Assembly (NCBI GenBank): GCA_039193195.1
Contig: JBCCWS010000003.1
Coordinates: 124,001 to 188,000, forward strand
Reading direction: 5' to 3'
Source: Pseudomonadota bacterium
GTDB taxonomy: Bacteria > Pseudomonadota > Gammaproteobacteria > Steroidobacterales > JBCBZW01
Length of the DNA stretch: 64,000 nt
In this document: piece after piece, positions 1 to 64,000 of the stretch
Layout: each line of letters opens with the position of its first letter
How positions within the stretch are numbered: position 1 is the stretch's first letter
Made by a program: the position numbers and the translations under genes
The notes under the pieces: model-generated
Databases searched by the model: none
What the model was told of the DNA's origin: nothing
Seen by the model: only the letters and a program-made list of their open reading frames with translations

Positions 1-1242
1 GAAGTGCACCTGATCGCGCAGATCGTGCACATTGATATCGCGGATGTCGTGTCCGCCAACTTCGATGCGCCCCTTTTCAGGCTCCTGAAAGCGCTGCAGG
101 AGGTTGCGCATCACGTGCACGGCACCCCCGCTCCGCGATGCCACCAAGGTGCAACTGCCTGCCCTAAACTCCCCATCCAAAAAGTACATCACCCCACGAT
201 AGCTGTGGCTGACATCGACCAAACGAATGCTGGAGCCGAGCGTATCGATGCGCGGCTGGTCAGCCTCTTCCAAGGGCAGGGAGTAGAACTGGGAGAGCTT
301 GTGCAGGCCGGCGCACAGGTCATAGTAGAGCTCGAGGTAGTAGTGAAACCCCGCCAGGCCGGCGAAGATCGCCCCAAGGATGAGTTCCGCCGCCACCAGC
401 TGGCCGAGGGACAGCTCGCCGGCGATGACCAGAAAACCTCCAATGCCGAGCAGCGCAGCACTCGCGAGGGCGTAGAGCCCGAGCAAACCGATCACTTGGG
501 TGAAGGTGTAGCGAAAATGACGCCGGTGCTGATCGAGATATTTGTTAGCGTGGTGCTCCGTTCGCTCGAGGGCGTAGTCAATCGTACGGCGTGCCTTAAA
601 AAAATGATTGTTGCGGGTGATGGACTCCAGCCAGTCCGCCATATCCAACTTCGCTGAGGAGATGTCGACGGCGCTGGCGATGGCCTGGTTGTCTACCACT
701 CGCCAAACGAAGTAGACAAGCAGCGCGTGGGCCAGGCTAAAGGCGAAGAAGACCGGATGGTAGAAGGACACCACCACGTAGCCTACTAGCGTCTGCAGCA
801 CCAAGGTGGTGCCGCCGACGGCCATCGCGGGCAGGGTCTTCTGCAGGTTCATGATCTCGAAGAAGCGGTTCATCAAGTCGTCGCGGTTGCGATTGAGCAG
901 CGCGTCGTGATCCGCGTAGACCAGGCGTAGGGCAATCTCCGAGGTCATGCGAGCAAAGAAGCGACGCTCGAACACCTCCATCGCCCACACCTGTAGAGCG
1001 ACCAGGAACCCCGACAAGGCGAGCACCGCGAATAAGCCCAGGGAGAGCACGACGACTGCCCGCACCACCGTGGTGTTCGCCACCGCCTCGATCAAGATCT
1101 GCACCGAGATAGGAACGGCCAAGGTGAACAGGCTAATGGCGACCGCGTAGATGGCGGCGACGTAAAAGAAACCCGCGTCGGGCGCTACGATCAGGCGCAG
1201 CAGCGGAAACAGCCTGAACGGCTGTTTAGAAGGATCTGCCAT
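1..1242 (-). CDS. ABC exporter (membrane domain plus start of ATPase), 3' end outside window
   Basis: An open minus-strand frame runs from an ATG at 1242 (MADPSKQPFRLFPLL) off the left edge, 414 codons visible. Residues about 20-300 form a six-helix ABC exporter membrane domain. An ATPase domain begins near residue 335; the visible part ends just after the motif HDIRDINVHDLRDQV, which is typical of this domain. The P-loop region (residues 366-379) reads LVASRSGGAVHVMR where exporters have a pattern like LVGxxGSGKSTLMR, so the Walker A lysine aligns with Ala374. The rest of the domain is out of view. The gene lies 113 bp downstream of the TonB-like gene on the same strand and may belong to that operon. 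Substrate unknown. The exporter fold is clear; activity is doubtful. Confidence 0.8.
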   Translation of the reverse strand, partial: MADPSKQPFRLFPLLRLIVAPDAGFFYVAAIYAVAISLFTLAVPISVQILIEAVANTTVVRAVVVLSLGLFAVLALSGFLVALQVWAMEVFERRFFARMTSEIALRLVYADHDALLNRNRDDLMNRFFEIMNLQKTLPAMAVGGTTLVLQTLVGYVVVSFYHPVFFAFSLAHALLVYFVWRVVDNQAIASAVDISSAKLDMADWLESITRNNHFFKARRTIDYALERTEHHANKYLDQHRRHFRYTFTQVIGLLGLYALASAALLGIGGFLVIAGELSLGQLVAAELILGAIFAGLAGFHYYLELYYDLCAGLHKLSQFYSLPLEEADQPRIDTLGSSIRLVDVSHSYRGVMYFLDGEFRAGSCTLVASRSGGAVHVMRNLLQRFQEPEKGRIEVGGHDIRDINVHDLRDQVHF

Positions 1243-1300
1243 GGACGGTCGAGTACGACGAGCGCGGGGGTGACGCCCAACAGCCGCAGAATAACGTAAG

Positions 1301-1326
1301 ACCGCACCGGGGTTGCCCAGTGCGGT
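1301..1326 (-). terminator. weak hairpin after the TonB-like gene
   Basis: A 7-bp inverted repeat (ACCGCAC at 1301-1307, GTGCGGT at 1320-1326) with a 12-nt loop lies in the 113-bp gap between the TonB-like gene and the ABC exporter. On the minus strand it is followed by CTTACGTTATT, not a clean T tract. It could partly separate the two genes. Low certainty. Confidence 0.25.
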
Positions 1327-1355
1327 GTTCGGGCCGCGCTAGATGCGGCAGATTT

Positions 1356-2339
1356 TTATGCGGGGAAGAACTCGATCGGCTTGGTCGTGGTGACTTCTGA
1401 AACGTCCTTCGCGCCAAAGTCGAACAGGCGCACGCGGCGCACGAGCTTGGCTTCGAGTTCCGGTGAGTTCAGCTCACTCGACACCACCTCACACGCGACC
1501 ACCTGACCGGAGGGCGCGATCGTTAGGCGCAACACCAGCTTGCCCTGCAAACCAGGATTCTGACGCAAAGCACGTCGGTAGAGGGCGTAGATGGCTGCCT
1601 TGTTTCGATCGAACACCATCTCGATCTCTTCCCGACTGCGGGTCACGGCCACCGCTCCTGTAGCCTGCGCAGCAGCCCGCGCCACCTGGGCGACAGCGAC
1701 GTCACTCTCCACCGTGGTGGTCTGGCGACCGGTAAGCTGCGTGCCTCCGGTGTTGCGACTCAGGCCAGCAGTGTTAATCCCGCCACTCGCCGTGCCAGCC
1801 CCGGCGGTCACCAGCGAGCGCTCGCTGCGATCCGCAGCAGCTACCGAATCCGATAGGGCCTGAGGCTTGGCCGCCACAGTCACCGCCGAGTGCTGGCGAA
1901 GGTCTGCTAGCTGGTCGGCGAAGGCCATGACGCCCGTACGCGAGGCCTTCTCCCGTGCCTCGGCAACGCGTTCCTGAGGCTTCACTTCAGGCGGCGGCGG
2001 GACGGGCTCAGGCGTTGGCTTCACCTCGGGCTCGGACACGGGCTCAGGCGGCTTCTCCTGCACCACCGGCTCAGGCTCAGGCGCTGGTTCCGGCTGCACC
2101 ACGGGCGGTGGCGGCGGCGGCTTCTTGCGTTCTATCACGAGCTTCACGAAACGCTCAGGCACCTCCTCCGGCCGCGCCTGCTCCGCATCCTGAGTTGGCA
2201 GGATTGGCACGATGAGCGCAAGCACCAAGGTGACGGCGAGCACCCGGAGCGTGAACTTGTTCAGACGCTTGGCGTCAACCTCGGGCACGCTCCACGGCAG
2301 GTCGTACTCGCGGTAGTAGCTGTGCACGTAAGTGCTCAT
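1356..2339 (-). CDS. TonB-like energy transducer with AgmX/PglI C-terminal domain (GltG/GltJ-like)
   Basis: Predicted 327 aa. The ATG at 2339 overlaps the stop of the upstream ExbD gene by 4 bp (ATGA); the longer open frame upstream reads as shadow. Layout: cytoplasmic N-terminus, one membrane helix at about residues 31-48, a Pro/Glu/Lys-rich periplasmic linker at about 60-130 as in TonB, then a C-terminal globular domain (about 230-327). That domain has an EIEMVFDRNKAAIYALYRRA start and a VVACEVVSSE core, typical of the AgmX/PglI family, a TonB-C relative. In Myxococcus such proteins (GltG, GltJ) link the AglRQS motor to periplasmic Glt proteins. Here it closes an operon with an ExbB, two ExbDs and TPR proteins, so it probably carries proton-motive-force energy across the periplasm. 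The partner at the outer membrane is unknown. Confidence 0.85.
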   Translation of the reverse strand: MSTYVHSYYREYDLPWSVPEVDAKRLNKFTLRVLAVTLVLALIVPILPTQDAEQARPEEVPERFVKLVIERKKPPPPPPVVQPEPAPEPEPVVQEKPPEPVSEPEVKPTPEPVPPPPEVKPQERVAEAREKASRTGVMAFADQLADLRQHSAVTVAAKPQALSDSVAAADRSERSLVTAGAGTASGGINTAGLSRNTGGTQLTGRQTTTVESDVAVAQVARAAAQATGAVAVTRSREEIEMVFDRNKAAIYALYRRALRQNPGLQGKLVLRLTIAPSGQVVACEVVSSELNSPELEAKLVRRVRLFDFGAKDVSEVTTTKPIEFFPA

Positions 2340-2875
2340 GACTGGGCACCTCCTGCCGGCTCGTCCTTGCCCGCCCGCTGCACGACGGCCAAGGAGACTC
2401 GCGTGTAGTCCGCATCGGTGCACGTCGCCATGACCTTCTTCAACAGGCGGAAGGGCGTGCCCTTATCTCCCATGATGGTGACTTCGTGTGCCGGCGGCTC
2501 TTCGTCGGCCGCCAGACCCGCGTCGGCGATCAGCCGCTCGTGTTCGGCGGCCAGGGCCTCGCGCAAGGGCGCGATGATGTTGCCCTCTACGGCAGCGGCT
2601 TCCTCGGTCGTCGCCACCTGCTGCCCCTGAACCAGGATGCGGTCGCCCGTGACCATGACCACCACCGTTTCGCGGGGCTTCTCCTCGGCGACCGATTCGG
2701 GCATCGCCAGGATCTTCGAGGACGGCACTTCCTGTGAATCGTTGGAGTTCACGAGCAGGAAGAACACCAGGATGGTGAAGATGTCCATCAGTGAGACGAG
2801 GTTGAGTTTGCCGGCCGCAGACGCGTTGGCGTTGCGCCGCCCGCCACTGAAGCGACGATTGAATCTGGTTGACAC
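2336..2875 (-). CDS. ExbD/TolR-family proton channel subunit (Asp present)
   Basis: Predicted 179 aa. A short basic N-terminus is followed by one membrane helix starting near residue 24 (LNLVSLMDIFTILVFFLL) and a periplasmic domain. Asp31 in the motif SLMDIF is the conserved proton-carrying aspartate of ExbD/TolR. The gene is second of two exbD-like genes, 22 bp after the other one, and overlaps the TonB-like gene by 4 bp. The periplasmic part (about 55-179) is longer than a minimal ExbD and has an acidic stretch. It should form the stator/motor with the ExbB-like protein at 3471-4121, like AglS/AglQ with AglR in Myxococcus. The family call is secure; the pairing is inferred from the operon. 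Confidence 0.88.
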   Translation of the reverse strand: MSTRFNRRFSGGRRNANASAAGKLNLVSLMDIFTILVFFLLVNSNDSQEVPSSKILAMPESVAEEKPRETVVVMVTGDRILVQGQQVATTEEAAAVEGNIIAPLREALAAEHERLIADAGLAADEEPPAHEVTIMGDKGTPFRLLKKVMATCTDADYTRVSLAVVQRAGKDEPAGGAQS

Positions 2876-2897
2876 GATCAGTGCTCCTTAAGAGGCG

Positions 2898-3467
2898 TCA
2901 GTCGCCCGCATCGAGGACGCTCGCGGCGTCAGCGGTCAGGGCAGCTTCGACGCCAGGCGAGGCAGGTACGGCATCGCCCACGGCGATCTCGGGGAACAGC
3001 TCACCGAATTGCTTGGCGCCGTTCTCCACCACTTCTTCCACGCGCACCGAGTCCATCACCTGCACGAGTACGTCGTACTCGATGTCGGGCTCCAGCAGCA
3101 CCGTAGCGTCAGTCTTGTCGGGGTAGCGCACCTTCACCTGCTTCAGGAAGTCGGCGAGGGCCGCGAGGTCGTACTTGCCATCCACGGTGTTGGCAAAGGC
3201 CTTCAGCAGACCCGTGTCGCGATCGCCCACTTCCAGGTAGTTAGCGCGCACCGTGATCTCCAGATTGAGCGTCTCTTCCGGCTCCGCCTGAGCAGCCGCA
3301 CCGTCGGGACCCGGAAGGTTGAGCTCAATCACGGCCAAGCGTGAGAACACGGCAGTGATCAGGAGGAACGGCACCAGGATCACCATCAGGTTCATAAACG
3401 CCGTGATGTTGAGCTCTGCCGTCTCCTGAGCGTGCCGATCTCGCCACTTGCGCCGACCGATGGCCAT
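2898..3467 (-). CDS. ExbD/TolR-family subunit lacking the conserved Asp
   Basis: Predicted 189 aa, ATG at 3467, 3 bp after the ExbB-like gene. One membrane helix begins near residue 19 (ELNITAFMNLMVILVPFLL). In ExbD/TolR the motif is NxTPFxDxM; here the position of the proton-binding Asp is Asn26 (codon AAC, read directly). The periplasmic domain has the usual ExbD-like length plus an acidic C-terminal tail. Since the next gene encodes a second ExbD with the Asp intact, a heterodimer with a single proton site is possible, or this subunit is structural. The gene shows no sign of decay: frame, spacing and codon use match its neighbours. Confidence 0.88.
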   Translation of the reverse strand: MAIGRRKWRDRHAQETAELNITAFMNLMVILVPFLLITAVFSRLAVIELNLPGPDGAAAQAEPEETLNLEITVRANYLEVGDRDTGLLKAFANTVDGKYDLAALADFLKQVKVRYPDKTDATVLLEPDIEYDVLVQVMDSVRVEEVVENGAKQFGELFPEIAVGDAVPASPGVEAALTADAASVLDAGD

Positions 3468-3470
3468 GGC

Positions 3471-4121
3471 CTAGGCCGCCTCTTTCTGCGCCGTGCGCTC
3501 GCTCACGTTGTTCAGGAACTTCACCGCCGCCATCTCGAGCGAATCGACGATGCGCGAGGTCTTCGACTGCAGCACCGTGTGGATCAGCAGGAGCGGAATC
3601 GCCACCATCAGACCGAAGGCCGTGGTGTTCATGGCCACGGAGATACTGGCGGACAGGAGGTCTGCCTTCTCCGCCGGGTTGGCCGCGGCCACCGCGGTAA
3701 AGGCCTTGATCAGACCGATGATGGTGCCGAGCAGGCCGAGCAGTGTCGCCACGTTGGCGAAGGTGGCCAGGTAGTGGGTGCGTTGCTCGAGGCGCGGCAC
3801 CTCCTCCATCAGGCTCTCCTCCATGGCGCGCTCGATGTCGTCGCGGCGGCGCGAGCTGCGCAGGCGATCGAAGCCGTAGGACAGGATCTTGCCGACGGAG
3901 GTCTTAGACTGGCGGGTCACGATCACCGCCTGGTTGTAGTCGCCGCTCTTCAGCAGCGGCGTGACCTTCTTCCAGACCTGCTGATTGCGTACAGCGGACA
4001 TGGAGAGCACCACCCAACGCTCGAGGGCGATGGCGAGGCCAATCGCAAAGACGATGACGATCGGGTACATGAACATCCCGCCGTCTTGAAAGAAACTGAC
4101 TACCGCGTTGTAGGCGTTCAT
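3471..4121 (-). CDS. MotA/TolQ/ExbB-family proton channel (AglR-like)
   Basis: Predicted 216 aa, the usual size for ExbB/TolQ. Three membrane helices are visible: about residues 16-36, about 120-142 (containing TLLGLLGTIIGLIKAF) and about 160-182 (MNTTAFGLMVAIPLLL). The GLLGTIIG and NTTAFGL motifs hold the small residues and threonines that line the ion path in ExbB. A cytoplasmic loop with basic residues (RLRSSRRRDD) lies between helices 1 and 2. The gene precedes two exbD-like genes and a TonB-like gene, so it is the motor core of the operon. AglR of Myxococcus is in the same family; TolQ itself is usually beside tolA/tolB/pal, which are not seen here. Confidence 0.9.
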   Translation of the reverse strand: MNAYNAVVSFFQDGGMFMYPIVIVFAIGLAIALERWVVLSMSAVRNQQVWKKVTPLLKSGDYNQAVIVTRQSKTSVGKILSYGFDRLRSSRRRDDIERAMEESLMEEVPRLEQRTHYLATFANVATLLGLLGTIIGLIKAFTAVAAANPAEKADLLSASISVAMNTTAFGLMVAIPLLLIHTVLQSKTSRIVDSLEMAAVKFLNNVSERTAQKEAA

Positions 4122-4125
4122 TAAC

Positions 4126-4578
4126 TTATTCCTCAGTCAGGTTAGTCGCCGTCTTGGCCAATTGTGCTGCGTCATCCTTAGGCGCACCGTGAAGCAAGCC
4201 GTAGTACTCGAGTTCGCGTCGAAATACTTCCGGATCCACGGGGGCCAGGGCCTCCTCCACTAGGCTGACGATCGGTCGTCCGCCGAGTTCTGCGGGTGCC
4301 GCGGACTTCCACGGCACCACCACCATCACGCGCGGCAACTCCCGGTTGCCGCTCACGGAGGTGGTCTGTAGTTCGATCTCTTGCCGGCCGCCGCGGCGGG
4401 TCGCACGCATACGGGTGGGCGCTGGCGAGGTCTCCACCGCCGGCCCTGGCAGCTCCTGCGCATCGGCCGCCGCGCTCGCGCTCGCCTCCTCTTCCTGGGC
4501 GAAAGCGCCAAAGCCCGTCAGCACGCCGGCGAGGGCGACGACCAGCAGACTGCGCCTTCGGTGATTAGAATTCTTCAT
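4126..4578 (-). CDS. small exported protein of unknown function in the motor operon
   Basis: Predicted 150 aa. I chose the ATG at 4578 because AGGAG lies 6 nt upstream and a signal peptide follows directly (basic NHRRR, a hydrophobic LLVVALAGVLTGF stretch, then AFAQ/EEE as the likely cleavage site). The start overlaps the end of the TPR-lipoprotein gene by 14 bp. The mature part is acidic at first, then has a conserved-looking core (ELPRVMVVVPWKSA) and a FRRELEYYGLLHG segment near the C-terminus. I do not recognise the family. Its position just ahead of the ExbB gene points to a periplasmic part of the same machine. Confidence 0.75.
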   Translation of the reverse strand: MKNSNHRRRSLLVVALAGVLTGFGAFAQEEEASASAAADAQELPGPAVETSPAPTRMRATRRGGRQEIELQTTSVSGNRELPRVMVVVPWKSAAPAELGGRPIVSLVEEALAPVDPEVFRRELEYYGLLHGAPKDDAAQLAKTATNLTEE

Positions 4579-5206
4579 CGACCACTCCTGCCGTTCGCTG
4601 TTCGGCTTCCACTTGCCTGCGCATGTCGGCGATCCACGCCTCCACCCGATCGTCCGGCTCTTCCGCGAGTTCGAAATAGCGTTCGTAGTGCACCAGGGCC
4701 TCAGCGGGCTGGTGCAGATAGATATCGTGCAGCACGGCGGCGTTGAAGTGCGCCAGCGCGTAGTCAGGCACAGCTGCAATAGCCTTCTCGTAGGCATCGC
4801 GCGCCGAGAGGAAGCGGCCCATCTGACGATAGACAACACCGAGCTGATTCCAGGCCTCAACAGCGTCCGGCCGCAGCTCGATGGCGCCGAGCAGGGCGTT
4901 CTTTGCCGCCTCGAACTCCCCCTCACCGGAGAGCGCGATGCCGAGGTTCACGCGCGGGCCGAGCAGCGTGGGCTGGGCCGCGATGAGCGCTTCGAGGCGC
5001 TCACTGGCGCCGGTGAAATCGCCCGCTTCGAGCAGCGCCAGGGCAGCGCCGTAATCCCGTTGTACCTGCGCCGACACTACCACCGCATCGGCCTCACCTG
5101 CTTCGCCTCCCTTCGCCTTACGATCGGAAGGCACGGAAGAGCAGCCGGCCAGCACGAGTGCGCCAGTAAGTAGCAGTAATAGCTGCGCGCCTGCGCGGGT
5201 CGGCAC
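4565..5206 (-). CDS. TPR lipoprotein (GltE/AglT-like)
   Basis: Predicted 213 aa from a GTG at 5206; no ATG lies between the upstream stop and the signal peptide, so a non-ATG start is needed and the exact codon is uncertain. A lipoprotein signal peptide (LLLLLTGALVLAGCSS) puts the Cys at the lipobox LAGC. Residues about 45-190 contain at least three TPR units (for example FTGASERLEALIAAQPTLLG, AVEAWNQLGVVYRQMGRF and ALAHFNAAVLHDIY). TPR lipoproteins of this size scaffold envelope complexes; AglT/GltE is the Myxococcus example. The gene follows a 931-aa TPR gene by 34 bp and overlaps the next by 14 bp. The lipoprotein/TPR call is firm, the GltE comparison is by context. Confidence 0.8.
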   Translation of the reverse strand: MPTRAGAQLLLLLTGALVLAGCSSVPSDRKAKGGEAGEADAVVVSAQVQRDYGAALALLEAGDFTGASERLEALIAAQPTLLGPRVNLGIALSGEGEFEAAKNALLGAIELRPDAVEAWNQLGVVYRQMGRFLSARDAYEKAIAAVPDYALAHFNAAVLHDIYLHQPAEALVHYERYFELAEEPDDRVEAWIADMRRQVEAEQRTAGVVDEEF

Positions 5207-5240
5207 CGGTCGCTTCGATCGCGCGACTCGATGGGCAGGC

Positions 5241-8036
5241 TTAATCGATGTAGCTGACAAGGGTCTCTCCCTTCTCTGCCTTGGCGTAGCGCGCCGGCAC
5301 CAGTTCGGCGAGGCGTGCCAAGCTGGCCTGCACCCATTCGTCGAACACGCCGTCCACGGTGCGACGCGCATTGGCCTCATGTAATTCGATCGCCTGTTCC
5401 TCGAAGGGAAAGGCCTGTTCTTCGAGCAGGAACTCGTATTGCTCCAACTCCAGTTCGCTCAGCTCCGGCGGTCGCTCCGAGTCCATCAGGGCGCGACCGA
5501 GGCCAAGGTAGAGATCCGCGATGCGGTACGCGGACGCCGTACTGACGCCGGCGATGCCATAGCCCGCCGCCAAGGTGTAGGCGTCGAGCGTGCTTTCCAT
5601 CGCACCGCGCTTGGCCGTGAGGCTGTCCTGGATCGGCAGGGTCAGCTGCAGACGTTCGAAGCGTTGGCGCTCCACGTCGGCGAGCTTGAGGGCCGCACCG
5701 GCGGCGGCGCTGCGGCTGCGATCGCTACGGTTGGCGCCTGCCGCGGCATCGATGTCCACTAGGCGGCGCAAGGCCGTGAGCTCCGCCGCACCGTTGCCGA
5801 GGCGCTGGTGCGTGGCGGCCGTGCGCTCCTGGGCATCGACGCGTTCGTCGAGGCTCACGGGCAGCTGATCACTCAGGAAGGCAAGCATGGCGAGCGTCTT
5901 GGCTGGGTTGGCCGATTGCTCGTACTGATTTGCAGCATTCCACGCCGAGTCGATGCGCACGTCCATGGGTTCGCTGTCCGTCCGTGCCACCCGTTCAAGC
6001 TCGACCGCAGCGCCAGCAGCGTCGCCCGTGGCGAGATACGCCGTGGCCAGCTTGCGGGTTACATCGGCGCCGTACTCGTGATCAGGGTGGCGCGCGCGGA
6101 AGTCGTTCAGGGCGGTGGCGGCCCGATCCCACTGCTCGAGCTGAATCAGGGCGGCGGAGGCATCGTAGTCGGCGGTGGCGGTGATCGAGGAGTTCGGCGC
6201 CACCTGCGCAACCCGCAGGAAGTCCTCCACGGCGCTCTCGAGGTCGCCCGCATCACGATGGGCCTCGCCCTGGCGGTAGACGCTCGCGGCCAGGCGCTCG
6301 GTCATGTCATCGCGCACCTGCGGCGCAGGATCGAGGGCCAGCACCTGTTGATAGGCCTGTTCAGCGCGCAGGTAATCCGCCAGCTCGAACTGGGCGTAGC
6401 CGACCACGGTCCAGGCGGTACGCGCGAGGGCCAGCTCGGCGGGCGGGTCCCAGGTCGTCACCACGACCGCTGCCTCGCTCGCCGCGGCGTACTCACCGAA
6501 GGCGAACAGGTCTTCCGCCGCCCGCGTCTGGACGGGCACCGATTGCGGGTGGGTCGGGAAGGTTGCGGCGAAGCGCAGGGCGCTGTCGACGCCCTGGCGG
6601 CGCCAGCCGTCGCGGCTCCCACCATCACCCAGTCTCTCGGCTTCACGGTCGTAAGCGAGCAGCGCCGCGTAACCGGCCTCGGCAGCCTGCTCGTGGTCGC
6701 CGTACTCGTAGGCGGTCCGCTCGTACTCTTCCGTCGCCTCGGCAAAGCGCTCCTGTTCGAACAGCAGTTCGGCAAGCAGGAAGCGTTTGCCCGGCGTCTC
6801 CACCTCGGCGGGGAAGGAGGCGAGCCACTGACGGTACCAATAGGTGGCCGTCTCGTAATCCGCAGCGGAATCGACCGTGCCGGCCTCAGCCCCTGCCTGG
6901 GCGCGCGCGTGGTAGTACTCGGTCAGATCCGTCAGGTGCACCTTGAGGGCCGCAACCACGTCCTCCAAGTCGGCGGGGGCGTGCAGGCTCCAGAACGGCG
7001 CCGTGAGGGCGTAGCGCTCGGCGAAGGCCTCCTTCGCTGCCAGGACCTCGTCGGCAAAACCCGCATTGACGAAGGTGTCGATCACCCGCAGCTGCAGGAC
7101 CGGCGCCTCGCGGTGCTCAGGGTAGGCCACCGAGAAAGCGTCATAGGTGCTCGCCGCATCGTTGAAACGCTCCTGCCCCAGGTAGAGGTCGCCGAGGCCT
7201 GCGTACACGAGGTGTTCGAAGCCTGGATTTGCCTGCGTGGCGAGGAACGCCGTCAGAGAGTCGACGCCGTCGAGGTAGGAGAAGCTGATGCTCATCGCGC
7301 GGATCGCATCGTCCAGCAGTTCGCGCTCGGCGCGGGAGATGTCATCTTCGGCGCGTTGGCTGTAAGCGATGTCATCGGATGTAAGGATGCGCCCCGCGAG
7401 GTGCCAGAAGGCAGCGGTACCGTCCTCGTAGCGCGCCTCACGGAACAGGGACCAACCCTGCTTGTAGAGGGACTGATCGAAGAAATCGGACTGATCACCG
7501 ATAGCCAGCACCTGGCCGTAGGCATCCGCGGCCAGGTCGAAATCCTGGCGCAGGAAGTACGCCTCGCCCTGGCGGAACCAAGCCTCGTCCACCAGCGGTG
7601 AGTCGGGGTGTTCGGTGACCAGGCGCGAAAGGGCGAGCACGGCGTCATTCGGCTCGCCGCGTTGATCGTGCGCCCGGGCGAGCTGGTAGAGCACCACGTC
7701 GCCCTCGGGACGATCGGGGTAGCGATTGACCAGCTCTGCGTAGAGGCGGATCGCCTCACCGTAGGCAGCCTGGGCCGCGTCCAAGCGCTCCTCCTCTAGG
7801 AGCAGCTCTTCGGCGCGCTCGAGCTCGAGATCGGCGAGGCGACGCAGGGCGTCGGCTCGGCGCGGGTCATCGGCCGGCGCGAGCTCGAGGAACGCGTGGT
7901 AGCTATCCCGCGCGCGCTCGGCGTCGAGGAAATCAGACAGCACCTGGCTCTGCGCGGGCAGCGCGACGGCGAGCACCGCGCCAGCCACCGCCGCTGGCAG
8001 GACGTTTCGTCCCGGTTGTCGCGAGTCACCCGCCAT
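5241..8036 (-). CDS. large exported TPR-repeat protein (GltI/AgmK-like by context)
   Basis: Predicted 931 aa. It starts with an ATG that shares one base with the upstream stop (TAATG). A signal peptide (PAAVAGAVLAVALPAQSQ) is followed by many TPR-like helical repeats through most of the protein, with typical units such as RADALRRLADLELERAEELL, EGDVVLYQLARAHDQRGEP and LVDEAWFRQGEAYFLRQ. It should be periplasmic or outer-membrane associated. Long TPR solenoids of this kind occur in the Glt complex (AgmK/GltI, AgmU/GltD) and in BamD/YbgF-like families; here three TPR genes stand in a row ahead of the ExbB/ExbD/TonB genes. Exact partner unknown. No frameshift or internal stop. Confidence 0.82.
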   Translation of the reverse strand: MAGDSRQPGRNVLPAAVAGAVLAVALPAQSQVLSDFLDAERARDSYHAFLELAPADDPRRADALRRLADLELERAEELLLEEERLDAAQAAYGEAIRLYAELVNRYPDRPEGDVVLYQLARAHDQRGEPNDAVLALSRLVTEHPDSPLVDEAWFRQGEAYFLRQDFDLAADAYGQVLAIGDQSDFFDQSLYKQGWSLFREARYEDGTAAFWHLAGRILTSDDIAYSQRAEDDISRAERELLDDAIRAMSISFSYLDGVDSLTAFLATQANPGFEHLVYAGLGDLYLGQERFNDAASTYDAFSVAYPEHREAPVLQLRVIDTFVNAGFADEVLAAKEAFAERYALTAPFWSLHAPADLEDVVAALKVHLTDLTEYYHARAQAGAEAGTVDSAADYETATYWYRQWLASFPAEVETPGKRFLLAELLFEQERFAEATEEYERTAYEYGDHEQAAEAGYAALLAYDREAERLGDGGSRDGWRRQGVDSALRFAATFPTHPQSVPVQTRAAEDLFAFGEYAAASEAAVVVTTWDPPAELALARTAWTVVGYAQFELADYLRAEQAYQQVLALDPAPQVRDDMTERLAASVYRQGEAHRDAGDLESAVEDFLRVAQVAPNSSITATADYDASAALIQLEQWDRAATALNDFRARHPDHEYGADVTRKLATAYLATGDAAGAAVELERVARTDSEPMDVRIDSAWNAANQYEQSANPAKTLAMLAFLSDQLPVSLDERVDAQERTAATHQRLGNGAAELTALRRLVDIDAAAGANRSDRSRSAAAGAALKLADVERQRFERLQLTLPIQDSLTAKRGAMESTLDAYTLAAGYGIAGVSTASAYRIADLYLGLGRALMDSERPPELSELELEQYEFLLEEQAFPFEEQAIELHEANARRTVDGVFDEWVQASLARLAELVPARYAKAEKGETLVSYID

Positions 8037-10000
8037 TACGGCCCGTCTCCATGGGCAGCGCTGTCGTAGACGCTCGCGAGCGCGTACTGGGCTTCCGTAA
8101 GGTAGGCGGCGAGGCGGGCTCGGCGCTGATCGAGCGTGAGCGTCGCCAAGGCGTAGATGTAATCGCCGTGTTCATCCATGAGCCCGTCGATCCGTGCGGT
8201 GAGTGCGTCGACGCGGGGCACGATGGCCTCCACGCGTTCGGCAAATCGCTGCAGGCGCTCGTCTGCCCCTTCGCGGGCGGCGAGCAGCGCCTCCGTGCGC
8301 GTATGTGCTTCGGCCAGGGCGCCGTCCAGTTCGTGCACGGCTTTCGTGCGGTCCCACAGGCGCGCGGCGTACTCCTCTTCCAGCTGCCAGGACAGGACCC
8401 CGTTCAGGACCCGGTATTTGTTGCGCAGCTCATCCAGTTGTTCAGTATAGCGTCCCGCGTGCGCCGGCAGCGTATCGAGTCGGCGACGCACGCGGGCGAG
8501 GCGTGCTTGTACTGCCTGCTCGTCCGAGCTCACCAATCCTGCCGCGTCCGCTTGCTCGCGCACGCGATCCAGCCGTCCCCTGACCCGCTCAGCGCGCTCG
8601 TCGAGGGCCCCTAAGCGACCGCTGGCGAGCGCTTCGCCCATCAACTCGACGCGACCGTCGAAACGCGTGCGCCGCGAGGCCAACATGTCCTGATAGGCCG
8701 TGACGCCCTCGCGCCACCCCTCGAGGTTCTGCCGCAGGAGGCGCAGATCTCGGTAGTTCTTGAGGGCCTCTTGAAACGAGTGCTCGGCCAACAAGCGATA
8801 GAGATAGCGCGTCTGTGGGGTGTCCGGCAGTCGCTCGAGCTGCCAGAACCAGCCGAGATCATCGCCCTCGACGGAGGCCAATAACTCGCCGAGGAAGCCG
8901 CCGCCCGCCGCGTCGTAGGCGACCCGGTCGATGCGCGCCATCTCGTCATTGAAGGAACCGATCGCGGCCGTGTAGCGATCCACCGCGGCGGGATAGTTCT
9001 CGAGCTTGCCAAGGGCGTAGGGCACGGCCAGGTAGGCTTCCTGCACAGCAGGGTCGAAGGGATCACCCGCCTCTAGGGCCTGCCAAGGATCGAGGGCCTG
9101 CTCGTACTCCCCCTGCGCCGCGTAGGCCCAACCGAGACCGAGGCGCGCCCGCGCGCTCCAGGGGCTGGCGTCTTCCACGCGGCCAAGGTACCGGGCGGCT
9201 TCGTCCGGTTGGTCGTCCTGCAGAAACGCGAAGCCCAGGGCAACGTTGGCCTTGTCCGTGAGCGCCTGGTGTTCTTCGTAGGTGAGATCAACATCGATCG
9301 CGCCCTCGCGCTTCAGTAAGCGCCAAGGCGTGAAGAGATAGCCAAGGCTGCCGAAGAAGCCCACCCGGTCTGGCTGCTCGCGGCCAGCGCCGATACGCTG
9401 CAGGAAGCGCGTGCCGCGCTGCACATCACCGCCGCGCACGAGAGCGACGCCGAGGTTGTAGCGCGCGTAGTCGAGGTATTCGTCCGACCCCTTCCAACGT
9501 TCGAGCTGGGCGGCCGCCTGATCGTACTGCCCGGCGTCCATGTAAAGGCGTGAGGCAAGCAGCTTGCGCTGGGCGTCGAGGTCGCGCGGCAGGGACTCGC
9601 CGATCTCCTCGAGAGCGCGGGCGGCGCGGTCAGGCTGGGCCCGCTGGTAGGCGATCTTGGCGAGGTAGAACCAGGCCCGGTCGCGCACCTCCTCCCGGTC
9701 GTCTTGGGCTAGCAGACTGTGGAAGATCTGCTCCGCGTCCTCCTGCTGGCCGTAGCTGACAAACATGCCGCCGAGCAGCAGCTCCGCCTCGGTGCTGTGA
9801 TGGGCGATGCGCTCCTGTTCGCGCGCCGCGAGCAGGCGAGTGATCGCGGCGAAGTGATCGTACTGATAGAAGTGGAACAGTACCTCGCCGTAGTGGAGGT
9901 CCCGCACGCGAGGTTCGTAGCGCTTACGTCGCGCGTCCGCGTCGTCGGCGAGGCCGATCAACGCGCAGGCGAGCAACGCGACGCTTAAGCCTCGACCCAT
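8036..10000 (-). CDS. exported TPR-repeat protein (GltD/AgmU-like by context)
   Basis: Predicted 654 aa, signal peptide at the N-terminus (LSVALLACALIGLADDADA). TPR units fill residues about 30-370 (for example DRAWFYLAKIAYQRAQPDRA and RARLGLGWAYAAQGEYEQAL), with a FxxLGYLFTPW segment in between. Residues about 420-620 are long charged helices (REQADAAGLVSSDEQAVQA), probably coiled coil, so the protein may reach across the periplasm. It starts 6 bp after the preceding gene and its TAA stop overlaps the next ATG. The repeat architecture is clear; the link to GltD rests on gene order. Not recognised as any enzyme. Confidence 0.82.
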   Translation of the reverse strand: MGRGLSVALLACALIGLADDADARRKRYEPRVRDLHYGEVLFHFYQYDHFAAITRLLAAREQERIAHHSTEAELLLGGMFVSYGQQEDAEQIFHSLLAQDDREEVRDRAWFYLAKIAYQRAQPDRAARALEEIGESLPRDLDAQRKLLASRLYMDAGQYDQAAAQLERWKGSDEYLDYARYNLGVALVRGGDVQRGTRFLQRIGAGREQPDRVGFFGSLGYLFTPWRLLKREGAIDVDLTYEEHQALTDKANVALGFAFLQDDQPDEAARYLGRVEDASPWSARARLGLGWAYAAQGEYEQALDPWQALEAGDPFDPAVQEAYLAVPYALGKLENYPAAVDRYTAAIGSFNDEMARIDRVAYDAAGGGFLGELLASVEGDDLGWFWQLERLPDTPQTRYLYRLLAEHSFQEALKNYRDLRLLRQNLEGWREGVTAYQDMLASRRTRFDGRVELMGEALASGRLGALDERAERVRGRLDRVREQADAAGLVSSDEQAVQARLARVRRRLDTLPAHAGRYTEQLDELRNKYRVLNGVLSWQLEEEYAARLWDRTKAVHELDGALAEAHTRTEALLAAREGADERLQRFAERVEAIVPRVDALTARIDGLMDEHGDYIYALATLTLDQRRARLAAYLTEAQYALASVYDSAAHGDGP

Positions 10001-10006
10001 CGACAG

Positions 10007-10582
10007 CTACTCCCACACCCGCGCCACGAACTCGGGCTGCTGCTTGCGCTCGCTGTCGTGAATCTGGAGCTCCACATAGCGCGTACCTAGACCCTTTTCG
10101 AACTCGAGGGTGGTACCGCGTCGGTAGTCGCGCCCGTGAGGCCCCTTACCGGTGAAACGCGCGACCAGCTCGTGCTCGCCAGCGCGCAGGTTGCCCACGA
10201 AGAGCTTTTGTACGCCGCCGCGAACGAGCGCATCGACCTCGCGTTGGGTGTAGAGATGACTCGCCACCTGCTTGCCATCCACCTCGAGTTCTACGCCGTC
10301 GAGGGCGAAGTAGGTGCCAACGTCGAAGGAGAGGAAGACGGTGACTTGCGTGTTGGCGGGAAATAGCAACTCTTCTTCGAGAATGAACAGATCGCGGTTG
10401 AGAGCCAGCACCTCACTCTTGAGGTCCTGGACTTCCTGGTCGATCGCCTTGAGGGGCGCGTCGGCAGCGGGCGGGCTGATGGCGGCGTCGGCCCCGGCGC
10501 CCGGCTCCTGGGCGCTGGCCAGACTGCCAAACAGGCAAACAGCAGCGATTAGCAGAGCTGCCCCCGACGATCGCCCATTCAT
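10007..10582 (-). CDS. exported coiled-coil protein, first gene of the Agl-Glt-like operon
   Basis: Predicted 191 aa from the ATG at 10582, chosen because a signal peptide follows at once (GAALLIAAVCLFGSLASAQ). The mature protein begins with an acidic/alanine stretch, then a short coiled coil (DQEVQDLKSEVLALNRDLFILEEELL, about residues 45-70), then a beta-rich domain with the pattern VFLSFDVGTYFALDGVELEVDG and GEHELVARFTGKGPHGRDY. The latter resembles an Ig-like or lipoprotein-binding fold by hydrophobic pattern only. It is likely periplasmic. I do not recognise a named family. As the first gene it marks the promoter region (10583-10828), where I see no clear -35/-10. Confidence 0.75.
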   Translation of the reverse strand: MNGRSSGAALLIAAVCLFGSLASAQEPGAGADAAISPPAADAPLKAIDQEVQDLKSEVLALNRDLFILEEELLFPANTQVTVFLSFDVGTYFALDGVELEVDGKQVASHLYTQREVDALVRGGVQKLFVGNLRAGEHELVARFTGKGPHGRDYRRGTTLEFEKGLGTRYVELQIHDSERKQQPEFVARVWE

Positions 10583-10828
10583 AAGTGTCCGCCGACACCA
10601 CTGTCGCCGGTCGCCCGATACCGTCCCCATACGCTTGGCACCCGTCAGGTCGCGAAAGATGATTCTTTGGCCACGAGAGGGGGCGTCCACCACCGCCGAA
10701 GCTGGGGCGCAGGAGGCCGCTCATCGGGCTTGGCTACGCTCCCATACGCGTCGATTCACCTTCAATGTGTCGGGTCACAACTACAAGCCCCTATCTGACG
10801 GGCTTCACAAAGTGCCATCAAAAGGCGC

Positions 10829-12265
10829 TTAGGGGGTCACACGCTGGAAGTTGCCCATGTCCCCTTGTAGGTAGAGGGTGCCCTCGTCATCGCGCACGAA
10901 TGCGCTGGTGGCGGCCGGCTCCCAGGGGCGGCGAAAGGTGTGATCGCCCAGCGGCAAGAGAGGGCGTGGGGAGCCGCCGTCGATTCGGGTCAGGAGTCGT
11001 CCGCCTTCCCGCTCGATCACCATTCGCTTCACCGGCGCGCCCGCGAAGCGCGTCGTGGCCGAGCGGTACTCGCCTGCGTAGGCGTCTAGGTCGCTCGGCG
11101 CCAGCCTGGCGACAGGCGGGACGCTCGGCCGAGGCGAGGTAGCGGCCGGCGCGAAGGCGTCTTCGATCACCCGTCTCAGGCGCCGCAGGGACTGCTTGCG
11201 GAACGCGGTGATGACGAGGAAGTAGCCCCGATCGAGCTCACGGCTGTAGCCGTAGTGGGCGAGGTAGCCGTCGGCATCGCCACCGTGGCCGTGCCAGATG
11301 ACGCCTTTGCGCGCCCAAGCGTAGTTGCCGAGGCCGTAGCCCCAGCCCGTAAGACCAGCCTTGGCGGCCAGAGTGGTGCGCGGGGATTCGAGGCGGGTGA
11401 TCGACTCGCTCGTCAGTAGCCGTCGACCCTCTACCACACCCTCACCCATCAGCAGCTGCAGCAGGGGCACCATGTCCTTGGGCGTCAGGTTCAAGGCGCC
11501 GAAGGCGGGGTACAACATGTGCCAGTAGACCATCGGTGTGCGGCCGTCGCGATCGTAGCCCTTAGCCAGGTGCGCGAGCGTATCGGGCGTCGGGCTAAGG
11601 GTCGCACTGGTGAGGCCCATAGGTGCGAACAGAGCCTCCTGCATGAAGCGCTCGAAGGGCTGGCCGCTCACCTCCTCGAACACCTTGGCAGCGACCCCCG
11701 CGCCGGAGTTGGAGTAGGAGGAGTGGGTGCCGGGTGGCCAGCGGGCCGTGCGCGAGGCAGGACGCAAGGCGAGTGCCCGGTCGAGGCTCATCGGCTCCCG
11801 CACGGCCCACTCGTCCGCGACCATATCCTGAAACCCCGCCGTGTGCTCGAGCAGGTGCGCGATGCGTACGGGCACCTCGTCCGCCCAGGGGTTATCGAAG
11901 GGCGCGGGGCCGTCGAGGTGTTCGGTCACCGGGTCGTCGAGCTGCAGCATCCCACGCTCCGCCAGGACTAGGGCCCCAAGGGAGGTGAAGGTCTTGGTGA
12001 TTGAGCCCACGCGAAAGACCGTATCCGGCCCGACCGGCACCTGCGATTCGAGGTCGCGCACGCCGTAGGCGCCTACATGGAGGGTCTCGTGCGTACTCAC
12101 CAGCGCCAGCCCCATCGCAGGTACGTGCTCCTCCTTGCGCACGGAGTCAAGACGCGCGATCAAGTCATCGGGCACGCCCTGCCCCACGGCCACGAGCGGA
12201 CAGACAGAGGCAAACAAGAGCACTAGGCAACCTGACGGGAGGCAGGATACCGAGAGGGCCTTCAC
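10829..12265 (-). CDS. serine hydrolase, beta-lactamase/class C family, exported
   Basis: Predicted 478 aa with a signal peptide (VLLFASVCPLVAVGQG). The class C beta-lactamase/DD-peptidase fold is shown by SITK (Ser88-Lys91, nucleophile and base), YSN (Tyr184-Asn186) and a HGHGGDADG segment near residue 330 in the HxG/KTG position. The C-terminal ~110 residues form the small barrel often attached to such hydrolases (YAGEYRS motif). These proteins are usually peptidases or esterases acting in the periplasm; true beta-lactam resistance is not implied. It overlaps apbE by 4 bp, so the two are co-translated. Substrate unknown. Confidence 0.85.
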   Translation of the reverse strand: MKALSVSCLPSGCLVLLFASVCPLVAVGQGVPDDLIARLDSVRKEEHVPAMGLALVSTHETLHVGAYGVRDLESQVPVGPDTVFRVGSITKTFTSLGALVLAERGMLQLDDPVTEHLDGPAPFDNPWADEVPVRIAHLLEHTAGFQDMVADEWAVREPMSLDRALALRPASRTARWPPGTHSSYSNSGAGVAAKVFEEVSGQPFERFMQEALFAPMGLTSATLSPTPDTLAHLAKGYDRDGRTPMVYWHMLYPAFGALNLTPKDMVPLLQLLMGEGVVEGRRLLTSESITRLESPRTTLAAKAGLTGWGYGLGNYAWARKGVIWHGHGGDADGYLAHYGYSRELDRGYFLVITAFRKQSLRRLRRVIEDAFAPAATSPRPSVPPVARLAPSDLDAYAGEYRSATTRFAGAPVKRMVIEREGGRLLTRIDGGSPRPLLPLGDHTFRRPWEPAATSAFVRDDEGTLYLQGDMGNFQRVTP

Positions 12266-13281
12266 GGGCCAGCGTTGCCGTTCGCAGCGGGCGCGACCAA
12301 GCCGCTCGAGTAGTGAGTCTGGCCTCTGGCGTCGATGATTACGGTCTCGTAGGGATCTAATGCGTCGATCAACGCCAGGCCATCTTTGACCCCCAGCACG
12401 AAAACGCCCGTCGACAAGGCGTCGGTGGTGGTGGCGTCCGGACCGATGATGGTCACGCTCATCACCTCACGCGGCGACTCGCCAGTGCCGGGCCTGAGGA
12501 TGTGGTGGTGCCGTACGCCGTCCACCTCAAAGAAACGTTCGTAGTCACCGGAGGTAGAGATCGCCTCATCCACCAAGGGAATGCGAGTGACCACCGTTCC
12601 CTCTGTGCGCGGATTGCGAATACCGACGGTCCATGGCCTTCCTCGGCGGTCGCCGAGAATGCGGCTATCGCCGCCAGCGGTGACGATCGCGTGCTCGATG
12701 CCTCGCGCGCGTAGGAGCGCATTCCCCCGCTCCACCGCGTATCCCTTGGCGATGCCGCCGAGATCGATGCGCACGCCCTCACGCTGGAAGCGGATGCTGT
12801 GGGTCTGGGGGTCCATGGTCACAAAACGGTAGTCGACGGCCTTCAGCGCCTGCACCACCGCTTTCGCCTCGGGCTTGATGCCTTTGCGGTAGTCGTAGAG
12901 GTAGCCGACGCTCGCGTAGGTGATGTCGAAGGCCCCTTGGGTCAGCTCGGAGAATTCGAGCGCACGGGCGATCAGACCAAAAAGCTCACGCGATACGCTG
13001 ACCGGACGATCCGCGGCGTCACGGTTGACGGCGGACAGCTGCGTGTCCTCCTGCCAGGTGCTCATCAACGCGTTGATTCGGTGCATCTCCCGGATCACCG
13101 CATCGAGGGCCTCCTCCGCTGCCGCCTCGTCTTCGTGCCAGAGCTGGACCGCGATGTTGGTGCCCATGACCCCTTCACTGCGCGAATGCCAGTTCGCGTG
13201 CGCGGCGGTAGCGAGCACACAGCAAAAAGACAGTGCAAAGCCAACGAGGAAGCGCCGGCGCGCTAGGGACAGGTCTGACAT
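12262..13281 (-). CDS. apbE: FAD:protein FMN transferase ApbE
   Basis: Predicted 339 aa. ApbE attaches FMN through a phosphoester to a threonine or serine of exported flavoproteins such as NqrB/NqrC or RnfG, using FAD and Mg2+. Visible family motifs: GVMGTNIAVQLW near the N-terminus, DLGGIAKGYAVERG in the middle, TAGGDSRILGDRRGRPWTVGI (FAD-binding stretch), and ISTSGDYERFFE plus HHHILRPGTGESP near the C-terminus. The N-terminus has LARRRFLVGFAL, a twin-arginine-like or Sec signal, so the enzyme is periplasmic. The target protein is not in the window; the neighbour is a serine hydrolase. Confidence 0.93.
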   Translation of the reverse strand: MSDLSLARRRFLVGFALSFCCVLATAAHANWHSRSEGVMGTNIAVQLWHEDEAAAEEALDAVIREMHRINALMSTWQEDTQLSAVNRDAADRPVSVSRELFGLIARALEFSELTQGAFDITYASVGYLYDYRKGIKPEAKAVVQALKAVDYRFVTMDPQTHSIRFQREGVRIDLGGIAKGYAVERGNALLRARGIEHAIVTAGGDSRILGDRRGRPWTVGIRNPRTEGTVVTRIPLVDEAISTSGDYERFFEVDGVRHHHILRPGTGESPREVMSVTIIGPDATTTDALSTGVFVLGVKDGLALIDALDPYETVIIDARGQTHYSSGLVAPAANGNAGP

Positions 13282-13417
13282 GCGGCGATCACTCCCGCGG
13301 CTGGGCTAAGTGGGTAAGACAACAGGGATCGACGATGTTCCGTCAAATCGCCGATACGCGGCGGACGCTACCCTAGCCACCCGCTGAGACCTGTGAACCC
13401 GTTGTCAGAAGCCGACG

Positions 13418-14044
13418 TCACCCGTCGGCGGCGAGGGCCGCGCGCAAGTCCTGCCAGCGTGCGATCTCGGCACGCTTGCGCCTGGCGAACACCGCGCCGC
13501 CCACCAGAAAGGCAACGCCGTAGACCACGGCAAAGCCGTAGGCGTACAAGCGTCGCCTCACATCATCCGCGCCCAGGGGATCGCCCCCCCAGAACTCGAC
13601 AGCCGCCCAGCCCGCCATGAAGATGAAGCAAGCGCCCACGGTCCAGTAAACAATGTGGACGATTCCAAGGCTGGCCTGGGCCTGGCGAATCGAGGCGTCG
13701 ATAAGGCTGCGCGCATCCGCGTCGACCCCATCGGCCACGGACCACACGGGGCGGCGCACGCGGATACCACCGAGCAGGGCGAGCACTCCAGCGGTGCCAA
13801 GGAAACCCATCCATACCAGCGACTTCAGCGCTAGCGCTGGGGACGTCAACGCCACCCAGACGATGAGCGCGAGCACCGCCACGGTGCACGCCCAATCGCC
13901 CCACATCATCAGTCGGGTCATGCGCTGGCGCCGACGCAAGGTGCTCTGGAGCTGCTCGATATTCACGGCGACCGCGCTGGGCTGGGTCTGCCAGAGCGCC
14001 TGCAGATCACTTAGGTCGTCACGATCGTTCGGCGATCCGCTCAT
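13418..14044 (-). CDS. membrane protein paired with ECF sigma factor (possible anti-sigma)
   Basis: Predicted 208 aa, overlapping the sigma-factor stop by 4 bp (ATGA). A soluble N-terminus of about 45 residues (DLSDLQALWQTQ) precedes four probable membrane helices (about 48-68, 74-94, 125-150 and 165-185). No zinc-binding HxxxCxxC motif is seen, so it is not a classic ZAS anti-sigma factor. Translational coupling to the sigma gene makes an anti-sigma or sensor role likely, by context only. The short cytoplasmic tail is basic (ARRKRAEIARW). Confidence 0.7.
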   Translation of the reverse strand: MSGSPNDRDDLSDLQALWQTQPSAVAVNIEQLQSTLRRRQRMTRLMMWGDWACTVAVLALIVWVALTSPALALKSLVWMGFLGTAGVLALLGGIRVRRPVWSVADGVDADARSLIDASIRQAQASLGIVHIVYWTVGACFIFMAGWAAVEFWGGDPLGADDVRRRLYAYGFAVVYGVAFLVGGAVFARRKRAEIARWQDLRAALAADG

Positions 14045-14655
14045 GACTCCAACTCCTCGCGGAGGGCGCGGCGCGCCCGATTCAGGCGCACGCCCACGTT
14101 GTTGACGGAGATTCCCAAGGCGTCCGCGATCTCACGGTGATCGAAGCCCTCCAGGGCGAGGGAGACGACCTGACGTGGTCCGAGCGGCAGTTGGCCTACG
14201 GCTGACACCAGACGCTCGTAGGTTTGCTCGGCGTTCACCTGCTGGACGGGGTCTTGGGCGGGCCCCGCGGCGGAGTGCGCAGGACCGTCTCCCTCGTCGA
14301 CGGTTTGGGGTCGTCGGATCTCGCGGCCGACGTGGCTGACGCCACGATTGTGGGCGATTCGAGCAACGAAGGTGCGCACGCTGGATCGCCCCTCGAAGCG
14401 CTCCAATGATCGCCATACGGCCAGCACAATCTCCTGCACCAGCTCCTCGCGACGCATGGGATCGGCCTCGTAGGTGGCGGCGATGCGGGCGAGCATCGGC
14501 CCGTACTCGCCAAGCACCTCGTTGAGGGCGATCGGCGCGCAGGGGGTGGCGACTGCTGCCACAGTCGCCCCGACCCTAGGCGCAGGCTCTTCCTCACGCG
14601 CAACGACGTGAGGCGCCCCCGCAGCGCCCGGCAGTGTGGACGCCGCCGCGCTCAC
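14041..14655 (-). CDS. ECF-type RNA polymerase sigma factor
   Basis: Predicted 204 aa. Residues about 50-110 form sigma region 2 (LARIAATYEADPMRREELVQ, then VLAVWRSLERFEGRSSVRTF) and about 145-200 form region 4 with a helix-turn-helix (LPLGPRQVVSLALEGFDHRE, IADALGISVNNVGVRLNRAR). An alanine/proline-rich N-terminal tail of about 45 residues is longer than usual; a later start is possible, but the ATG at 14655 overlaps the small upstream gene by 4 bp. It would direct transcription of an envelope-stress or similar regulon, perhaps including its own operon. Targets unknown. Confidence 0.88.
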   Translation of the reverse strand: MSAAASTLPGAAGAPHVVAREEEPAPRVGATVAAVATPCAPIALNEVLGEYGPMLARIAATYEADPMRREELVQEIVLAVWRSLERFEGRSSVRTFVARIAHNRGVSHVGREIRRPQTVDEGDGPAHSAAGPAQDPVQQVNAEQTYERLVSAVGQLPLGPRQVVSLALEGFDHREIADALGISVNNVGVRLNRARRALREELES

Positions 14656-14900
14656 GCCAAGATAACGGCTGGGAGGGTCGCGATATCCTCTTCAAGCGAG
14701 GCGGGCGCTGGGCCCTCCTCATCACTCGGCCCGGCCAGTAGGACGGCACCAAGGACAACGGCCATCAGCAAGCCGTCGCGCACCCTGCGCCACAGCAGCA
14801 GCAGCAGCACCAAGGCGCCGGCGGCGAGGGCCACCCGCCGCGGATCGACGCCAGCGAACAGGGCGGTGAGGGAACTGAAGTTGTAGCGTAATGCGTGCAT
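14652..14900 (-). CDS. small membrane protein, first gene of sigma-factor operon
   Basis: Predicted 82 aa; ATG at 14900 has AGGAG 7 nt upstream. It has one or two membrane helices (VALAAGALVLLLLLWRR and LLMAVVLGAVLLAG) and an acidic C-terminal tail (SDEEGPAPASLEEDIATL). It overlaps the sigma-factor start by 4 bp. No family recognised. The strong ribosome binding site and the chain of ATGA overlaps with the next two genes support it as real. Confidence 0.65.
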   Translation of the reverse strand: MHALRYNFSSLTALFAGVDPRRVALAAGALVLLLLLWRRVRDGLLMAVVLGAVLLAGPSDEEGPAPASLEEDIATLPAVILA

Positions 14901-15118
14901 GGGCCTTCTCCTCGTGAGTGATCACGCCACCGCGATGTGCGGAATGTCACCCGGGTAGTCCTCGACCAGAGCCGATCATTACACGCGTAGAGAAAGCGCA
15001 GGCGCAGCGAGGGAAACTGGGCCGCGCTGTCGCAATGGGGGCAAGACGACGAATCGAGGCGCCTTCGTGCGCCCCGCCCGTGCCCGTTGGCACCGACGTA
15101 AGCGGAAGGAGTATTCCC

Positions 15119-15295
15119 GTGGCCCCGGCACACCGAGCCCCCATGTCCATCAAATTGCTGACGCTTCTCGTGGGCATTCTTCTCGCGGTAGCGATGGTGG
15201 GCCCGCACACCGAACACAGGCTCGCGCAGGCGTGCGAGGAGCCGTCGGTCGGCGCCGATAGGACATCCATGGCCATCGGCCTTGCCTTCGGCTAG
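15119..15295 (+). CDS. possible small exported or membrane peptide, 58 aa
   Basis: A GTG at 15119 lies 7 nt after a strong Shine-Dalgarno (GGAAGGAG, 15104-15111). The 58-aa product has one hydrophobic helix (IKLLTLLVGILLAVAMV) followed by a short polar tail with a Cys. It ends 4 bp before the convergent stop of the DCC gene. It is the only plus-strand reading in this stretch with a good start signal. No homolog recognised; chance cannot be excluded. Confidence 0.4.
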   Translation: MAPAHRAPMSIKLLTLLVGILLAVAMVGPHTEHRLAQACEEPSVGADRTSMAIGLAFG

Positions 15296-15299
15296 ACCC

Positions 15300-15764
15300 T
15301 CATGGGGCATCGATCGGCCGACGACCCAGTATGCGTAGGATGACGTTCCGCCCGGCACGCAGCGCCGGATAGGCCACACGCGCCAGTCGAGGATGTCGGA
15401 ACAGCGCGTGGTTGAGACGGTTGAACCACCCAACGCGGGAACTCAATAGCGCCAGGGCGTTCAGGCAGTCCGCGCCGTGATAGCACTGATCGTGCAGCAG
15501 CAGCACCATGCCCTCATCCAAGTCCAGGTGACGTGCCCTGACCATCGCCACCACCTCTTCCTCGCACCGGGCGTCAAGCAGGCGCACGCTGCCAACCGTA
15601 TCCCGCAAGCGCAGGTAGCGCGTGTACCGCGCGCAGAAGGGACAGTGGCCGTCGTAGATCAGCCACGCTTCCCCCTCTTGTGGCCAGGGCTCCCCAGGTC
15701 TCGGCCCCGCCCCCGCGACTGGGCGTGCACCGAAACTATGCCGATCAATAGCGATAGGTTGCAC
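15300..15764 (-). CDS. DCC-family thiol-disulfide oxidoreductase (DUF393)
   Basis: Predicted 154 aa from a GTG at 15764; another GTG at 15800 is equally possible, as neither has a good ribosome binding site. The DCC motif is YDGHCPFCARYTRYLRL near residue 40, with CPFC as the redox Cys pair. Later family blocks are VRLLDARCEEE and GADCLNALALLS. DCC proteins are predicted thioredoxin-like enzymes and are often near, or fused to, vitamin-K-carboxylase-like membrane proteins; such a protein is encoded two genes upstream. The start overlaps the TonB-receptor stop, so the gene is likely the last of the operon. Confidence 0.85.
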   Translation of the reverse strand: MQPIAIDRHSFGARPVAGAGPRPGEPWPQEGEAWLIYDGHCPFCARYTRYLRLRDTVGSVRLLDARCEEEVVAMVRARHLDLDEGMVLLLHDQCYHGADCLNALALLSSRVGWFNRLNHALFRHPRLARVAYPALRAGRNVILRILGRRPIDAP

Positions 15765-17931
15765 TGAGTTGGAACATGCGAGGTCGGCCCGGGCGCGCAC
15801 CGAACGGTCGACGCGACACTACGTACACCTCGTCCGTCACGTTGTCGACACGTCCCGCCAGCCTGAAGCGCTTACTCACTTCGTAGTAGGCCGCGAGATC
15901 CACGTAGGTCGTCTCATCAGACCCTTCATCCGGTGGGATCGGCCCCATGCCCGCCTGGTCTCGCATCCGCGAGATGTAGGCGAACGAGAGCTGCAACCCC
16001 CAGTTCGCACCTTCCACTCCAGCGTTGACGTTGGCACGGTGCGGCGGTACGTAGGGCAAGTTGAAGCCCGGCTCCACACTGCCGAACTGCGGGTTGGACG
16101 ACTGGAACTCTTCACGAAACTCTGCGTTGGTGTAGGTGTAGCTGGCGGCGAAGGGAACACTTAAGCCTGAGGAGACCCGAAAGGATTTGCTCCAGCCGGC
16201 CTCTACCCCGAAGGTCCTCACCTCCCCAGCATTCGTCTGCGTACCGATCTCCTCCGGCAGGCACCCCGCGGAGATGGTACAGATGGCCGTAAGGTTATTG
16301 TAGTCGTTAAAGAAACCGATGACTTCCACCTTGCCAAGAGGCCCGCGCCATCGTGCCCCAGCCTCGTAGTTCCAAGAGTCCTCCGGCTCGATGTCTTCGG
16401 TCAAGGAGGGCGTTGCGGGAGAAAATCCCCTATGCACGCCAACCAACATCATAAGGCCATCGGTCACGTCGAAGGCTGCACCCAAACCGGGCAAGGCCAC
16501 CAGGTACTCGTTGTCCTGCTCGCCCCCGGCGAGGCGGTCGGTGAAAGTATTGCTGATCGCTTCGATGCGCAAACCCGGCACCACCCGCCAGCGCCCAACG
16601 TTGATCTCATCGCGAATCCAGAGCGAAAGGGCTTGGGTCTGACCGGTGTTGTCCGTGACGATGTCACGGGGCTGATCGTTCTCGAGTAGCTCCCTATCGA
16701 TCTGCTCGAAGCCGAACTCATCGTGCAGGCGACGAACCCGATCGGCATGCACGCGAAGGCCCATCTCGAGGGCGTGTGTCGCGCGGCGACCAAAGAACCA
16801 CTGAAGCCCGCTCTGCAAACCCGTCGAGTAGAAGTTGCGATCGTTGGTGCCAACACGGATGTCGTCGGGCGATCCGCTCACTCCATCGGTGTCAGCACCG
16901 TCGAGGATGGAGACAAATAGCTGGTTGAAGGGGGTCTGCGGATTGGCGAGCACCTCGCGGATGTCCGCGCCGTTGAAGTTGTTGAACTTACGCCAGGCGC
17001 GATCGAAGTACTGGTAGTAGCCGGTCACGTTGAGCTGACCGCCGAGAAGGGGGTGACGCCAGTCAATACGGCCTGCCGCCCAATCCCACTCCATCCGATC
17101 GAGCACGCTAGCACGGTAGCGACGGAAGGGGTCTTCGCGCAGATCCGCCTCGGTCAATCCTAGGTAGGTCTCGTTCGACACCTCATTGGCATAGCTCAAC
17201 CGCAGTTCGAGCTCGCCCCGCCCAATGGCGAAGGATGACTTCAGCAGTAGTTCGTTCTTCTCAAAGCCGGCATCGCCTCCGCCGTCGATGTCCTTGAAGC
17301 CGTCGCTGCCAAGGTGCACGAACTCACCCAATAGCCCCACTTTGTCGAACTGGGTCCCGGCGCGCCCGTGGGCCAGGCGATGGCCGAAGTTACCGCCTGA
17401 GAGTTGCAGCATCGTCTCGGTAGCGTCCGGGATCGGTGCCGATACGAGGTTGATCGCACCCCCGATGGTCTGCGGACCATGCTGGATCGAGGCCGGACCT
17501 TTGATCACTTCAACGCCCACCATGCGCGTGGTCAGAGGAAAGTAGTAAGCAGCTGGCGCCGAGTACGGCGCAGGTGACAGAGGCACGCCGTCCTCCATCA
17601 ACATCACCTTTTGGCTGCGGTCCGCGCTGCCCCCACGAAGGCCTATGTTGGGGCGCAGGCCCACGCCATCTTCCTCACGCACGTACACGCCGGGCACGAA
17701 GTTCAACACTCGACTGATATCGTTGTACTCGTACAACTCTAGGGTCTGGGCGTCGACACGGTGGGCAGACCCGGTCACCCGATCTGCCTCGACGAACACG
17801 CCGCGCACCACAATCTCATCGATCTCATGATCAACCGCAGTCGCCGATGGCGCCTGCGCGTTCGCACCTAGGCCATTGCCTAGGAACAGCGCGGCAAGTA
17901 GCGCGCTGCGATGGGCATTGGAGATGTTCAT
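15745..17931 (-). CDS. TonB-dependent receptor, FecA-like
   Basis: Predicted 728 aa. The ATG at 17931 overlaps the upstream stop (ATGA) and is followed by a signal peptide (ALLAALFLGNGLGANAQ). A TonB box (DEIVVRG) lies near residue 37. The plug domain (about 50-170) has VPGVYVREEDGVGLRPNIGL, RGGSADRSQKVMLMEDGVP and GPASIQHGPQTIGGAINLV. The rest is a 22-strand barrel, ending FQLSATYRY. It should import a ferric chelate or similar small ligand across the outer membrane using TonB/ExbBD energy. The ligand cannot be read from sequence; iron is favoured by the imelysin gene and the Fur-like site upstream. Confidence 0.92.
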   Translation of the reverse strand: MNISNAHRSALLAALFLGNGLGANAQAPSATAVDHEIDEIVVRGVFVEADRVTGSAHRVDAQTLELYEYNDISRVLNFVPGVYVREEDGVGLRPNIGLRGGSADRSQKVMLMEDGVPLSPAPYSAPAAYYFPLTTRMVGVEVIKGPASIQHGPQTIGGAINLVSAPIPDATETMLQLSGGNFGHRLAHGRAGTQFDKVGLLGEFVHLGSDGFKDIDGGGDAGFEKNELLLKSSFAIGRGELELRLSYANEVSNETYLGLTEADLREDPFRRYRASVLDRMEWDWAAGRIDWRHPLLGGQLNVTGYYQYFDRAWRKFNNFNGADIREVLANPQTPFNQLFVSILDGADTDGVSGSPDDIRVGTNDRNFYSTGLQSGLQWFFGRRATHALEMGLRVHADRVRRLHDEFGFEQIDRELLENDQPRDIVTDNTGQTQALSLWIRDEINVGRWRVVPGLRIEAISNTFTDRLAGGEQDNEYLVALPGLGAAFDVTDGLMMLVGVHRGFSPATPSLTEDIEPEDSWNYEAGARWRGPLGKVEVIGFFNDYNNLTAICTISAGCLPEEIGTQTNAGEVRTFGVEAGWSKSFRVSSGLSVPFAASYTYTNAEFREEFQSSNPQFGSVEPGFNLPYVPPHRANVNAGVEGANWGLQLSFAYISRMRDQAGMGPIPPDEGSDETTYVDLAAYYEVSKRFRLAGRVDNVTDEVYVVSRRPFGARPGRPRMFQLSATYRY

Positions 17932-19376
17932 TTTCTGTCCAGTCGCAAAGGTCTTTGCAGGGGCGGAGGTTCCGGCGGCGCCGAGGTGATCCACCCGGCG
18001 CGCGCCAAACCGAACTCGGTACTGGCCAGGTCGACGGCGGGGTCGATCATCCGATGCGCCAGCCGACCGTTCAACGAGACGAAGGACTGCGCATACACCT
18101 CCACGGTGGCGAAGCCCTCGGCGAGGTAGTCGTCACGTATGTGGTGTGCCAGCTGCAAGATAAGGTCGGGCTGCCCGGCCATCTCACGGTACTGCTCCTC
18201 CGTAAGGTAGCGATGGGGAGAGACGATGACCGTGCGGCGCGTCCCATCGTGGCGCGTCAGCGCCACGCGGTACTCCAGGCTGCCGGACTTCTCCCGCAAC
18301 ATCACGCGCCATGAGAAGCGCATCCCCTGCTCGTGCCAGAGCACGGTGCCGGGGTAATACCAATGGCGCAGCGGCATCAGGAACTGAAGGGCGCAGAACA
18401 ACACCACGGCGAGCGTCGCCAACGCGCGCCCGAGACTCCAGCGGCGCGGGGCGTTAGCGGGAGTAACCGCGGCACGCGCCGCGAGCGGTACGCGTAGCAA
18501 GCGGGCGAGCTTCCGTGGCCAATCCGCCTCAAAGAAGATGAGCACGGAAAACACCATGATGAAGGGAAAGAGACCTATGTTGAAGAAGACGTGCGTGAAG
18601 TAATGGAATACGAGAATCACCAAAAACGCATAGGGCCTCGCCGGCCGCCACAGCATGAAACCGATGATCAGCGTGTCGAACAGAAACGCAAACCACGAGA
18701 AGGCAAAGTGCACCCAGGTCTGCTCTAAGAGAGGACCGAGTAAGGGCAGCCCGCTGTGCGGCGGCAACCAGATGTTCAAGGGTTGCGCATGCAACAACCA
18801 ATCGATCTCGAACTTTGCCCATCCCGCGTAGAAGTAAAGCAAGCCTACTTGGAAACGTACCCAATGGGTCTGCCACGCAGGCAGCGTTTGGCTGCGCAGC
18901 GCCGGGCGCCGCCAGGCGTCCACAGACCAGGCCCGATGCGGCGAGAGAAAACACATAATCAGCGTGAGCACGCTGATAAAGTAGTAGTGATTTAGATAGG
19001 TGGTAACATCCATCAGCTCCGCGTAAGTGAACAGGCACCAAAACGTGATGATAGCCACGCGATAGAAAAGCCCGATGGCGACGCAGATCGCCGCCAGAGC
19101 GATTCCACAGTAGAGCAGGTAAAGTCCGAACTCGCTGGGCACCTGAACCCAGGAAAATCCCCAATACTTAAAGTGAAACTCAGGCTCGACGTAGAGGCGC
19201 TCGATCCATCCATTGCGCACAAAGCGCAAAGCGCCGGCGCACATCAGCCCACCGATCAGTATGCGAAAGACGGCAAGGGCTGCGATATCTCGCGGCGCCG
19301 CCAATTCACGCAGCAATCGATCGGACAGCGAGTCCGCTAACACGGTGTGCGCACTGCCGGATGCGACGATACTCAC
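17928..19376 (-). CDS. vitamin K-dependent gamma-carboxylase-like membrane protein (HTTM domain)
   Basis: Predicted 482 aa, GTG start at 19376. Several membrane helices span residues about 30-310, then a C-terminal soluble part. Hallmarks of the bacterial VKGC/HTTM family: VTTYLNHYYFISVL, then FLSPHRAWSVDAW, then RFQVGLLYFYAGWAKFEIDW. Lys188 in AGWAK aligns with the catalytic-base lysine of human gamma-carboxylase. Further on, EQGMRFSWRVMLREKSG matches the conserved block after the membrane part. Human VKGC adds CO2 to glutamates using reduced vitamin K; function in bacteria is mostly unknown. Gene order imelysin, this gene, TonB receptor, DCC suggests a shared, perhaps iron-linked, role. Family call strong, activity not shown. 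Confidence 0.88.
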   Translation of the reverse strand: MSIVASGSAHTVLADSLSDRLLRELAAPRDIAALAVFRILIGGLMCAGALRFVRNGWIERLYVEPEFHFKYWGFSWVQVPSEFGLYLLYCGIALAAICVAIGLFYRVAIITFWCLFTYAELMDVTTYLNHYYFISVLTLIMCFLSPHRAWSVDAWRRPALRSQTLPAWQTHWVRFQVGLLYFYAGWAKFEIDWLLHAQPLNIWLPPHSGLPLLGPLLEQTWVHFAFSWFAFLFDTLIIGFMLWRPARPYAFLVILVFHYFTHVFFNIGLFPFIMVFSVLIFFEADWPRKLARLLRVPLAARAAVTPANAPRRWSLGRALATLAVVLFCALQFLMPLRHWYYPGTVLWHEQGMRFSWRVMLREKSGSLEYRVALTRHDGTRRTVIVSPHRYLTEEQYREMAGQPDLILQLAHHIRDDYLAEGFATVEVYAQSFVSLNGRLAHRMIDPAVDLASTEFGLARAGWITSAPPEPPPLQRPLRLDRK

Positions 19377-19393
19377 CTGTGCGTGGATGTCGT

Positions 19394-20692
19394 TTAGTCG
19401 TTGTCGCCCGCGGCCGCCGATGGAATGGCGAGCCCAAGGGCGCTAACGATCGGACCGCGGAACGTGTCCAACGCGCTCTTCATCACGCCGAGAAGTGCAC
19501 ACGGTGGCAACCCCGAAGAGGACGAGAAGGCGTTCACACACTCGTCGTTGTCGGTAATCGCCTCGACCGCCGCATCAAACCCCGTGTCGGCTTCGATCTG
19601 CGCGAGCAGTGCCAACACGTCATCGACTTGGACAACAATCTGATCGGCGAGATCCTGGCGATCGATTCCAATCAACAGATCGTTGACCCCCATAGCGCCG
19701 TCGACCCCGGTAAACAGATCTCGAAAAGCCTGGAAGTTGGCGATGAGATTCTCACCCGTTCGCCGCGACAGGCGCGACTCAAGGAACTCGGGGCAGGCGA
19801 CGGGATCAGCGCAGTTCAAGTCTGTCACGGGAAGGCCAGTCGGCAGCGCCACCTTTCGATCTTTGGTTTGCTTCTCCACGTAGAAGAGGGCGATGGAGAG
19901 CGCGTCGAGTGCGTCCTGAGGGCGGCCGTAGATCACGCTAGAATCGAGACCAGCCGTAGTCCATTGCTCGAGGAAGTCATCGGCAGCAGGATCCCAGCGC
20001 TCGAGAAGACTAGTGGCTAGCAAGGCGATGCGATCCGCTAGCCTGCTCAGATGGGCTGCTCGTGCCGCTGCGTCGGGCTGAGAAGCACAAGCCGGATCCG
20101 GCGCGTCCGTAAACAACAAATGCTCGATTGCGCCTAGACCGGTGATGTTTATCGGTGTGGTGCCGTCCACGGCGTCCCCGTTTGCCGCTGCCGCTTCCAG
20201 TGCGCACGTGTCCAGCGTAAAGGGCCATGAGTAGATAGAGTCGCGCAAGTCCTGCCCACCGGCCACGGCGTCGGGATTGGTGGAGCGCCCAGCCGGTCCC
20301 ACCTGCAGCACTTCGGCGCGCTGCCAAGAGGTCATTGCCGTGTTCCACGCGGCCTTCGCGGCGTCGCTCGTGGGCACTTCGCTGGGGGTTGCCGCGACAG
20401 CGGCGGCAGCCGTCTGCAGTCCCATCGCCACCATGTCGAAGTCTTCAAGCGCCGGCACGATGATGGCCGTGCCTATGTCGGAGAGGACCGCGCGGCGCGC
20501 ATCGTCGCCAGTTTCTGGCGGCGGATCGTTGTCCGGCGCCGGCTCCGGATCGGGAGGTTGCGCAATGCCGCCACCACCGTTGCCGCCACCACCACCGCAG
20601 GCAGCCAGAATCAGGGTCACGGCTAGCGGTCCGGCGTAGCGCGAAGCAAACCCTAGGCGCTCAACCCTAGGAAACACCCGTTCAGACGACAT
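19394..20692 (-). CDS. imelysin-family lipoprotein (peptidase M75-like)
   Basis: Predicted 432 aa. The ATG at 20692 has GGAGAG 6 nt upstream. A lipoprotein signal (VTLILAACGGG, lipobox LAAC) is followed by a Gly-rich and Pro/Asp-rich linker (to about residue 60). The imelysin signature GLGAIEHLLF is seen near residue 180, and RDSIYSWPFTLDTCA just ahead. Imelysins (IrpA, EfeO-related) are periplasmic or outer-membrane proteins of iron uptake; peptidase activity is doubtful. It is 17 bp upstream of the carboxylase-like gene and starts the core of the operon. Confidence 0.87.
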   Translation of the reverse strand: MSSERVFPRVERLGFASRYAGPLAVTLILAACGGGGGNGGGGIAQPPDPEPAPDNDPPPETGDDARRAVLSDIGTAIIVPALEDFDMVAMGLQTAAAAVAATPSEVPTSDAAKAAWNTAMTSWQRAEVLQVGPAGRSTNPDAVAGGQDLRDSIYSWPFTLDTCALEAAAANGDAVDGTTPINITGLGAIEHLLFTDAPDPACASQPDAAARAAHLSRLADRIALLATSLLERWDPAADDFLEQWTTAGLDSSVIYGRPQDALDALSIALFYVEKQTKDRKVALPTGLPVTDLNCADPVACPEFLESRLSRRTGENLIANFQAFRDLFTGVDGAMGVNDLLIGIDRQDLADQIVVQVDDVLALLAQIEADTGFDAAVEAITDNDECVNAFSSSSGLPPCALLGVMKSALDTFRGPIVSALGLAIPSAAAGDND

Positions 20693-20723
20693 GGAAATCT
20701 CTCCAGCAGACACAAAACACACT

Positions 20724-20755
20724 GCCCCGGGCTCCCGCTTTGGGAAACCCGGGGC
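20724..20755 (-). terminator. strong hairpin between collagen-like lipoprotein and imelysin genes
   Basis: GCCCCGGG (20724-20731) pairs with CCCGGGGC (20748-20755), with an inner TCCC/GGGA stem and a 5-nt loop. On the minus strand it is followed by AGTGTGTTTTGTG, a poor T tract. It may end the lipoprotein transcript or lower transcription into the imelysin gene. Confidence 0.6.
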
Positions 20756-20775
20756 TACAGATGCGCGTCGGACGC

Positions 20776-22338
20776 TCAGTCCGAGGCGACCTTGATCACC
20801 ACGACGCGGGCGCCCGCATCATCCGTGTTCGTGGACAAGGCGACGCGGGTGCCGTCCGGCGACAGCGCCAGGCCGAAGAACTGACTGGTCACCACGTCAT
20901 TGGGCAACTCGATGACTCCATCACCGAAAACCCGTGTGTCAGGCACGCCGTCGGCGGTCAGGATGAAAGCAGCTGGGTTACCGCCATAGCGGCCCGCGAC
21001 GATAGCGCGATCATCCGGAAGCACCACGATGTGGCGACCGCGGTCTTCGTTCGTCGGATACCCCTGGCTCTCACTCTGGATTGCCACCGTACCCATGTTG
21101 CCGTAGCCCATATCGATCGCGGTTGCAGAGCCGCTTGAGACGCGGAACACCACCACGTCCTGGGCAATCGACGTCGCGTAGCCTAGCGATGAGCCGGTCA
21201 TCGAATCTCGCGCCGTGGCTTCGCCGTAGCCGGCAACGACGTAGGAGGAGGTTCCCTGCTGAAAGCCGGATGCGTAGGCCTCAGCGTAGCCCACGTCCGC
21301 CTTGAACGGATTGAACACGGCGATACCCGGCGTGGCAGGAATGGTCGCCTCGTCACTGAATCCACCAAACGTTTCATCGAGGCTACCGTCGACATCTAGG
21401 CGAATCAGGAAGATGTGGTTATCGAGAACACCACCGAGATCCGTGTAGCCAGAAGCGACGATCTTGCCATCCGCCTCGATCGTGCCGCGGCGCTGGTTGT
21501 CGTTGAGCACACCCGTCGCATTGTAGGTATAGGCGACCCCACCGTTGAAGGTGGGATCGGCTTCTGCCCCCGTGTCCGTGATATCGAGACGGGCAACGTA
21601 GCGATCGCGGTCCGTGCGCACACCATCGGTAGCGGCGCCTTGGCCGAAGACCACAACGCGGTTGGTGATGACACTGCGATCAACCTGAATGTCCCAGGCG
21701 ATATCCGCGGGGAACGTAGCGGGCGCACCAGGAAAGTCACCGTTGTCGGCGTTGGCCCAGCCGAACACCACCTCGGCCTTGCCCTGCGCGTCGCCCCAAC
21801 CAGCCACCTGATTGCCGTCGGCATCGAGGCGGAAGAGGTAAACGGACTGCCCACCGTCCGCGTCGAGTGCGTTGACGGTCGCAACGACATCGCCATTTTG
21901 CAGCTCGACCACGCCGTAGGAGTTCTCGTCGCCGCTACCCTCCGTGGCGGTAGCCTCGAGCTCTACAAAGCCATCGCCACCGAAGCTGGCGTCCGGCGTG
22001 CCATCCGCGAAAAAACGCGCGATGACGATCTGGCGCGTGTCGTCCGTCGTACCCACATGACCAGACGCATAGATCTTGTTGGCGTTTGGCGCGACCTGGG
22101 CATAGCTGATGCCCCGCAGGTCGTTGGCAGCTGCGGTCACGGTGTCGCCCACGATTTGCAGGCTCGCCCCGCTAACGGCGTCTCCCGCCGGCCCCGGCGG
22201 TCCAGCAGCGCCGTCGGCACCGTCCGCGCCAGCGGGACCGGCAGGGCCCGCCGGGCCCGCAATGCCGTCGTCTCCCTCGCAGCCCCCAAGGGCAAGTACG
22301 CTCACCAAAACCAGGGGAGCGGCTAAATTTTTGATCAT
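20776..22338 (-). CDS. lipoprotein with collagen-like repeats and delta-60-type repeat domain
   Basis: Predicted 520 aa. ATG at 22338, signal peptide with lipobox GGC (Cys20). Residues 25-54 are ten Gly-X-Y triplets (GIA GPA GPA GPA GAD GAD GAA GPP GPA GDA), a collagen-like rod. The rest is a repeated domain with delta-60-like units such as DGTPDASFGGDGFVEL, DGSLDETFGG and DGKIVASGYTD, which usually form a beta-propeller. It is likely anchored in the outer membrane and exposed. It precedes the imelysin/TonB receptor genes on the same strand but a strong hairpin separates them. Ligand unknown. Confidence 0.8.
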   Translation of the reverse strand: MIKNLAAPLVLVSVLALGGCEGDDGIAGPAGPAGPAGADGADGAAGPPGPAGDAVSGASLQIVGDTVTAAANDLRGISYAQVAPNANKIYASGHVGTTDDTRQIVIARFFADGTPDASFGGDGFVELEATATEGSGDENSYGVVELQNGDVVATVNALDADGGQSVYLFRLDADGNQVAGWGDAQGKAEVVFGWANADNGDFPGAPATFPADIAWDIQVDRSVITNRVVVFGQGAATDGVRTDRDRYVARLDITDTGAEADPTFNGGVAYTYNATGVLNDNQRRGTIEADGKIVASGYTDLGGVLDNHIFLIRLDVDGSLDETFGGFSDEATIPATPGIAVFNPFKADVGYAEAYASGFQQGTSSYVVAGYGEATARDSMTGSSLGYATSIAQDVVVFRVSSGSATAIDMGYGNMGTVAIQSESQGYPTNEDRGRHIVVLPDDRAIVAGRYGGNPAAFILTADGVPDTRVFGDGVIELPNDVVTSQFFGLALSPDGTRVALSTNTDDAGARVVVIKVASD

Positions 22339-22394
22339 CAATTCTATCCTGTGTGATGCGTCGAATAGCCGAAGCGCGCGCACCGTAACAAGAC

Positions 22395-22413
22395 TGATTC
22401 TTATTTACAATGA
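22395..22413 (-). promoter_or_regulatory. possible Fur-like operator in an AT-rich island
   Basis: TGATTCTTATTTACAATGA lies in a strongly AT-rich patch 57 bp upstream of the lipoprotein start, in otherwise GC-rich DNA. It is an imperfect match to the Fur pattern (TGATAATnATTATCA-like halves). An imelysin and a TonB receptor downstream make iron control plausible. Pattern match by eye only. Confidence 0.4.
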
Positions 22414-22552
22414 CATTCGTTTTATTGTTGGGATCGCTTGCAACAGATACTTCGTCGCCAACCAGAGGGGAATTCGTACACGCCTTGCTTGCCCTCGCTG
22501 AGTCACTGCGCCAGCACTGACCGACCCGCTAAAGGCTCGCAGCAACTCGCCG

Positions 22553-23173
22553 TCACCTAGGCGGTGGAGGGGTCAGAGAAGGGTCTCCAGACACGTACGG
22601 CCGGTGCTGGTAGTACTTCGGTTGACGATCTACGCGCACGTGCAGCCAGGGTACGCCGAGCCCAGATGTGCTGAGCCAGACCGGATGCCGGCGCAGCGCC
22701 ACCTTCGTCGCACAAGCCACCGCTGACCACAGGGCGCGAGTCTGCGCCAGCGACGCCTGTCGCAGAAACACCGCCAGGTGCGCGAAGTCAGCTTTGTCGC
22801 TCGAGGGGACCGGTGCGATGAGCCGCGCATCTCTACCGAGCGAGTCAAATACCCGCACCAGAGCCGTCTCGGCCGACAAGTGCTCAGCGAAAGCCGCGTG
22901 ATCGGGCTGAACCCCGGCGAGCGCCGGCGCGTCGAGCAGTACGAACTCCGCCGCAGTCGCCGCCGCATCTAGACGCATTACCGGGTGCTCCCAGAACACA
23001 GCGGTGCTGCTCAATCGGCGCAGCTGAGCGGTGTACCAATCGGCGAATGGTACGTCTCCCTCCAGCAGCGAGAGATAGTCGTTCGTACGTAACGGTTCGC
23101 CCGAAGCGAATAATACTATTCGCTTCCCCTTAGGAATCATCTCAACGACAAGGGAGTAGTCAGTCAGGCTCAA
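22553..23173 (-). CDS. DUF6940-family protein of unknown function
   Basis: Predicted 206 aa, probably from a TTG at 23173 that overlaps the stop of the gamma-glutamylcyclotransferase-like gene (TTGA); the ATG at 23140 is an alternative. The sequence has the family's pattern as I remember it: AVFWEHPVMRL, FVLLDAPALAGVQPDHAAFA, HLAVFLRQASLAQTRALW, and a C-terminal LSTSGLGVPWLHVRVD, PKYYQHRPY. No signal peptide or membrane segment. Function unknown. It forms a two-gene unit with the gene before it. Confidence 0.75.
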   Translation of the reverse strand: MSLTDYSLVVEMIPKGKRIVLFASGEPLRTNDYLSLLEGDVPFADWYTAQLRRLSSTAVFWEHPVMRLDAAATAAEFVLLDAPALAGVQPDHAAFAEHLSAETALVRVFDSLGRDARLIAPVPSSDKADFAHLAVFLRQASLAQTRALWSAVACATKVALRRHPVWLSTSGLGVPWLHVRVDRQPKYYQHRPYVSGDPSLTPPPPR

Positions 23174-23517
23174 CGCTTGCGCAGCGCATAGACCTGCGCA
23201 TCCACTCGCTCACCGGTGTCGAGCGTGACCGTTACCACGACGCGCTCGTAGCCCTCACCCTCGAAGGCATCGAGCCGTGGCCAGTGGGCGGCGAGTGCGG
23301 GCGCGGACAGCACGAACCCTTCGACGGATGGGCCATCCTCGCGCGGGACGATCGCAGGATAGCCCATGCCAGCACCCCACCCCTCGTCGACAAGATCTCC
23401 TCGCAGGTTAGCGGCTTGCCAAGTGCCGCCGAGATCGTGCACGACGTAATGATTCGCTCGCCCGGGCGCCAGGGTGCCGTAGATGAACAAGCGCGTTGGC
23501 GCGTCAGCGTTCGTCAT
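23170..23517 (-). CDS. gamma-glutamylcyclotransferase-like (AIG2/GGCT) protein
   Basis: Predicted 115 aa from the ATG at 23517. The GGCT fold is shown by LFIYGTLAPGRANHYVV at the N-terminus (YGTLxxG nucleotide-like loop), GYPAIVPREDG, and LDAFEGEGYERVVV near residue 90, where the first Glu of FEGEGY is the usual catalytic acid. Such enzymes release 5-oxoproline from gamma-glutamyl amines or peptides; the exact substrate is open. It overlaps the DUF6940 gene by 4 bp. Confidence 0.85.
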   Translation of the reverse strand: MTNADAPTRLFIYGTLAPGRANHYVVHDLGGTWQAANLRGDLVDEGWGAGMGYPAIVPREDGPSVEGFVLSAPALAAHWPRLDAFEGEGYERVVVTVTLDTGERVDAQVYALRKR

Positions 23518-23690
23518 CGCCCTACACCTGCCACTGCCTGCACAGCACATTCACCATTCCGCACACCCACCCTCGAGAATGATTCACAGAGTGCCGACTT
23601 TGGACAAGATCAGCGGATGCCCACGATGCGCGCGGTCACCAATGCGCCTTCCGCAAGGCTGCCGAAGCGGCGGGCGCTTTCGTCCGCCCC

Positions 23691-25038
23691 TCAGTCTCGC
23701 GACAAGCCGCGCGTGAGCACCATCAGCAAGCCGAGGGCCACCAGCAGGACTACGGTGCCCATCAGCAGCGCGAAATCCTCCAGCTACAGCAGACCGTACA
23801 AGAGCGCGTAGGCGATCGACAATAGCGCGCCGAGGCCTCCTCCAAGACGCTTTGAGGCGAGCGCCGCGCCAGCGTAGGTCGCGGTCATCATCACGGTGGT
23901 GGCGGTGGCGAGCAGATAGGCGAAGGCAAAGCCAATGGTCTCGGCGAGCGACAGAACACCAGAAAGAACATCGTCAAGGAGCCGCCGACCAGCGCGCACT
24001 GCGCGACGTGCAGCAGCCGCCCGAGCATGAGCTCGAGGGCGAGCAACACAACGAAGGTACTCAACACAAACAACAGCCCGTACTTCACGGAGCGGGAGAC
24101 GCGGGTGTACACCGAGACCGGCTCGAACAGCGTAACCCCGGCCATAAACTCGTGCAGGCCGGGATTCTCCAGATGGGCGAAGCACGCCTGCGGATAGCTC
24201 CTGGCGAGTTGCTGGATCTCCCAACGCGCCTCGAAGCCCGAGGCGTCGGCGCTGTACTCTCTCGGTAGGGCCTGGCCGAGGAAGCTCGGATGCGGCCAGC
24301 TCGAGCGAGCGATGGTCGTGGTAATCGCCCCCAGTGGGGCGAAGCGCACAGGGCCGAGGCCCTTGAATTCGAGCGCCAGATCAAAGTTCGCGGAACCGCT
24401 TGCCAGCGCCGTGGCGTCGACCGATGCGTGAAATCCGCCACCGAGCAACTCCTGCAATCGCGTGCCGGGCGCGGGACTCGCGGCCTCGCCGTTTGAAGAG
24501 CAGCTCATCAAGGGTGGCGATGGCCCGCGGGTGGCTTACGCCGATCGCCACAAATGCGCGGCTCCAGTGAACGGTGTTCGCCTCGTCCTCAACAAGCGCC
24601 TGGACGGAGGCCGACGGGTAGCTGCCACTCGCGCGCAGACCGTCGCGGTGGCGAGTACACGGTAGATGCCGCGCCGGCGGTGCTCGCCGCTCAGGTCCAG
24701 CGCCAGCTGATCGGGCAAGACCAGGAATTCGCGCTCACGCACGGTCACCCGTTCGCGCAGCTGCATGACGCCCTGCGCATCGCCGAAGCGCTCTTCCACC
24801 ACCGTGCTCTGAGTGTAGGGGATCACAAGCACCGGACCGATGATGTTCTGCGGGCCGCCGAGGGTGGCACTCAGCTCGTTGACCACCCGCGCTGGCGGGC
24901 GCCACGTTCATCTACGACGCCGTGCACCATGGCCAGCGGAATCAGCATCGCGATGCTCATCGCAGCCACCATAATCCCGCGCCGCGTCAAGGGATCCTTG
25001 AACCACCCGACCGCCGGCAGATTCTCGAAAGACAACAT
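23691..25038 (-). pseudogene. creD: decayed creD (inner-membrane protein CreD)
   Basis: The frame starts well at an ATG at 25038 (MLSFENLPAVGWFKDPLTRR, a CreD-like N-terminus with a membrane helix) but is broken at least four times. Frame changes fall near 24890-24905 (ERGARQ to VVNELSATLGGPQ), 24640-24660, 24495-24510 and 23950-23965 (FFLV to LSLAETIGFAFAYLL). A TAG at 23784-23786 interrupts YALLYGLL/LEDFALLMG, after which the CreD C-terminus continues to a TGA at 23691. CreD recognisable blocks include GPVLVIPYTQS, HPSFLGQALPRE and the C-terminal membrane helices. Neighbouring genes are intact, so sequencing error is less likely than real decay. Confidence 0.85.
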
Positions 25039-25306
25039 CGAATTCGCTCCTCACCGGCGCGCCAAAGGCCCACCGTGGAACCGAATGACGCAATAGCGCG
25101 GGCAGCGTCTGGCACGGCACTGAGCGAATCTGACCAACGCGGGGGCCGCACCGCGGCATGGCGAACCGACGTTTGACACCCCCCTCAGACGCCCCCTACT
25201 CTGGCGAGCGCCGACGCTGTGGTGGCCTGTCGCCACACGCGCTGCGCCGGCCAATACAACAACTTGAAAGGAAGTCCGGACGGAACCGGACGGGGGAGTC
25301 ACCATC

Positions 25307-28243
25307 TTGCTTACCGCTATCCGAAGGGCCGCGCTCGGCGCCGCCTTTCTTGCACTCGCCTTGCCGGCGCTCGCCGCGGACCCCGTGGTCCGCCAAGAGC
25401 TCGGTGCCGATCAACGGGTTCGCTATACGGACCTCCTTAAGTTCGGTCCCTGGGACCGACGCAACTATGAGCTAACGCTGGAAGACCTCGCCCTGCTCGC
25501 GGACAACGAAGCAGAGCTGATCGCCCCGATCCCGGCCTTCTTCCGCGTGGAGCTGCGCCGAGAGATGGATCTGCCGCGCAAGGGCTCGATCCAGTACCCA
25601 CGCGCCGCCGTGCCCCTGTTCCAGCTGCGCTACGGCGGCCTGCAGAACAGCAACACGCCGACCGCACCCCCCACACCGAAGGTGCCCGTGCCGGTCGAGG
25701 GTGAGCTGCAGCTAAACCAGGTGTTGGGTGCCAACGAGGTGACCGTCGAGGTCAACCCGACCAACCCAATGCAGGTGATCGCTGGCTCCAACAACGCCGG
25801 CGGCCAAGAGATGTACTACTCGAGCGACGGCGGCGAGACCTGGACCATCCAGGGCGTGCTGCCCTTCACCTGCTGCGACCCCACACTCGGCTGGTCCGCA
25901 GACGGCTCCGTGGCCTACGTGGCTGCGCTGTCAGGCACAATCGGCGTGTCCTTCTGGCGCTCTTTCGACGCCGGGCAGACCTGGGTCGACCGCTTCGACC
26001 TCACGCCTTCGGGCAGCGACAAGGAGTTCCTCCACGTCGACCGCTCGCCCACCTCGCCGCACCAGGACAACATCTACATCTCCTACCACAACGGTAACGT
26101 GATGCAGTTCGCCCGCTCGGAGAACCAGGGAGCCACCTGGGACATCCAGGCCTTCCCCGGCGCCCCGCGCGGCATCGGCAGCGACGTCACCACCGACTCG
26201 GCCGGTGACGTCTACCACTTCTACGGCGCCTTCAACGAGCGCGAGATCACCATGCTGAAGTCCACGGACGGCGGCGTGACCTTCGACGCGCCGTTCACCG
26301 TGGCCGAGACCAACGCCTCCTTCGACTGGCCCGTGCCCTCGATGGAAAGCCGTCGCTCCTGGATCTACGCCACGGCCGATGCGGACCGCTCTGGCGGCGC
26401 CTTCGACGGCAGCATCTACGTGGCCTGGACTGACACCATTGCGCCTGACAACGACTTCAACGCCCAGGCCAACAACAACCAGGTGCACGTGGCCTACTCC
26501 CGCGACGGCGGCGCCACCTGGAACGAGAGCATCCCGCACCCAACCGCCGACGTGCTCACCGTCGACCGCTACAACCAGTGGCTGACCGTGGATGAGAACG
26601 GCACCGTGCACGTGGTGTTCTACGACACGCGCAACTCGCAAAATCGCACGGGAGTCGATCTCTACTACACCTTCTCCGCCGACGGCGGCGTGACCTGGAA
26701 CGAGCTCACGCGCGTCTCCGGCGAGACCTCCGCCAACCTCACGGACGGCCAGGAGTGGGGCGACTACAACGGCATCACCGTGATCGGCGAGCGCATCATC
26801 AGCGTGTGGACCGACAACCGCGATGGCCCACCGAACCAGAAGGACGTCTTCGCTGCCAATCTGCTGAACGTGGGCGCGGGGCCCGGGTTCTCCCTTACCG
26901 GTAGCCCGCTCTCACAATCCGTGTGCGCGGCGGACGGCAAAGGTAGCCTGCAAGACATCGACGTCGAGGTGATTCAGATTCAGGGCTTCTCCGAGCCGGT
27001 CGCCCTGTCTTACGAGAACTTCCCGAGCGGCTTCTCGGGCACCTTCTCCACCAACCCAGTCATCCCGCCTGGCACCAGCACGGCGGCGGTGGAAGTGGAC
27101 GGCGTGAGCGCCGGTGACTACAGCTTCTCCATCGCCGGCGCATCCACCGGGGCCAACGATCGCGAGCTCAGCGTCAACGTCACGATCTTCGACGACGTGC
27201 CGGGAGCACCGGGTCTCGCCATGCCCGCCGACGGCGCCGGCGATCAGGCCCTAGCGCCGGAGTTCACCTGGAACGCCGTCGCTCAGGGATCGCTGTACGA
27301 GATCGAGATCGACGACGACCCGGCCTTCGGCAGCGTCGACTTCGCCGCCACCGTGGAAGGCACGAGCTACCGCCTCGAGGGCAACCTGCAGAGCGCCACC
27401 ACGTACTTCTGGCGCGTACGCGCGCTCAACGACTGCGGTGATGGCGTCTACTCGGCGGTATTCCGCTTCACCACCGGCGCGTTCATCTGCTCCACGCCTG
27501 GGGCGGCGATCCCCGACAACAACCCGGCGGGCATCACCGACGAGCTGGTGGTGGCCGAGGGCGGCACGCTCACGGACCTGGACGTGTTCCTCGACATCTC
27601 CCACACCTTCGTGGGCGATCTGAGCGCCATCCTGACCAACGTCGATTCGGGGATCAGCGTCACGCTCATGGACCGTCCGGGGCGCGTGAACCAGGGCTTC
27701 GGCTGCGGCGGTGACAACATCCTGGCCACCCTCGACGACGAAGCGGCTTCGCCGATCGAAGACGAGTGCGCCGCGGGCATCCCGACCATCGACGGCAGCT
27801 TCACGCCGAACAGCCCCCTCGGCGCCGTGGACGGCCAAGGCCTCTCGGGCACGTGGCGCCTGCAGGTGATCGACGCCGAAGGTCAGGACACGGGCACCCT
27901 CAACGAGTGGTGTCTGACGCCGGTGACCGAGGGCGGTGGTGATCCGACCGATACGGACATGGACGGTATTCCTGATGATCAGGACAACTGCACCTTGCGC
28001 CGTAACCCGGACCAGCGCGACACGGACGGTGACGGCATCGGCAACATCTGCGACGCGGACCTCGATCAGAGCTGCTTCGTGAACGGCGCCGACTTCCAGA
28101 TCTTCCGCGACAACTTCGGCACGGACAACGCGGACACGGACTTCAACGGTGATGGCATCACCAACGGGTTCGACTTCCGCGTGTTCCGCTCCCAGGCGGG
28201 CGGTGCACCGGGACCGAGCGGCGTGCCGAACGTCTGTGACTAA
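25307..28243 (+). CDS. large secreted Asp-box (BNR) protein with P-domain and dockerin-like Ca repeats
   Basis: Predicted 978 aa from a TTG at 25307, with GGGGGAG upstream and a signal peptide directly after ([15 protein letters not shown]). Residues about 140-560 contain at least six Asp boxes ([40 protein letters not shown] and a variant), as in sialidase/BNR propellers. Then come a fibronectin-like domain ([18 protein letters not shown]), a proprotein-convertase P-domain ([20 protein letters not shown] and [19 protein letters not shown]), a thrombospondin-3-like repeat ([14 protein letters not shown]) and a C-terminal pair of dockerin-like Ca loops ([17 protein letters not shown]). Probably extracellular and carbohydrate- or surface-related; whether it is an enzyme is unclear, as no catalytic sialidase residues were identified. 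Confidence 0.88.
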
Positions 28244-28303
28244 GGCTCTACGCGCCTGACCCTCGGGTCGCCGCCACCGAAAGGCCGGAACCCGCGGTAC
28301 TGG

Positions 28304-28338
28304 GAAAGCCCGCAAGCGCGCTTGCGGGCTTTCTTCTT
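28304..28338 (+). terminator. strong Rho-independent terminator after the Asp-box protein gene
   Basis: A perfect 30-base palindrome, GAAAGCCCGCAAGCG with its complement (28304-28333), is followed by TTCTT. It lies 61 bp after the stop and forms a 13-bp stem. Confidence 0.9.
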
Positions 28339-28449
28339 GTGGGCGCTCTGCCACCCAGCGCTCGAAATCACCTCTCTAGACTGCCTTTTCCACTCGCGAG
28401 GCGTATGGTGCTCAGCTAGACGCTAGGAACAGGAAGGCACCGCTTCGCG

Positions 28450-29235
28450 ATGTTCACGCTCGCCTCAATTCACATCTACCCGCTGAAGGGAGGCCGCGGC
28501 CTGGCGCGCATCAGCACGGCCCTCGATCGTTTCGGCCCCGCGGGTGACCGACGCTGGATGTTGGTCGACCCCAACGGTCAATTCATCACCCAGCGCCAGC
28601 TGCCCGGCCTTGCCCGAGTGGACGCCGTACCGAGCGCGCGAGGCCTGAGCCTAGGCTACGGCGATGATGCGCTAGAGGTCGTGTTCCCCACCTCGGCGCC
28701 ACGCGACGTCGCTATCTGGGACGACACGGTCGGCGCTTGCGATGCGGGCGAGGAGGCGGCCGCGTGGTTAAGCGCACGCCTCGAGCGTCCCTTGCGCCTG
28801 GTGTATCTGCCCGATGACGCGCGACGACCGGTCGACCCGACCTACGCCAAGGACGGGGAAACCGTGAGCCTGGCCGACGGTTACCCCTTACTGCTCGTCT
28901 CGGCAGCGGCCCTCGACGAGCTCAACGCGCGCCTCGAAGCGCCCGTCGGCCTCGATCGTTTCCGACCCAACCTCGTGGTGGACGGCTGCGCTGCCCACGC
29001 GGAAGACGACTGGCGGCGCCTTCGCATCGGGGAGATGACGCTCACGGTCGCCAAGCCCTGCGACCGATGCACCGTACCCGCCTTCAACCAACGCACGGGT
29101 GAACGCCACCCCGAGCTCTTGCGCACCCTCGGTGCCTATCGACGAGGTGCAGATCGAAAGGTCTACTTCGGCCAGAACCTGCTCTACGCGGGCACGGGAA
29201 CGCTGCGCGTCGGCGACCAGGTAGAAGTCTTGTGA
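28450..29235 (+). CDS. MOSC-domain protein (molybdenum cofactor sulfurase-like)
   Basis: Predicted 261 aa. The N-terminal beta-barrel domain (HIYPLKGGRGLARISTALDRFG, then GDRRWMLVDPNGQFITQRQ) and the MOSC domain (FRPNLVVDG, then KPCDRCTVPAFNQRTG with the conserved Cys, and FGQNLLYAG) match YcbX/YiiM-like proteins that handle molybdenum-cofactor-bound sulfur and reduce N-hydroxylated compounds. Cytosolic. It overlaps the next gene by 4 bp (GTGA). Confidence 0.9.
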   Translation: MFTLASIHIYPLKGGRGLARISTALDRFGPAGDRRWMLVDPNGQFITQRQLPGLARVDAVPSARGLSLGYGDDALEVVFPTSAPRDVAIWDDTVGACDAGEEAAAWLSARLERPLRLVYLPDDARRPVDPTYAKDGETVSLADGYPLLLVSAAALDELNARLEAPVGLDRFRPNLVVDGCAAHAEDDWRRLRIGEMTLTVAKPCDRCTVPAFNQRTGERHPELLRTLGAYRRGADRKVYFGQNLLYAGTGTLRVGDQVEVL

Positions 29236-29642
29236 CCGCAGCCGACGCTGGTGTTCGCCCGATTATCCGTATCCTTTGGTTCAGTATCGGTGCAATCGCC
29301 CTCGCCTTGGGCGCCCTCGGCGTGCTGCTCCCCCTGTTGCCGACTACGCCGTTTGTGCTCCTCGCTGCGTACTGCTTCGCTCGCTCATCGCGTCGCTGCC
29401 ATCGCTGGCTGCTAGAGCACGCCCTGTTCGGCCCTCTGATCATCGATTGGCAACGCGAAGGCGCAATCTCACGCAGGGCGAAGGTGGCAGCTGCCGTATC
29501 CATGGCAGCGATCTTGATTCTATCGATTGTGTTAGGTGCGGCACCTGCCGTGCTCGCCATCCAGGCTGTCGTACTGAGCGCCAGCGCCACCTACGTCCTG
29601 AGCCGCCCTGAACCATCACGACGAGCTCATCAGCGAACCTAG
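29232..29642 (+). CDS. YbaN-family (DUF454) membrane protein
   Basis: Predicted 136 aa, GTG start overlapping the MOSC stop. Helices: about residues 12-45 (WFSIGAIALALGALGVLLPL, then PTTPFVLLAAYCFARSS) and two C-terminal ones (about 85-120). The motifs LPLLPTTPF, CFARSS and LLEHALFGPLI are the DUF454/YbaN hallmarks. Function unknown. Co-expressed with the MOSC gene. Confidence 0.9.
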   Translation: MTAADAGVRPIIRILWFSIGAIALALGALGVLLPLLPTTPFVLLAAYCFARSSRRCHRWLLEHALFGPLIIDWQREGAISRRAKVAAAVSMAAILILSIVLGAAPAVLAIQAVVLSASATYVLSRPEPSRRAHQRT

Positions 29643-29649
29643 CAAACAG

Positions 29650-30116
29650 CTAAGCGGACAGACGCTCGCGCGCAGCCCTGCGGTCGATCATGTAGTAGAG
29701 CACGCCACGCTGTCGGTGGCCGCGTCGGTCTGGGCGACAGCATCATCGAGGCTCAGGCCGCAAGGCTAACGCCCGTCCCACTCGACGGTGAAAGAGATGA
29801 GTGGCCACTGGTAGGCCTAGTGGGCCGCTTGGTAAATGAGGTGACGCTCAGCGAGTAGCACGGGCGCCATCGCGGCGTTGCATCGCTTGCCAATGGCGAT
29901 GCCATTGGCTGCGCGACGCGCCTTGCTGACGCTGCCCCTACGCAGACTGAGCGCTACCTCATTTACCAAGCGGCCCACTAGCCTGTCCCCTTTCCCCACA
30001 ATGCCTACCGCCTCTCTCGGATGGGTCATCGTCAGCGCATAGACCAAGTCTACCCGGGTGCGGGTGAGCCAGCCGAGCTGCTCGGTGCAGTAAGGCGCGC
30101 GATGGTAAGCGTGGAA
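29650..30116 (-). pseudogene. fragment of homocysteine S-methyltransferase gene, split by a palindromic element
   Basis: On the minus strand, codons from 30116 read FHAYHRAPYCTEQLGWLTRT and then VDLVYALTMTHPREAVGIV (to 29997), matching the middle of homocysteine S-methyltransferases (xDLVxALTMTxxxEAxGI). After the palindromic element the same frame resumes as AYQWPLISFTVEWDGR (the ISFTVExDGRL block) with a TAG at 29766-29768 in place of Leu, then LSLDDAVAQTDAATD. A frame change gives VLYYMIDRR (the YYMIN block). The 5' part and the zinc-binding Cys region are missing. So: element insertion, nonsense, frameshift and truncation. No functional product expected. Confidence 0.8.
29815..29985. mobile_element. 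near-palindromic 171-bp element (MITE- or REP-like)
   Basis: The outer 27-30 bp form inverted repeats: CTAGTGGGCCGCTTGGTAAA at the left and its complement at 29962-29981. The arms continue as looser complement (left GTAGCACGGGCGCCATCGCG, right GTAGGGGCAGCGTCAGC in reverse) to a central GCCAATGGC-GAT-GCCATTGGC at about 29890-29908. The whole can fold as a single long hairpin. It interrupts a methyltransferase pseudogene. The right outer flank reads GGGGACAGGCTAGT on the minus strand, reminiscent of REP elements moved by RAYT transposases. No transposase gene nearby; no clear target duplication. Confidence 0.75.
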
Positions 30117-30198
30117 CCCGCAAAGGCCATTCGCGAGCGAATTCGCGGTGCACTGATCGAGGGACCAAACAAATGACCTCGCCAGTGCGACGAATAGG

Positions 30199-30288
30199 CC
30201 CCTGAAGGCACATAACTTCTGGGGATAGCGAAACTGATCGTTTGCTATCCCTCCTGAGCGCTGCCCTTCGGTGGCGCTCTTCTGTTTT
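30199..30288 (+). promoter_or_regulatory. leader with three stem-loops ending in a terminator, upstream of GlcG-like gene
   Basis: Three hairpins follow each other: CCCCTGAAG/CTTCTGGGG (30199-30224), GGGATAGC.AAAC/GTTTGCTATCCC (30222-30251), and GAGCGCTGCC-CTTC-GGTGGCGCTC (30256-30279) followed by TTCTGTTTT. Hairpins 1 and 2 share GGG at 30222-30224 and cannot form together. The terminator-like third hairpin ends 29 nt before the ATG at 30318, leaving no space for a promoter in between. This is the layout of an attenuator or riboswitch, though it could be the end of an upstream small RNA. No known riboswitch class recognised. Confidence 0.55.
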
Positions 30289-30317
30289 CAAAATCAAGTA
30301 GTAAAAGGAAATACTCG

Positions 30318-31154
30318 ATGCAAAAGTCGATTTCCGCGATCCTCTCGGGTCTCGCGATCGGTACCCTAAGCTTGAGCGCCCACGCTACCTGCGATGCCCT
30401 GCCAGACCATGCAGCGCTTACTGCTGCATTGCAGGCCTCCGTGGCCCCGACCAGCGGAACGCCGAACGGTGGTTTTGATCTCAACATGTGGGCGAGCATC
30501 GTCGACCGTGACGGTATCGTCTGCGCAGTGGCGCGCAGCGGCGCTGACCGCGGTGACCAGTGGCCGGGCTCGCGCGTCATTTCCGCGCAGAAGGCCAACA
30601 CGGCGAACGCCTTCAGCCTGCCAGGTTTAGCGCTTTCCACCGCCAATCTGTGGGCTGCAACGCAGCCCGGCGGCAGCCTCTTTGGCCTGCAGTTCTCGAA
30701 TCCGGTCGATCCGCAGACGGCCTATGGCGGCGCCCGCGCCCTTGGCTTGAATACGGCTGACGTAGTGAACTACGGCAACGCGGACGATCCGATGGTGGGC
30801 TCACTGATTGGCGGTGTGAACGTCTTCGGCGGTGGTCTACCGCTGTACAACGAGGAAGGCACCTTGGTCGGTGCCATCGGGGTGAGCGGCGACACCTCGT
30901 GTGCCGACCACAACATCGCCTGGCGCACGCGCGATGCCCTGAGCCTGGACTTCGTACCGGGGGGCGTAGGTGATGCGAACGGCGTGTCCGCCGACAACAT
31001 CATCTTTGATCTGGACGCGGACGGCGCGAGCCCCAGTGGCTTCGGCCACCCGACCTGTGGCGGCCCCGGCGATGTGGATGACAACGGCAACCCCGACGAT
31101 GCCGAGGACACGGCAGCAGTCGTTGCGCAAACACCGATCGGCGTGAACCCCTAA
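30318..31154 (+). CDS. exported GlcG/HbpS-like heme-binding-family protein
   Basis: Predicted 278 aa; ATG at 30318 with AAGGA upstream; signal peptide (SAILSGLAIGTLSLSAHA). Residues about 30-210 show the GlcG/HbpS fold: WASIVDRDGIVCAVARSGAD, SRVISAQKANTANAFS, VFGGGLPLYNEEGTLVGAIG and VSGDTSCADHNIAWRTRDAL. Members bind heme or corrinoid-like ligands or act as extracellular redox sensors; the ligand here is not known. The C-terminal 60 residues hold Asp/Asn-rich, Ca-binding-like stretches (DLDADGASPSG, DVDDNGNPDDAED), unusual for the family. It sits behind an attenuator-like leader. Confidence 0.85.
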   Translation: MQKSISAILSGLAIGTLSLSAHATCDALPDHAALTAALQASVAPTSGTPNGGFDLNMWASIVDRDGIVCAVARSGADRGDQWPGSRVISAQKANTANAFSLPGLALSTANLWAATQPGGSLFGLQFSNPVDPQTAYGGARALGLNTADVVNYGNADDPMVGSLIGGVNVFGGGLPLYNEEGTLVGAIGVSGDTSCADHNIAWRTRDALSLDFVPGGVGDANGVSADNIIFDLDADGASPSGFGHPTCGGPGDVDDNGNPDDAEDTAAVVAQTPIGVNP

Positions 31155-31269
31155 AGCTCGCGCTAGGGTCGCTCGCCCTTGCCGGTCGCCGGCGATCGGC
31201 AGGGGCAGCGCCCCGAGCGTCGAGGCCTAAACGGCCTCACCAGCGAGCACGACGCGCTGAAACACTCCA

Positions 31270-33045
31270 CTAGCGGTAAAGCGGCTCCAATTGCCCCGTC
31301 CCGGCCACCTCGCGTGGCATCTGCTCCGAGAGCAGTTCTGCCTGCTCTAGGACGCGCTGCAGGGCTCCATCGGTATCCGCACCGTCACCGTAGCGAGCGG
31401 CATCCATGGCATCCAGTGCTGCCTCGAGCGTCTCGCCGCCGAGGCGGCGCACGTCGATCAGGTCCCGCACGCCGTGCTTGGGCCACCGGGCGCGCGCCCA
31501 ACGCAAGGTAGCGATGCGCACCTCTCCAGGCTCACCCGCCTGAACGGCGTCGCGCAGGCGCTTTAGCGACGCGGCGATAGACTCATCGGTGGATGAGCGC
31601 AGGTCCTGTTCGGTGGCACCAGCCGCTCCTTCTCCCGCACGCCGACTTTGCCACCAGAAGCCGCCCGTCGCGGCCCACCCGAAGGCCATGAACAGGGCCA
31701 ACCAAGGCCAAAGCCCCGGCTCGTAGCGCACGCCAACAGCGCTGGATCCGCCTGCCGGCGGAACCGTACCCAGGGCACCGTCAGCGCCCGCAATTACCCC
31801 ATTGGCGCTGCCGACTGAATCGCCATTGGATCCGTCCCCCACCGCGGGTAGCACGCGTATACGGACCGGATCGAGGCGCGCGGTGCGCGGCAGGTCGGCC
31901 GCGACATCCCACCATTCCAGCTCCACGGCAGGCAGCTCGAACACGCCCGCCACCGTAGGCAGCATCGCTAGGCGCTCGACGCGCTCGCCCAAAATACCCT
32001 CTAGGGCCACGCGCTGGTCGAAGGTCGGCTGGTCTGGATACACCTTAAAGCCCACAGGCACCGGAATCTGCACCTCGGGTAACTGCGCTGAGGTAAGGCC
32101 CAGGGCGTTCAGGGTGACCGATCGAGTCACCGGCTCACCGACCCGCCCGACCAGTTCCCCATCCTCCCCCGCGTCTGGAAAGGACTGCTCAAGGGTGATC
32201 GCGCTAGCGGGCAACCAGGGTCGCGCGCCGCCCGGGTTGGCTGGCAATACGTCAAGCACTACCGAGTCGGACTGCACGCGCCGGAACGACGGTCGCTCGT
32301 AGTAGAGTCTCATGTCCGCACTGAATACGATCGGGTCGAGCTCCACTTGACCGCTGCGCTGGGGAAACAAGGCGTAGCGCTGCTCAAACACTCGGTAGTC
32401 GCGCTCACCGATTCGTTTCTCGGAACGTTCCTCGGCCACCGTCTCGACCACTAGGTCACCGTCGCGGCTGCTCGGTTTGGCCAGCGTCGCATTGCTCAGG
32501 CGCACCGCCTCATCCCAGTGCAATCGTACGGTCATCATCACCTGCGACTGCACGTACACGGGCCCTTGCGGATCAACCGATACCTCGATGAACACTTCCG
32601 CCTCCCCCGGACGTTCACTGCGCGCGGGCGTGACGGTGATGCGACGGGAAGGCGAACGGTTCGCACCAAACTCGATGGAGGGAATCTCGAGCGTCCCCTC
32701 CTCGCGCGGCACCAGGGTCAAGCGCCACACCTTGGTCTGTTGCGCCTGACCGTTGATGATCTGGAGCGTCTCACGGCTGTTCTTCCGCAGGACGTCGAAC
32801 TGCGCTTCGAGCGGACTGAAGTCAGGCTCCGTCAAACCACGCTCATCTGCACTAAAGGTCACCGTGAGGCTCTCGCCAAGAGATAAGATCGGTGGATCGA
32901 CGGCAACATCGACGCGCGCCTGAGCAGTACACGCGATCATCGACAGCACCAGCACGCCCCAGGCCGTTAGGCTAGGCAGAGCCCAGCGACGGCGTTCGGT
33001 GCGCGCCCGGAGGTCGGCACCCAGTCTGTCGGGGATCGCTACCAT
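31270..33045 (-). CDS. batD: BatD-family protein
   Basis: Predicted 591 aa. ATG at 33045 overlaps the stop of the VWA-TPR gene by 7 bp with GAGGAAG upstream. Signal peptide, then repeated Ig-like/BatD domains (VDVAVDPPILSLGESLTVTF and TLEIPSIEFGANRSPSRRIT), a membrane helix near residue 445 (LWPWLALFMAFGWAATGGFW) and a C-terminal cytoplasmic helical part. BatD proteins occur with MoxR/Bat genes and help with oxidative- or periplasmic-stress tolerance, mechanism unclear. Last gene of its operon; no clear terminator, only a weak hairpin in the gap at 31177-31204. Confidence 0.88.
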   Translation of the reverse strand: MVAIPDRLGADLRARTERRRWALPSLTAWGVLVLSMIACTAQARVDVAVDPPILSLGESLTVTFSADERGLTEPDFSPLEAQFDVLRKNSRETLQIINGQAQQTKVWRLTLVPREEGTLEIPSIEFGANRSPSRRITVTPARSERPGEAEVFIEVSVDPQGPVYVQSQVMMTVRLHWDEAVRLSNATLAKPSSRDGDLVVETVAEERSEKRIGERDYRVFEQRYALFPQRSGQVELDPIVFSADMRLYYERPSFRRVQSDSVVLDVLPANPGGARPWLPASAITLEQSFPDAGEDGELVGRVGEPVTRSVTLNALGLTSAQLPEVQIPVPVGFKVYPDQPTFDQRVALEGILGERVERLAMLPTVAGVFELPAVELEWWDVAADLPRTARLDPVRIRVLPAVGDGSNGDSVGSANGVIAGADGALGTVPPAGGSSAVGVRYEPGLWPWLALFMAFGWAATGGFWWQSRRAGEGAAGATEQDLRSSTDESIAASLKRLRDAVQAGEPGEVRIATLRWARARWPKHGVRDLIDVRRLGGETLEAALDAMDAARYGDGADTDGALQRVLEQAELLSEQMPREVAGTGQLEPLYR

Positions 33046-34859
33046 GGATCTTCCTCACTCACCTCGCCCTGCTGGCGACGGCGCTGTAGCTCGTACACAA
33101 ACTTGCGCCGAAGGAGGCCACCGGGATCGTCCGGGATGCGCCGCAGCCACTGCTCGACCGCCGCCTCCTGCTCGCGCTCCTCGCCGCTCGTATCGCTCGG
33201 CTCACCAAGCTGTGCCATCCGCTCTTCCTGCGCGTCGCCCTGCGACTCGTCGGGCAGCGCTTGCGCCGCCCTACGCTCGGCTTCAGCCTCGATTTCTTCG
33301 CGGGTCATCTTGTCATCGCGCGGCTGCTGATCGGCCATCTGCTCCTGATCATCGCCACCGCCACCGCCGCCCTGGGATTGCTGGGATGAGGGGTCCTGCC
33401 CGCCTCCCTGCTGCTGACGCTGCGAACCCTGCGAGTCGCTGTTCTGAGCCTGCTCCTGGCCATCCTCGCCCTGCTCGCCCTCCCCTTCCTGTTGCTGCTG
33501 TTCGAGCTCCTCGAGCAGGATCTCGAGGTTATGCAGAGCATCCTCGTGGTTCGGCGCCTGCTCCAGCAGCTCGCGATAGAGCTCGATCGCCGTGCGGTAA
33601 TCGCCATTGCGTGCGACAGCGGTACCGCGGTTGTACAGGGCGCGTATGCCTTCCTGAGACTCGAGCAGGCCGGCACTCTCCTCGAAGCGCTCACCACGGA
33701 AATGGGCCGCGGCCTTCCACTCAGGATCAGCGAGAAGCTCGCTCGCCTGATCGTAGCGCTCCTCCTCGAGCGCTTGGCGTCCGCGCTGATCGTCGCGACT
33801 CCACAGGGCGGACCACTCGAAGGCGTAGGCTGGACGAGGGACCGGCATCAGCACCAACCCTATCAACACCACCAGCGCCCCCCGGCGAAACACCAAAGCG
33901 ACGAAGGGCAGCAGCGGCAACAACAGCCATGGCCCCTCTTCGCGCCAAATGTCCGTACTCATCGCATCCTCGTTTTCGAATTGCCCGCCGCTGGCGAGCG
34001 CGTCGCTCAGGCGATCGAGATCCACATCGTCGATGCTCATGCGCGTGTACCGGCCGCCACCCACGCTGGCGATCTCGCGCAGCAGGTCTTCCTCTAGTCG
34101 GGTGTGGACGATGCGCCCCTGAGCGTCCTTGAGCAGGGCACCGTTGCTGACGCGAACGGGCGCCCCCTCGCGTGTCCCCACGCCCATCACGGACGTTCGA
34201 ATACCCCGCTCCGCAAGGGCTCGGGCCACCCCCACATCGCGTGCCATGGCGTTGTCCGTGACCAACAGGATGTTGCCGCTGCCGTCGCCGCCGCCATCGA
34301 TCAGATCACCTGCTAGGCGCAGGGCACGATCGGCGCGGCTTCCCCCCGAGGGCATGATGTCCGGCTCCAGCACCGGGACCAGCGACTGGATCGTGGCCGC
34401 GTCCGAGGTCAAGGGACTCACCACGAAGGGCAGCCCGGCGAAGGAAACCAAGGCCGTCTGCCCGTCCTCGCGACGCTCAAGCAGATCGATCACCTTCAGC
34501 CGCGCCCGCTCCAGACGCGATGGCGTGAGGTCCGTCGCGTTCATCGACTGGGACAGATCGAAGGCGATCACCAGGGAGGACTGATCGCGCAAGACCGGTT
34601 GCGGCAGCTCCCGCCACGCCGGGCCGGCCAGCGCCACCACGGCGAGCAGAAAGGCCACAAGAGGTGCCCAGCGCAACACCCAGGCGCGCCCTACCGATCC
34701 GCTTGCACCATCGGTGAGCAGGTAGCGCAGAAGCTTGGGGTCGACGATGCGAGCCCACGCGCTGGACAGAAGCGCTCCACTACGCAACAGACGATCTAGC
34801 AGCGGCAAGGCTAACAGAAGCACAAGCCAGAGAGGTCGAATAAAGTGAAAATGCTCCAT
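33039..34859 (-). CDS. VWA-TPR membrane protein (BatB/BatC fusion)
   Basis: Predicted 606 aa. Two N-terminal membrane helices, then a von Willebrand A domain with a MIDAS DxSxS (FDLSQSMNATDLTPSR) near residue 100. Another helix pair follows at about 310-345. Residues about 380-450 carry TPR units (EGIRALYNRGTAVARNGDYR, AIELYRELLEQAPNHEDALH). A Gln/Glu/Gly/Ser-rich low-complexity stretch (about 460-560) precedes the tail. It joins what are separate BatB (VWA) and BatC (TPR) proteins in some Bacteroidetes. Two bases separate it from the BatA stop. Periplasmic scaffold with a metal-binding site. Confidence 0.88.
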   Translation of the reverse strand: MEHFHFIRPLWLVLLLALPLLDRLLRSGALLSSAWARIVDPKLLRYLLTDGASGSVGRAWVLRWAPLVAFLLAVVALAGPAWRELPQPVLRDQSSLVIAFDLSQSMNATDLTPSRLERARLKVIDLLERREDGQTALVSFAGLPFVVSPLTSDAATIQSLVPVLEPDIMPSGGSRADRALRLAGDLIDGGGDGSGNILLVTDNAMARDVGVARALAERGIRTSVMGVGTREGAPVRVSNGALLKDAQGRIVHTRLEEDLLREIASVGGGRYTRMSIDDVDLDRLSDALASGGQFENEDAMSTDIWREEGPWLLLPLLPFVALVFRRGALVVLIGLVLMPVPRPAYAFEWSALWSRDDQRGRQALEEERYDQASELLADPEWKAAAHFRGERFEESAGLLESQEGIRALYNRGTAVARNGDYRTAIELYRELLEQAPNHEDALHNLEILLEELEQQQQEGEGEQGEDGQEQAQNSDSQGSQRQQQGGGQDPSSQQSQGGGGGGDDQEQMADQQPRDDKMTREEIEAEAERRAAQALPDESQGDAQEERMAQLGEPSDTSGEEREQEAAVEQWLRRIPDDPGGLLRRKFVYELQRRRQQGEVSEEDPW

Positions 34860-34861
34860 TT

Positions 34862-35839
34862 CTACGCCAACCGAAACCGTAGCCAGGCGAGCAAACCGCT
34901 AAGGCCAAGGGCGCCAGCCAAGGGCCACGCAAACAGCGCGTGGCGAGGGCGAAAGCCACCGACGTCCTGCTCCACCTTCTCGAGCTCATCGAGGTAGGCG
35001 TAGATGCGTGCAAGCTCGGCTGTGTCGTGAGCGCGGAAGTACTGACCACCCGTGGTTTCGGCAATGCTGATCAGGGTCGATTCGTCGAGCTCCGAGCCGG
35101 GCAGCATACGCAGAGTGAAGGGAGAGGCGCGACCCGCTGCACCGATGCCAATTGTGTAGATGCGCAAGCCCTCGCTAGCGGCGAGCTCGGCCGCCTTGAG
35201 GGGGTCGAGCTCGCCCGCCGTGTTGGCGCCGTCGGTGAGTAGGATCAGCACGCGGTCATCGCCTGCATCTCGACGCAGACGCTTTAAAGACAGGCCGATC
35301 GCATCGCCGATCGCCGTCTCCTTGCCGGCAAATCCCACTTCTGCTTCTTCCAGCAGAGTCTTCACAGTTTCCCGATCAAAGGTGAGCGGAGTCTGCAGAT
35401 ACGCTTGACGTCCAAACAGCACCAAACCGATGCGATCGCCTTCTCGCCGGATGATGAACTCGGAGGCGACGGTCTTGGTGGCCTCGAGGCGATCAACCAT
35501 GCGCCCACCGAGGCGAAAATCCCGATTTTGCATGCTGCCCGAGATGTCCACGGCCATCATCAGGTCGCGTCCGCTCACGGGCAGGGAAATCGCCTGCCCC
35601 TGCCAAATGGGCCGCGCCGCTGCGCCCACCAACAGCGTCCACGCGAGGGCGGCCACTACCAGCGGCCAAGAACGCAGGTTCGGCACACCGGCCCCACCGC
35701 CACCTAGCGCTTGGAATGGGGTGAGGGACGGCACGCGCAGGGCGGTTTGCTGGCTGACGTTCGCCGGCGGTGCCAACCAGCGCACCAATAGCGGCACGGG
35801 CAGGGCTAGCCACAGCAAGGGCCATTCGAAGCTGATCAA
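34862..35839 (-). CDS. batA: VWA-domain membrane protein BatA
   Basis: Predicted 325 aa from a TTG at 35839 that overlaps the DUF4381 stop (TTGA), with GGAG 8 nt upstream. An upstream GTG/ATG reading would run inside the previous gene. N-terminal helices (WPLLWLALPVPLLVRWL and SWPLVVAALAWTLLVGAA), then a VWA domain with MIDAS (VDISGSMQNRDF) near residue 97, and VLILLTDGANTAG. A C-terminal helix ends the protein. BatA acts with BatB/D and MoxR in metal-linked chaperone-like functions; exact role unknown. Confidence 0.9.
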   Translation of the reverse strand: MISFEWPLLWLALPVPLLVRWLAPPANVSQQTALRVPSLTPFQALGGGGAGVPNLRSWPLVVAALAWTLLVGAAARPIWQGQAISLPVSGRDLMMAVDISGSMQNRDFRLGGRMVDRLEATKTVASEFIIRREGDRIGLVLFGRQAYLQTPLTFDRETVKTLLEEAEVGFAGKETAIGDAIGLSLKRLRRDAGDDRVLILLTDGANTAGELDPLKAAELAASEGLRIYTIGIGAAGRASPFTLRMLPGSELDESTLISIAETTGGQYFRAHDTAELARIYAYLDELEKVEQDVGGFRPRHALFAWPLAGALGLSGLLAWLRFRLA

Positions 35840-36315
35840 GTTCGCAGCTCCAGGTTGGCGGTCCACTCTCGGCACGCAGCCAAGAGCGCCGCTAGCTCCT
35901 CTTCGGAGGCCGGCGCTGCGCCGGCGTACGGCCCCTCGACCAAGAGAGTGGGAAACTCCCGGGTCAGGCGCGAGTCCGGGCTGAGCCGCTCAAGCGCGCC
36001 CAACCACGCTTGCCCCGTCAAGCCTGCCAGCTCCCGGCGGGCGCCGACGGAGAGGGCCACGCGGCGCAACCAGGTAGAAAGCTCCGCCGGCAAGCGCTGA
36101 GGCGTGCTCGCGCAACGTTCGCCCAGGGCGTCCAGCTCTTGCAGGGCCAGGCGCCGTACGCGCTCGGCACGGTAGTGACGCCAGCGCAGGGCGAGGACCA
36201 GCAAACCCACGATGAGCGCGAGGACGAGCAGCCACCAGCCGACGGCAGGGGGCCACCAGGACGGTTCCGGAGGCAGGTGGATGTCGCGAAGATCGAGATC
36301 GGCGGGATCGGTCAT
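35836..36315 (-). CDS. DUF4381-family membrane protein
   Basis: Predicted 159 aa. Typical start (DLRDIHLPPEPSWWPPAVGW), one membrane helix (about 25-45, WLLVLALIVGLLVLALRW), then a soluble helical tail. DUF4381 proteins are regular members of MoxR/Bat operons, with unknown function. It overlaps both neighbours by 4 bp. Confidence 0.9.
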   Translation of the reverse strand: MTDPADLDLRDIHLPPEPSWWPPAVGWWLLVLALIVGLLVLALRWRHYRAERVRRLALQELDALGERCASTPQRLPAELSTWLRRVALSVGARRELAGLTGQAWLGALERLSPDSRLTREFPTLLVEGPYAGAAPASEEELAALLAACREWTANLELRT

Positions 36316-37316
36316 CGACTCGCGCTCCCGCCGGCCCGCAAGCCGAGACCTGCGCGCACTACATCGATGGGATCATCGTCCGTCGCGCAACGCATGGAAG
36401 ATATTGCCAAGCGGCGGGCGAGGTCCTCCACCTCGCCGCAGTGGGTGTCGAAGCGCGCTTGGTACGCGCGACGGCGCGACCCATCGGCCGTGTCCAAGGT
36501 CAGCGACTCTCCGCCGCTTTGCAGCCTGTAAAGCCCCGGTTGCGGCAGCTCGCGCTCCAAGGGGTCATAGAACTGCATTTGCACCACATCGCAGTGAGCT
36601 GCCGTGCGCTGCAGATGAGCCACTGCCATATCCGTCAGCCCGTAGAAGTCACTTAGCAGAAACACCAGGCTACCCGGGCGCGCCACGCGACGCAGGCGAG
36701 CGGCGGCGGCCTCCAGATCGACGGGCGTTTCATCGAGGTCCGCGGACCAGCCGCTATGATGCCCCAGGGTATCGATCAATCGCATGACCGAGCCCTTGCC
36801 GCGCGAGGGGCGTACCTCATCGTGACTGTTGTCGCAAAACACCAGGCCGCCGACCCGGTCACCCTGGCGCAGGGCGGACCATGCCACAGCGGCGGCGAGG
36901 CGGGCGGCGAGTACCGCCTTGAACGCCCCGCGCGTGGCAAACAGCATGCTTCGGCGCAGATCCACCCACAGAAGCACCGGTCGCTCTCGCTCCTCACGAA
37001 ACAACTTGGTGTACGGCTTCCCCGTGCGCGCCATCACCCGCCAGTCGAGGCTGCGAAGATCATCGCCTGGCTGGTACGGCCGTGACTCCTCGAACTCCAT
37101 GCCGCGCCCTTTGAATGGCGAAGCTCGGGTGTCCGCGGCAGCGGCCCGAATGCGCATGGCGTTCAGCGGTAGGTTGCCCGCTGCATGACGCAGGCGGACG
37201 AGCTCTTGGGTGCTCACCCGTACGCCAGCGTCCACGGCGTCTGCCAGAGCCTCGGCGGACTGCCGCTCGCGCCCTCGGGTGAGATCGCTTGGCGCGGTCG
37301 AGGCGGACGATGTCAC
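36312..37316 (-). CDS. DUF58-domain protein of MoxR operon
   Basis: Predicted 334 aa, GTG start overlapping the MoxR stop. The DUF58 core is seen as FKGRGMEFEESRPYQPGDDL, then RSLDWRVMARTGKPYTKLFR and ERERPVLLWVDLRRSMLF, with VWA-like features (D-x-R-x-S). DUF58 proteins work with MoxR ATPases, VWA proteins and membrane Bat proteins, probably in metal-enzyme or envelope maintenance. No signal peptide, so cytosolic. Confidence 0.9.
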   Translation of the reverse strand: MTSSASTAPSDLTRGRERQSAEALADAVDAGVRVSTQELVRLRHAAGNLPLNAMRIRAAAADTRASPFKGRGMEFEESRPYQPGDDLRSLDWRVMARTGKPYTKLFREERERPVLLWVDLRRSMLFATRGAFKAVLAARLAAAVAWSALRQGDRVGGLVFCDNSHDEVRPSRGKGSVMRLIDTLGHHSGWSADLDETPVDLEAAAARLRRVARPGSLVFLLSDFYGLTDMAVAHLQRTAAHCDVVQMQFYDPLERELPQPGLYRLQSGGESLTLDTADGSRRRAYQARFDTHCGEVEDLARRLAISSMRCATDDDPIDVVRAGLGLRAGGSASR

Positions 37317-38281
37317 GGCACGGCTACCAGCTCGATCAGTCGGTCGATCACATCGTCCGGGGTCATGCCCTCTGCCTCCGCTTCAAAGCTGAGCAGGATG
37401 CGGTGGCGCAGGACGTCTGGGGCCACCGCCTGGATGTCATCCGGGGAGACGAACTCGCTGCCGCGCAGCCAAGCGTGGGCGCGGGCGCAGCGGTCTAGGG
37501 CAATGGTGGCGCGAGGGCTGGCGCCGTACTGGATGATGCGTGCGAGACTAGCGTCGTAGTTTCCTGGCTCGCGAGTGGCGAGCACCAGAGCAATGAGGTA
37601 CTCCTCGAGGGCCGGGGCCAGGTGCATATCGAGCACCGCTCGACGTGCCTCGAACACGACCTCTTGCGACAGGGGCGCGGGCATGGCACTCGGCTGGCCG
37701 CCGGAGCTGCGCGCCTCGTCGCGGTTGATGCGAAGGATCTCCCGCTCCGTGTCCGCGTCTGGGTAGTCGATCCGCAGATGCATCAGGAAACGATCGAGCT
37801 GCGCCTCCGGCAAGGGATACGTACCCTCCTGCTCGATCGGGTTTTGCGTGGCCATCACCAAGAACAGGTCGGGCAGGCGGTAGGTCTCGGCCCCGACCGT
37901 AATCTGACGCTCACCCATGGCCTCTAGGAGCGCAGACTGCACCTTGGCGGGCGCGCGGTTGATCTCATCAGCCAGCACTAGGTTGTGGAACAATGGCCCG
38001 GGCTGGAAACGGAAGGAACCGTCCTGGGGCCGGTAGACCTCCGTACCTGTCAGGTCGGCTGGCAGCAGGTCGGGGGTGAACTGGACGCGATGGAAGTCAC
38101 CCTCCACGCCGGCGCCCAGCACTTTGATGGCGCGAGTCTTCGCCAGACCAGGCGCGCCCTCTACGAGCAGGTGGCCGTCGCACAGGAGTGTGATCAACAG
38201 GCGGTTAACCAGCTTCCCCTGGCCAATGACCTGCTGCGATATATGACCCTGCAGAGTTCGCAGGTCCGTTAACCTCGTCAT
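37313..38281 (-). CDS. moxR: MoxR-family AAA+ ATPase
   Basis: Predicted 322 aa from the ATG at 38281. Walker A GAPGLAKTRAIK (near residue 50), Walker B LVLADEINRAPAKVQSALLE, sensor-1 VMATQNPIEQEGTYPLPEAQ and sensor-2-like RATIALDRCARA are clear. MoxR AAA+ proteins act as chaperones that remodel or load metal cofactors into client proteins, together with VWA partners. It is the first gene of a six-gene operon (with DUF58, DUF4381, BatA, BatB/C and BatD). Confidence 0.93.
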   Translation of the reverse strand: MTRLTDLRTLQGHISQQVIGQGKLVNRLLITLLCDGHLLVEGAPGLAKTRAIKVLGAGVEGDFHRVQFTPDLLPADLTGTEVYRPQDGSFRFQPGPLFHNLVLADEINRAPAKVQSALLEAMGERQITVGAETYRLPDLFLVMATQNPIEQEGTYPLPEAQLDRFLMHLRIDYPDADTEREILRINRDEARSSGGQPSAMPAPLSQEVVFEARRAVLDMHLAPALEEYLIALVLATREPGNYDASLARIIQYGASPRATIALDRCARAHAWLRGSEFVSPDDIQAVAPDVLRHRILLSFEAEAEGMTPDDVIDRLIELVAVP

Positions 38282-38459
38282 GCGCGCGTGCTTTCCTTCT
38301 ATCAGTGCGGTAAGGCGAGCCAAAGCTGTCGAGTCTACAACACGAGGGCGGCGGCGCGACCGCCCATCAGGGAGTCGTGAACCGGGTGACAGCGAGTACC
38401 GAGGCAACAGCCGTGGCGAGCGTCGCAGAACGCGCGTTCAGCTGCCCGCGAACGTATAC

Positions 38460-39347
38460 TCAAACCGCAGCGCCGGGGGCGAAGGCCAGCATCGCGTCGA
38501 TCACCGCATCCGGTGATTCGCACTGCGGGTAGTGGCCCACACTCTCAATCTCGATGACATCTGCTTGCGGCACGAGTTCACGATAGCGGCTCGCCATCGC
38601 GGCGCCTGAGACGGGGTCGCGCATGCCCACGACGAAGCGCAGAGCGGTATCTCCACCCTGGAGTCCGCTCACCCAGCGCTCCCGGTACTCGCGGCGCTGG
38701 GCCAGATAACCAAGGATCGCCGGCACTACGCGAAGCCCTCGCTCGCGCGTGAGCAAAGACCAGTAGGACTCTAGGTCACCCTCCGAAGGCCCCGTGTCCT
38801 CGCCGAACACCGAGCGCAGGCTGCGCAGCGCTCGGCGCTTGTCGACCAGGTGGACCAGCCAGGGGCCCGCAGGGCCTGCCAACACTTGTTGAATCCGCAA
38901 GGGGCGCTGTGCCTCTGGGAAGAGCCCGCCGTTGAGGAAGCAAACGGCATCCAGCGCCGGCATGGCGCCACTGCCGGAGGCGGCACGGGCCAGCAGCTCC
39001 TGGGCCACCGAGTCGCCGTAATCATGGGCGAGTACTGCCGTGCCTTCGATCCCAAGCGCGCTTAGCAAGCCAGCGCTCACATCCGCCTGAGAGGTGATCG
39101 GGTAGGGGCGAACAGGCTTCGCCGAGAAACCGAAGCCTGGGAAGTCAGGCGCGATCAGGCGGTAGTGGCGAGAGAGAGCGGACCACACAAAGCGCCAGTC
39201 CCAGGAGGCGGTAGGGAAGCCGTGTAGGAGCAGGAGACTCGGCAGACCCAGTCGGCCATCGGGGTCCGAATCGCGATAGAAGACTCGTTCGCCTTGGAGC
39301 TCCAAGCGAGCGCCCGCGGCGTGCCACTCAGAAAGGCTGGCTACCAT
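38460..39347 (-). CDS. alpha/beta hydrolase with Asp nucleophile (epoxide hydrolase/dehalogenase-like)
   Basis: Predicted 295 aa from the ATG at 39347 (GGGGGAG 6 nt upstream). Motifs: LLLHGFPTASWDWRFVW (HGxP oxyanion loop), PDFPGFGFSAKP, and AHDYGDSVAQ with Asp109 as nucleophile, which suggests epoxide hydrolase or haloalkane dehalogenase rather than a serine hydrolase. The catalytic His is in ESVGHYPQCESP near the C-terminus. Substrate unknown. It is 19 bp after the MATE gene, last of a four-gene operon. Confidence 0.85.
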   Translation of the reverse strand: MVASLSEWHAAGARLELQGERVFYRDSDPDGRLGLPSLLLLHGFPTASWDWRFVWSALSRHYRLIAPDFPGFGFSAKPVRPYPITSQADVSAGLLSALGIEGTAVLAHDYGDSVAQELLARAASGSGAMPALDAVCFLNGGLFPEAQRPLRIQQVLAGPAGPWLVHLVDKRRALRSLRSVFGEDTGPSEGDLESYWSLLTRERGLRVVPAILGYLAQRREYRERWVSGLQGGDTALRFVVGMRDPVSGAAMASRYRELVPQADVIEIESVGHYPQCESPDAVIDAMLAFAPGAAV

Positions 39348-39366
39348 AAGTGACTCCCCCGCATCG

Positions 39367-40704
39367 CTAGACGGTGACTGCCGACCATCGCCGATCGGTC
39401 CAGTACTTGGCAAAGACACCCGCCTGCACGCCGCGATAAGCGATCTGCGCGAACCACACGGCCGTAAGCCCGCCGCCCAGCACCGGGCCGATGAGCCAGG
39501 CCACGGGCAGGAACACGCCCCACTGCATGAGCACTGCCACCTTCATCACCCGCCGCGTGTCGCCAGCGCCGAGCAGCGAGTGCATGAACACCATCCCGGC
39601 CGCTTCCACGGTCATGGAAAACCCGACCAGGCGCATGGGGAATGTGGCCGCCTCGACAATGGCTTCGCCGCCCGCCTGCTGCGCACTGAGGAACAGGCTG
39701 ATAATCAGCTGCGGCGCGGCCCACATGGGCACCGCGAGCAGCGTGAGCACAGCCGCACTGACGCGACAGACATCCCATCCCCAACGCTCCGCATCGGCTG
39801 CGTCGTTGCGCCCCAGGGCCTGTCCGACCAGGGTGGCCGACGCTAAGCCGAAACCCATCCCAGGCAGCAGGGCGACGAGCATCACGTTGATTAGGATATT
39901 GGCCGCACCCAGCTCCACGGTGCCGAGGCGGGCGATGATGACGAAGGTGGCGAGCATGCCACTGGAGAAGGCCAGCTGCTGCACGCTGCTTGGCAGGGAC
40001 AGGCTGATCAAGCGCTGCACTTCCGCCCAACTGGGCCTGAGGCGCAAGAAACCCGCCGGGCGCGCCAAGCGCAAACCCATGTACGCGTACACGCTAGTGC
40101 CGACGACGGTAGAGATCGCCGAAGCCAACCCAGCGCCTGCCACACCGAGCTGCGGAGCGCCAAAGTGCCCAAAGATGAACACGTAGTTCAGAACTATATT
40201 AACTGCGTGCATGACCACCAGGGTTGTCATGTAGACACGCGCCATGTCCACCGCGTTCCAGTAGCCGCGGAAAGCGAAATTCATGGCAACGAAGACCATA
40301 GACAGGAGGCGGATCTGCAGATAGGGCACGCCGAGGGCGATGACTGCGGGATCGTCCACCAAAAACGGATATACCCAAGGCGTTAGTAAGCACAGCAGGA
40401 TGGACAGTACAGGCGCCGCCAGCGCCGCGATCGCGAGGCCGGCATTGAGGGGGCGAGCCATCTCCTCGCACTTACCCTCACCCTTACGACGCGCCGCTGT
40501 GGCCTGTACGCCGGTCGACAGCCCGAGCAGCAGGGCCATGGCAGCAAAGTTGGCGAAGCCACCGATGCCGACAGCCCCCAAGGCAGCTGCCGGATCCGGC
40601 AGGCGACCGACCATCGCCGTATCAACCAAGTTGAGGACGTTCTGCGACACCATGCCGCCGATGATCGGCAAAGCGAGGCCGAGGATACGTTGCAGGCGCT
40701 GCAC
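39367..40704 (-). CDS. MATE-family multidrug efflux transporter
   Basis: Predicted 445 aa with about 12 membrane helices. Family motifs include PIIGGMVSQNVLNLVDTAMV near the N-terminus, AARRKGEGK, FRGYWNAVDM and the second-half repeat SSVQQLAFSSGMLATFVIIA. MATE proteins export cationic drugs or metabolites using Na+ or H+. Substrate unknown. The operon has an acyltransferase and an epimerase-like gene, so a lipid-related cargo is possible. Confidence 0.92.
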   Translation of the reverse strand: MQRLQRILGLALPIIGGMVSQNVLNLVDTAMVGRLPDPAAALGAVGIGGFANFAAMALLLGLSTGVQATAARRKGEGKCEEMARPLNAGLAIAALAAPVLSILLCLLTPWVYPFLVDDPAVIALGVPYLQIRLLSMVFVAMNFAFRGYWNAVDMARVYMTTLVVMHAVNIVLNYVFIFGHFGAPQLGVAGAGLASAISTVVGTSVYAYMGLRLARPAGFLRLRPSWAEVQRLISLSLPSSVQQLAFSSGMLATFVIIARLGTVELGAANILINVMLVALLPGMGFGLASATLVGQALGRNDAADAERWGWDVCRVSAAVLTLLAVPMWAAPQLIISLFLSAQQAGGEAIVEAATFPMRLVGFSMTVEAAGMVFMHSLLGAGDTRRVMKVAVLMQWGVFLPVAWLIGPVLGGGLTAVWFAQIAYRGVQAGVFAKYWTDRRWSAVTV

Positions 40705-40728
40705 TAGGAGCGAGCTCCGCTCGCGCGC

Positions 40729-41703
40729 TCAGCGCTTCTTTTTGTGCCGGTAGTGTTCGAACACATCGGCCATGGAATGCTCCGGCTGAAAGCCGAAGGT
40801 CTTCCGGAACAAGGAGCCATCGATCACCACCGGGTACTTGAAGTAATCCACGAGAAAGCTGGGAAAGGCCTTCCACCGCATCAGGCGCGACAGGGTCGCG
40901 GGCACGTTCGGCGGCAGCGAGGGCACAGGCAAGCCGAGACACCCGCATTCGCGCATCACGTCTTGATAGGGCAACCAGTCCTCTGGAGCCACGTTGTAGA
41001 TGCCGCGGCCGCGATGGCGGAAGGACATCTCCACCGCCCGCGCCATGTCGTCGACGTGCAGGAACTGCATCATCGGCGAGAAGCCCACCAGAAAGGGCGC
41101 CATCGGCTGTGACAACAAAAGACTCATGGTGTTTCGCACACCGGGGCCGGCGATGTGGCAAGGGCGCAGAATTGTCATGTCGAGCTCGGGATAGCGCCAC
41201 AGGTAGATATTGGCGAGGTTTTCCAGCTCGACGCTGTCCACCAGGTCCATCGTCAGATTGGAGGCCTTCAGGGGGGAGGCCTCATCGAGCAGAGCCGGGT
41301 TGTAGGCGTCGGCGCCGTAGACGTAGAACGTGGACAGGACCACCACCTTCTTCACGCCGTAGTTGAGGGCCAGGTCGAACATTCGGCGCGACCCTAGGAC
41401 ATTGGCGTTGTAGCGGCTCTCGCGACTAGAGTCCTCGCCGATGCGTCCAAGATGCACGATGCCGTCGATATCGTGCTTGCGGAAGACATCCTCGAAGCCG
41501 CGCTTGGTCACGTCCACCTTGTAGCTGGGAACTCGTGGTCCCAGGCGAGCGGCGTAGCGGAAGTCTACAGCCACCACCTCATGGTCCGCCTTCAAGCCGC
41601 GAATCACCTGGCGCGCCAAGGTGCCCGCGGCACCGGTGACGAGCACCGTGGGGCGCCGGGCATTGCCGCCGCGCGCAACTGATGCGTCCTGCTCCTTGCT
41701 CAT
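40729..41703 (-). CDS. atypical NAD-dependent epimerase/SDR-family protein
   Basis: Predicted 324 aa. The nucleotide-binding start is VLVTGAAGTLARQVIRGL (GxxGxxA instead of GxxGxxG). Other extended-SDR features are LSTFYVYG, ILRPCHIAGPG and FLHVDDMARAVE. I see no YxxxK catalytic pair: the region where it should lie reads VDSVELENLANIYLW. It may be a non-catalytic or altered SDR. It is in an operon 16 bp after a lysophospholipid acyltransferase and 24 bp before the MATE gene, suggesting a lipid or envelope role. Confidence 0.82.
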   Translation of the reverse strand: MSKEQDASVARGGNARRPTVLVTGAAGTLARQVIRGLKADHEVVAVDFRYAARLGPRVPSYKVDVTKRGFEDVFRKHDIDGIVHLGRIGEDSSRESRYNANVLGSRRMFDLALNYGVKKVVVLSTFYVYGADAYNPALLDEASPLKASNLTMDLVDSVELENLANIYLWRYPELDMTILRPCHIAGPGVRNTMSLLLSQPMAPFLVGFSPMMQFLHVDDMARAVEMSFRHRGRGIYNVAPEDWLPYQDVMRECGCLGLPVPSLPPNVPATLSRLMRWKAFPSFLVDYFKYPVVIDGSLFRKTFGFQPEHSMADVFEHYRHKKKR

Positions 41704-41719
41704 CTGCCCATGGATTCCT

Positions 41720-42589
41720 TCAGAAAATGCTCTCGCGTTCGGACAAGCCGCGGGCGATTAGGCCGCGTATCGCATCCTTCACCTGGTCGACCCGCGCCAC
41801 CACATCGGCCTCACTAGTCACCTCGCCGGCGAACTCCATCGGTTCGCCGAAGTAGAGGCTGACCCGCGCCGGCAGGGGCACGTAGGTGGTGAGCGGAAAA
41901 TAGGGCAGACCTAACAGACGGGAGATCGGTTTGATGTCGGCGAGCGACGGCATGGTCTCCTCACAGCCCACCACGCCGACCGGCACGATCGGCGCCCGAT
42001 GCTCCATGGCGAGGTGCATGAATCCCGCGCCGAAGCGCTGCAGCTGATAGCGATCGCGGTACAGCTTGCCCGAGCCACGCACGCCCTCCGGGAAGACGAT
42101 GATCGCCTCTTCGTTCTCGAGCATGCGGGAACAGTTGAGCGGATCGCCGATAACTGCCCCGACACGGTTCAGCAGATTGCCGACAAAGGGCACTTTGGGG
42201 AAGAAGCGCTCGATCATGGCCCGCGGCGCCCGCGGCGCGTATGGATTGGTCAGCATCGCCATCGCCATCAGCGTGGCGTCGATGGGCAACTGCCCTGAGT
42301 GGTTGGCGATGATCAGGGCGCGACCCTTGGGCGGCACGTTCTCGAGGTCGTGCGCTGTGACTCTGAAGTAGTTGTCGTAGAGGCGCTTCACCAAACCCAC
42401 GAACAGCTTCGAGCGCTCGATCGACAGGCCCCAGGGATCGTAGTCGTAGGAGCCGCTGGGACGGTCCAGGCGCGCGAGCGCCTGCTCCAGGTCCTCCGGG
42501 ACGAGCAGGCGCTCCAGGACCTCCACCGGTTTTCGCGGCGGCGGGGGCGCATCGCCAGGCGGTTGGCCCGTACGCAGCTCGGTGCTCAT
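41720..42589 (-). CDS. lysophospholipid acyltransferase (PlsC-like)
   Basis: Predicted 289 aa from the ATG at 42589 (GGAG 7 nt upstream). PlsC-type motifs: NHSGQLPID (acyl-acceptor His/Asp, in the longer-spaced form seen in one subfamily), FFPKVPFVGNLLNRVGAVIG, IIVFPEGVRGSGK and VPVGVVGCEE. It transfers an acyl chain to a lysophospholipid or glycerol phosphate, at the inner membrane. First gene of the four-gene operon. Confidence 0.88.
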   Translation of the reverse strand: MSTELRTGQPPGDAPPPPRKPVEVLERLLVPEDLEQALARLDRPSGSYDYDPWGLSIERSKLFVGLVKRLYDNYFRVTAHDLENVPPKGRALIIANHSGQLPIDATLMAMAMLTNPYAPRAPRAMIERFFPKVPFVGNLLNRVGAVIGDPLNCSRMLENEEAIIVFPEGVRGSGKLYRDRYQLQRFGAGFMHLAMEHRAPIVPVGVVGCEETMPSLADIKPISRLLGLPYFPLTTYVPLPARVSLYFGEPMEFAGEVTSEADVVARVDQVKDAIRGLIARGLSERESIF

Positions 42590-42739
42590 GCAGGAACTCC
42601 CGTGGGTGGAAAAGACCCGGCCGCTGGCGCGGCAGGCGGGGCCGATTGTACGCGAGTTAAGATGCTGTTCAGGAGCACTGGCGACAATGTCCGTCAGCGT
42701 AGCTGCCGACGCGGCGGCTCCCCAGCGCAGGAGCACCCC

Positions 42740-43099
42740 ATGGGCAAGATGCCACTATCGTCCTTCGTCGTCTGGGTCTTCACTGGCCTCTTTCTGGCCA
42801 CCCACCAGGCCCACGGCAATGCCATGCGCTGCGGCCAGGCGGTGGTCAGCGTTGGTGACCACCAGATCGAGGTGCTCAAGGAGTGCGGCGAACCGGCCTC
42901 GATCGAGCGTTACCCGGCCCTCCTGGTGCCCGGGGCGACCGTTTTCGGTGATCGCTTCTACGCGCCCTTTGCCTCCCCACTCAATCCGGTGAGCGTGGAA
43001 GTGTGGACTTACAACTTCGGGCCCCGCCGGCTCATGCGTCAGGTACGGCTGGAGGGCGGCGCGGTGGCGGAGATTCGCACGCTCGGCTACGGCTTCTAG
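42740..43099 (+). CDS. DUF2845-family exported protein
   Basis: Predicted 119 aa; ATG at 42740 with AGGAG 6 nt upstream; signal peptide (FVVWVFTGLFLATHQAHG). The mature start MRCGQAVVSVGDHQIEVLKE and CGEPASIERY are DUF2845 hallmarks; two Cys may form a disulfide. Function unknown. It converges with the glutaredoxin-like gene, 6 bp apart. Confidence 0.87.
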   Translation: MGKMPLSSFVVWVFTGLFLATHQAHGNAMRCGQAVVSVGDHQIEVLKECGEPASIERYPALLVPGATVFGDRFYAPFASPLNPVSVEVWTYNFGPRRLMRQVRLEGGAVAEIRTLGYGF

Positions 43100-43105
43100 C
43101 GCAGA

Positions 43106-43471
43106 TCAGCCCCGATCCGCGTGGGCATCGGCGACCCGCTCGAAAGCGCCGCGAATCGCCAGCGGGTTGAAGCCCTGCACGACCTCATCGCCCACGATCA
43201 GCATCGGCACGCCATGCCTGCCCGTCATGCGCAGCAGCTGAGCGCCGCGGGAATCCGAGGAGACGTCGTACTCGACGAAGGGCACGTCGTGCTCGGCCAA
43301 GTACTCGCGCTCACTGTTGCAAAAGCGGCAGCCGCTGGTGCTTAGCAGAACTACCTCACCGTGAATCTGAGGGTCGTAGCTAGGCCCGTTCGGCAAGGCC
43401 CAGGCCAGTAGGTCCATCCGATACTGGATCAGAACAAACACCGCGACCAGGAAGATAATTTGCTTTTTCAT
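43106..43471 (-). CDS. membrane-anchored glutaredoxin-like protein
   Basis: Predicted 121 aa. One N-terminal membrane helix or signal (IIFLVAVFVLIQYRMDLLAW), then a glutaredoxin fold with the redox motif CRFCNSEREYL (Cys-x-x-Cys), VPFVEYDVSSDSRGA and GVPMLIVGDEVVQGF (the cis-Pro). Probably a periplasmic thiol-disulfide enzyme. Start ATG at 43471. Confidence 0.88.
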   Translation of the reverse strand: MKKQIIFLVAVFVLIQYRMDLLAWALPNGPSYDPQIHGEVVLLSTSGCRFCNSEREYLAEHDVPFVEYDVSSDSRGAQLLRMTGRHGVPMLIVGDEVVQGFNPLAIRGAFERVADAHADRG

Positions 43472-43546
43472 AATATTTACAAACTGTTGCGGAGCTGAGG
43501 GGGCAGTTCCTTGCCTTATCTTTGCTGCGCCGCCACAATCAAGTCC

Positions 43547-44497
43547 ATGTGGATTCTACTCGCTATCCTTTGCATCCTCGCTGCCGCGGCGTTCTACCAG
43601 TTCCGTCCAGACTTAGTCTACGCACTGGCCATGTTGGCGGAGCGCGAACGCGCGCGCTTGCGCAGCGCGCGGGTGCACGTGGCCGGACACGACCTCGCCT
43701 ACCTGCGCGGCGGCACCGGCGAACCAGTCCTGCTACTGCATGGCTTCGGCGCGGACCGCTACCACTGGCCACGCATGGCCGTGCACCTCACGCGCCAGTA
43801 CGAGGTGGTGGCGCCCGACCTCCCGGGCTTCGGCGAGTCCAGCTGCCACGCCGAGGCCTCCTACGCCCTGCCGGCACAAGTAGAACGCCTGAGCACCCTG
43901 CTCGACGCCCTGGGGCTCGACGCGGTGCACGTGGTCGGCAACTCGATGGGCGGGCATCTGGCCGCGGCCTTCGCCCGCGCACACCCGGAGCGCGTTCGCT
44001 CTCTCGGGTTGCTCGATGCTGCTGGCGTAGACCCCCAGGGCACAACCGAGTTCCACGAGGCCTTGGAGGGTGGCACAAACCTACTGCTGGCCGACTCGCG
44101 ACAGGACTTTCGCCGCCTCACGGCGATGATGTTCGTCAAGCAACCGATGGTGCCGGGCCGCGTACTAGACCACCTAGGCGACCGGGCCACGGCGCAGCGC
44201 GCCTGGTACGAGAGGGTGTTCAAAGAGTATCAGGAGAGCTACGAACCCTTGGAGCACGGCCCCGCCCTGCCCACGGTCCCAGCCCTAGTGCTCTGGGGGC
44301 GAGAAGACAGGGTCCTGCCCGTGGAAGACGCCAAGGTGTTTGGGCGCCTACTGCCAGATGCCGAAGTGGTCATTCTCCCGGAGACGGGCCATTTGCCTAT
44401 GCTCGAGCGGCCACGGCAGGTGGCGGGCTACTGTCGCGCCCTGTTCGAGCGCGCCAGCGCGCGCCAGGATCAACCGTCGACGAGCGCCAACACGTAG
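43547..44497 (+). CDS. alpha/beta hydrolase, membrane-anchored
   Basis: Predicted 316 aa. ATG at 43547; a TTG at 43511 would add 12 residues. An N-terminal membrane helix (WILLAILCILAAAAFYQF) precedes an alpha/beta hydrolase: LLLHGFGADRYHWPRMAVHL, PDLPGFGESS, GNSMGGHLAAA (nucleophile Ser) and the acid/base LVLWGREDRVLPVED and PETGHLPMLERP. Likely an esterase or lipase. Its 3' end overlaps the convergent lipoprotein gene by 28 bp. Confidence 0.87.
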   Translation: MWILLAILCILAAAAFYQFRPDLVYALAMLAERERARLRSARVHVAGHDLAYLRGGTGEPVLLLHGFGADRYHWPRMAVHLTRQYEVVAPDLPGFGESSCHAEASYALPAQVERLSTLLDALGLDAVHVVGNSMGGHLAAAFARAHPERVRSLGLLDAAGVDPQGTTEFHEALEGGTNLLLADSRQDFRRLTAMMFVKQPMVPGRVLDHLGDRATAQRAWYERVFKEYQESYEPLEHGPALPTVPALVLWGREDRVLPVEDAKVFGRLLPDAEVVILPETGHLPMLERPRQVAGYCRALFERASARQDQPSTSANT

Positions 44498-45114
44498 CTA
44501 GCTAACTCTTCCATAAGCTGATCGAGCGCCTCGTTGGCGGCCTCTACGCCTCCCTCGGAGTTGGCGGGCTCCGCGGGCACCACGATTGAGAAGCGTCGGG
44601 CGCCCAGAAGCGCGCGGGAGTCAGCGTCAACCAGTCGCGCGCGCAGAGCCACTTCCACCTCGCTACGTTCCCCGTCGAAACGCTGGATGACCATCAGACC
44701 TCGACTCTCTAGGCGATAATCCGGCAGCTGCGGCGAGGGCGCCCCTACTACCGCCTCGAAGCGGCCGAGACGGTCGAAGCTATCTATCATGCTCGCCCGC
44801 AACATCGTGGGCAGCGTGTCCACCCATTCTGCGTAGGCGAAGGCCTCGTTTTGGTAGTCGTTACGTTCGTAGACCATGCGCGCCGTAGCAAAGCCAGGCG
44901 CAGGCAGGGGAGTACGTACCTCGAGTAGGCAGCAGGGCTCGCCCGAAAAGGCGCTGACGCCGCTCCCCGTCCCCTCGAGTCGGTAGCTGGCGACCGGCTC
45001 CGTAGCCCCGCCGAACAGGCTGCAACCAGCGAGCAGAAACGCGAATGCGCACGCCGCTACGAGCGCCTGAACGCGAGGCGCGATCGCCCGACGAACTTGG
45101 CTCGCGAACACCAC
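44470..45114 (-). CDS. PqiC-like outer-membrane lipoprotein of the MCE transporter
   Basis: Predicted 214 aa with a lipoprotein signal (AFAFLLAGCSLFGG). The rest resembles the ABC-type transport auxiliary lipoprotein family (DUF330/PqiC): YRLEGTGSGVSA, VYERNDYQNEAFAYAEWVDT, PTMLRASMIDSFDRLGRFEAV. It is adjacent to the MlaD-like gene, so it should be its outer-membrane partner in a lipid-transport bridge. Last of the four-gene Mla-like operon. Confidence 0.85.
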   Translation of the reverse strand: MVFASQVRRAIAPRVQALVAACAFAFLLAGCSLFGGATEPVASYRLEGTGSGVSAFSGEPCCLLEVRTPLPAPGFATARMVYERNDYQNEAFAYAEWVDTLPTMLRASMIDSFDRLGRFEAVVGAPSPQLPDYRLESRGLMVIQRFDGERSEVEVALRARLVDADSRALLGARRFSIVVPAEPANSEGGVEAANEALDQLMEELASYVLALVDG

Positions 45115-46073
45115 TAGTAGCTTCCTCCCTTCTCCCCAGGCCCCGGCGGCGGTGCAGGCAGACCGAACAACAACGCGCTGGGATCGCGCTCCACTGACTC
45201 GCTGGCCCGACGCAGAGCCTCTGAGGCGTAGCGCAGCTCGTACATGAGCGACTCGGCCTCTGGCAACGCGGTGGTGGCGAAATGCTCTAGCTCGCGAGAG
45301 CTGCCCACCAAGTTTTCGCTGATGCCGTCGATGGTCTCGCGCAGGTCGCCTGCAAGCGCTTCGTAGGTGCGCGCCGCATCGCCGAAGGCAGCGGCACTCT
45401 GGGTGGCCGTTTCCAGCAGTGCGGGCGCCCCCGTGACAGCCGTCCTCAACTCCGTCGTGAGTCCATCGACGTTGTCTACGAGGCCTTCCACATCGTCCAA
45501 GCGCTGGTTCAGGTTGCGCGAGACCTCCACCAGATTCGCCAGCAGATCCTGCACGGCGTCGCGATTCTCGAGGTTCAGCAGATCCTGCACGCGCTGGCTC
45601 GTCTCGTTGATGCTCTGGATGAGCTCGGACGCCGCCTGGTCGAGGCGGGTGAACAGGGACGGGCGGCTCTTGATGACCGCAGGCTCCCCATTCGGGCCTG
45701 GCTCCAGCGGCGGAGACACCATGCTGCCCCCGCTTAAGTTGATGGCTGCAATGCCGGTGATGCCCTGCTGCTCGAGCACCGCGACCGTGTCCACGTTCAC
45801 CGGCGTACCTTCCAGAACCAATAGGGTCAGCCGCACAAGCTCGGGGTTGTCCGGATCGAGTTCAATGCGGCGCACACGTCCGCGATCCACGCCCTTGTAC
45901 TTTACGGGGGAATCGACCGCGAGGCCTGATACCGACTCGGTCATGTACACGAAGTACTCCCGGTAGTCCTTCGGCGGACCGCCCGTGGTCAGCCAAAGAA
46001 TCGTAGCAATCAAGGCTGCGCCGAGCATCAGCACGAACAGGCCGACGAGGACGTAGCTGGTTTTGGGCGTCAT
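45114..46073 (-). CDS. MlaD/MCE-domain protein
   Basis: Predicted 319 aa. N-terminal membrane helix (YVLVGLFVLMLGAALIATIL), MCE domain (about 35-115; VDSPVKYKGVDRGRVRRIEL and LEQQGITGIAAINLSGGSM), then a long helical coiled coil rich in Gln/Asn/Leu (about 150-300), as in PqiB/MlaD relatives that form hexamers. Carries phospholipids between membranes with the MlaE/MlaF-like proteins. Stop/start overlap with MlaF-like gene by 4 bp. Confidence 0.9.
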   Translation of the reverse strand: MTPKTSYVLVGLFVLMLGAALIATILWLTTGGPPKDYREYFVYMTESVSGLAVDSPVKYKGVDRGRVRRIELDPDNPELVRLTLLVLEGTPVNVDTVAVLEQQGITGIAAINLSGGSMVSPPLEPGPNGEPAVIKSRPSLFTRLDQAASELIQSINETSQRVQDLLNLENRDAVQDLLANLVEVSRNLNQRLDDVEGLVDNVDGLTTELRTAVTGAPALLETATQSAAAFGDAARTYEALAGDLRETIDGISENLVGSSRELEHFATTALPEAESLMYELRYASEALRRASESVERDPSALLFGLPAPPPGPGEKGGSY

Positions 46074-46879
46074 GCCGACTGCTCCTTCACGTGCGCGCTG
46101 GCGCTGAAGCGGCCCCGCGGACCTGCAAAAAATTCCTGCACGTCCGGGTCGTCGCTATCGCGCAGCTCCTCCATGCTACCCACCGCGAGGATGCGTTGCT
46201 TGCCGAGCAATACCACCCGATCGGCGATACGCCACAGAGAGTCCATATCGTGGGTGATGGACACAACGGTCAGGCCGAGCAAGCTCTGCAAGCGCAGAAT
46301 CAGGCTATCGAGCGCATCGGCACTGACCGGATCGAGCCCTGAGCTGGGCTCGTCTAGGAAGATCATCTCGGGGTCGAGGGCGATGGCGCGTGCCATGGCG
46401 GCGCGCTTGCGCATCCCGCCGGAAATCTGTGAGGGGTAGAGCGGCGCCACGGCCGGGTCTAGACCCACCATGCCGAGCTTCATCATGGCCACCTCGTCGA
46501 TCAGCTCATCGCTGAGCGAAGTGTGCTCGCGCAGGGGAACACCGACGTTCTCCAGCACCGTCTGATCACCGAATAGGGCGCCGTACTGGAACATCACACC
46601 GAGGCGGCGGCGCAGGGGTAATGCCTGCATATCACCGATGCCGGCCACCTCCTGCCCGAGCACCTGGACCGAACCCGCCGACGGCTCCTGCAACATCACC
46701 ATCTCACGCATCAGGGTGGACTTGCCGCTGCCCGAGCCACCCACCACTGCCGTCACATCACCGCGATAGATGTCGAGGTTGATGTCCTTATGCACGACGC
46801 GATCGCCGAACTGGGTGGCGAGACGACGGATGCGGACCACCACCTCGCGTTCACCCTCGATGTGAATGCGGTCGCTCAA
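46070..46879 (-). CDS. MlaF-like ABC ATPase
   Basis: Predicted 269 aa from a TTG at 46879 that overlaps the permease stop (TTGA), with GAGG 8 nt upstream. Walker A VVGGSGSGKSTLMR, Q-loop, signature ISGGMRKRAAMARAIAL and Walker B MIFLDEPSSGLDP are complete. It powers the MCE lipid transporter with the MlaE-like permease and MlaD-like gene. An upstream ATG-containing frame would be inside the permease gene and is not preferred. Confidence 0.92.
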   Translation of the reverse strand: MSDRIHIEGEREVVVRIRRLATQFGDRVVHKDINLDIYRGDVTAVVGGSGSGKSTLMREMVMLQEPSAGSVQVLGQEVAGIGDMQALPLRRRLGVMFQYGALFGDQTVLENVGVPLREHTSLSDELIDEVAMMKLGMVGLDPAVAPLYPSQISGGMRKRAAMARAIALDPEMIFLDEPSSGLDPVSADALDSLILRLQSLLGLTVVSITHDMDSLWRIADRVVLLGKQRILAVGSMEELRDSDDPDVQEFFAGPRGRFSASAHVKEQSA

Positions 46880-48018
46880 ATGCCGAGCCTCGAGAAGATG
46901 ATCGAGAAGATCGCATCCACCACGATGACCAGGAAGATGCACTGAACCACGCACACGGTGGTCTGCTTGCCCACCGAGTCCGCGCCGCCGCTGACGCGAA
47001 AGCCCTGGAAGGTCCCGACCCCGGCGATGATCGCGGCGAATACGGGCGCCTTACCAATCCCAATCAGGAACGTCTCGATGTCGATCACCTGGCTCAGACG
47101 ATCTACGAAGCTATTGAGACTGATGTCCAGCAGGGCGTTGGCCATGATGGCGCCACCGAGCAGGCCCATGATGTCGCCGAACATGGTCAGCAGGGGCAAG
47201 GCCACCACGAGGGCGATGGCTTTGGGTAATACCAGGAGCTCGATCGGCGATATGCCCATGCTGCGCAGGGCGTCCACTTCTTCGGTGACCTGCATGGTGC
47301 CAATCTGCGCCGTGTAGGACGATCCCGTGCGCCCTGCCACGATGATGGCGGTGATCAAGGGTGACAGCTCTCGCAAGATCGCCGCTCCGACCATGTCGGC
47401 GATGAAGATGCTGCCGCCGTACTGGGCGAGCACAATGCCGCCTTGATAGGCGATGACCACGCCGATCAAGGTGGTGAGCAGCCCCACGATGGGCAGGGCG
47501 TCGAAGCCTGCCTCCTCCAGCTCCCTCACGATCACCGACCAGTACATGGTGGCCGGCCGCAGGGCCGCTCGCATCGCCAGGTAGGTAACGTTGCCAACGA
47601 ATTCGAGGAACTCGACGTAGAAGGCAACCTGGCGCGTGCTAGACCGGCCGATGTCTTCCACCAGGCCATGGTGATCCGTGCTCTGCGGGATCTGTCCCGG
47701 TCGGTTGTTCTCGACCAGTTCGAGCAGCCGCCTGGCCACGTCCGTGGCGCCCACCACCTGGACCGCGCGCCCGTCGGCCTCCAGCCGCTCTCGCGTGCGG
47801 TGTACTAGCCAGGCGCCGGTCATGTCCAAGGAGGACACGGGCTCGAGGTCGACGATCACGCTGCCCGCGGTCAGGGGGAGCTTCGTCAGGCGCAGCTCCA
47901 TGTCGCCGAGGCAGCCGGAGGTCCATCGGCCGCTGCAGGTGATTAGGTTTTCGGACGCATCTATAGCGACATCGGCGGCGCCGCTCTGCGCAGCCCGCCT
48001 CTGAATACGATCAGGCAC
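46876..48018 (-). CDS. MlaE-like permease with N-terminal STAS-like domain
   Basis: Predicted 380 aa. Residues about 25-110 form a STAS/RsbV-like domain (GSVIVDLEPVSSLDMTGAWL), followed by the MlaE permease (five helices; QVAFYVEFLEFVGNVTYLA, GLLTTLIGVVIAYQGGIVLA, then RELSPLITAIIVAGRTGSSY). Such fused STAS-permeases are common in this transporter class. First gene of the operon, which also has ATPase, MCE and lipoprotein genes. Confidence 0.92.
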   Translation of the reverse strand: MPDRIQRRAAQSGAADVAIDASENLITCSGRWTSGCLGDMELRLTKLPLTAGSVIVDLEPVSSLDMTGAWLVHRTRERLEADGRAVQVVGATDVARRLLELVENNRPGQIPQSTDHHGLVEDIGRSSTRQVAFYVEFLEFVGNVTYLAMRAALRPATMYWSVIVRELEEAGFDALPIVGLLTTLIGVVIAYQGGIVLAQYGGSIFIADMVGAAILRELSPLITAIIVAGRTGSSYTAQIGTMQVTEEVDALRSMGISPIELLVLPKAIALVVALPLLTMFGDIMGLLGGAIMANALLDISLNSFVDRLSQVIDIETFLIGIGKAPVFAAIIAGVGTFQGFRVSGGADSVGKQTTVCVVQCIFLVIVVDAIFSIIFSRLGI

Positions 48019-48088
48019 CTTGGCTCGGGACTCCTCGACGCCGCAGCCGCCCGGATCGGGTCGGCCTTGGATAGCGCGGTAGATAATA

Positions 48089-48104
48089 CCCGCCTTGCGG
48101 CGGG
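48089..48104 (-). terminator. small hairpin downstream of the NarL-type regulator
   Basis: CCCGCC (48089-48094) and GGCGGG (48099-48104) with a GCAA-type tetraloop on the minus strand, followed by TATTATCT. It lies 72 nt after the response-regulator stop. A modest intrinsic terminator. Confidence 0.4.
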
Positions 48105-48175
48105 CGCTCTACCGATGGCGCCAGCGTCGGCTCGCGCGGCGAGGGCTGGACCCCGTTTGCCGCAACGCAGCTCGC

Positions 48176-48859
48176 TCAGGGACGGTGGGTCTCGCTGAGG
48201 TTTATCAACCCGACTTCTATGGCGAACCGCGTGAGCCCGGCGATGTCGTGAATATTCAGCCGCTGCATGAGCTGGGTCCGGTGCGTGTCCACAGTCTTCG
48301 CGGCCACCCCGAGCATTTCGGCGATCTGCCGCGTGCGATGACCCTCCGCGATGAGCTGGAGGATCTCCCGCTGGCGCGGCGTGAGGCTCTCCAAACGCTC
48401 ATCGCCCACCGAGCGCTCCCAGTCGCGCACGGCCGCGGAGAAGTACTGCTGCCCCTGAATCACCGAGCGCACCGCCTGCACGACGTGACGAAACTCATCG
48501 CCCTTGGCGACGTAGCCATCGGCACCGGCCAACACGGCGCGGCGCACCTGTTCGGGCTTGTGGTACATGGACCAGACGACCACGCTCGGCGCGCTCGGGA
48601 GCGACTTGAGGGCAGCGATGGCCTCCAGACCGTCCATGCCGTCCATGCTCAGGTCGGTGATCACCACCTCGGGAAGATCGTCGACGATGCGCTGCAGCGC
48701 GTAGGTGCCGTCGCCGGCCTCACCCACGACCTCCATATCATCGACGTTGTCCAGCAGCCCTCGCAGGCCCGCCCGCACGCCCTGGTGGTCGTCGATGAGG
48801 TAGATCTTGGTACGCCCCCTCGGCTCTCCCTCGATCTTGCTTGCACTAGCGTTCGACAC
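48176..48859 (-). CDS. NarL/LuxR-type response regulator
   Basis: Predicted 227 aa from a GTG at 48859 (GGGAG 7 nt upstream). Receiver domain (about 18-130) with phosphoacceptor Asp69 in PEVVITDLSMDGMDG, and a LuxR-type HTH (about 160-225; LTPRQREILQLIAEGHRTRQ, then IAEMLGVAAKTVDTHRTQLM). No sensor kinase is next to it, so its input is unknown. Confidence 0.92.
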   Translation of the reverse strand: MSNASASKIEGEPRGRTKIYLIDDHQGVRAGLRGLLDNVDDMEVVGEAGDGTYALQRIVDDLPEVVITDLSMDGMDGLEAIAALKSLPSAPSVVVWSMYHKPEQVRRAVLAGADGYVAKGDEFRHVVQAVRSVIQGQQYFSAAVRDWERSVGDERLESLTPRQREILQLIAEGHRTRQIAEMLGVAAKTVDTHRTQLMQRLNIHDIAGLTRFAIEVGLINLSETHRP

Positions 48860-49046
48860 GTCCTTTCTCCCGACCCACTGAGCGGCCACGCGAACATCGC
48901 AGGGAGATGTTCCTCCTACGCCGGCCCAGTCGCCCTCGGATTTGTGACACAATTTGCGCCGCTAAGCGGAGCTTGCCCGATCTTCGGCCCTGCGCGCCAC
49001 TCGCTCGCTCCGCGCGCCCGTGTAAACCCCATCGGACACCCGGCAC

Positions 49047-49343
49047 ATGAGTTCATCTGAAAACACCGATCCCGGTCGCATTCGCACGGCTGGCGACCAG
49101 GTCTATGGTATCCGCATGCGTCTGCCGGTAACCGATTCGTTTGTGAACATTCTTGGTAACGACAACCTGATGTACCGCTGGTACGCCAGCGAGCAGGCAC
49201 GAGACGAAGCGCTCGAGAAGATGCGCGCCGAACACTTGTTCTCGCGGGCAGGCGATCGCCCCACGCTGATCTACGAACCGATCGAACAACCGCGACCAGA
49301 ACGCTACACCCGCCGCCCTGACGGCTCAGGCGCCAGCACTTGA
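49047..49343 (+). CDS. hypothetical protein upstream of icd
   Basis: Predicted 98 aa, ATG at 49047, no good ribosome binding site. Soluble, polar, with an aromatic core (SFVNILGNDNLMYRWYASEQ) and a Pro/Arg-rich tail. No family recognised. Lies 42 bp before icd on the same strand; co-transcription is possible. Codon use looks coding. Confidence 0.6.
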   Translation: MSSSENTDPGRIRTAGDQVYGIRMRLPVTDSFVNILGNDNLMYRWYASEQARDEALEKMRAEHLFSRAGDRPTLIYEPIEQPRPERYTRRPDGSGAST

Positions 49344-49385
49344 TTCTGCTGGCAGGCACGACGACAACCACCACACGAGGCAGTC

Positions 49386-50687
49386 ATGACTGACCATTCG
49401 AGCCCGACGCCGCCCGCCGGCGGCGCGCGCATCACCATCGTCGACGGCACCCTATCCGTGCCGGACAACCCAATCGTCCCCTTCATCGAAGGCGATGGCA
49501 CCGGCCCCGACATCTGGCGAGCCACCGTGCGCGTGCTCGATGAGGCTGTGAAGGCGGCCTACGGCGAATCGCGCCAGATACACTGGATGGAGATCCTGGC
49601 CGGCGAGAAAGCCTTCAACCAAACCGGCAGCTGGCTGCCTGAGGCGACCGTGGAGGCCTGCCGCGAGTACCTGGTGTCGATCAAGGGCCCCCTGACCACA
49701 CCGGTCGGCGGTGGAATCCGCTCGTTGAACGTGGCCCTACGTCAGCTACTCGACCTCTACGTTTGCCTGCGCCCCGTGCGCTGGTTCGAGGGCGTACCCT
49801 CGCCCGTGCGTGCCCCGCAGGAAGTGGACATGGTCATCTTCCGCGAGAACACGGAGGACATTTACGCCGGGATCGAGTTCGAGGCAGGGAGCGACACAAA
49901 CCAGAAGTTCCTCGCGATGCTGAAGGAACACTTCCCGCGCGAGTTTGGCAAGATCCGCTTCCCCGAGAAGGTCGGCATCGGCATCAAGCCGGTCTCACCC
50001 CAGGGCACGGGTCGCCTGGTGCGCGCTGCGATCCAGTACGCCATCGCCAACAAGCGCAAGAGCGTCACCTTCGTGCACAAAGGCAATATCATGAAGTTCA
50101 CGGAAGGGGCATTCCGGAACTGGGGCTACGAGTTGGCCGAGAAAGAGTTCCCGCAGGAGACCTACACGTGGAGTCAGTGGGAGCGCACGCTGCAGGAGAA
50201 GGGTCAACCGGCAGCTAACGATGAGCAGGATGCTGCTCTGACCGACGGGCGCATTTTGGTCAAGGACGCGATCGCCGACATCACCTTGCAACAGGTGCTT
50301 ACGCGCCCACGCGAGTTCGACGTCATCGCCACGCTCAACCTCAACGGCGACTACCTGTCGGACGCCCTGGCCGCGCAGGTGGGCGGCATCGGCATCGCGC
50401 CAGGGGGCAACATCAACTACGACACGGGCCACGCCGTGTTCGAGGCCACCCATGGCACGGCGCCGAAGTACGCGAACCAGGATAAGGTCAACCCCGGGTC
50501 TTTGGTGCTCTCCGGAGAGATGATGCTGCGCTACATGGGCTGGACCGAGGCGGCCGACCGCATCATCGCGGCCATGGACGCCACCATCGCCAGCGGCTCA
50601 GTGACCTACGACTTCGCCCGATTGATGGAGGGAGCGAAAGAGGTCAAGTGCAGCGCGTTTGCCGACTGCTTGATCGAGAAACTCTGA
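49386..50687 (+). CDS. icd: isocitrate dehydrogenase, NADP-dependent
   Basis: Predicted 433 aa, ATG at 49386 with GAGG upstream. The TCA-cycle enzyme oxidises isocitrate to 2-oxoglutarate with NADP+. Family blocks: [37 protein letters not shown] with the Ser that AceK phosphorylates in E. coli, [38 protein letters not shown] and [20 protein letters not shown]. Close in length and motif order to the E. coli 416-aa enzyme, so dimeric type I. Cytosolic. Confidence 0.97.
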
Positions 50688-50747
50688 GCAACCTCGCGAT
50701 AAGCTAGTCCTAATCAGGGGATTACCTGGCTCGACCCCTTGAAATCT

Positions 50748-50778
50748 GAGCGGGGCGTGGTAGAACTACGCCCCGCTC
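50748..50778 (+). terminator. hairpin after icd
   Basis: An 11-bp perfect stem (GAGCGGGGCGT at 50748-50758, ACGCCCCGCTC at 50768-50778) with a 9-nt loop lies 60 bp after icd. No T tract follows, so a Rho-independent terminator is only possible. The 274-bp gap up to the next ATG shows nothing else. Confidence 0.5.
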
Positions 50779-50961
50779 GGCGGCCGCAATCCGAAGGCCC
50801 GTCGGAGCTGCCCACCCCCGGCAGCTTCCCACGCCCCCGCTGCTGCGAGCTCGCATGAACTTCAACCGCTCCCGGCCCACGCCTCGCCGCGTGGTGTCCG
50901 CCGGCGAGTGTAGACGTACGTAGAGAACAAGCGAAACCGAACCCTATTGGAGCGGCTGGCG

Positions 50962-51909
50962 ATGATTGAGACAGAGCAGCTAACCAAACGCTACGGCGAC
51001 CTGACGGCCGTCGACGAGCTGAGCTTCCAGGTCCGACCTGGCGAAGTGCTCGGCTTCCTAGGCCCGAACGGCGCCGGGAAGTCCACAACCATGAAGATCC
51101 TGTCGGGTTTTCTCGCACCGACCTCGGGCACGGCGCGGGTGTGCGGCTTCGACGTTACGGAGGCTCCGGTCGAGGCCAAGCGCGCGATCGGCTACCTGCC
51201 CGAGGGCGCGCCAAGCTACGGCGAGATGACCCCCGCTTCCTTCCTCGAGTTCATCGCCGACGTGCGGGGCCTAAGCGGTGACCAACGCCGCCAGCGGATG
51301 GCGGAGACTGTCTCTCGCCTGCACCTTGATCGCGTGCTGCATCAGCGGATCGACACCCTATCGAAGGGTTTCAAGCGCCGCGTCGGTCTAGCCCAAGCGA
51401 TCATCCACGACCCGGCCGTCCTCATTCTGGATGAACCTACGGATGGTCTTGACCCAAACCAGAAGCACGAGGTGCGCTCCCTCATCCACGATATGGCCGC
51501 AGACAAGCTGGTCATCATCTCCACCCATATCCTCGAAGAGGTGGATGCCCTGTGTAATCGCGCGATCATCATCGCGCGTGGGCGCATCTTGGCCGACGAC
51601 ACTCCGGCCAACCTCGAAACCCGCTCGCGCTATCACAATGCGGTGAGCGTTCGCTTCTCCGCCGAGACGGATATGGCGGACGCGGCCCGGCGCATCGAAG
51701 CCCTCGACGGCGTCAGTGCCGTCGAGCAGGACGCGCGCGACCGACGCCTAACTGCCCTCTCCGATGGCAGCAGCACGGCGCTTACGCAAATCAGCGCCAT
51801 GGCCGCCGAGGCGGGCTGGCCCGTGGCGGAGCTCAAGCTCGAGTCAGGTCGCCTCGACGAGGTGTTCCGCACCGTCACCACGCGAGAAGCACAGGGGGCC
51901 CTGTCATGA
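50962..51909 (+). CDS. ABC transporter ATPase, GldA-like
   Basis: Predicted 315 aa from the ATG at 50962 with GGAG upstream. Walker A FLGPNGAGKSTTMKILSG, signature LSKGFKRRVGLAQAIIHDP and Walker B VLILDEPTDGLDPNQ are complete. The C-terminal ~95 residues are the extra domain of the NodI/GldA-type ATPases. It is the first gene of an operon with permease, GldG-like and DUF4340 genes (ATGA overlap with the permease). Substrate unknown; in Flavobacteria the related GldA/F/G set is needed for gliding. Confidence 0.92.
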   Translation: MIETEQLTKRYGDLTAVDELSFQVRPGEVLGFLGPNGAGKSTTMKILSGFLAPTSGTARVCGFDVTEAPVEAKRAIGYLPEGAPSYGEMTPASFLEFIADVRGLSGDQRRQRMAETVSRLHLDRVLHQRIDTLSKGFKRRVGLAQAIIHDPAVLILDEPTDGLDPNQKHEVRSLIHDMAADKLVIISTHILEEVDALCNRAIIIARGRILADDTPANLETRSRYHNAVSVRFSAETDMADAARRIEALDGVSAVEQDARDRRLTALSDGSSTALTQISAMAAEAGWPVAELKLESGRLDEVFRTVTTREAQGALS

Positions 51910-52655
51910 GTCAGATCAGCCTGCGCAACGTCGGCATCATCCTGCGCCGGGAGCTGGCGAGCTACTTCTCCACCCCCGTCGCCTACGTCTTCATCGTGAT
52001 CTTTCTCATGCTTGCCGGCATGTTTACGTTCTACTTCGGTAACTTCTACGAGGGTGGGAGCGCGACGCTGGAGGCGTTCTTCTTCTACCACCCCTGGCTT
52101 TACCTGTTTTTGGTTCCAGCGATCTCCATGCGCCTGTGGGCCGAGGAACGCAAGAGCGGCAGCATCGAACTGTTGATGACCTTACCGGTCACGTTGATGG
52201 ATGCCGTGCTGGGTAAGTTCCTCGCCGCGTGGCTGTTCACCGGCATCGCCCTAGCCCTAACCTTCCCGATTTGGATCACCGTCAACTACCTCGGCGATCC
52301 AGACAACGGCGTGATCTTCGCTGCCTACATCGGCAGCTTGCTGATGGCCGGCGGCTTCCTCGCCATTGGCACCTGCATCTCCGCGATTACGCGCAACCAG
52401 GTGATCGCCTTCATCATCACCGTGGTGGTGTGCTTCCTGTTCCTGGTGAGCGGCATCCCCCTGGTGCTCGAGCCGATTAGCGCGGTGCTGCCCCAGAGCC
52501 TCGTCGACACGGTGGCAGGCCTCAGCCTCTGGACCCATTTCGAGTCCATTCGTAAGGGCGTGATCGACCTGCGGGACTTGCTGTACTACGCGTTTCTGAT
52601 CAGTGCCTGGCTGGTGGCGAACGCCATCGTGCTCGACGGCAACAAGGCCGAGTAA
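51906..52655 (+). CDS. ABC transporter permease, GldF-like
   Basis: Predicted 249 aa, six membrane helices. Starts VGIILRRELASYFSTPVAYV, then FYHPWLYLFLVPAISMRLWA and EERKSGSIELLMTLPVTLMD, which are hallmarks of the ABC-2 type GldF/NosY-like permeases. Overlaps the ATPase gene by 4 bp. Confidence 0.92.
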   Translation: MSQISLRNVGIILRRELASYFSTPVAYVFIVIFLMLAGMFTFYFGNFYEGGSATLEAFFFYHPWLYLFLVPAISMRLWAEERKSGSIELLMTLPVTLMDAVLGKFLAAWLFTGIALALTFPIWITVNYLGDPDNGVIFAAYIGSLLMAGGFLAIGTCISAITRNQVIAFIITVVVCFLFLVSGIPLVLEPISAVLPQSLVDTVAGLSLWTHFESIRKGVIDLRDLLYYAFLISAWLVANAIVLDGNKAE

Positions 52656-52676
52656 CGGCGCAAGGACCTGAAAACG

Positions 52677-54584
52677 ATGGATACGAACCGTACCAAAGCG
52701 CTCGGCCTGAGCGCCCTCGCCATCATCGCCGTCCTGTTCATTGCGGCCGTGATGCTCACCAATACCCTGTTTCGCGGCGTGCGCCTGGATCTCACTGAGA
52801 ACCAGCTGTACACCCTGTCGGACGGCACCCGAGCCGTGCTCGGCGACATCGATGAGCCGATCAACCTCTACTACTTCTTCTCCGATCGGGCCACGGAGGA
52901 TCTCCCTCAGTGGCGCGCCTACTCGCGTCGCGTGCGCGAGACGCTGGAGGAATTCGTTGCGATCTCTCGCGGCAAGTTGAACCTGCAGGTGATCGACCCG
53001 CAGCCCTTCTCGGAGGAAGAAGATGAGGCCTCGCGCTTCGGCCTGCCCGGCGTGCCTGTGCGCGGCGCGGAGGATGGCATCTTCTTCGGCCTCGCCGCGA
53101 CCAACTCCGTGGACGACGAAGAAATCATCCCGTTCTTCGATCCAGCGAAGGAGGAGTTCCTGGAGTACGATTTAGCGCGTCTGATCTACACGCTCGACAA
53201 CCCGGAGAAGCCCGTCGTGGGGCTGCTGAGCAGCATGCCTCTGCAGTCCGGCTTCGATCCCTTGACCAACCGCATGCGCGAACCCTGGGCAGTCTCCACC
53301 CAGATCCAGCAGCTGTTCGAGGTGCGCAATCTCGAAGATGGCCTCGATGCGATCGAGGAGGAGATCGACGTACTCCTCGTGGTGCACCCCAAGTCCCTGT
53401 CTGAGCAGACGCTCTACGCCATCGACCAGTTCGTAATGGCGGGCGGTCGCGCGATGATCTTCGTCGACCCCTTCTCGCAGTTCGAGCAGATCGACACAGA
53501 CCCGAACGACCCGACAGCGGCGATGATGGCGGATCGCTCCTCCAACCTGGCGACCCTGTTCGACGCATGGGGCATCGAGTTCAGTGTTGAGCAGGGGATT
53601 CTGGATGCCGGCGCCGCTCTGCAGGTGCCCGCGCGCAGCGGCCGTGGGGCAGTCTCCCACCTTGGTCTGATCGGCCTGAGCGGCGACAGCCTCACCCAAC
53701 AGGACGTCGTCACCAGCGGCCTTACGAGCATGAACTTCCTCGTTGCTGGCTACTTCGGTCTTGCGCAAGACTCACCTCTGGAGCTGCAGCCGCTGGTGGT
53801 GAGTACGCCCGAGTCGGCGCTCGCGCCCGTGCAGCGCTTCAAGGTAACCATCGACCCGGCCGAGCTGCAGGACGGCTTTGAGCCGAGCGGCGAGCGCTGG
53901 CCCATCGCCGTACGCGTGAGCGGTGAGCTGCCGAGCGCCTTCGCAGAAGGTGCCCCTGCCGCCGCACCCGTGGCCGACGACCTGGAGGCAGCGCCTGCAG
54001 TGCCGGCTCATCGCGCGAACTCCAACGGTCCGGTCAACCTGGTCCTAGTGGGAGATGTGGATCTGCTCGCGGATCAGCTCTGGGTGCGTGTGCAGCGCCT
54101 GTTCGGGGAACGCCTGCTTGAGGAGCTCGCCAGCAACGGCGCATTCGTGATCAACACTCTCGATAATCTGACGGGCAGCAGCGATCTGATTGGCGTGCGC
54201 GGCCGCGCCAGCTTCGTGCGCCCTTTCCAGCGGGTCGAAGATCTGCGCCGCGAGGCCGCCCTGCGCTTCCGCGATACGGAGCAGCAGCTACAAAAGGAAC
54301 TGGAAGAGACCGAGTCTCGCCTCACGGAACTGCAAAGCTCTCGCACTGATGCAGACAACCTGCTCATACTTTCCGACGAGCAGCGCGAAGAGATAGAGCG
54401 TTTTCAGGCTCGCAAGCTCGAGATCCGCCAAGAGCTTCGACGCGTGCGACGCGAACTCGACAAGGACATCGAGCAACTCGGCACAGTCTTGAAGATCACC
54501 AACATCGCACTGGTGCCCCTGCTGATCATCCTCTTTGCTGTCGGCAGCGCCTGGTTCACCGGTCGCAGACCCAAGGAGGCGTAG
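52677..54584 (+). CDS. GldG-like ABC-associated protein
   Basis: Predicted 635 aa. N-terminal helix (ALGLSALAIIAVLFIAAVML) then a large periplasmic part with GldG-like blocks (LYTLSDGTRAVLGDIDEPIN, then VFVDPFS-type stretch near residue 260), a coiled coil (about 525-600) and a C-terminal helix (IALVPLLIILFAVGSAWFTG). GldG partners GldF; such proteins may build an exporter or scaffold. Function in a non-gliding Gammaproteobacterium is unknown. Confidence 0.88.
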   Translation: MDTNRTKALGLSALAIIAVLFIAAVMLTNTLFRGVRLDLTENQLYTLSDGTRAVLGDIDEPINLYYFFSDRATEDLPQWRAYSRRVRETLEEFVAISRGKLNLQVIDPQPFSEEEDEASRFGLPGVPVRGAEDGIFFGLAATNSVDDEEIIPFFDPAKEEFLEYDLARLIYTLDNPEKPVVGLLSSMPLQSGFDPLTNRMREPWAVSTQIQQLFEVRNLEDGLDAIEEEIDVLLVVHPKSLSEQTLYAIDQFVMAGGRAMIFVDPFSQFEQIDTDPNDPTAAMMADRSSNLATLFDAWGIEFSVEQGILDAGAALQVPARSGRGAVSHLGLIGLSGDSLTQQDVVTSGLTSMNFLVAGYFGLAQDSPLELQPLVVSTPESALAPVQRFKVTIDPAELQDGFEPSGERWPIAVRVSGELPSAFAEGAPAAAPVADDLEAAPAVPAHRANSNGPVNLVLVGDVDLLADQLWVRVQRLFGERLLEELASNGAFVINTLDNLTGSSDLIGVRGRASFVRPFQRVEDLRREAALRFRDTEQQLQKELEETESRLTELQSSRTDADNLLILSDEQREEIERFQARKLEIRQELRRVRRELDKDIEQLGTVLKITNIALVPLLIILFAVGSAWFTGRRPKEA

Positions 54585-54587
54585 GCG

Positions 54588-55721
54588 ATGAAAACCAATC
54601 AACTGATCGTAATGGGCGCTATCGCCGCGGCGGCGCTCGCAGGTGCGCTGCTGCTGAAAGGTCACGACGACGCGGGCGCGGGCGGCAGCGGAGCGAGCCG
54701 CCTCGATGGGCCCTTACTACCGGCGCTAAAACCCGCAGTGAATAATATCGATAGCATACGGCTGAACGCTGGTGATCAGGAGATTACCCTCGATCGCGGA
54801 GAGACGGGCTGGTCCATACGCGAGCGCGATGGCTACGCCGCCCAGGTCGGTCGCGTACGAGAGCTATTGCTGACTCTCGCCGAGGCAACCGTGCTGGAGG
54901 AGAAAACGAGCGATCCGGAAAACTACGCCGCCCTCGGGCTTGCCTCGCCGACCACGGTGACTATCACTAGCGATGCCTTCGATGAAGCGCAGGAGGTTAG
55001 CATCGGCAACGGTGCTCGTCGGGGCAGCGCCACCTACGTGAGGCGCGGGAACGAGGCACCGACCTGGCTTGTCAGCGGCAGCATCTCCGCCCAAGCGGAT
55101 ACGCTTAGCTGGATCGACCCGATCATTCTCGATGTGCCTGGCGAACGAATTCAATCGGCCACGATCACCCACGCCGATGGCGAAGTGGTCCGTATCGAGA
55201 AGGCGAGCCCGCAGGAGATAGGCTATGACGTGCTCGACGTGCCCGAGGGGAAGGAGCTACGCTACGACGCCATCGCCAACCCGATCGGATCCACCCTCGC
55301 CACCCTGCGCCTGGAAGAGGTCAGCTCGGCGGCCGAGGGCTCTCCCCTAGACGATTCCGAACTGCTCACCAACGTGCGCTACGCCACCTTCGACGGCCTG
55401 ATCCTGGAGGTGCAGACCTACGATGGCGGCGACGCCCAATGGCTCACCCTGGCGGCGAGCGTGGACGAAGAACAGGCCCAGCGGTTTGCACCGTCGAGCA
55501 GCGCCAGCGAGACTGACGCCTCGTCGCTGGCCGAAGAGAACGCTGCACCGAGTGAGGGTGATGAGTTTGCGACCCTTGCGCAGGTCGAAGCGGAGGCCGA
55601 CGAGTTGAATGCGCGCTTGGGCCCGTGGGTGTACAGCGTCGGTCGCTACAAGATCGAGCAGCTGACGCGGCGAATGGACGATCTCGTCCAAGATCCGCCC
55701 CCGACACCGGACGCCAGCTAG
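54588..55721 (+). CDS. DUF4340-family membrane-anchored protein
   Basis: Predicted 377 aa. N-terminal membrane helix (LIVMGAIAAAALAGALLL), then a periplasmic beta-rich domain with the DUF4340 pattern (NIDSIRLNAGDQEITLDRGE, then GWSIRERDGYAAQVGRVREL and YAALGLASPTTVTITSD). It lies 3 bp after the GldG-like gene, as in other GldA/F/G loci. Function unknown. Confidence 0.9.
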   Translation: MKTNQLIVMGAIAAAALAGALLLKGHDDAGAGGSGASRLDGPLLPALKPAVNNIDSIRLNAGDQEITLDRGETGWSIRERDGYAAQVGRVRELLLTLAEATVLEEKTSDPENYAALGLASPTTVTITSDAFDEAQEVSIGNGARRGSATYVRRGNEAPTWLVSGSISAQADTLSWIDPIILDVPGERIQSATITHADGEVVRIEKASPQEIGYDVLDVPEGKELRYDAIANPIGSTLATLRLEEVSSAAEGSPLDDSELLTNVRYATFDGLILEVQTYDGGDAQWLTLAASVDEEQAQRFAPSSSASETDASSLAEENAAPSEGDEFATLAQVEAEADELNARLGPWVYSVGRYKIEQLTRRMDDLVQDPPPTPDAS

Positions 55722-55777
55722 GCGTTCGGCACCGAGACGAGACGGTCCGATGCGGAGCTACTCAAGGAGAGTCATGC

Positions 55778-57370
55778 ATGTCATCCGATCCTAATCGGAC
55801 CGCTAGCGAAACGGACGTCGATGAGCCCTTTCTAGTTCCCGGCGCGGACAGGAGCGCTGGATCCTCGCCGACGCCAGATACGCTGGGCGAGCTACCCCCC
55901 GTGCGAGGGCTGGAAGAGCGACTGCCCTACGAGTTCTCGGACGCGTCGGCTCTGCTCGCGTCCATGCACGAGGGACGGCAAACCGCGGGCGGCCTAGTAG
56001 AGGAACACCTCGCTCGCCTGACCCGTGAACAGAGTCGACTCAACGCCGCTTGCCAGGTGCGGGCGGAACGCGCGATCGCCCAAGCGGCGAGCCCCGTGCC
56101 GGGCCCGCTCGGCGGCTTGCCGATCAGCGTGAAGGAGCAGATCGGGCTCGGAGGTGAGCAAATCACCACCGGCTCGCGGCGCATGGTGCCCGTGGAGTGT
56201 CCGCGCGATGCGGTGGTGGTAACGCGGCTTAAGGAGGCCGGCGCAATCATCCTAGCCCGCGGCAACGTACCAGAGCTGGGCCTGGCCGGGGAAACGGACA
56301 ATCCGCGCTACGGGCGCAGCAACAACCCCTTGGATCCCGCACGCACGTGCGGTGGATCCTCCGGCGGAGATGCCGCCCTGGTCGCCTCCGGGTGCGTGGC
56401 CGCCGCGGTGGGCTCGGACATGCTGGGGTCCCTGCGGATCCCGGCGGCGTTCTGCGGCATCGTCGGCTACAAACCGGTGGCGGGCGCCGTCGACAAGCGC
56501 GGCGTTTGGCCCGCGGTCAGCGGAACACTCGATGAGTGGCATTGTGTAGGCCCGTTGACGCGCTCCGTACGCGATGCGCGCCTAATCAGCGAGGTAATCG
56601 CCGGACCGCTAGGCCTGCCGCCGCTGCTCGAGGAGCTCGAGTTCGTGGTGCCCGATCCGTTCCCGCTCGAGGTGAACGATCCAGCGATCAACTCTGCTTG
56701 GCAACGTGCAACGCGCGCCTTGGAGCTGGCGGGCCTGCGCCGAATCACTATGGACTTCGCGGATGTCGAAGGGTTGGCGCGGGAAGTAGGCTCCGTACTC
56801 GCCGTGGAGATGTTGCCAATGCTCGAGCGGATGCTGAGCAGCACTGACGGCAGCCGCTTCTCCAAACTACAGGAGACGTGGCGTCGCGTGCGGGGCCGGG
56901 CCTCCGTGAGCAGCGCGGTGTTTCAGGTCATGACGGCTCTGCCGATGCTCAAGCCCCGCGGCGCTGCCCGCGCCCAGGCATTGTTGAAGCGCTACCTCCA
57001 AGCCCGCGACCGCTACGCCAGCCTGCTCGGTCCCAACCGTCTGGTGCTGCTACCCACGCTCGGCGTGCTTGCACCGCCGCACTCAGCCATGAACCGGGCA
57101 TCGCTGCGCCCGGGCCTGAACCGTACGCTTACGCCGCTGACCCTCAGCAACTACCTAGACCTCGCGACGATTTGCTTACCCGCCTGGTCCGACCGCGATC
57201 CACGCTCCGGCTTACCCCCATCGATCACCCTGGCCGGCATCGGCGGCTGCGAGCCCGCCTTGTTCGCCGCAGCCACCGCCCTCGAACGCGTCCTGGCTGT
57301 CCCCGGCCAAGCCGAAGTGCCTGGCCAGGAGCCGCGCCTCACGCGCTCGGTCAGGCACCCGCGGCGCTGA
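55778..57370 (+). CDS. amidase signature family enzyme
   Basis: Predicted 530 aa from the ATG at 55778 (AAGGAG 8 nt upstream). The Ser-cisSer-Lys triad is visible: Lys119 in ISVKEQIG, cis-Ser in GGSSGGD (about 193-197), and Ser218 in VGSDMLGSLR. It hydrolyses an amide bond of unknown substrate. The N-terminal 40 residues are disordered-looking. No signal peptide. A 268-bp gap with a sigma-54 promoter follows. Confidence 0.9.
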   Translation: MSSDPNRTASETDVDEPFLVPGADRSAGSSPTPDTLGELPPVRGLEERLPYEFSDASALLASMHEGRQTAGGLVEEHLARLTREQSRLNAACQVRAERAIAQAASPVPGPLGGLPISVKEQIGLGGEQITTGSRRMVPVECPRDAVVVTRLKEAGAIILARGNVPELGLAGETDNPRYGRSNNPLDPARTCGGSSGGDAALVASGCVAAAVGSDMLGSLRIPAAFCGIVGYKPVAGAVDKRGVWPAVSGTLDEWHCVGPLTRSVRDARLISEVIAGPLGLPPLLEELEFVVPDPFPLEVNDPAINSAWQRATRALELAGLRRITMDFADVEGLAREVGSVLAVEMLPMLERMLSSTDGSRFSKLQETWRRVRGRASVSSAVFQVMTALPMLKPRGAARAQALLKRYLQARDRYASLLGPNRLVLLPTLGVLAPPHSAMNRASLRPGLNRTLTPLTLSNYLDLATICLPAWSDRDPRSGLPPSITLAGIGGCEPALFAAATALERVLAVPGQAEVPGQEPRLTRSVRHPRR

Positions 57371-57415
57371 ACCATAGTCCCTTCGACCGTTCGTCGAGAA
57401 TCTATACAGACCGGC

Positions 57416-57433
57416 TGTCGTTGTCTTACGACA
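57416..57433 (+). promoter_or_regulatory. inverted repeat upstream of sigma-54 promoter, possible enhancer site
   Basis: TGTCGT (57416-57421) and ACGACA (57428-57433) form a 6-bp inverted repeat with a 6-nt spacer, centred about 60 bp upstream of the sigma-54 -24 element. A site for an activator such as a PrsR-type protein is possible. By eye only. Confidence 0.4.
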
Positions 57434-57482
57434 TACTGTGCGCTTAATCCCAACCCGCTGAAAAAAATAAAGAAATCACCTA

Positions 57483-57498
57483 TGGCACAGAGAGTGCA
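57483..57498 (+). promoter_or_regulatory. sigma-54 (RpoN) promoter of the PEP-CTERM gene
   Basis: TGGCACAGAGAGTGCA fits the consensus TGGCACRNNNNTTGCW with one mismatch (G for T). The GG (57484-57485) and GC (57496-57497) have the required 10-bp spacing. It precedes the PEP-CTERM gene by about 140 bp. PEP-CTERM genes are known to be driven by RpoN and PrsR in Zoogloea. Confidence 0.75.
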
Positions 57499-57638
57499 TG
57501 CAGTGAGTACGGATTGAGGAGGCCTCCACGGATGCGCCTCGGAGGGTCTTGAAGGACGCCCAGCTTGGGCAAGCGCTTCGGACTCTGTCTTCGAGCGCAA
57601 TATCGGGGGCCGACATGCTACTTGGAAGAGAAAACAAC

Positions 57639-58346
57639 ATGAAGTTATCAACGATTGGAAAGGGCGCTGCGATTGCAGCCCTGTCGCTCGCGGCCACCTC
57701 CGCAAGCGCGACGTTCATTTATCAGAGTAATGGCGGCACCTTCGGCGGGTCGGGCGGTTCCTTCTCGAGCATCACCGCAACGTACAACGAGATTAGTGAG
57801 CAGGTGAGCTGGCGTGTCGATAGTGGCATTCGCAACGGCTCGCAGATGGCTGGTGCCTGGCTGGTCCTGAACGATGGCCCGAATCCCAAAACGGCTGACG
57901 TCAACGAACTCGCCATCTTCTACATGGACTTCGTTAACGATCGCCTCGCGGTGTATGCCTACAACGGTCAAAACAATGCCAACAGCTGGTTCAACCCGGC
58001 AGTCTACCTCGGCGACTACAGCGCCAACCTAATCGACGACGGCATCACCCAGGGTTTCTCCCTGGATGCCACGGCGATCAACGACCCTAACCCAGCAGTA
58101 CCCAACGACGGTGACGGCTGGCGCGGCGTTGGCTTCGGCGCCTCAATCGGCGTGTGGTTCCACCCCGTATGGGACCTCGATGCGCTGTATGACGCGAACG
58201 GACAGATCACCCAGTGGGACTTCGACCGTCAGTCCTGGTTGGACTTCTCCAACCGTCAGACGCGCGTGAGCGAGCCTGGCCAGCTGGCCCTGTTCGGGAT
58301 TGGTCTGCTCGGCCTCGGCGCCCTGCGGCGGCGGCGCAACGGCTGA
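57639..58346 (+). CDS. PEP-CTERM sorting-signal exported protein
   Basis: Predicted 235 aa; ATG at 57639 with GGAAGAG upstream; signal peptide (GAAIAALSLAATSASA). The C-terminus VSEPGQLALFGIGLLGLGAL plus RRRR is a PEP-CTERM tripartite signal (variant EPG, hydrophobic helix, basic cluster) for sorting by an EpsH/XrtA-type exosortase. The middle is a Gly/Ser/Asn-rich, cysteine-free beta domain of unknown function. No exosortase gene in the window. It has a sigma-54 promoter and a strong terminator. Confidence 0.88.
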   Translation: MKLSTIGKGAAIAALSLAATSASATFIYQSNGGTFGGSGGSFSSITATYNEISEQVSWRVDSGIRNGSQMAGAWLVLNDGPNPKTADVNELAIFYMDFVNDRLAVYAYNGQNNANSWFNPAVYLGDYSANLIDDGITQGFSLDATAINDPNPAVPNDGDGWRGVGFGASIGVWFHPVWDLDALYDANGQITQWDFDRQSWLDFSNRQTRVSEPGQLALFGIGLLGLGALRRRRNG

Positions 58347-58410
58347 GTCGTAGGGGCAACTGCGGGAGCGATTGCTAGACGCATCGCGCCCCCGCTTGCT
58401 CCCTACGCAA

Positions 58411-58446
58411 AAGGCCGCCAGCGTTCGCGCTGGCGGCCTTTTTGTT
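58411..58446 (+). terminator. strong Rho-independent terminator of the PEP-CTERM gene
   Basis: A 13-bp perfect stem (AAGGCCGCCAGCG at 58411-58423, TTCG loop, complement to 58440) is followed by TTTGTTTT. A-tract upstream makes it usable in both directions. Confidence 0.93.
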
Positions 58447-58492
58447 TTCCAGTCCCGCAGCACCAGCGAGTGAACCAAGAAATTTCGCTAGG

Positions 58493-58783
58493 TCACTCGA
58501 GACTCGGGGTTGCCCCGGGCATTGCCAGCAGCCCCTCAAACTCGGCCAATGACAGCGCACCGTCACGATTCTCATCGGCTCGGGCAAAGCGCGCGCTTAA
58601 TGCCGGGTGGCCAGCCAATTCCTGCGGCAGCAGGAGGCCGTTGTGATCCACATCTAGCGTGCCGAACATACCGATAGCAGTGGCAAGTGCCGGCCCTGCG
58701 AGCAGGGCCACCGACAATGCTGCGGCTAACCGCCCGGTGACCCACTGGCTAGCGGTGAATGAGCGTGGCTGGTGAGATCCCAT
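58493..58783 (-). CDS. small exported EF-hand protein
   Basis: Predicted 96 aa; signal peptide (LAAALSVALLAGPALA). Two EF-hand loops: DVDHNGLLLPQE and DENRDGALSLAEFE. Probably a periplasmic Ca2+-binding protein. Length and start (ATG at 58783) agree with the family. Convergent with the PEP-CTERM gene. Confidence 0.83.
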   Translation of the reverse strand: MGSHQPRSFTASQWVTGRLAAALSVALLAGPALATAIGMFGTLDVDHNGLLLPQELAGHPALSARFARADENRDGALSLAEFEGLLAMPGATPSLE

Positions 58784-58923
58784 GTGTACACCTCCGAGAC
58801 GCGCGCTGGCGAATGAAGGGGCGAACGCCCCAATGCGGACATCCTGCCAGCGACTCGGGGACAGAACCGTGAGGAGCCTCGCGGTTCCAGGGAGCCTCGC
58901 GACGAGCGGCGCGGGGTAGGGGA

Positions 58924-60291
58924 TCAGCGCTTGAAGGCCTGAGGGTTTATGTCGTGGCGCGCCAAGAGCTTGTAGAACTCGGTGCGGTTGCGCTGGGCAA
59001 GGCGTGCCGCCTGGCTGACGTTCCCCCGCGTGGTCTGCAGCAGCTGTAGGAGGTAGTTGCGCACAAACTCATCGCGAGCCTGAGCGAGCGGGGGAAGGCC
59101 GCGCGACTCCGAGCCAAGAGACTTGTCCACAAGCTTGGCGCTGATCACGGACGATGCGGAAAGGGCCACCGTCTGCTCCACCAGGTTGGCGAGTTGGCGT
59201 ACGTTACCCGGCCAGTCGGCCGTGACCAGACGCTCCATCGCCTCTGGAGAGAACATCTTTGGCGACTCACCGTTGCGCACTGCGATGCGCTGCAGGAAGT
59301 GGGTGGCCAGAGCAGGCACATCTTCACGGCGTGAGGCCAGGGAAGGTACCTCCAAGCGCACCACGTTCAAGCGATAGTAAAGGTCTTCGCGGAAACGGCC
59401 GTCACTGATCGCCGGCATCAGGTCCTGGGAGACGGCGCACACGACGCGGACATCCACCTCCACATCGTGGGTGGCGCCAACCGGTCGCACCTTGCCATCG
59501 GTCAACATCCGCAATAGCTTCGCCTGCAACGCAGGCGGGAGCTCGCCAACGTCGTTCAAGAAGACGGTACCGCCGTCAGCTTCCACCAGCTGACCGGGCT
59601 GCGCCGCCGTGTCGCCGTCGGCATGGCCGAACAGCTCCACATCGAGCATCGTCTCGCTCATCGCCGAGCAGCTTACTGCGCGGAAGGGCATCGGCTCTCG
59701 GCCGCTCGCTCGATGAAGCGCTTCGGCGAGCAAGCGCTTCCCGGTGCCCTCTTCGCCCGCCAACAGCACACCCGAGTTGGTGTGCGCAACGCGCTCGAGC
59801 TCCGCCAGCAGCTCCTCCATCCGACCAGAGCGGGTCACGATGTTGGCGCGCCAATCCTGCTGCTCTTCCGGTTTGCCGGCCTGCGAGGCGCCCGTCCGCA
59901 GCGCCTTATCCAGAGCCTCCAACAATTCTGTGCGCTCGACCGGTTTGGTTAGAAATGCGAGCGCCCCGCTCTGGGTGGCGCGCACGGCGTCGGGGATCGT
60001 GCCGTGGGCGGTGATCAGGATCACTGGCAAGCCCGGGTGCTCGCGCTGCAAGGCCTCGAGCAGGTTGATTCCGTCCATGCCGTCCATGCGCAGATCGGTG
60101 ATTACCGCGTCGGGCCGCCGCGTCTGCACGCTTTGCAGACCCGCCGAGGCATTGTTGACAGCCTCAACCGAGAACCCGTATTGCTCCAGACGAATGCTCA
60201 GGAGGCGCAAGAGCCCGGGGTCATCGTCGACCAAGAGGACGTGGCCGCGATGCTCGGGCTTGAGAGTAGCGATGGCTGTTGGATTACTCAT
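58924..60291 (-). CDS. GlrR/QseF-like response regulator lacking the sigma-54 GAFTGA loop
   Basis: Predicted 455 aa from the ATG at 60291. Receiver domain (Asp66 in DAVITDLRMDGMDG), central AAA+ domain and a C-terminal Fis-type HTH (GNVSQAARLAQRNRTEFYKL). In the AAA+ domain Walker A is GEEGTGKRLLAEA, but the GAFTGA loop is missing: after ELFGH the text is ADGDTAAQPGQLVEADGGT. Walker B reads FLNDVG instead of FLDEIG. So it probably cannot drive sigma-54 open-complex formation and may act as a plain DNA-binding regulator. The order kinase, lipoprotein, regulator equals glrK-qseG-glrR. Confidence 0.85.
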   Translation of the reverse strand: MSNPTAIATLKPEHRGHVLLVDDDPGLLRLLSIRLEQYGFSVEAVNNASAGLQSVQTRRPDAVITDLRMDGMDGINLLEALQREHPGLPVILITAHGTIPDAVRATQSGALAFLTKPVERTELLEALDKALRTGASQAGKPEEQQDWRANIVTRSGRMEELLAELERVAHTNSGVLLAGEEGTGKRLLAEALHRASGREPMPFRAVSCSAMSETMLDVELFGHADGDTAAQPGQLVEADGGTVFLNDVGELPPALQAKLLRMLTDGKVRPVGATHDVEVDVRVVCAVSQDLMPAISDGRFREDLYYRLNVVRLEVPSLASRREDVPALATHFLQRIAVRNGESPKMFSPEAMERLVTADWPGNVRQLANLVEQTVALSASSVISAKLVDKSLGSESRGLPPLAQARDEFVRNYLLQLLQTTRGNVSQAARLAQRNRTEFYKLLARHDINPQAFKR

Positions 60292-60431
60292 GGCACCCAA
60301 GTTCATCGTAGTGGAAGGCGGGACGGTATCCGTCGCCGCCTGGCGACGGCACGTGGGTGACACGCTACCACGGGCTCGCTGGCTAAAGCGTGATCCTCTC
60401 CAAGCTCCTGAATCCACGAAACCCTTGGGGC

Positions 60432-61052
60432 TTAAGTACCGTCGCTCTGCAGCTGCTCTTCGATCGACATAAGCGCCCTGAGCCTGCCCTGAGCCTCCTC
60501 CAAGGCGCGCGCCAGGCGTGCCCTCTCACGGACGAGGCGATCGCGCTCGAGCTCCACCTCGGTGCGCTCCTGGACCTCGACGTTGCGCAGATTTTCCTGC
60601 TCGAGCGCCTCACGGTAGGCACTTTGGCGCTGCTCGATAGACAGGTCCAAGCTCGTGAGCACCGCCTTGGCGAAAGGTGTGGAAGCTTGATTCAGCGCGG
60701 AGGCGATCTCATCGCGCGCTTGATAGGCCTCCTCCACGTCGAGGACGGCGGCGGAGTAGATCAGCTGCGCGCGCACCGCGGAGTCTGCACGAGGTTCGCG
60801 CAGGAGCGCGGCGAGCGCCTGCTGCCGCTCGCGAGCGCGGGTCGGGGCTTCGGCGCTGGCAATCCGTGTCGCATATTCACGCGGCTGCTCCAGCCACTCC
60901 CCGCTGGCGCCCGGACTGGCCGTGCCGACACGTTCGCCACCGAGTTCGCCGAAGGTCTCGCAAGCGCCAAGTGCCATCAGCACGAGCATGGCCACTGGGA
61001 GCACGGCGAGCCGCCGCCAACCGTCATACCATGGGTGCATCGCCCGACTCAT
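60432..61052 (-). CDS. QseG-like lipoprotein between kinase and regulator
   Basis: Predicted 206 aa. Lipoprotein signal (LAVLPVAMLVLMALGACET), then helical, coiled-coil-rich sequence (RERQQALAALLREPRADSAV, then NLRNVEVQERTEVELERDRL). The kinase gene overlaps it by 4 bp. In enterobacteria QseG (YfhG) sits between GlrK and GlrR and helps signalling. Similarity is by position and size; sequence identity was not tested. Confidence 0.75.
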   Translation of the reverse strand: MSRAMHPWYDGWRRLAVLPVAMLVLMALGACETFGELGGERVGTASPGASGEWLEQPREYATRIASAEAPTRARERQQALAALLREPRADSAVRAQLIYSAAVLDVEEAYQARDEIASALNQASTPFAKAVLTSLDLSIEQRQSAYREALEQENLRNVEVQERTEVELERDRLVRERARLARALEEAQGRLRALMSIEEQLQSDGT

Positions 61053-62572
61053 GCCGACAACCTCACCGGCCCTGACTGCGCCTGTACCGGCATCCGTATC
61101 CGGAAGTGCGCGCCGCGGTAAATTCCATCCACCAGGTTTACCTCGCCCCCATGGGCTCTCACATACTCGCGCACCAGCGAAAGACCGATGCCGCTTCCCT
61201 TCAGGTGTGCCTGCAGCGGCGGTGTGCCCGTGTAAAACGGCTCGAACACGTGGGCCCGCTCCGGCTCGGGAATATTGGGCCCGGAATCGGCGATGTCCAA
61301 CAGCAAATGGCCGCCGGCACGGTACGCGCGCAGGAATATCGTGCCGTTTTCCGGCGTGTACTTGATAGCGTTTGACAACAAGTTGCTTAAGACCGTGCGC
61401 AGCTTATCGCGATCGGCCATGAGATCGACAGGCACCACCCGCTGGTCCACCGTCACTCGACGCGTGCGCATCATCAGCCGGTACTGGTCCAGCACCTGCG
61501 AGCACAATACCTGGAGGTCGAAGGCCGTGCAGCGCAAGGTGCTGCCGTGCGACTGCCAGGCACTGTAATCGAGCAGGTTTTCGATCAGGTGGCGCAGTTC
61601 CTGCGCGTTGCTGCGCAGTATCCCTGCCACTTCGGACTGCGCCGTGGGCAGCTGACCGAGGGAACCATCGACAAACAACTCCGTTCCCTCAAGCAAGCTT
61701 GCGAGAGGGGTCTTCAGCTCATGAGACATGTGGCGCAGAAAACGCTGCTTCTGAATCTCAGCTTGCTGCAGGCGTTCACGCAGCACATCCAACTCATCAC
61801 CGAGGGCGCGCAGATCGGCAGGCCCATTGACGCTAATACGATCCTCGAAGCGGTTGTCCCCCAGCTGCTTGATCGCGCCGGTAATGTCCCGCATCGACTG
61901 GGAGATCAGGAAGGTGAACAGCACGATTAGGAGCGCGGCTGTGGGAATGGAGGCGATGAGCAGCTTGGTCAGAACGTCGCGCGTGCGCTCTGCGCGCTCG
62001 CGAACCTTCGCCTCGACCTGCAAGCGTTTCTCTTCCGGGTAGGCGATCACGTCGTCGGCCAGGGCTTCCATCCGGTCGATGAAGGCCAAGCGATCCGGAT
62101 CCTCTGGACGCTCGATGAACCCGACCACAAGCGCCGCGCTCATCTCCAGCAGCTTGTGCAACTGGCGACGAGGCGACTCGTCGATTGGCTGGTCGAGAAG
62201 TCTGTGGATCGTCCGGCTCATCTTTAGTTGGCGAGACGTGACAGCAGAGAACAAATCCTCGTATCCCTGCTTGTCCGATGCGACCTCCGGGGCCTGCATG
62301 CTGTGACGACGCAGCTCATTTACGTCTCGCTCCAAGTCGCGTGCGAAGGCGGCAATGTTGCTGGTGCCTTTCAACTCCTGCGTCGCAGCATCCGACAAGC
62401 CGGTCACGCTGACCACGGCCACGATAATCGCGATCAGCAGCGGTGTTGCTACTAGCACGAAGCAGGCCCCGAGCAGGAACACGATGGGCCCCAGGCGACC
62501 ACCGCGCTCGGGCTGCTCCTCCTGGATGGCAGGGATCTCAGATTGGCTGTCCGTGGAAGCGCTCACCAGCAT
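61049..62572 (-). CDS. GlrK/QseE-like sensor histidine kinase
   Basis: Predicted 507 aa. Two membrane helices (about 28-55 and about 203-225) flank a periplasmic sensor of about 145 residues; a HAMP-like linker follows. H-box FLRHMSHELKTPLASLLEG (His284), N-box LRTVLSNLLSNAIKYTPENG, G boxes DIADSGPNIPEPE and GSGIGLSLVREYV. A phosphotransfer kinase that should act on the regulator two genes downstream. Start at ATG 62572. Confidence 0.9.
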   Translation of the reverse strand: MLVSASTDSQSEIPAIQEEQPERGGRLGPIVFLLGACFVLVATPLLIAIIVAVVSVTGLSDAATQELKGTSNIAAFARDLERDVNELRRHSMQAPEVASDKQGYEDLFSAVTSRQLKMSRTIHRLLDQPIDESPRRQLHKLLEMSAALVVGFIERPEDPDRLAFIDRMEALADDVIAYPEEKRLQVEAKVRERAERTRDVLTKLLIASIPTAALLIVLFTFLISQSMRDITGAIKQLGDNRFEDRISVNGPADLRALGDELDVLRERLQQAEIQKQRFLRHMSHELKTPLASLLEGTELFVDGSLGQLPTAQSEVAGILRSNAQELRHLIENLLDYSAWQSHGSTLRCTAFDLQVLCSQVLDQYRLMMRTRRVTVDQRVVPVDLMADRDKLRTVLSNLLSNAIKYTPENGTIFLRAYRAGGHLLLDIADSGPNIPEPERAHVFEPFYTGTPPLQAHLKGSGIGLSLVREYVRAHGGEVNLVDGIYRGAHFRIRMPVQAQSGPVRLSA

Positions 62573-62683
62573 GGGTCTCGGCAGGGTAGGTCGACGGCTA
62601 GCGACAGGTAAGCCACGCGCCCACTAGTCTACCGCGTTGTCGTCGAGAAGGGACGCCCGCAGGTGGTCAGTGCCTGCTCATGA

Positions 62684-63436
62684 TCAGCGCAGACGATGGC
62701 GGTAAAGCTGCGCGAAGAGAGCCTCACAGGGGCCCACCAGCGGTGCTACCACGGACGGCACCTGCACCTCTCGCGCCTGCCAAGGACTGAAACCCGCGCT
62801 GTTGGTCACGGAGCCGTACCAGTGCTGCGCCCAGACGCCATCGCTCGCGCGCGGCCCCGGCGCCCACGTCAGCATCGACTCAGTGAACGGGATGCGAAGG
62901 TGTGCACACAAAGCACGCAGAACGGAGCTTGGATCCCGCAGCACATCCTCGCTGTCGATCACCGGCGGCACCTCACCGGTGCGCTGGGTGAGCCACTCGA
63001 AAAGCGCCATCTGTTGTGGTAACCCGGTGTCTTCGATGGTGGGCTTGTCCAGCACACGCGCCAGGGAGGCCAGCATCGCCCGTGGCGAACGGATCAGAAA
63101 GGCATTACGCAACTGTAAGATCCATTCGCGATCGATGCCGTCGAGCAGGTGATGACTCATGTGCTTCTGGTACCACAGCGCCCTGCAGTCGGGCACAGGG
63201 CCCAAGAGACTCCCGACCACCTCGCGCCAATCGGTCGACTGAGAGGCGATCACCTCCTGCGCAGCAGGGTGGGCGAGCTGGGTCTCCTGGAGGTAGTGGG
63301 CGTAGAGCGGCTCATCGCTTACGGCGCAATCCCCTCGCGCATCGAAGGCACGCATCATAGCCGTGGAGATGTTGCGCGGCCCAGACCACATGGCGATTCG
63401 CACGGGCGTAGGCGAGGCTGAACGCTCTGCCGACAA
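62684..63436 (-). CDS. sulfotransferase-like protein
   Basis: Predicted 250 aa from a TTG at 63436, strongly supported by AGGAG 5-6 nt upstream. It has the sulfotransferase 5'-PSB-like N-terminal loop MWSGPRNISTAMMRAFDAR, then LIRSPRAMLASLARVLDKPT and a C-terminal VIDSEDVLRDPSSVLRALCA. Similar proteins are often annotated as sulfotransferase or branched-chain aminotransferase-linked proteins. Substrate unknown. Confidence 0.8.
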   Translation of the reverse strand: MSAERSASPTPVRIAMWSGPRNISTAMMRAFDARGDCAVSDEPLYAHYLQETQLAHPAAQEVIASQSTDWREVVGSLLGPVPDCRALWYQKHMSHHLLDGIDREWILQLRNAFLIRSPRAMLASLARVLDKPTIEDTGLPQQMALFEWLTQRTGEVPPVIDSEDVLRDPSSVLRALCAHLRIPFTESMLTWAPGPRASDGVWAQHWYGSVTNSAGFSPWQAREVQVPSVVAPLVGPCEALFAQLYRHRLR

Positions 63437-63491
63437 GGCGACTCCTACACTACAAAACCGAGACGACGCCCACGAGTCGGGATCAGCTCTC

Positions 63492-64000
63492 TCAAGGCTG
63501 CTCGCGTGGATCGCGCAGCGCCGGCTCCGGAACTAGCACCATGATCTGATCGGTGTACAGGGGGTAGCGCTCGAGCAGCGGTGCATTCGCTGCACGGAAA
63601 CGCTCGCGCGCCGCTTCGGCGCCGTCCCGCACCCTCAGACTGATCAGCTTGCGCGTATCGCGGTCGTAGTCTGCTTCTAAATCCCCGAGGTAAGTGATGG
63701 CGCCCTCGCGGACGCGGAAGCCGCTGTCACTGGACAGGGGCACACCGTGCAAGCCTAGGCGCACCTCTCGCCACCGATAGTCACCCGCTGGAAGTTCCAC
63801 CAACTCCAACTCGCCGCTGCGGCGTACCCGCACCTTGCCGACGGTGCCCTCGCCCTTGGCAGCGTAGTACAGCTGCAGCCGTTCGAAGCCGATCTCGTAG
63901 GCTTCCCAGTTGGTGTGCACAACGATCAAGGCGTAGCCGTTGCCCGGCCGAATGCGATCGACCATGACCACCGACGTGGTACTGGAGCAAGCGGCTAGCA
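63492..64000 (-). CDS. lipoprotein, 5' end outside the window
   Basis: The minus-strand frame runs past the right edge, where it reads LAACSSTTSVVMVDRIRPGN; LAAC is a lipobox, so the start codon and signal peptide lie beyond 64000. The visible mature part (about 165 aa) is beta-rich and charged (NWEAYEIGFERLQLYYAAKG and ELPAGDYRWREVRLGL). No family recognised. It lies 55 bp upstream of the sulfotransferase-like gene on the same strand. Confidence 0.7.
   Translation of the reverse strand, partial: LAACSSTTSVVMVDRIRPGNGYALIVVHTNWEAYEIGFERLQLYYAAKGEGTVGKVRVRRSGELELVELPAGDYRWREVRLGLHGVPLSSDSGFRVREGAITYLGDLEADYDRDTRKLISLRVRDGAEAARERFRAANAPLLERYPLYTDQIMVLVPEPALRDPREQP

Follow-up and report, generated by a model that had tools for sequence, protein, structure and literature searches.

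A 165-bp palindrome that interrupts a gene remnant in the 64,000-nt stretch of DNA analysed here (the window) is a genuine MITE insertion, most likely driven by IS630, and the decaying gene that it entered belongs to the homocysteine S-methyltransferase family. The whole explanation, by which the MITE would have been mobilised in trans by an IS630-type transposase into a CTAG site and thus landed in the methyltransferase-family gene, appears probable. A transposase encoded elsewhere, most likely that of an IS630 (Tc1/mariner-like) element, would excise the palindrome at its terminal inverted repeats and paste it into CTAG sites, where duplication of the central TA would leave CTAG on both sides of each copy. 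One such copy would have hit a CTAG in the methyltransferase-family gene, between an HbpS-like gene and DUF454/MOSC genes. Three parts of this account (IS630 as the driver of the TGGGCCGCTTGGTAAAT ends, the cut-and-paste mode, and insertion after decay had begun) are what we infer from the evidence below.

The element lies at positions 29817 to 29981 of the window (no strand; both CTAG copies are counted in) and belongs to a repeat family, hereafter family 1, whose ends read CTAG followed by TGGGCCGCTTGGTAAAT. It is a near-perfect palindrome. Its 35-nt terminal inverted repeats, at 29817 to 29851 (left arm, plus strand) and 29947 to 29981 (right arm, minus strand), are 94% complementary, and the target copies of CTAG are at 29817 to 29820 and 29978 to 29981 (no strand). 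An inner core hairpin (AAGGCG..CCAATGGC/GCCATTGG..AACGCCG), located at approximately 29870 to 29925 on the minus strand, is common to palindromic elements with other ends in other genera. The methyltransferase-family remnant, also on the minus strand, is divided into a 5′ block (…TEQLGWLTRTRVDLVYALTMTHPREAVGIV; 29994 to 30101) and a 3′ block (29680 to 29800). When the minus strand is read in frame 0, …TEQLGWLTRTRVDLVYALTMTHPREAVGIV ends at 29997, a 15-nt spacer (GGGAAAGGGGACAGG) extends to 29982, and the element runs from 29981 to 29817, with translation through it meeting a TAG within its last three bases. On the 3′ side of the element come GCCTACCAGTGGCCACTC and, from 29798, ISFTVEWDGR, an in-frame TAG stop (29766 to 29768), and PCGLSLDDAVAQTDAATDS; past the stop, YYMID is read in a different frame. 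The original prediction thus described correctly the two blocks flanking the palindrome, the stop that follows ISFTVEWDGR, and the change of frame ahead of YYMI.

The neighborhood consists of a MOSC-domain gene (28450 to 29235; PF03476 and PF03473) and a DUF454 gene (29232 to 29642; PF04304, 132 bits) on one side of the remnant and an HbpS-like gene (30318 to 31154; PF03928, 52 bits) on the other; all three are on the plus strand and are syntenic in a same-genus genome, G001. Two hairpins can be seen by eye at ~30220 to 30290, between the remnant and the HbpS-like gene. The first is GGGATAGC…GCTATCCC; the second, GAGCGCTGCC…GGTGGCGCTC then TTCTGTTTT, looks terminator-like.

G001 supplied the intact relative of the remnant. 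Raw window DNA from each side of the element matched one G001 gene (E values of 2e-13 and 2e-8), and a 94–amino acid query built from the remnant pieces had matches in 5 genomes besides its own (n = 59; E values from 8.9e-25 to 1.1e-8). The protein match, which the original prediction had named as a point on which it could fail, is therefore significant. In G001, the match is an intact 324-codon frame (L082:1063-2037; 324 amino acids) with no insert. It belongs to PF02574 (105.2 bits versus a cut-off of 22) and is flanked as in the window, by an HbpS-like gene on one side and DUF454 and MOSC genes on the other. The raw DNA alignment of the window and G001 consists of four collinear blocks: the HbpS-side block (85% identity over 536 nt), the two remnant blocks (74% over 106 nt and 69% over 121 nt), and the DUF454/MOSC-side block (75% over 514 nt). 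Between the aligned blocks, the window has ~65 nt in place of ~600 in G001 and, at the second such interval, ~65 nt in place of ~323; most of the gene start and end has thus been lost. Relative to G001, the remnant lacks ~540 nt on the 5′ side and ~260 nt on the 3′ side and carries in addition the stop and small frame changes. Such large losses, together with the stop and frame changes, make it a pseudogene.

The window remnant itself had no PF02574 match, and a whole-genome search with this profile returned only two other genes (on contigs C1 and C14); a 45–amino acid remnant piece matched no Pfam family. The sequence that is left is too degraded to be recognised by a profile, and family membership rests on the orthologue in relatives. 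Judged by this orthologue, which is whole, insert-free, and set in the same gene neighborhood, the remnant is that of a homocysteine S-methyltransferase–family gene split by an inserted palindrome, as had been predicted. The "mmuM-like" label holds at the level of the family (PF02574) but not at the equivalog level: the G001 gene scores far below the NCBIfam equivalog cut-offs (42.8 versus 215 bits for NF007020 and 51.2 versus 453 bits for NF006396). The name mmuM is accordingly unsupported for this gene.

The two blocks had also been said to share a frame. Their frames do agree, but not because the insertion was cleanly in frame. The net gain from the insert is 161 nt, and G001 differs by another 4 nt at 12 to 16 nt past the insertion point as aligned; since 161 + 4 = 165 restores the frame, the agreement is a coincidence. 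The idea that the whole CTAG…CTAG unit was inserted without duplication, so that a length of 165 nt, a multiple of three, would account for the common frame, was dropped because GGCCTACCAGTGG, past the insertion point, is in register with G001 when one CTAG is kept and, as worked out by hand, out of register when it is not.

The prediction had further taken the remnant to date the insertion to a gene that was once functional or already decaying. The evidence leans, short of proof, to a late insertion into a gene already in decay, which is probably the likelier order of events. The alternative, in which a functional gene was inactivated by the insertion and acquired its other lesions later, is the less likely of the two and yet has an appreciable chance of being correct. 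Compared to G001, the remnant differs 36 times at codon positions 1 and 2 and 30 times at position 3 (70 codons); the corresponding ratio for the DUF454 gene is 39:67 (126 codons). The two patterns differ with a Fisher P value of 0.027, obtained from a small sample and one control gene, and the substitution pattern of the remnant looks relaxed relative to DUF454. The remnant nevertheless keeps some third-position excess (30 of 66 differences); a large part of its divergence therefore arose under selection, as expected had the insertion come first. Against that order, the window copy is among the least diverged from the consensus of its family (3 of 165 sites off, with a range of 2 to 13 in the 17 copies of its size class), and the gene shows the two large deletions, the stop codon, and the minor frame changes described above.

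The element belongs to a populous family. The end sequence of family 1 was found at 107 sites (55 + 52) in its own genome when up to 3 mismatches over 25 nt were allowed, while the same search with a reversed control pattern returned 0 sites; the assembly (G000; 6.71 Mb in 113 contigs) may lack some repeats. Among 100 listed end sites of these 107, 64 form 32 inward pairs 102 to 270 bp apart, the commonest lengths being exactly 165 (n = 9) and 270 (n = 6). The other 36 are unpaired, in some cases owing to a degenerate partner end or to the end of a contig, and none of the plus-oriented ends in this list has its nearest minus-oriented partner at 271 to 6000 bp. CTAG starts 89 of the 100 listed ends, a proportion biased upward since the search pattern contains CTAG; the other 11 deviate at any of the four positions. 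Family 1 copies sit between unrelated sequences in the genome. The original prediction had counted such a finding as a refutation; the element does behave this way, but this is expected of a mobile element, and the clause was misframed.

Outside the own genome, G001 has copies of its own (at least 20 matches, with 14 of 78 candidates scored, and 12 end sites). End sites occur in 7 of the 396 genomes of the order overall; beyond the genus, end variants such as CTAGTGGGCCGCTTGATAAAT were found in 5 of the 396, all from one other genus. In a survey of the class (n = 276), matches with at most 1 mismatch were confined to the own genome and one of those five. The element is short and, like the copies read, has no transposase gene; its terminal inverted repeats are conserved, it occupies many unrelated sites, the orthologous sites are element-free, and its target is duplicated. 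On these sequence features, the 165-bp palindrome is a MITE (a non-autonomous DNA transposon). It is a MITE of known kind; a literature search made by terms, not by sequence, found no description of the TGGGCCGCTTGGTAAAT end sequence.

To define the insertion site, we searched G001 with 18 queries, each a pair of flanks around one CTAG. This gave 13 matches, of which 9 were aligned and the 4 weakest (L116 to L119) left out. No element end (up to 7 mismatches in 24) was present at the 9 aligned G001 loci or at the methyltransferase locus L082. At the 9 loci, the G001 junction reads CTAG in three cases; TTAG, GTAG, CTAC, CTTAG, and CTGA in one case each; and CT plus a long gap in one. The methyltransferase site of the window corresponds to ACGG in G001, and keeping one CTAG gives an alignment that is gap-free across the junction. 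Altogether, 5 of the 10 junctions are gap-free (for L020, on an alignment from a single side), 4 have gaps of 1 to 3 nt at or within 3 nt of the site, and 1 has the long gap. Since G001 is only ~71 to 91% identical over the junction stretches, an exact CTAG is not expected everywhere. With CTAG at both ends of the element versus a single CTAG-like site in G001 (exactly CTAG in 3 of 10, diverged in the others), the simplest reading is that insertion occurred at CTAG and that one copy was duplicated. The empty site that the original prediction hoped to find in relatives thus exists and defines the duplication of CTAG as 2 or 4 bp: because CTAG is the same on both strands, TA (2-bp) and CTAG (4-bp) duplications leave identical sequence.

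At one junction (L005; G000 C32:6508), the CTAG of the element appears by eye to give the upstream frame its TAG stop (AAG GGC TAG); the same place in G001 (L107) reads AAG GGC TGA. Insertion at stop codons may spare genes.

The own genome contains a single DDE_3 match, and it was the only one of six genomes searched to have any, G001 having none. This gene encodes an IS630 transposase (NF033545; 116 bits for the C-terminal piece versus a cut-off of 100, and 62.5 bits for the N-terminal piece), contains a stop in frame, and is truncated by a family 1 MITE copy; no intact IS630 transposase was found in the 113 contigs of the assembly. The left end of the IS630 element, CTAG followed by TGTGCTGAGTTAGAAGTTCG, agrees at 19 of 20 positions with the ends of a second CTAG-bounded palindrome family (~163 bp, ends TGTCCTGAGTTRGAAGTTCGTTGATGA, 95 end sites, 48 + 47; for example, G000 C5:80917-81079 and L092 to L106). 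Four plasmid relatives of the IS630 gene, taken among the 12 matches listed out of 797 matching records, are 74 to 77% identical to it and annotated as IS630 family transposase. Their elements start with CTAG followed by TGTCCTGAGTTA (two), TGTCATGAGTTA, or TATCGTGAGTTA, and all four finish, on the opposite side, with the inverted partner of TAGTGTCCTGAGTTA (0 to 2 mismatches over 15 nt), the right end overlapping the last codons of the gene. Since the ends of these IS630 elements match those of the second family, the second family carries IS630 ends.

Families 1 and 2 are close neighbors. At five junctions read, they share a CTAG or stand at most 8 bp apart. Seven family 1/family 2 neighbors were seen by eye versus ~0.45 expected with uniform use of CTAG sites by the second family, a rough figure for which the CTAG number was extrapolated from the window and near neighbors were counted as hits. 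In a Pseudomonadales metagenome-assembled genome (L088:70-115; JANQKS010000118.1), a family 2 end and a family 1 start share one CTAG. The family 1 ends themselves resemble IS630 element ends only in CTAGTG. With the same target, the CTAGTG boundary, and adjacency to the second family, family 1 would most simply be of IS630 type. According to its title, a 1991 study by Tenzen and Ohtsubo reportedly found that an IS630-associated composite transposon prefers the TA in 5′-CTAG-3′. A published account has IS630 and ISY100 inserting at TA with duplication of TA (PMC2170065). CTAG, the preferred site of IS630 according to the 1991 title, is also the target of our element; unlike these insertion sequences, the window element encodes no transposase, and its end sequence was not found on an IS630.

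The search for a driver with matching ends was extended in several directions. Ends shared with an IS630 insertion sequence were found for the second family and not for family 1. No transposase was present between TGGGCCGCTTGGTAAAT ends in the own-genome copies read, which included 8 one-ended copies and 15 stretches inside unpaired ends, with frames judged by eye (in the latter set, L159 was not anchored, and L162 and L171 ran into contig ends). Nor was a transposase with TGGGCCGCTTGGTAAAT ends found at the sites in the 7 of 396 genomes of the order, where sites outside the own genus were read for 300 nt each way and partner ends sought over 3 kb, or in the 2 of 276 genomes of the class. The TGGGCCGCTTGGTAAAT ends had no match in plasmids (35-nt query) or phages, and viral contigs contained one exact 17-mer of these ends with no element. 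Two other candidate drivers were rejected: a DDE_5 (IS701) transposase occurs in neither of the two genomes examined (G000 and G001), and the three PF00665 matches in G000 (IS481-like, rve) have no family 1 end (up to 5 mismatches over 18 nt) in their ~3-kb loci.

It is also conceivable, though with a small probability in our estimate, that the MITE belongs with transposases of a different family, one that makes a 4-bp duplication at CTAG (IS5-type, as for MITEPsy1 of Pseudomonas syringae). The failure to find an IS630 with TGGGCCGCTTGGTAAAT ends leaves room for such a driver, as does the fact that duplications of 2 and 4 bp read the same in our sequence. MITEPsy1 is a short MITE that inserts at CTAG or YTAA, also inside genes, with a 4-nt duplication, and is attributed to ISPsy2 ("IS5?") (PMC3189936). 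It differs in being 100 nt long and in its 18-nt ends, printed as GGAAGGTCTGAAAAAGCC, which are unlike those of family 1 (PMC3189936). The CTAG/TG boundary and the adjoining second family with IS630 ends point instead to IS630, and so does the same palindrome architecture in a G021 element that ends in CTAG/TGTCCTG (L062).

An IS630-type driver has a parallel in the RUP elements of Streptococcus pneumoniae. RUP is 107 bp long, has 108 copies, terminal repeats, and TA-containing targets, and is proposed to be moved in trans by the IS630-Spn1 transposase, with insertions in other insertion sequences (PMC2229807); the window family likewise has a copy that cuts an IS630 gene. The window family differs from RUP in its ends, in its long arms, and in an element that forms a near-perfect palindrome from end to end around an inner core; no matching IS630 was found for it. 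REP palindromes, associated with RAYT, are similarly high-copy and scattered over the genome. Correia/NEMIS elements have a different host, Neisseria, and their ends differ from those of the window family. They are similar in being short (~107 and 155 bp) and in having terminal repeats, TA at the termini, target duplication, and size classes that differ by an internal block (PMC2229807). REPs, by contrast, are 20 to 40 bp long and tagged at one end with GTAG or CGTC (PMC3733652), whereas the window family is 102 to 270 bp long with symmetric CTAG ends and element-free orthologous sites.

The fold of the element is exceptionally stable (−110.5 kcal/mol, z = −11.3; 0 of 200 shuffles were equally stable). 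An Rfam search of the window returned nothing at gathering score; four sub-threshold matches to microRNA precursor models (including 43 versus 268 bits and 31.8 versus 137 bits) are generic, as any long hairpin might give. That the palindrome is a resident regulatory or RNA element (a terminator or small RNA) and not an insertion is highly improbable: the stable fold and the compensatory changes in the inner hairpins of related elements would suit it, but it is missing from the orthologous locus, the empty site contradicting residence, is carried at dozens of unrelated places, and scores far under the cut-offs of the microRNA precursor models with no Rfam gathering score.

The MITE may have a modular structure. 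Its middle (~56 to 110) matches elements in G019, G021, G025, and G049 that are, at the loci read, palindromes bounded by CTAG or near-CTAG with unrelated ends. A core pattern, which fixes the outermost letters (AAGGC…AACGCCG), found 17 cores in 13 loci; 14 of these, from eight genomes in four genera (G000 and G001; G021, G112, and G319; G025 and G049; G019), were aligned, and the structure was named by hand from the core of the window element. Standard pairs form in 89.5% of the cells of this alignment. Both sides had changed in 11 of 19 pairs, each of them belonging to one of the inner two helices, a number reached by 1 of 500 shuffles; none of 500 attained the 34 cells with such changes. 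When the partner was slid by 1 to 3 columns, the proportion of paired cells fell to 31 to 47%. Speaking against the pairing, one pair is broken in 7 of the 14 cores and others in 3 to 5. These numbers are to be read with the outer helix fixed by selection of the cores, the loci found by core similarity, and the shuffles ignoring relatedness; DNA-level correction of a palindrome could also yield paired changes. The different ends and the compensatory changes were not imposed by core selection.

We put forward only tentatively, and as something we rate unlikely on present evidence, the reading in which a compensatorily kept core (AAGGCG…AATGG/CCATT…CAACGCCG) common to CTAG-bounded families with unrelated ends would itself, rather than the ends, be the real unit of inheritance. 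It spans eight genomes and four genera (four families) of one order. If true, the core would persist while transposase-specific ends are exchanged around it, and it could act as a functional RNA, a host-factor site, or an enhancer of transposition. The usual explanation of MITEs is that they are relics left by deletion within one parent insertion sequence. This picture does not predict a conserved core without the ends, and a covarying core common to families with different ends is thus worth following. At the level of the locus, an odd palindrome in a dead gene has become a defined, countable mobile family with a CTAG target, dozens of copies, size classes, and element-free sites, whose effect on gene loss in the lineage becomes measurable.

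Individual copies of the family show further features. In G319 (L127:1501-1539), a minimal 39-bp palindrome consists of two bare end sequences head to head with no interior. A third repeat (CCTGCTTTATTCATGAGGTGTGGCGTTGAGCCCC…) stands directly beside family 1 elements at three places, in the right flanks of L010 and L022 and the left flank of L030. Close to a contig end, the two flanks of L019 (G000 C28:80268-80417) repeat each other in inverted orientation, which is probably an assembly fold-back. In L053, a frame with a very cysteine-rich tail (DQCDCDCENAKCCEEKTCECCKDECCCK, then a stop), metallothionein-like by eye, ends just before position 1501, ahead of a 102-bp copy.
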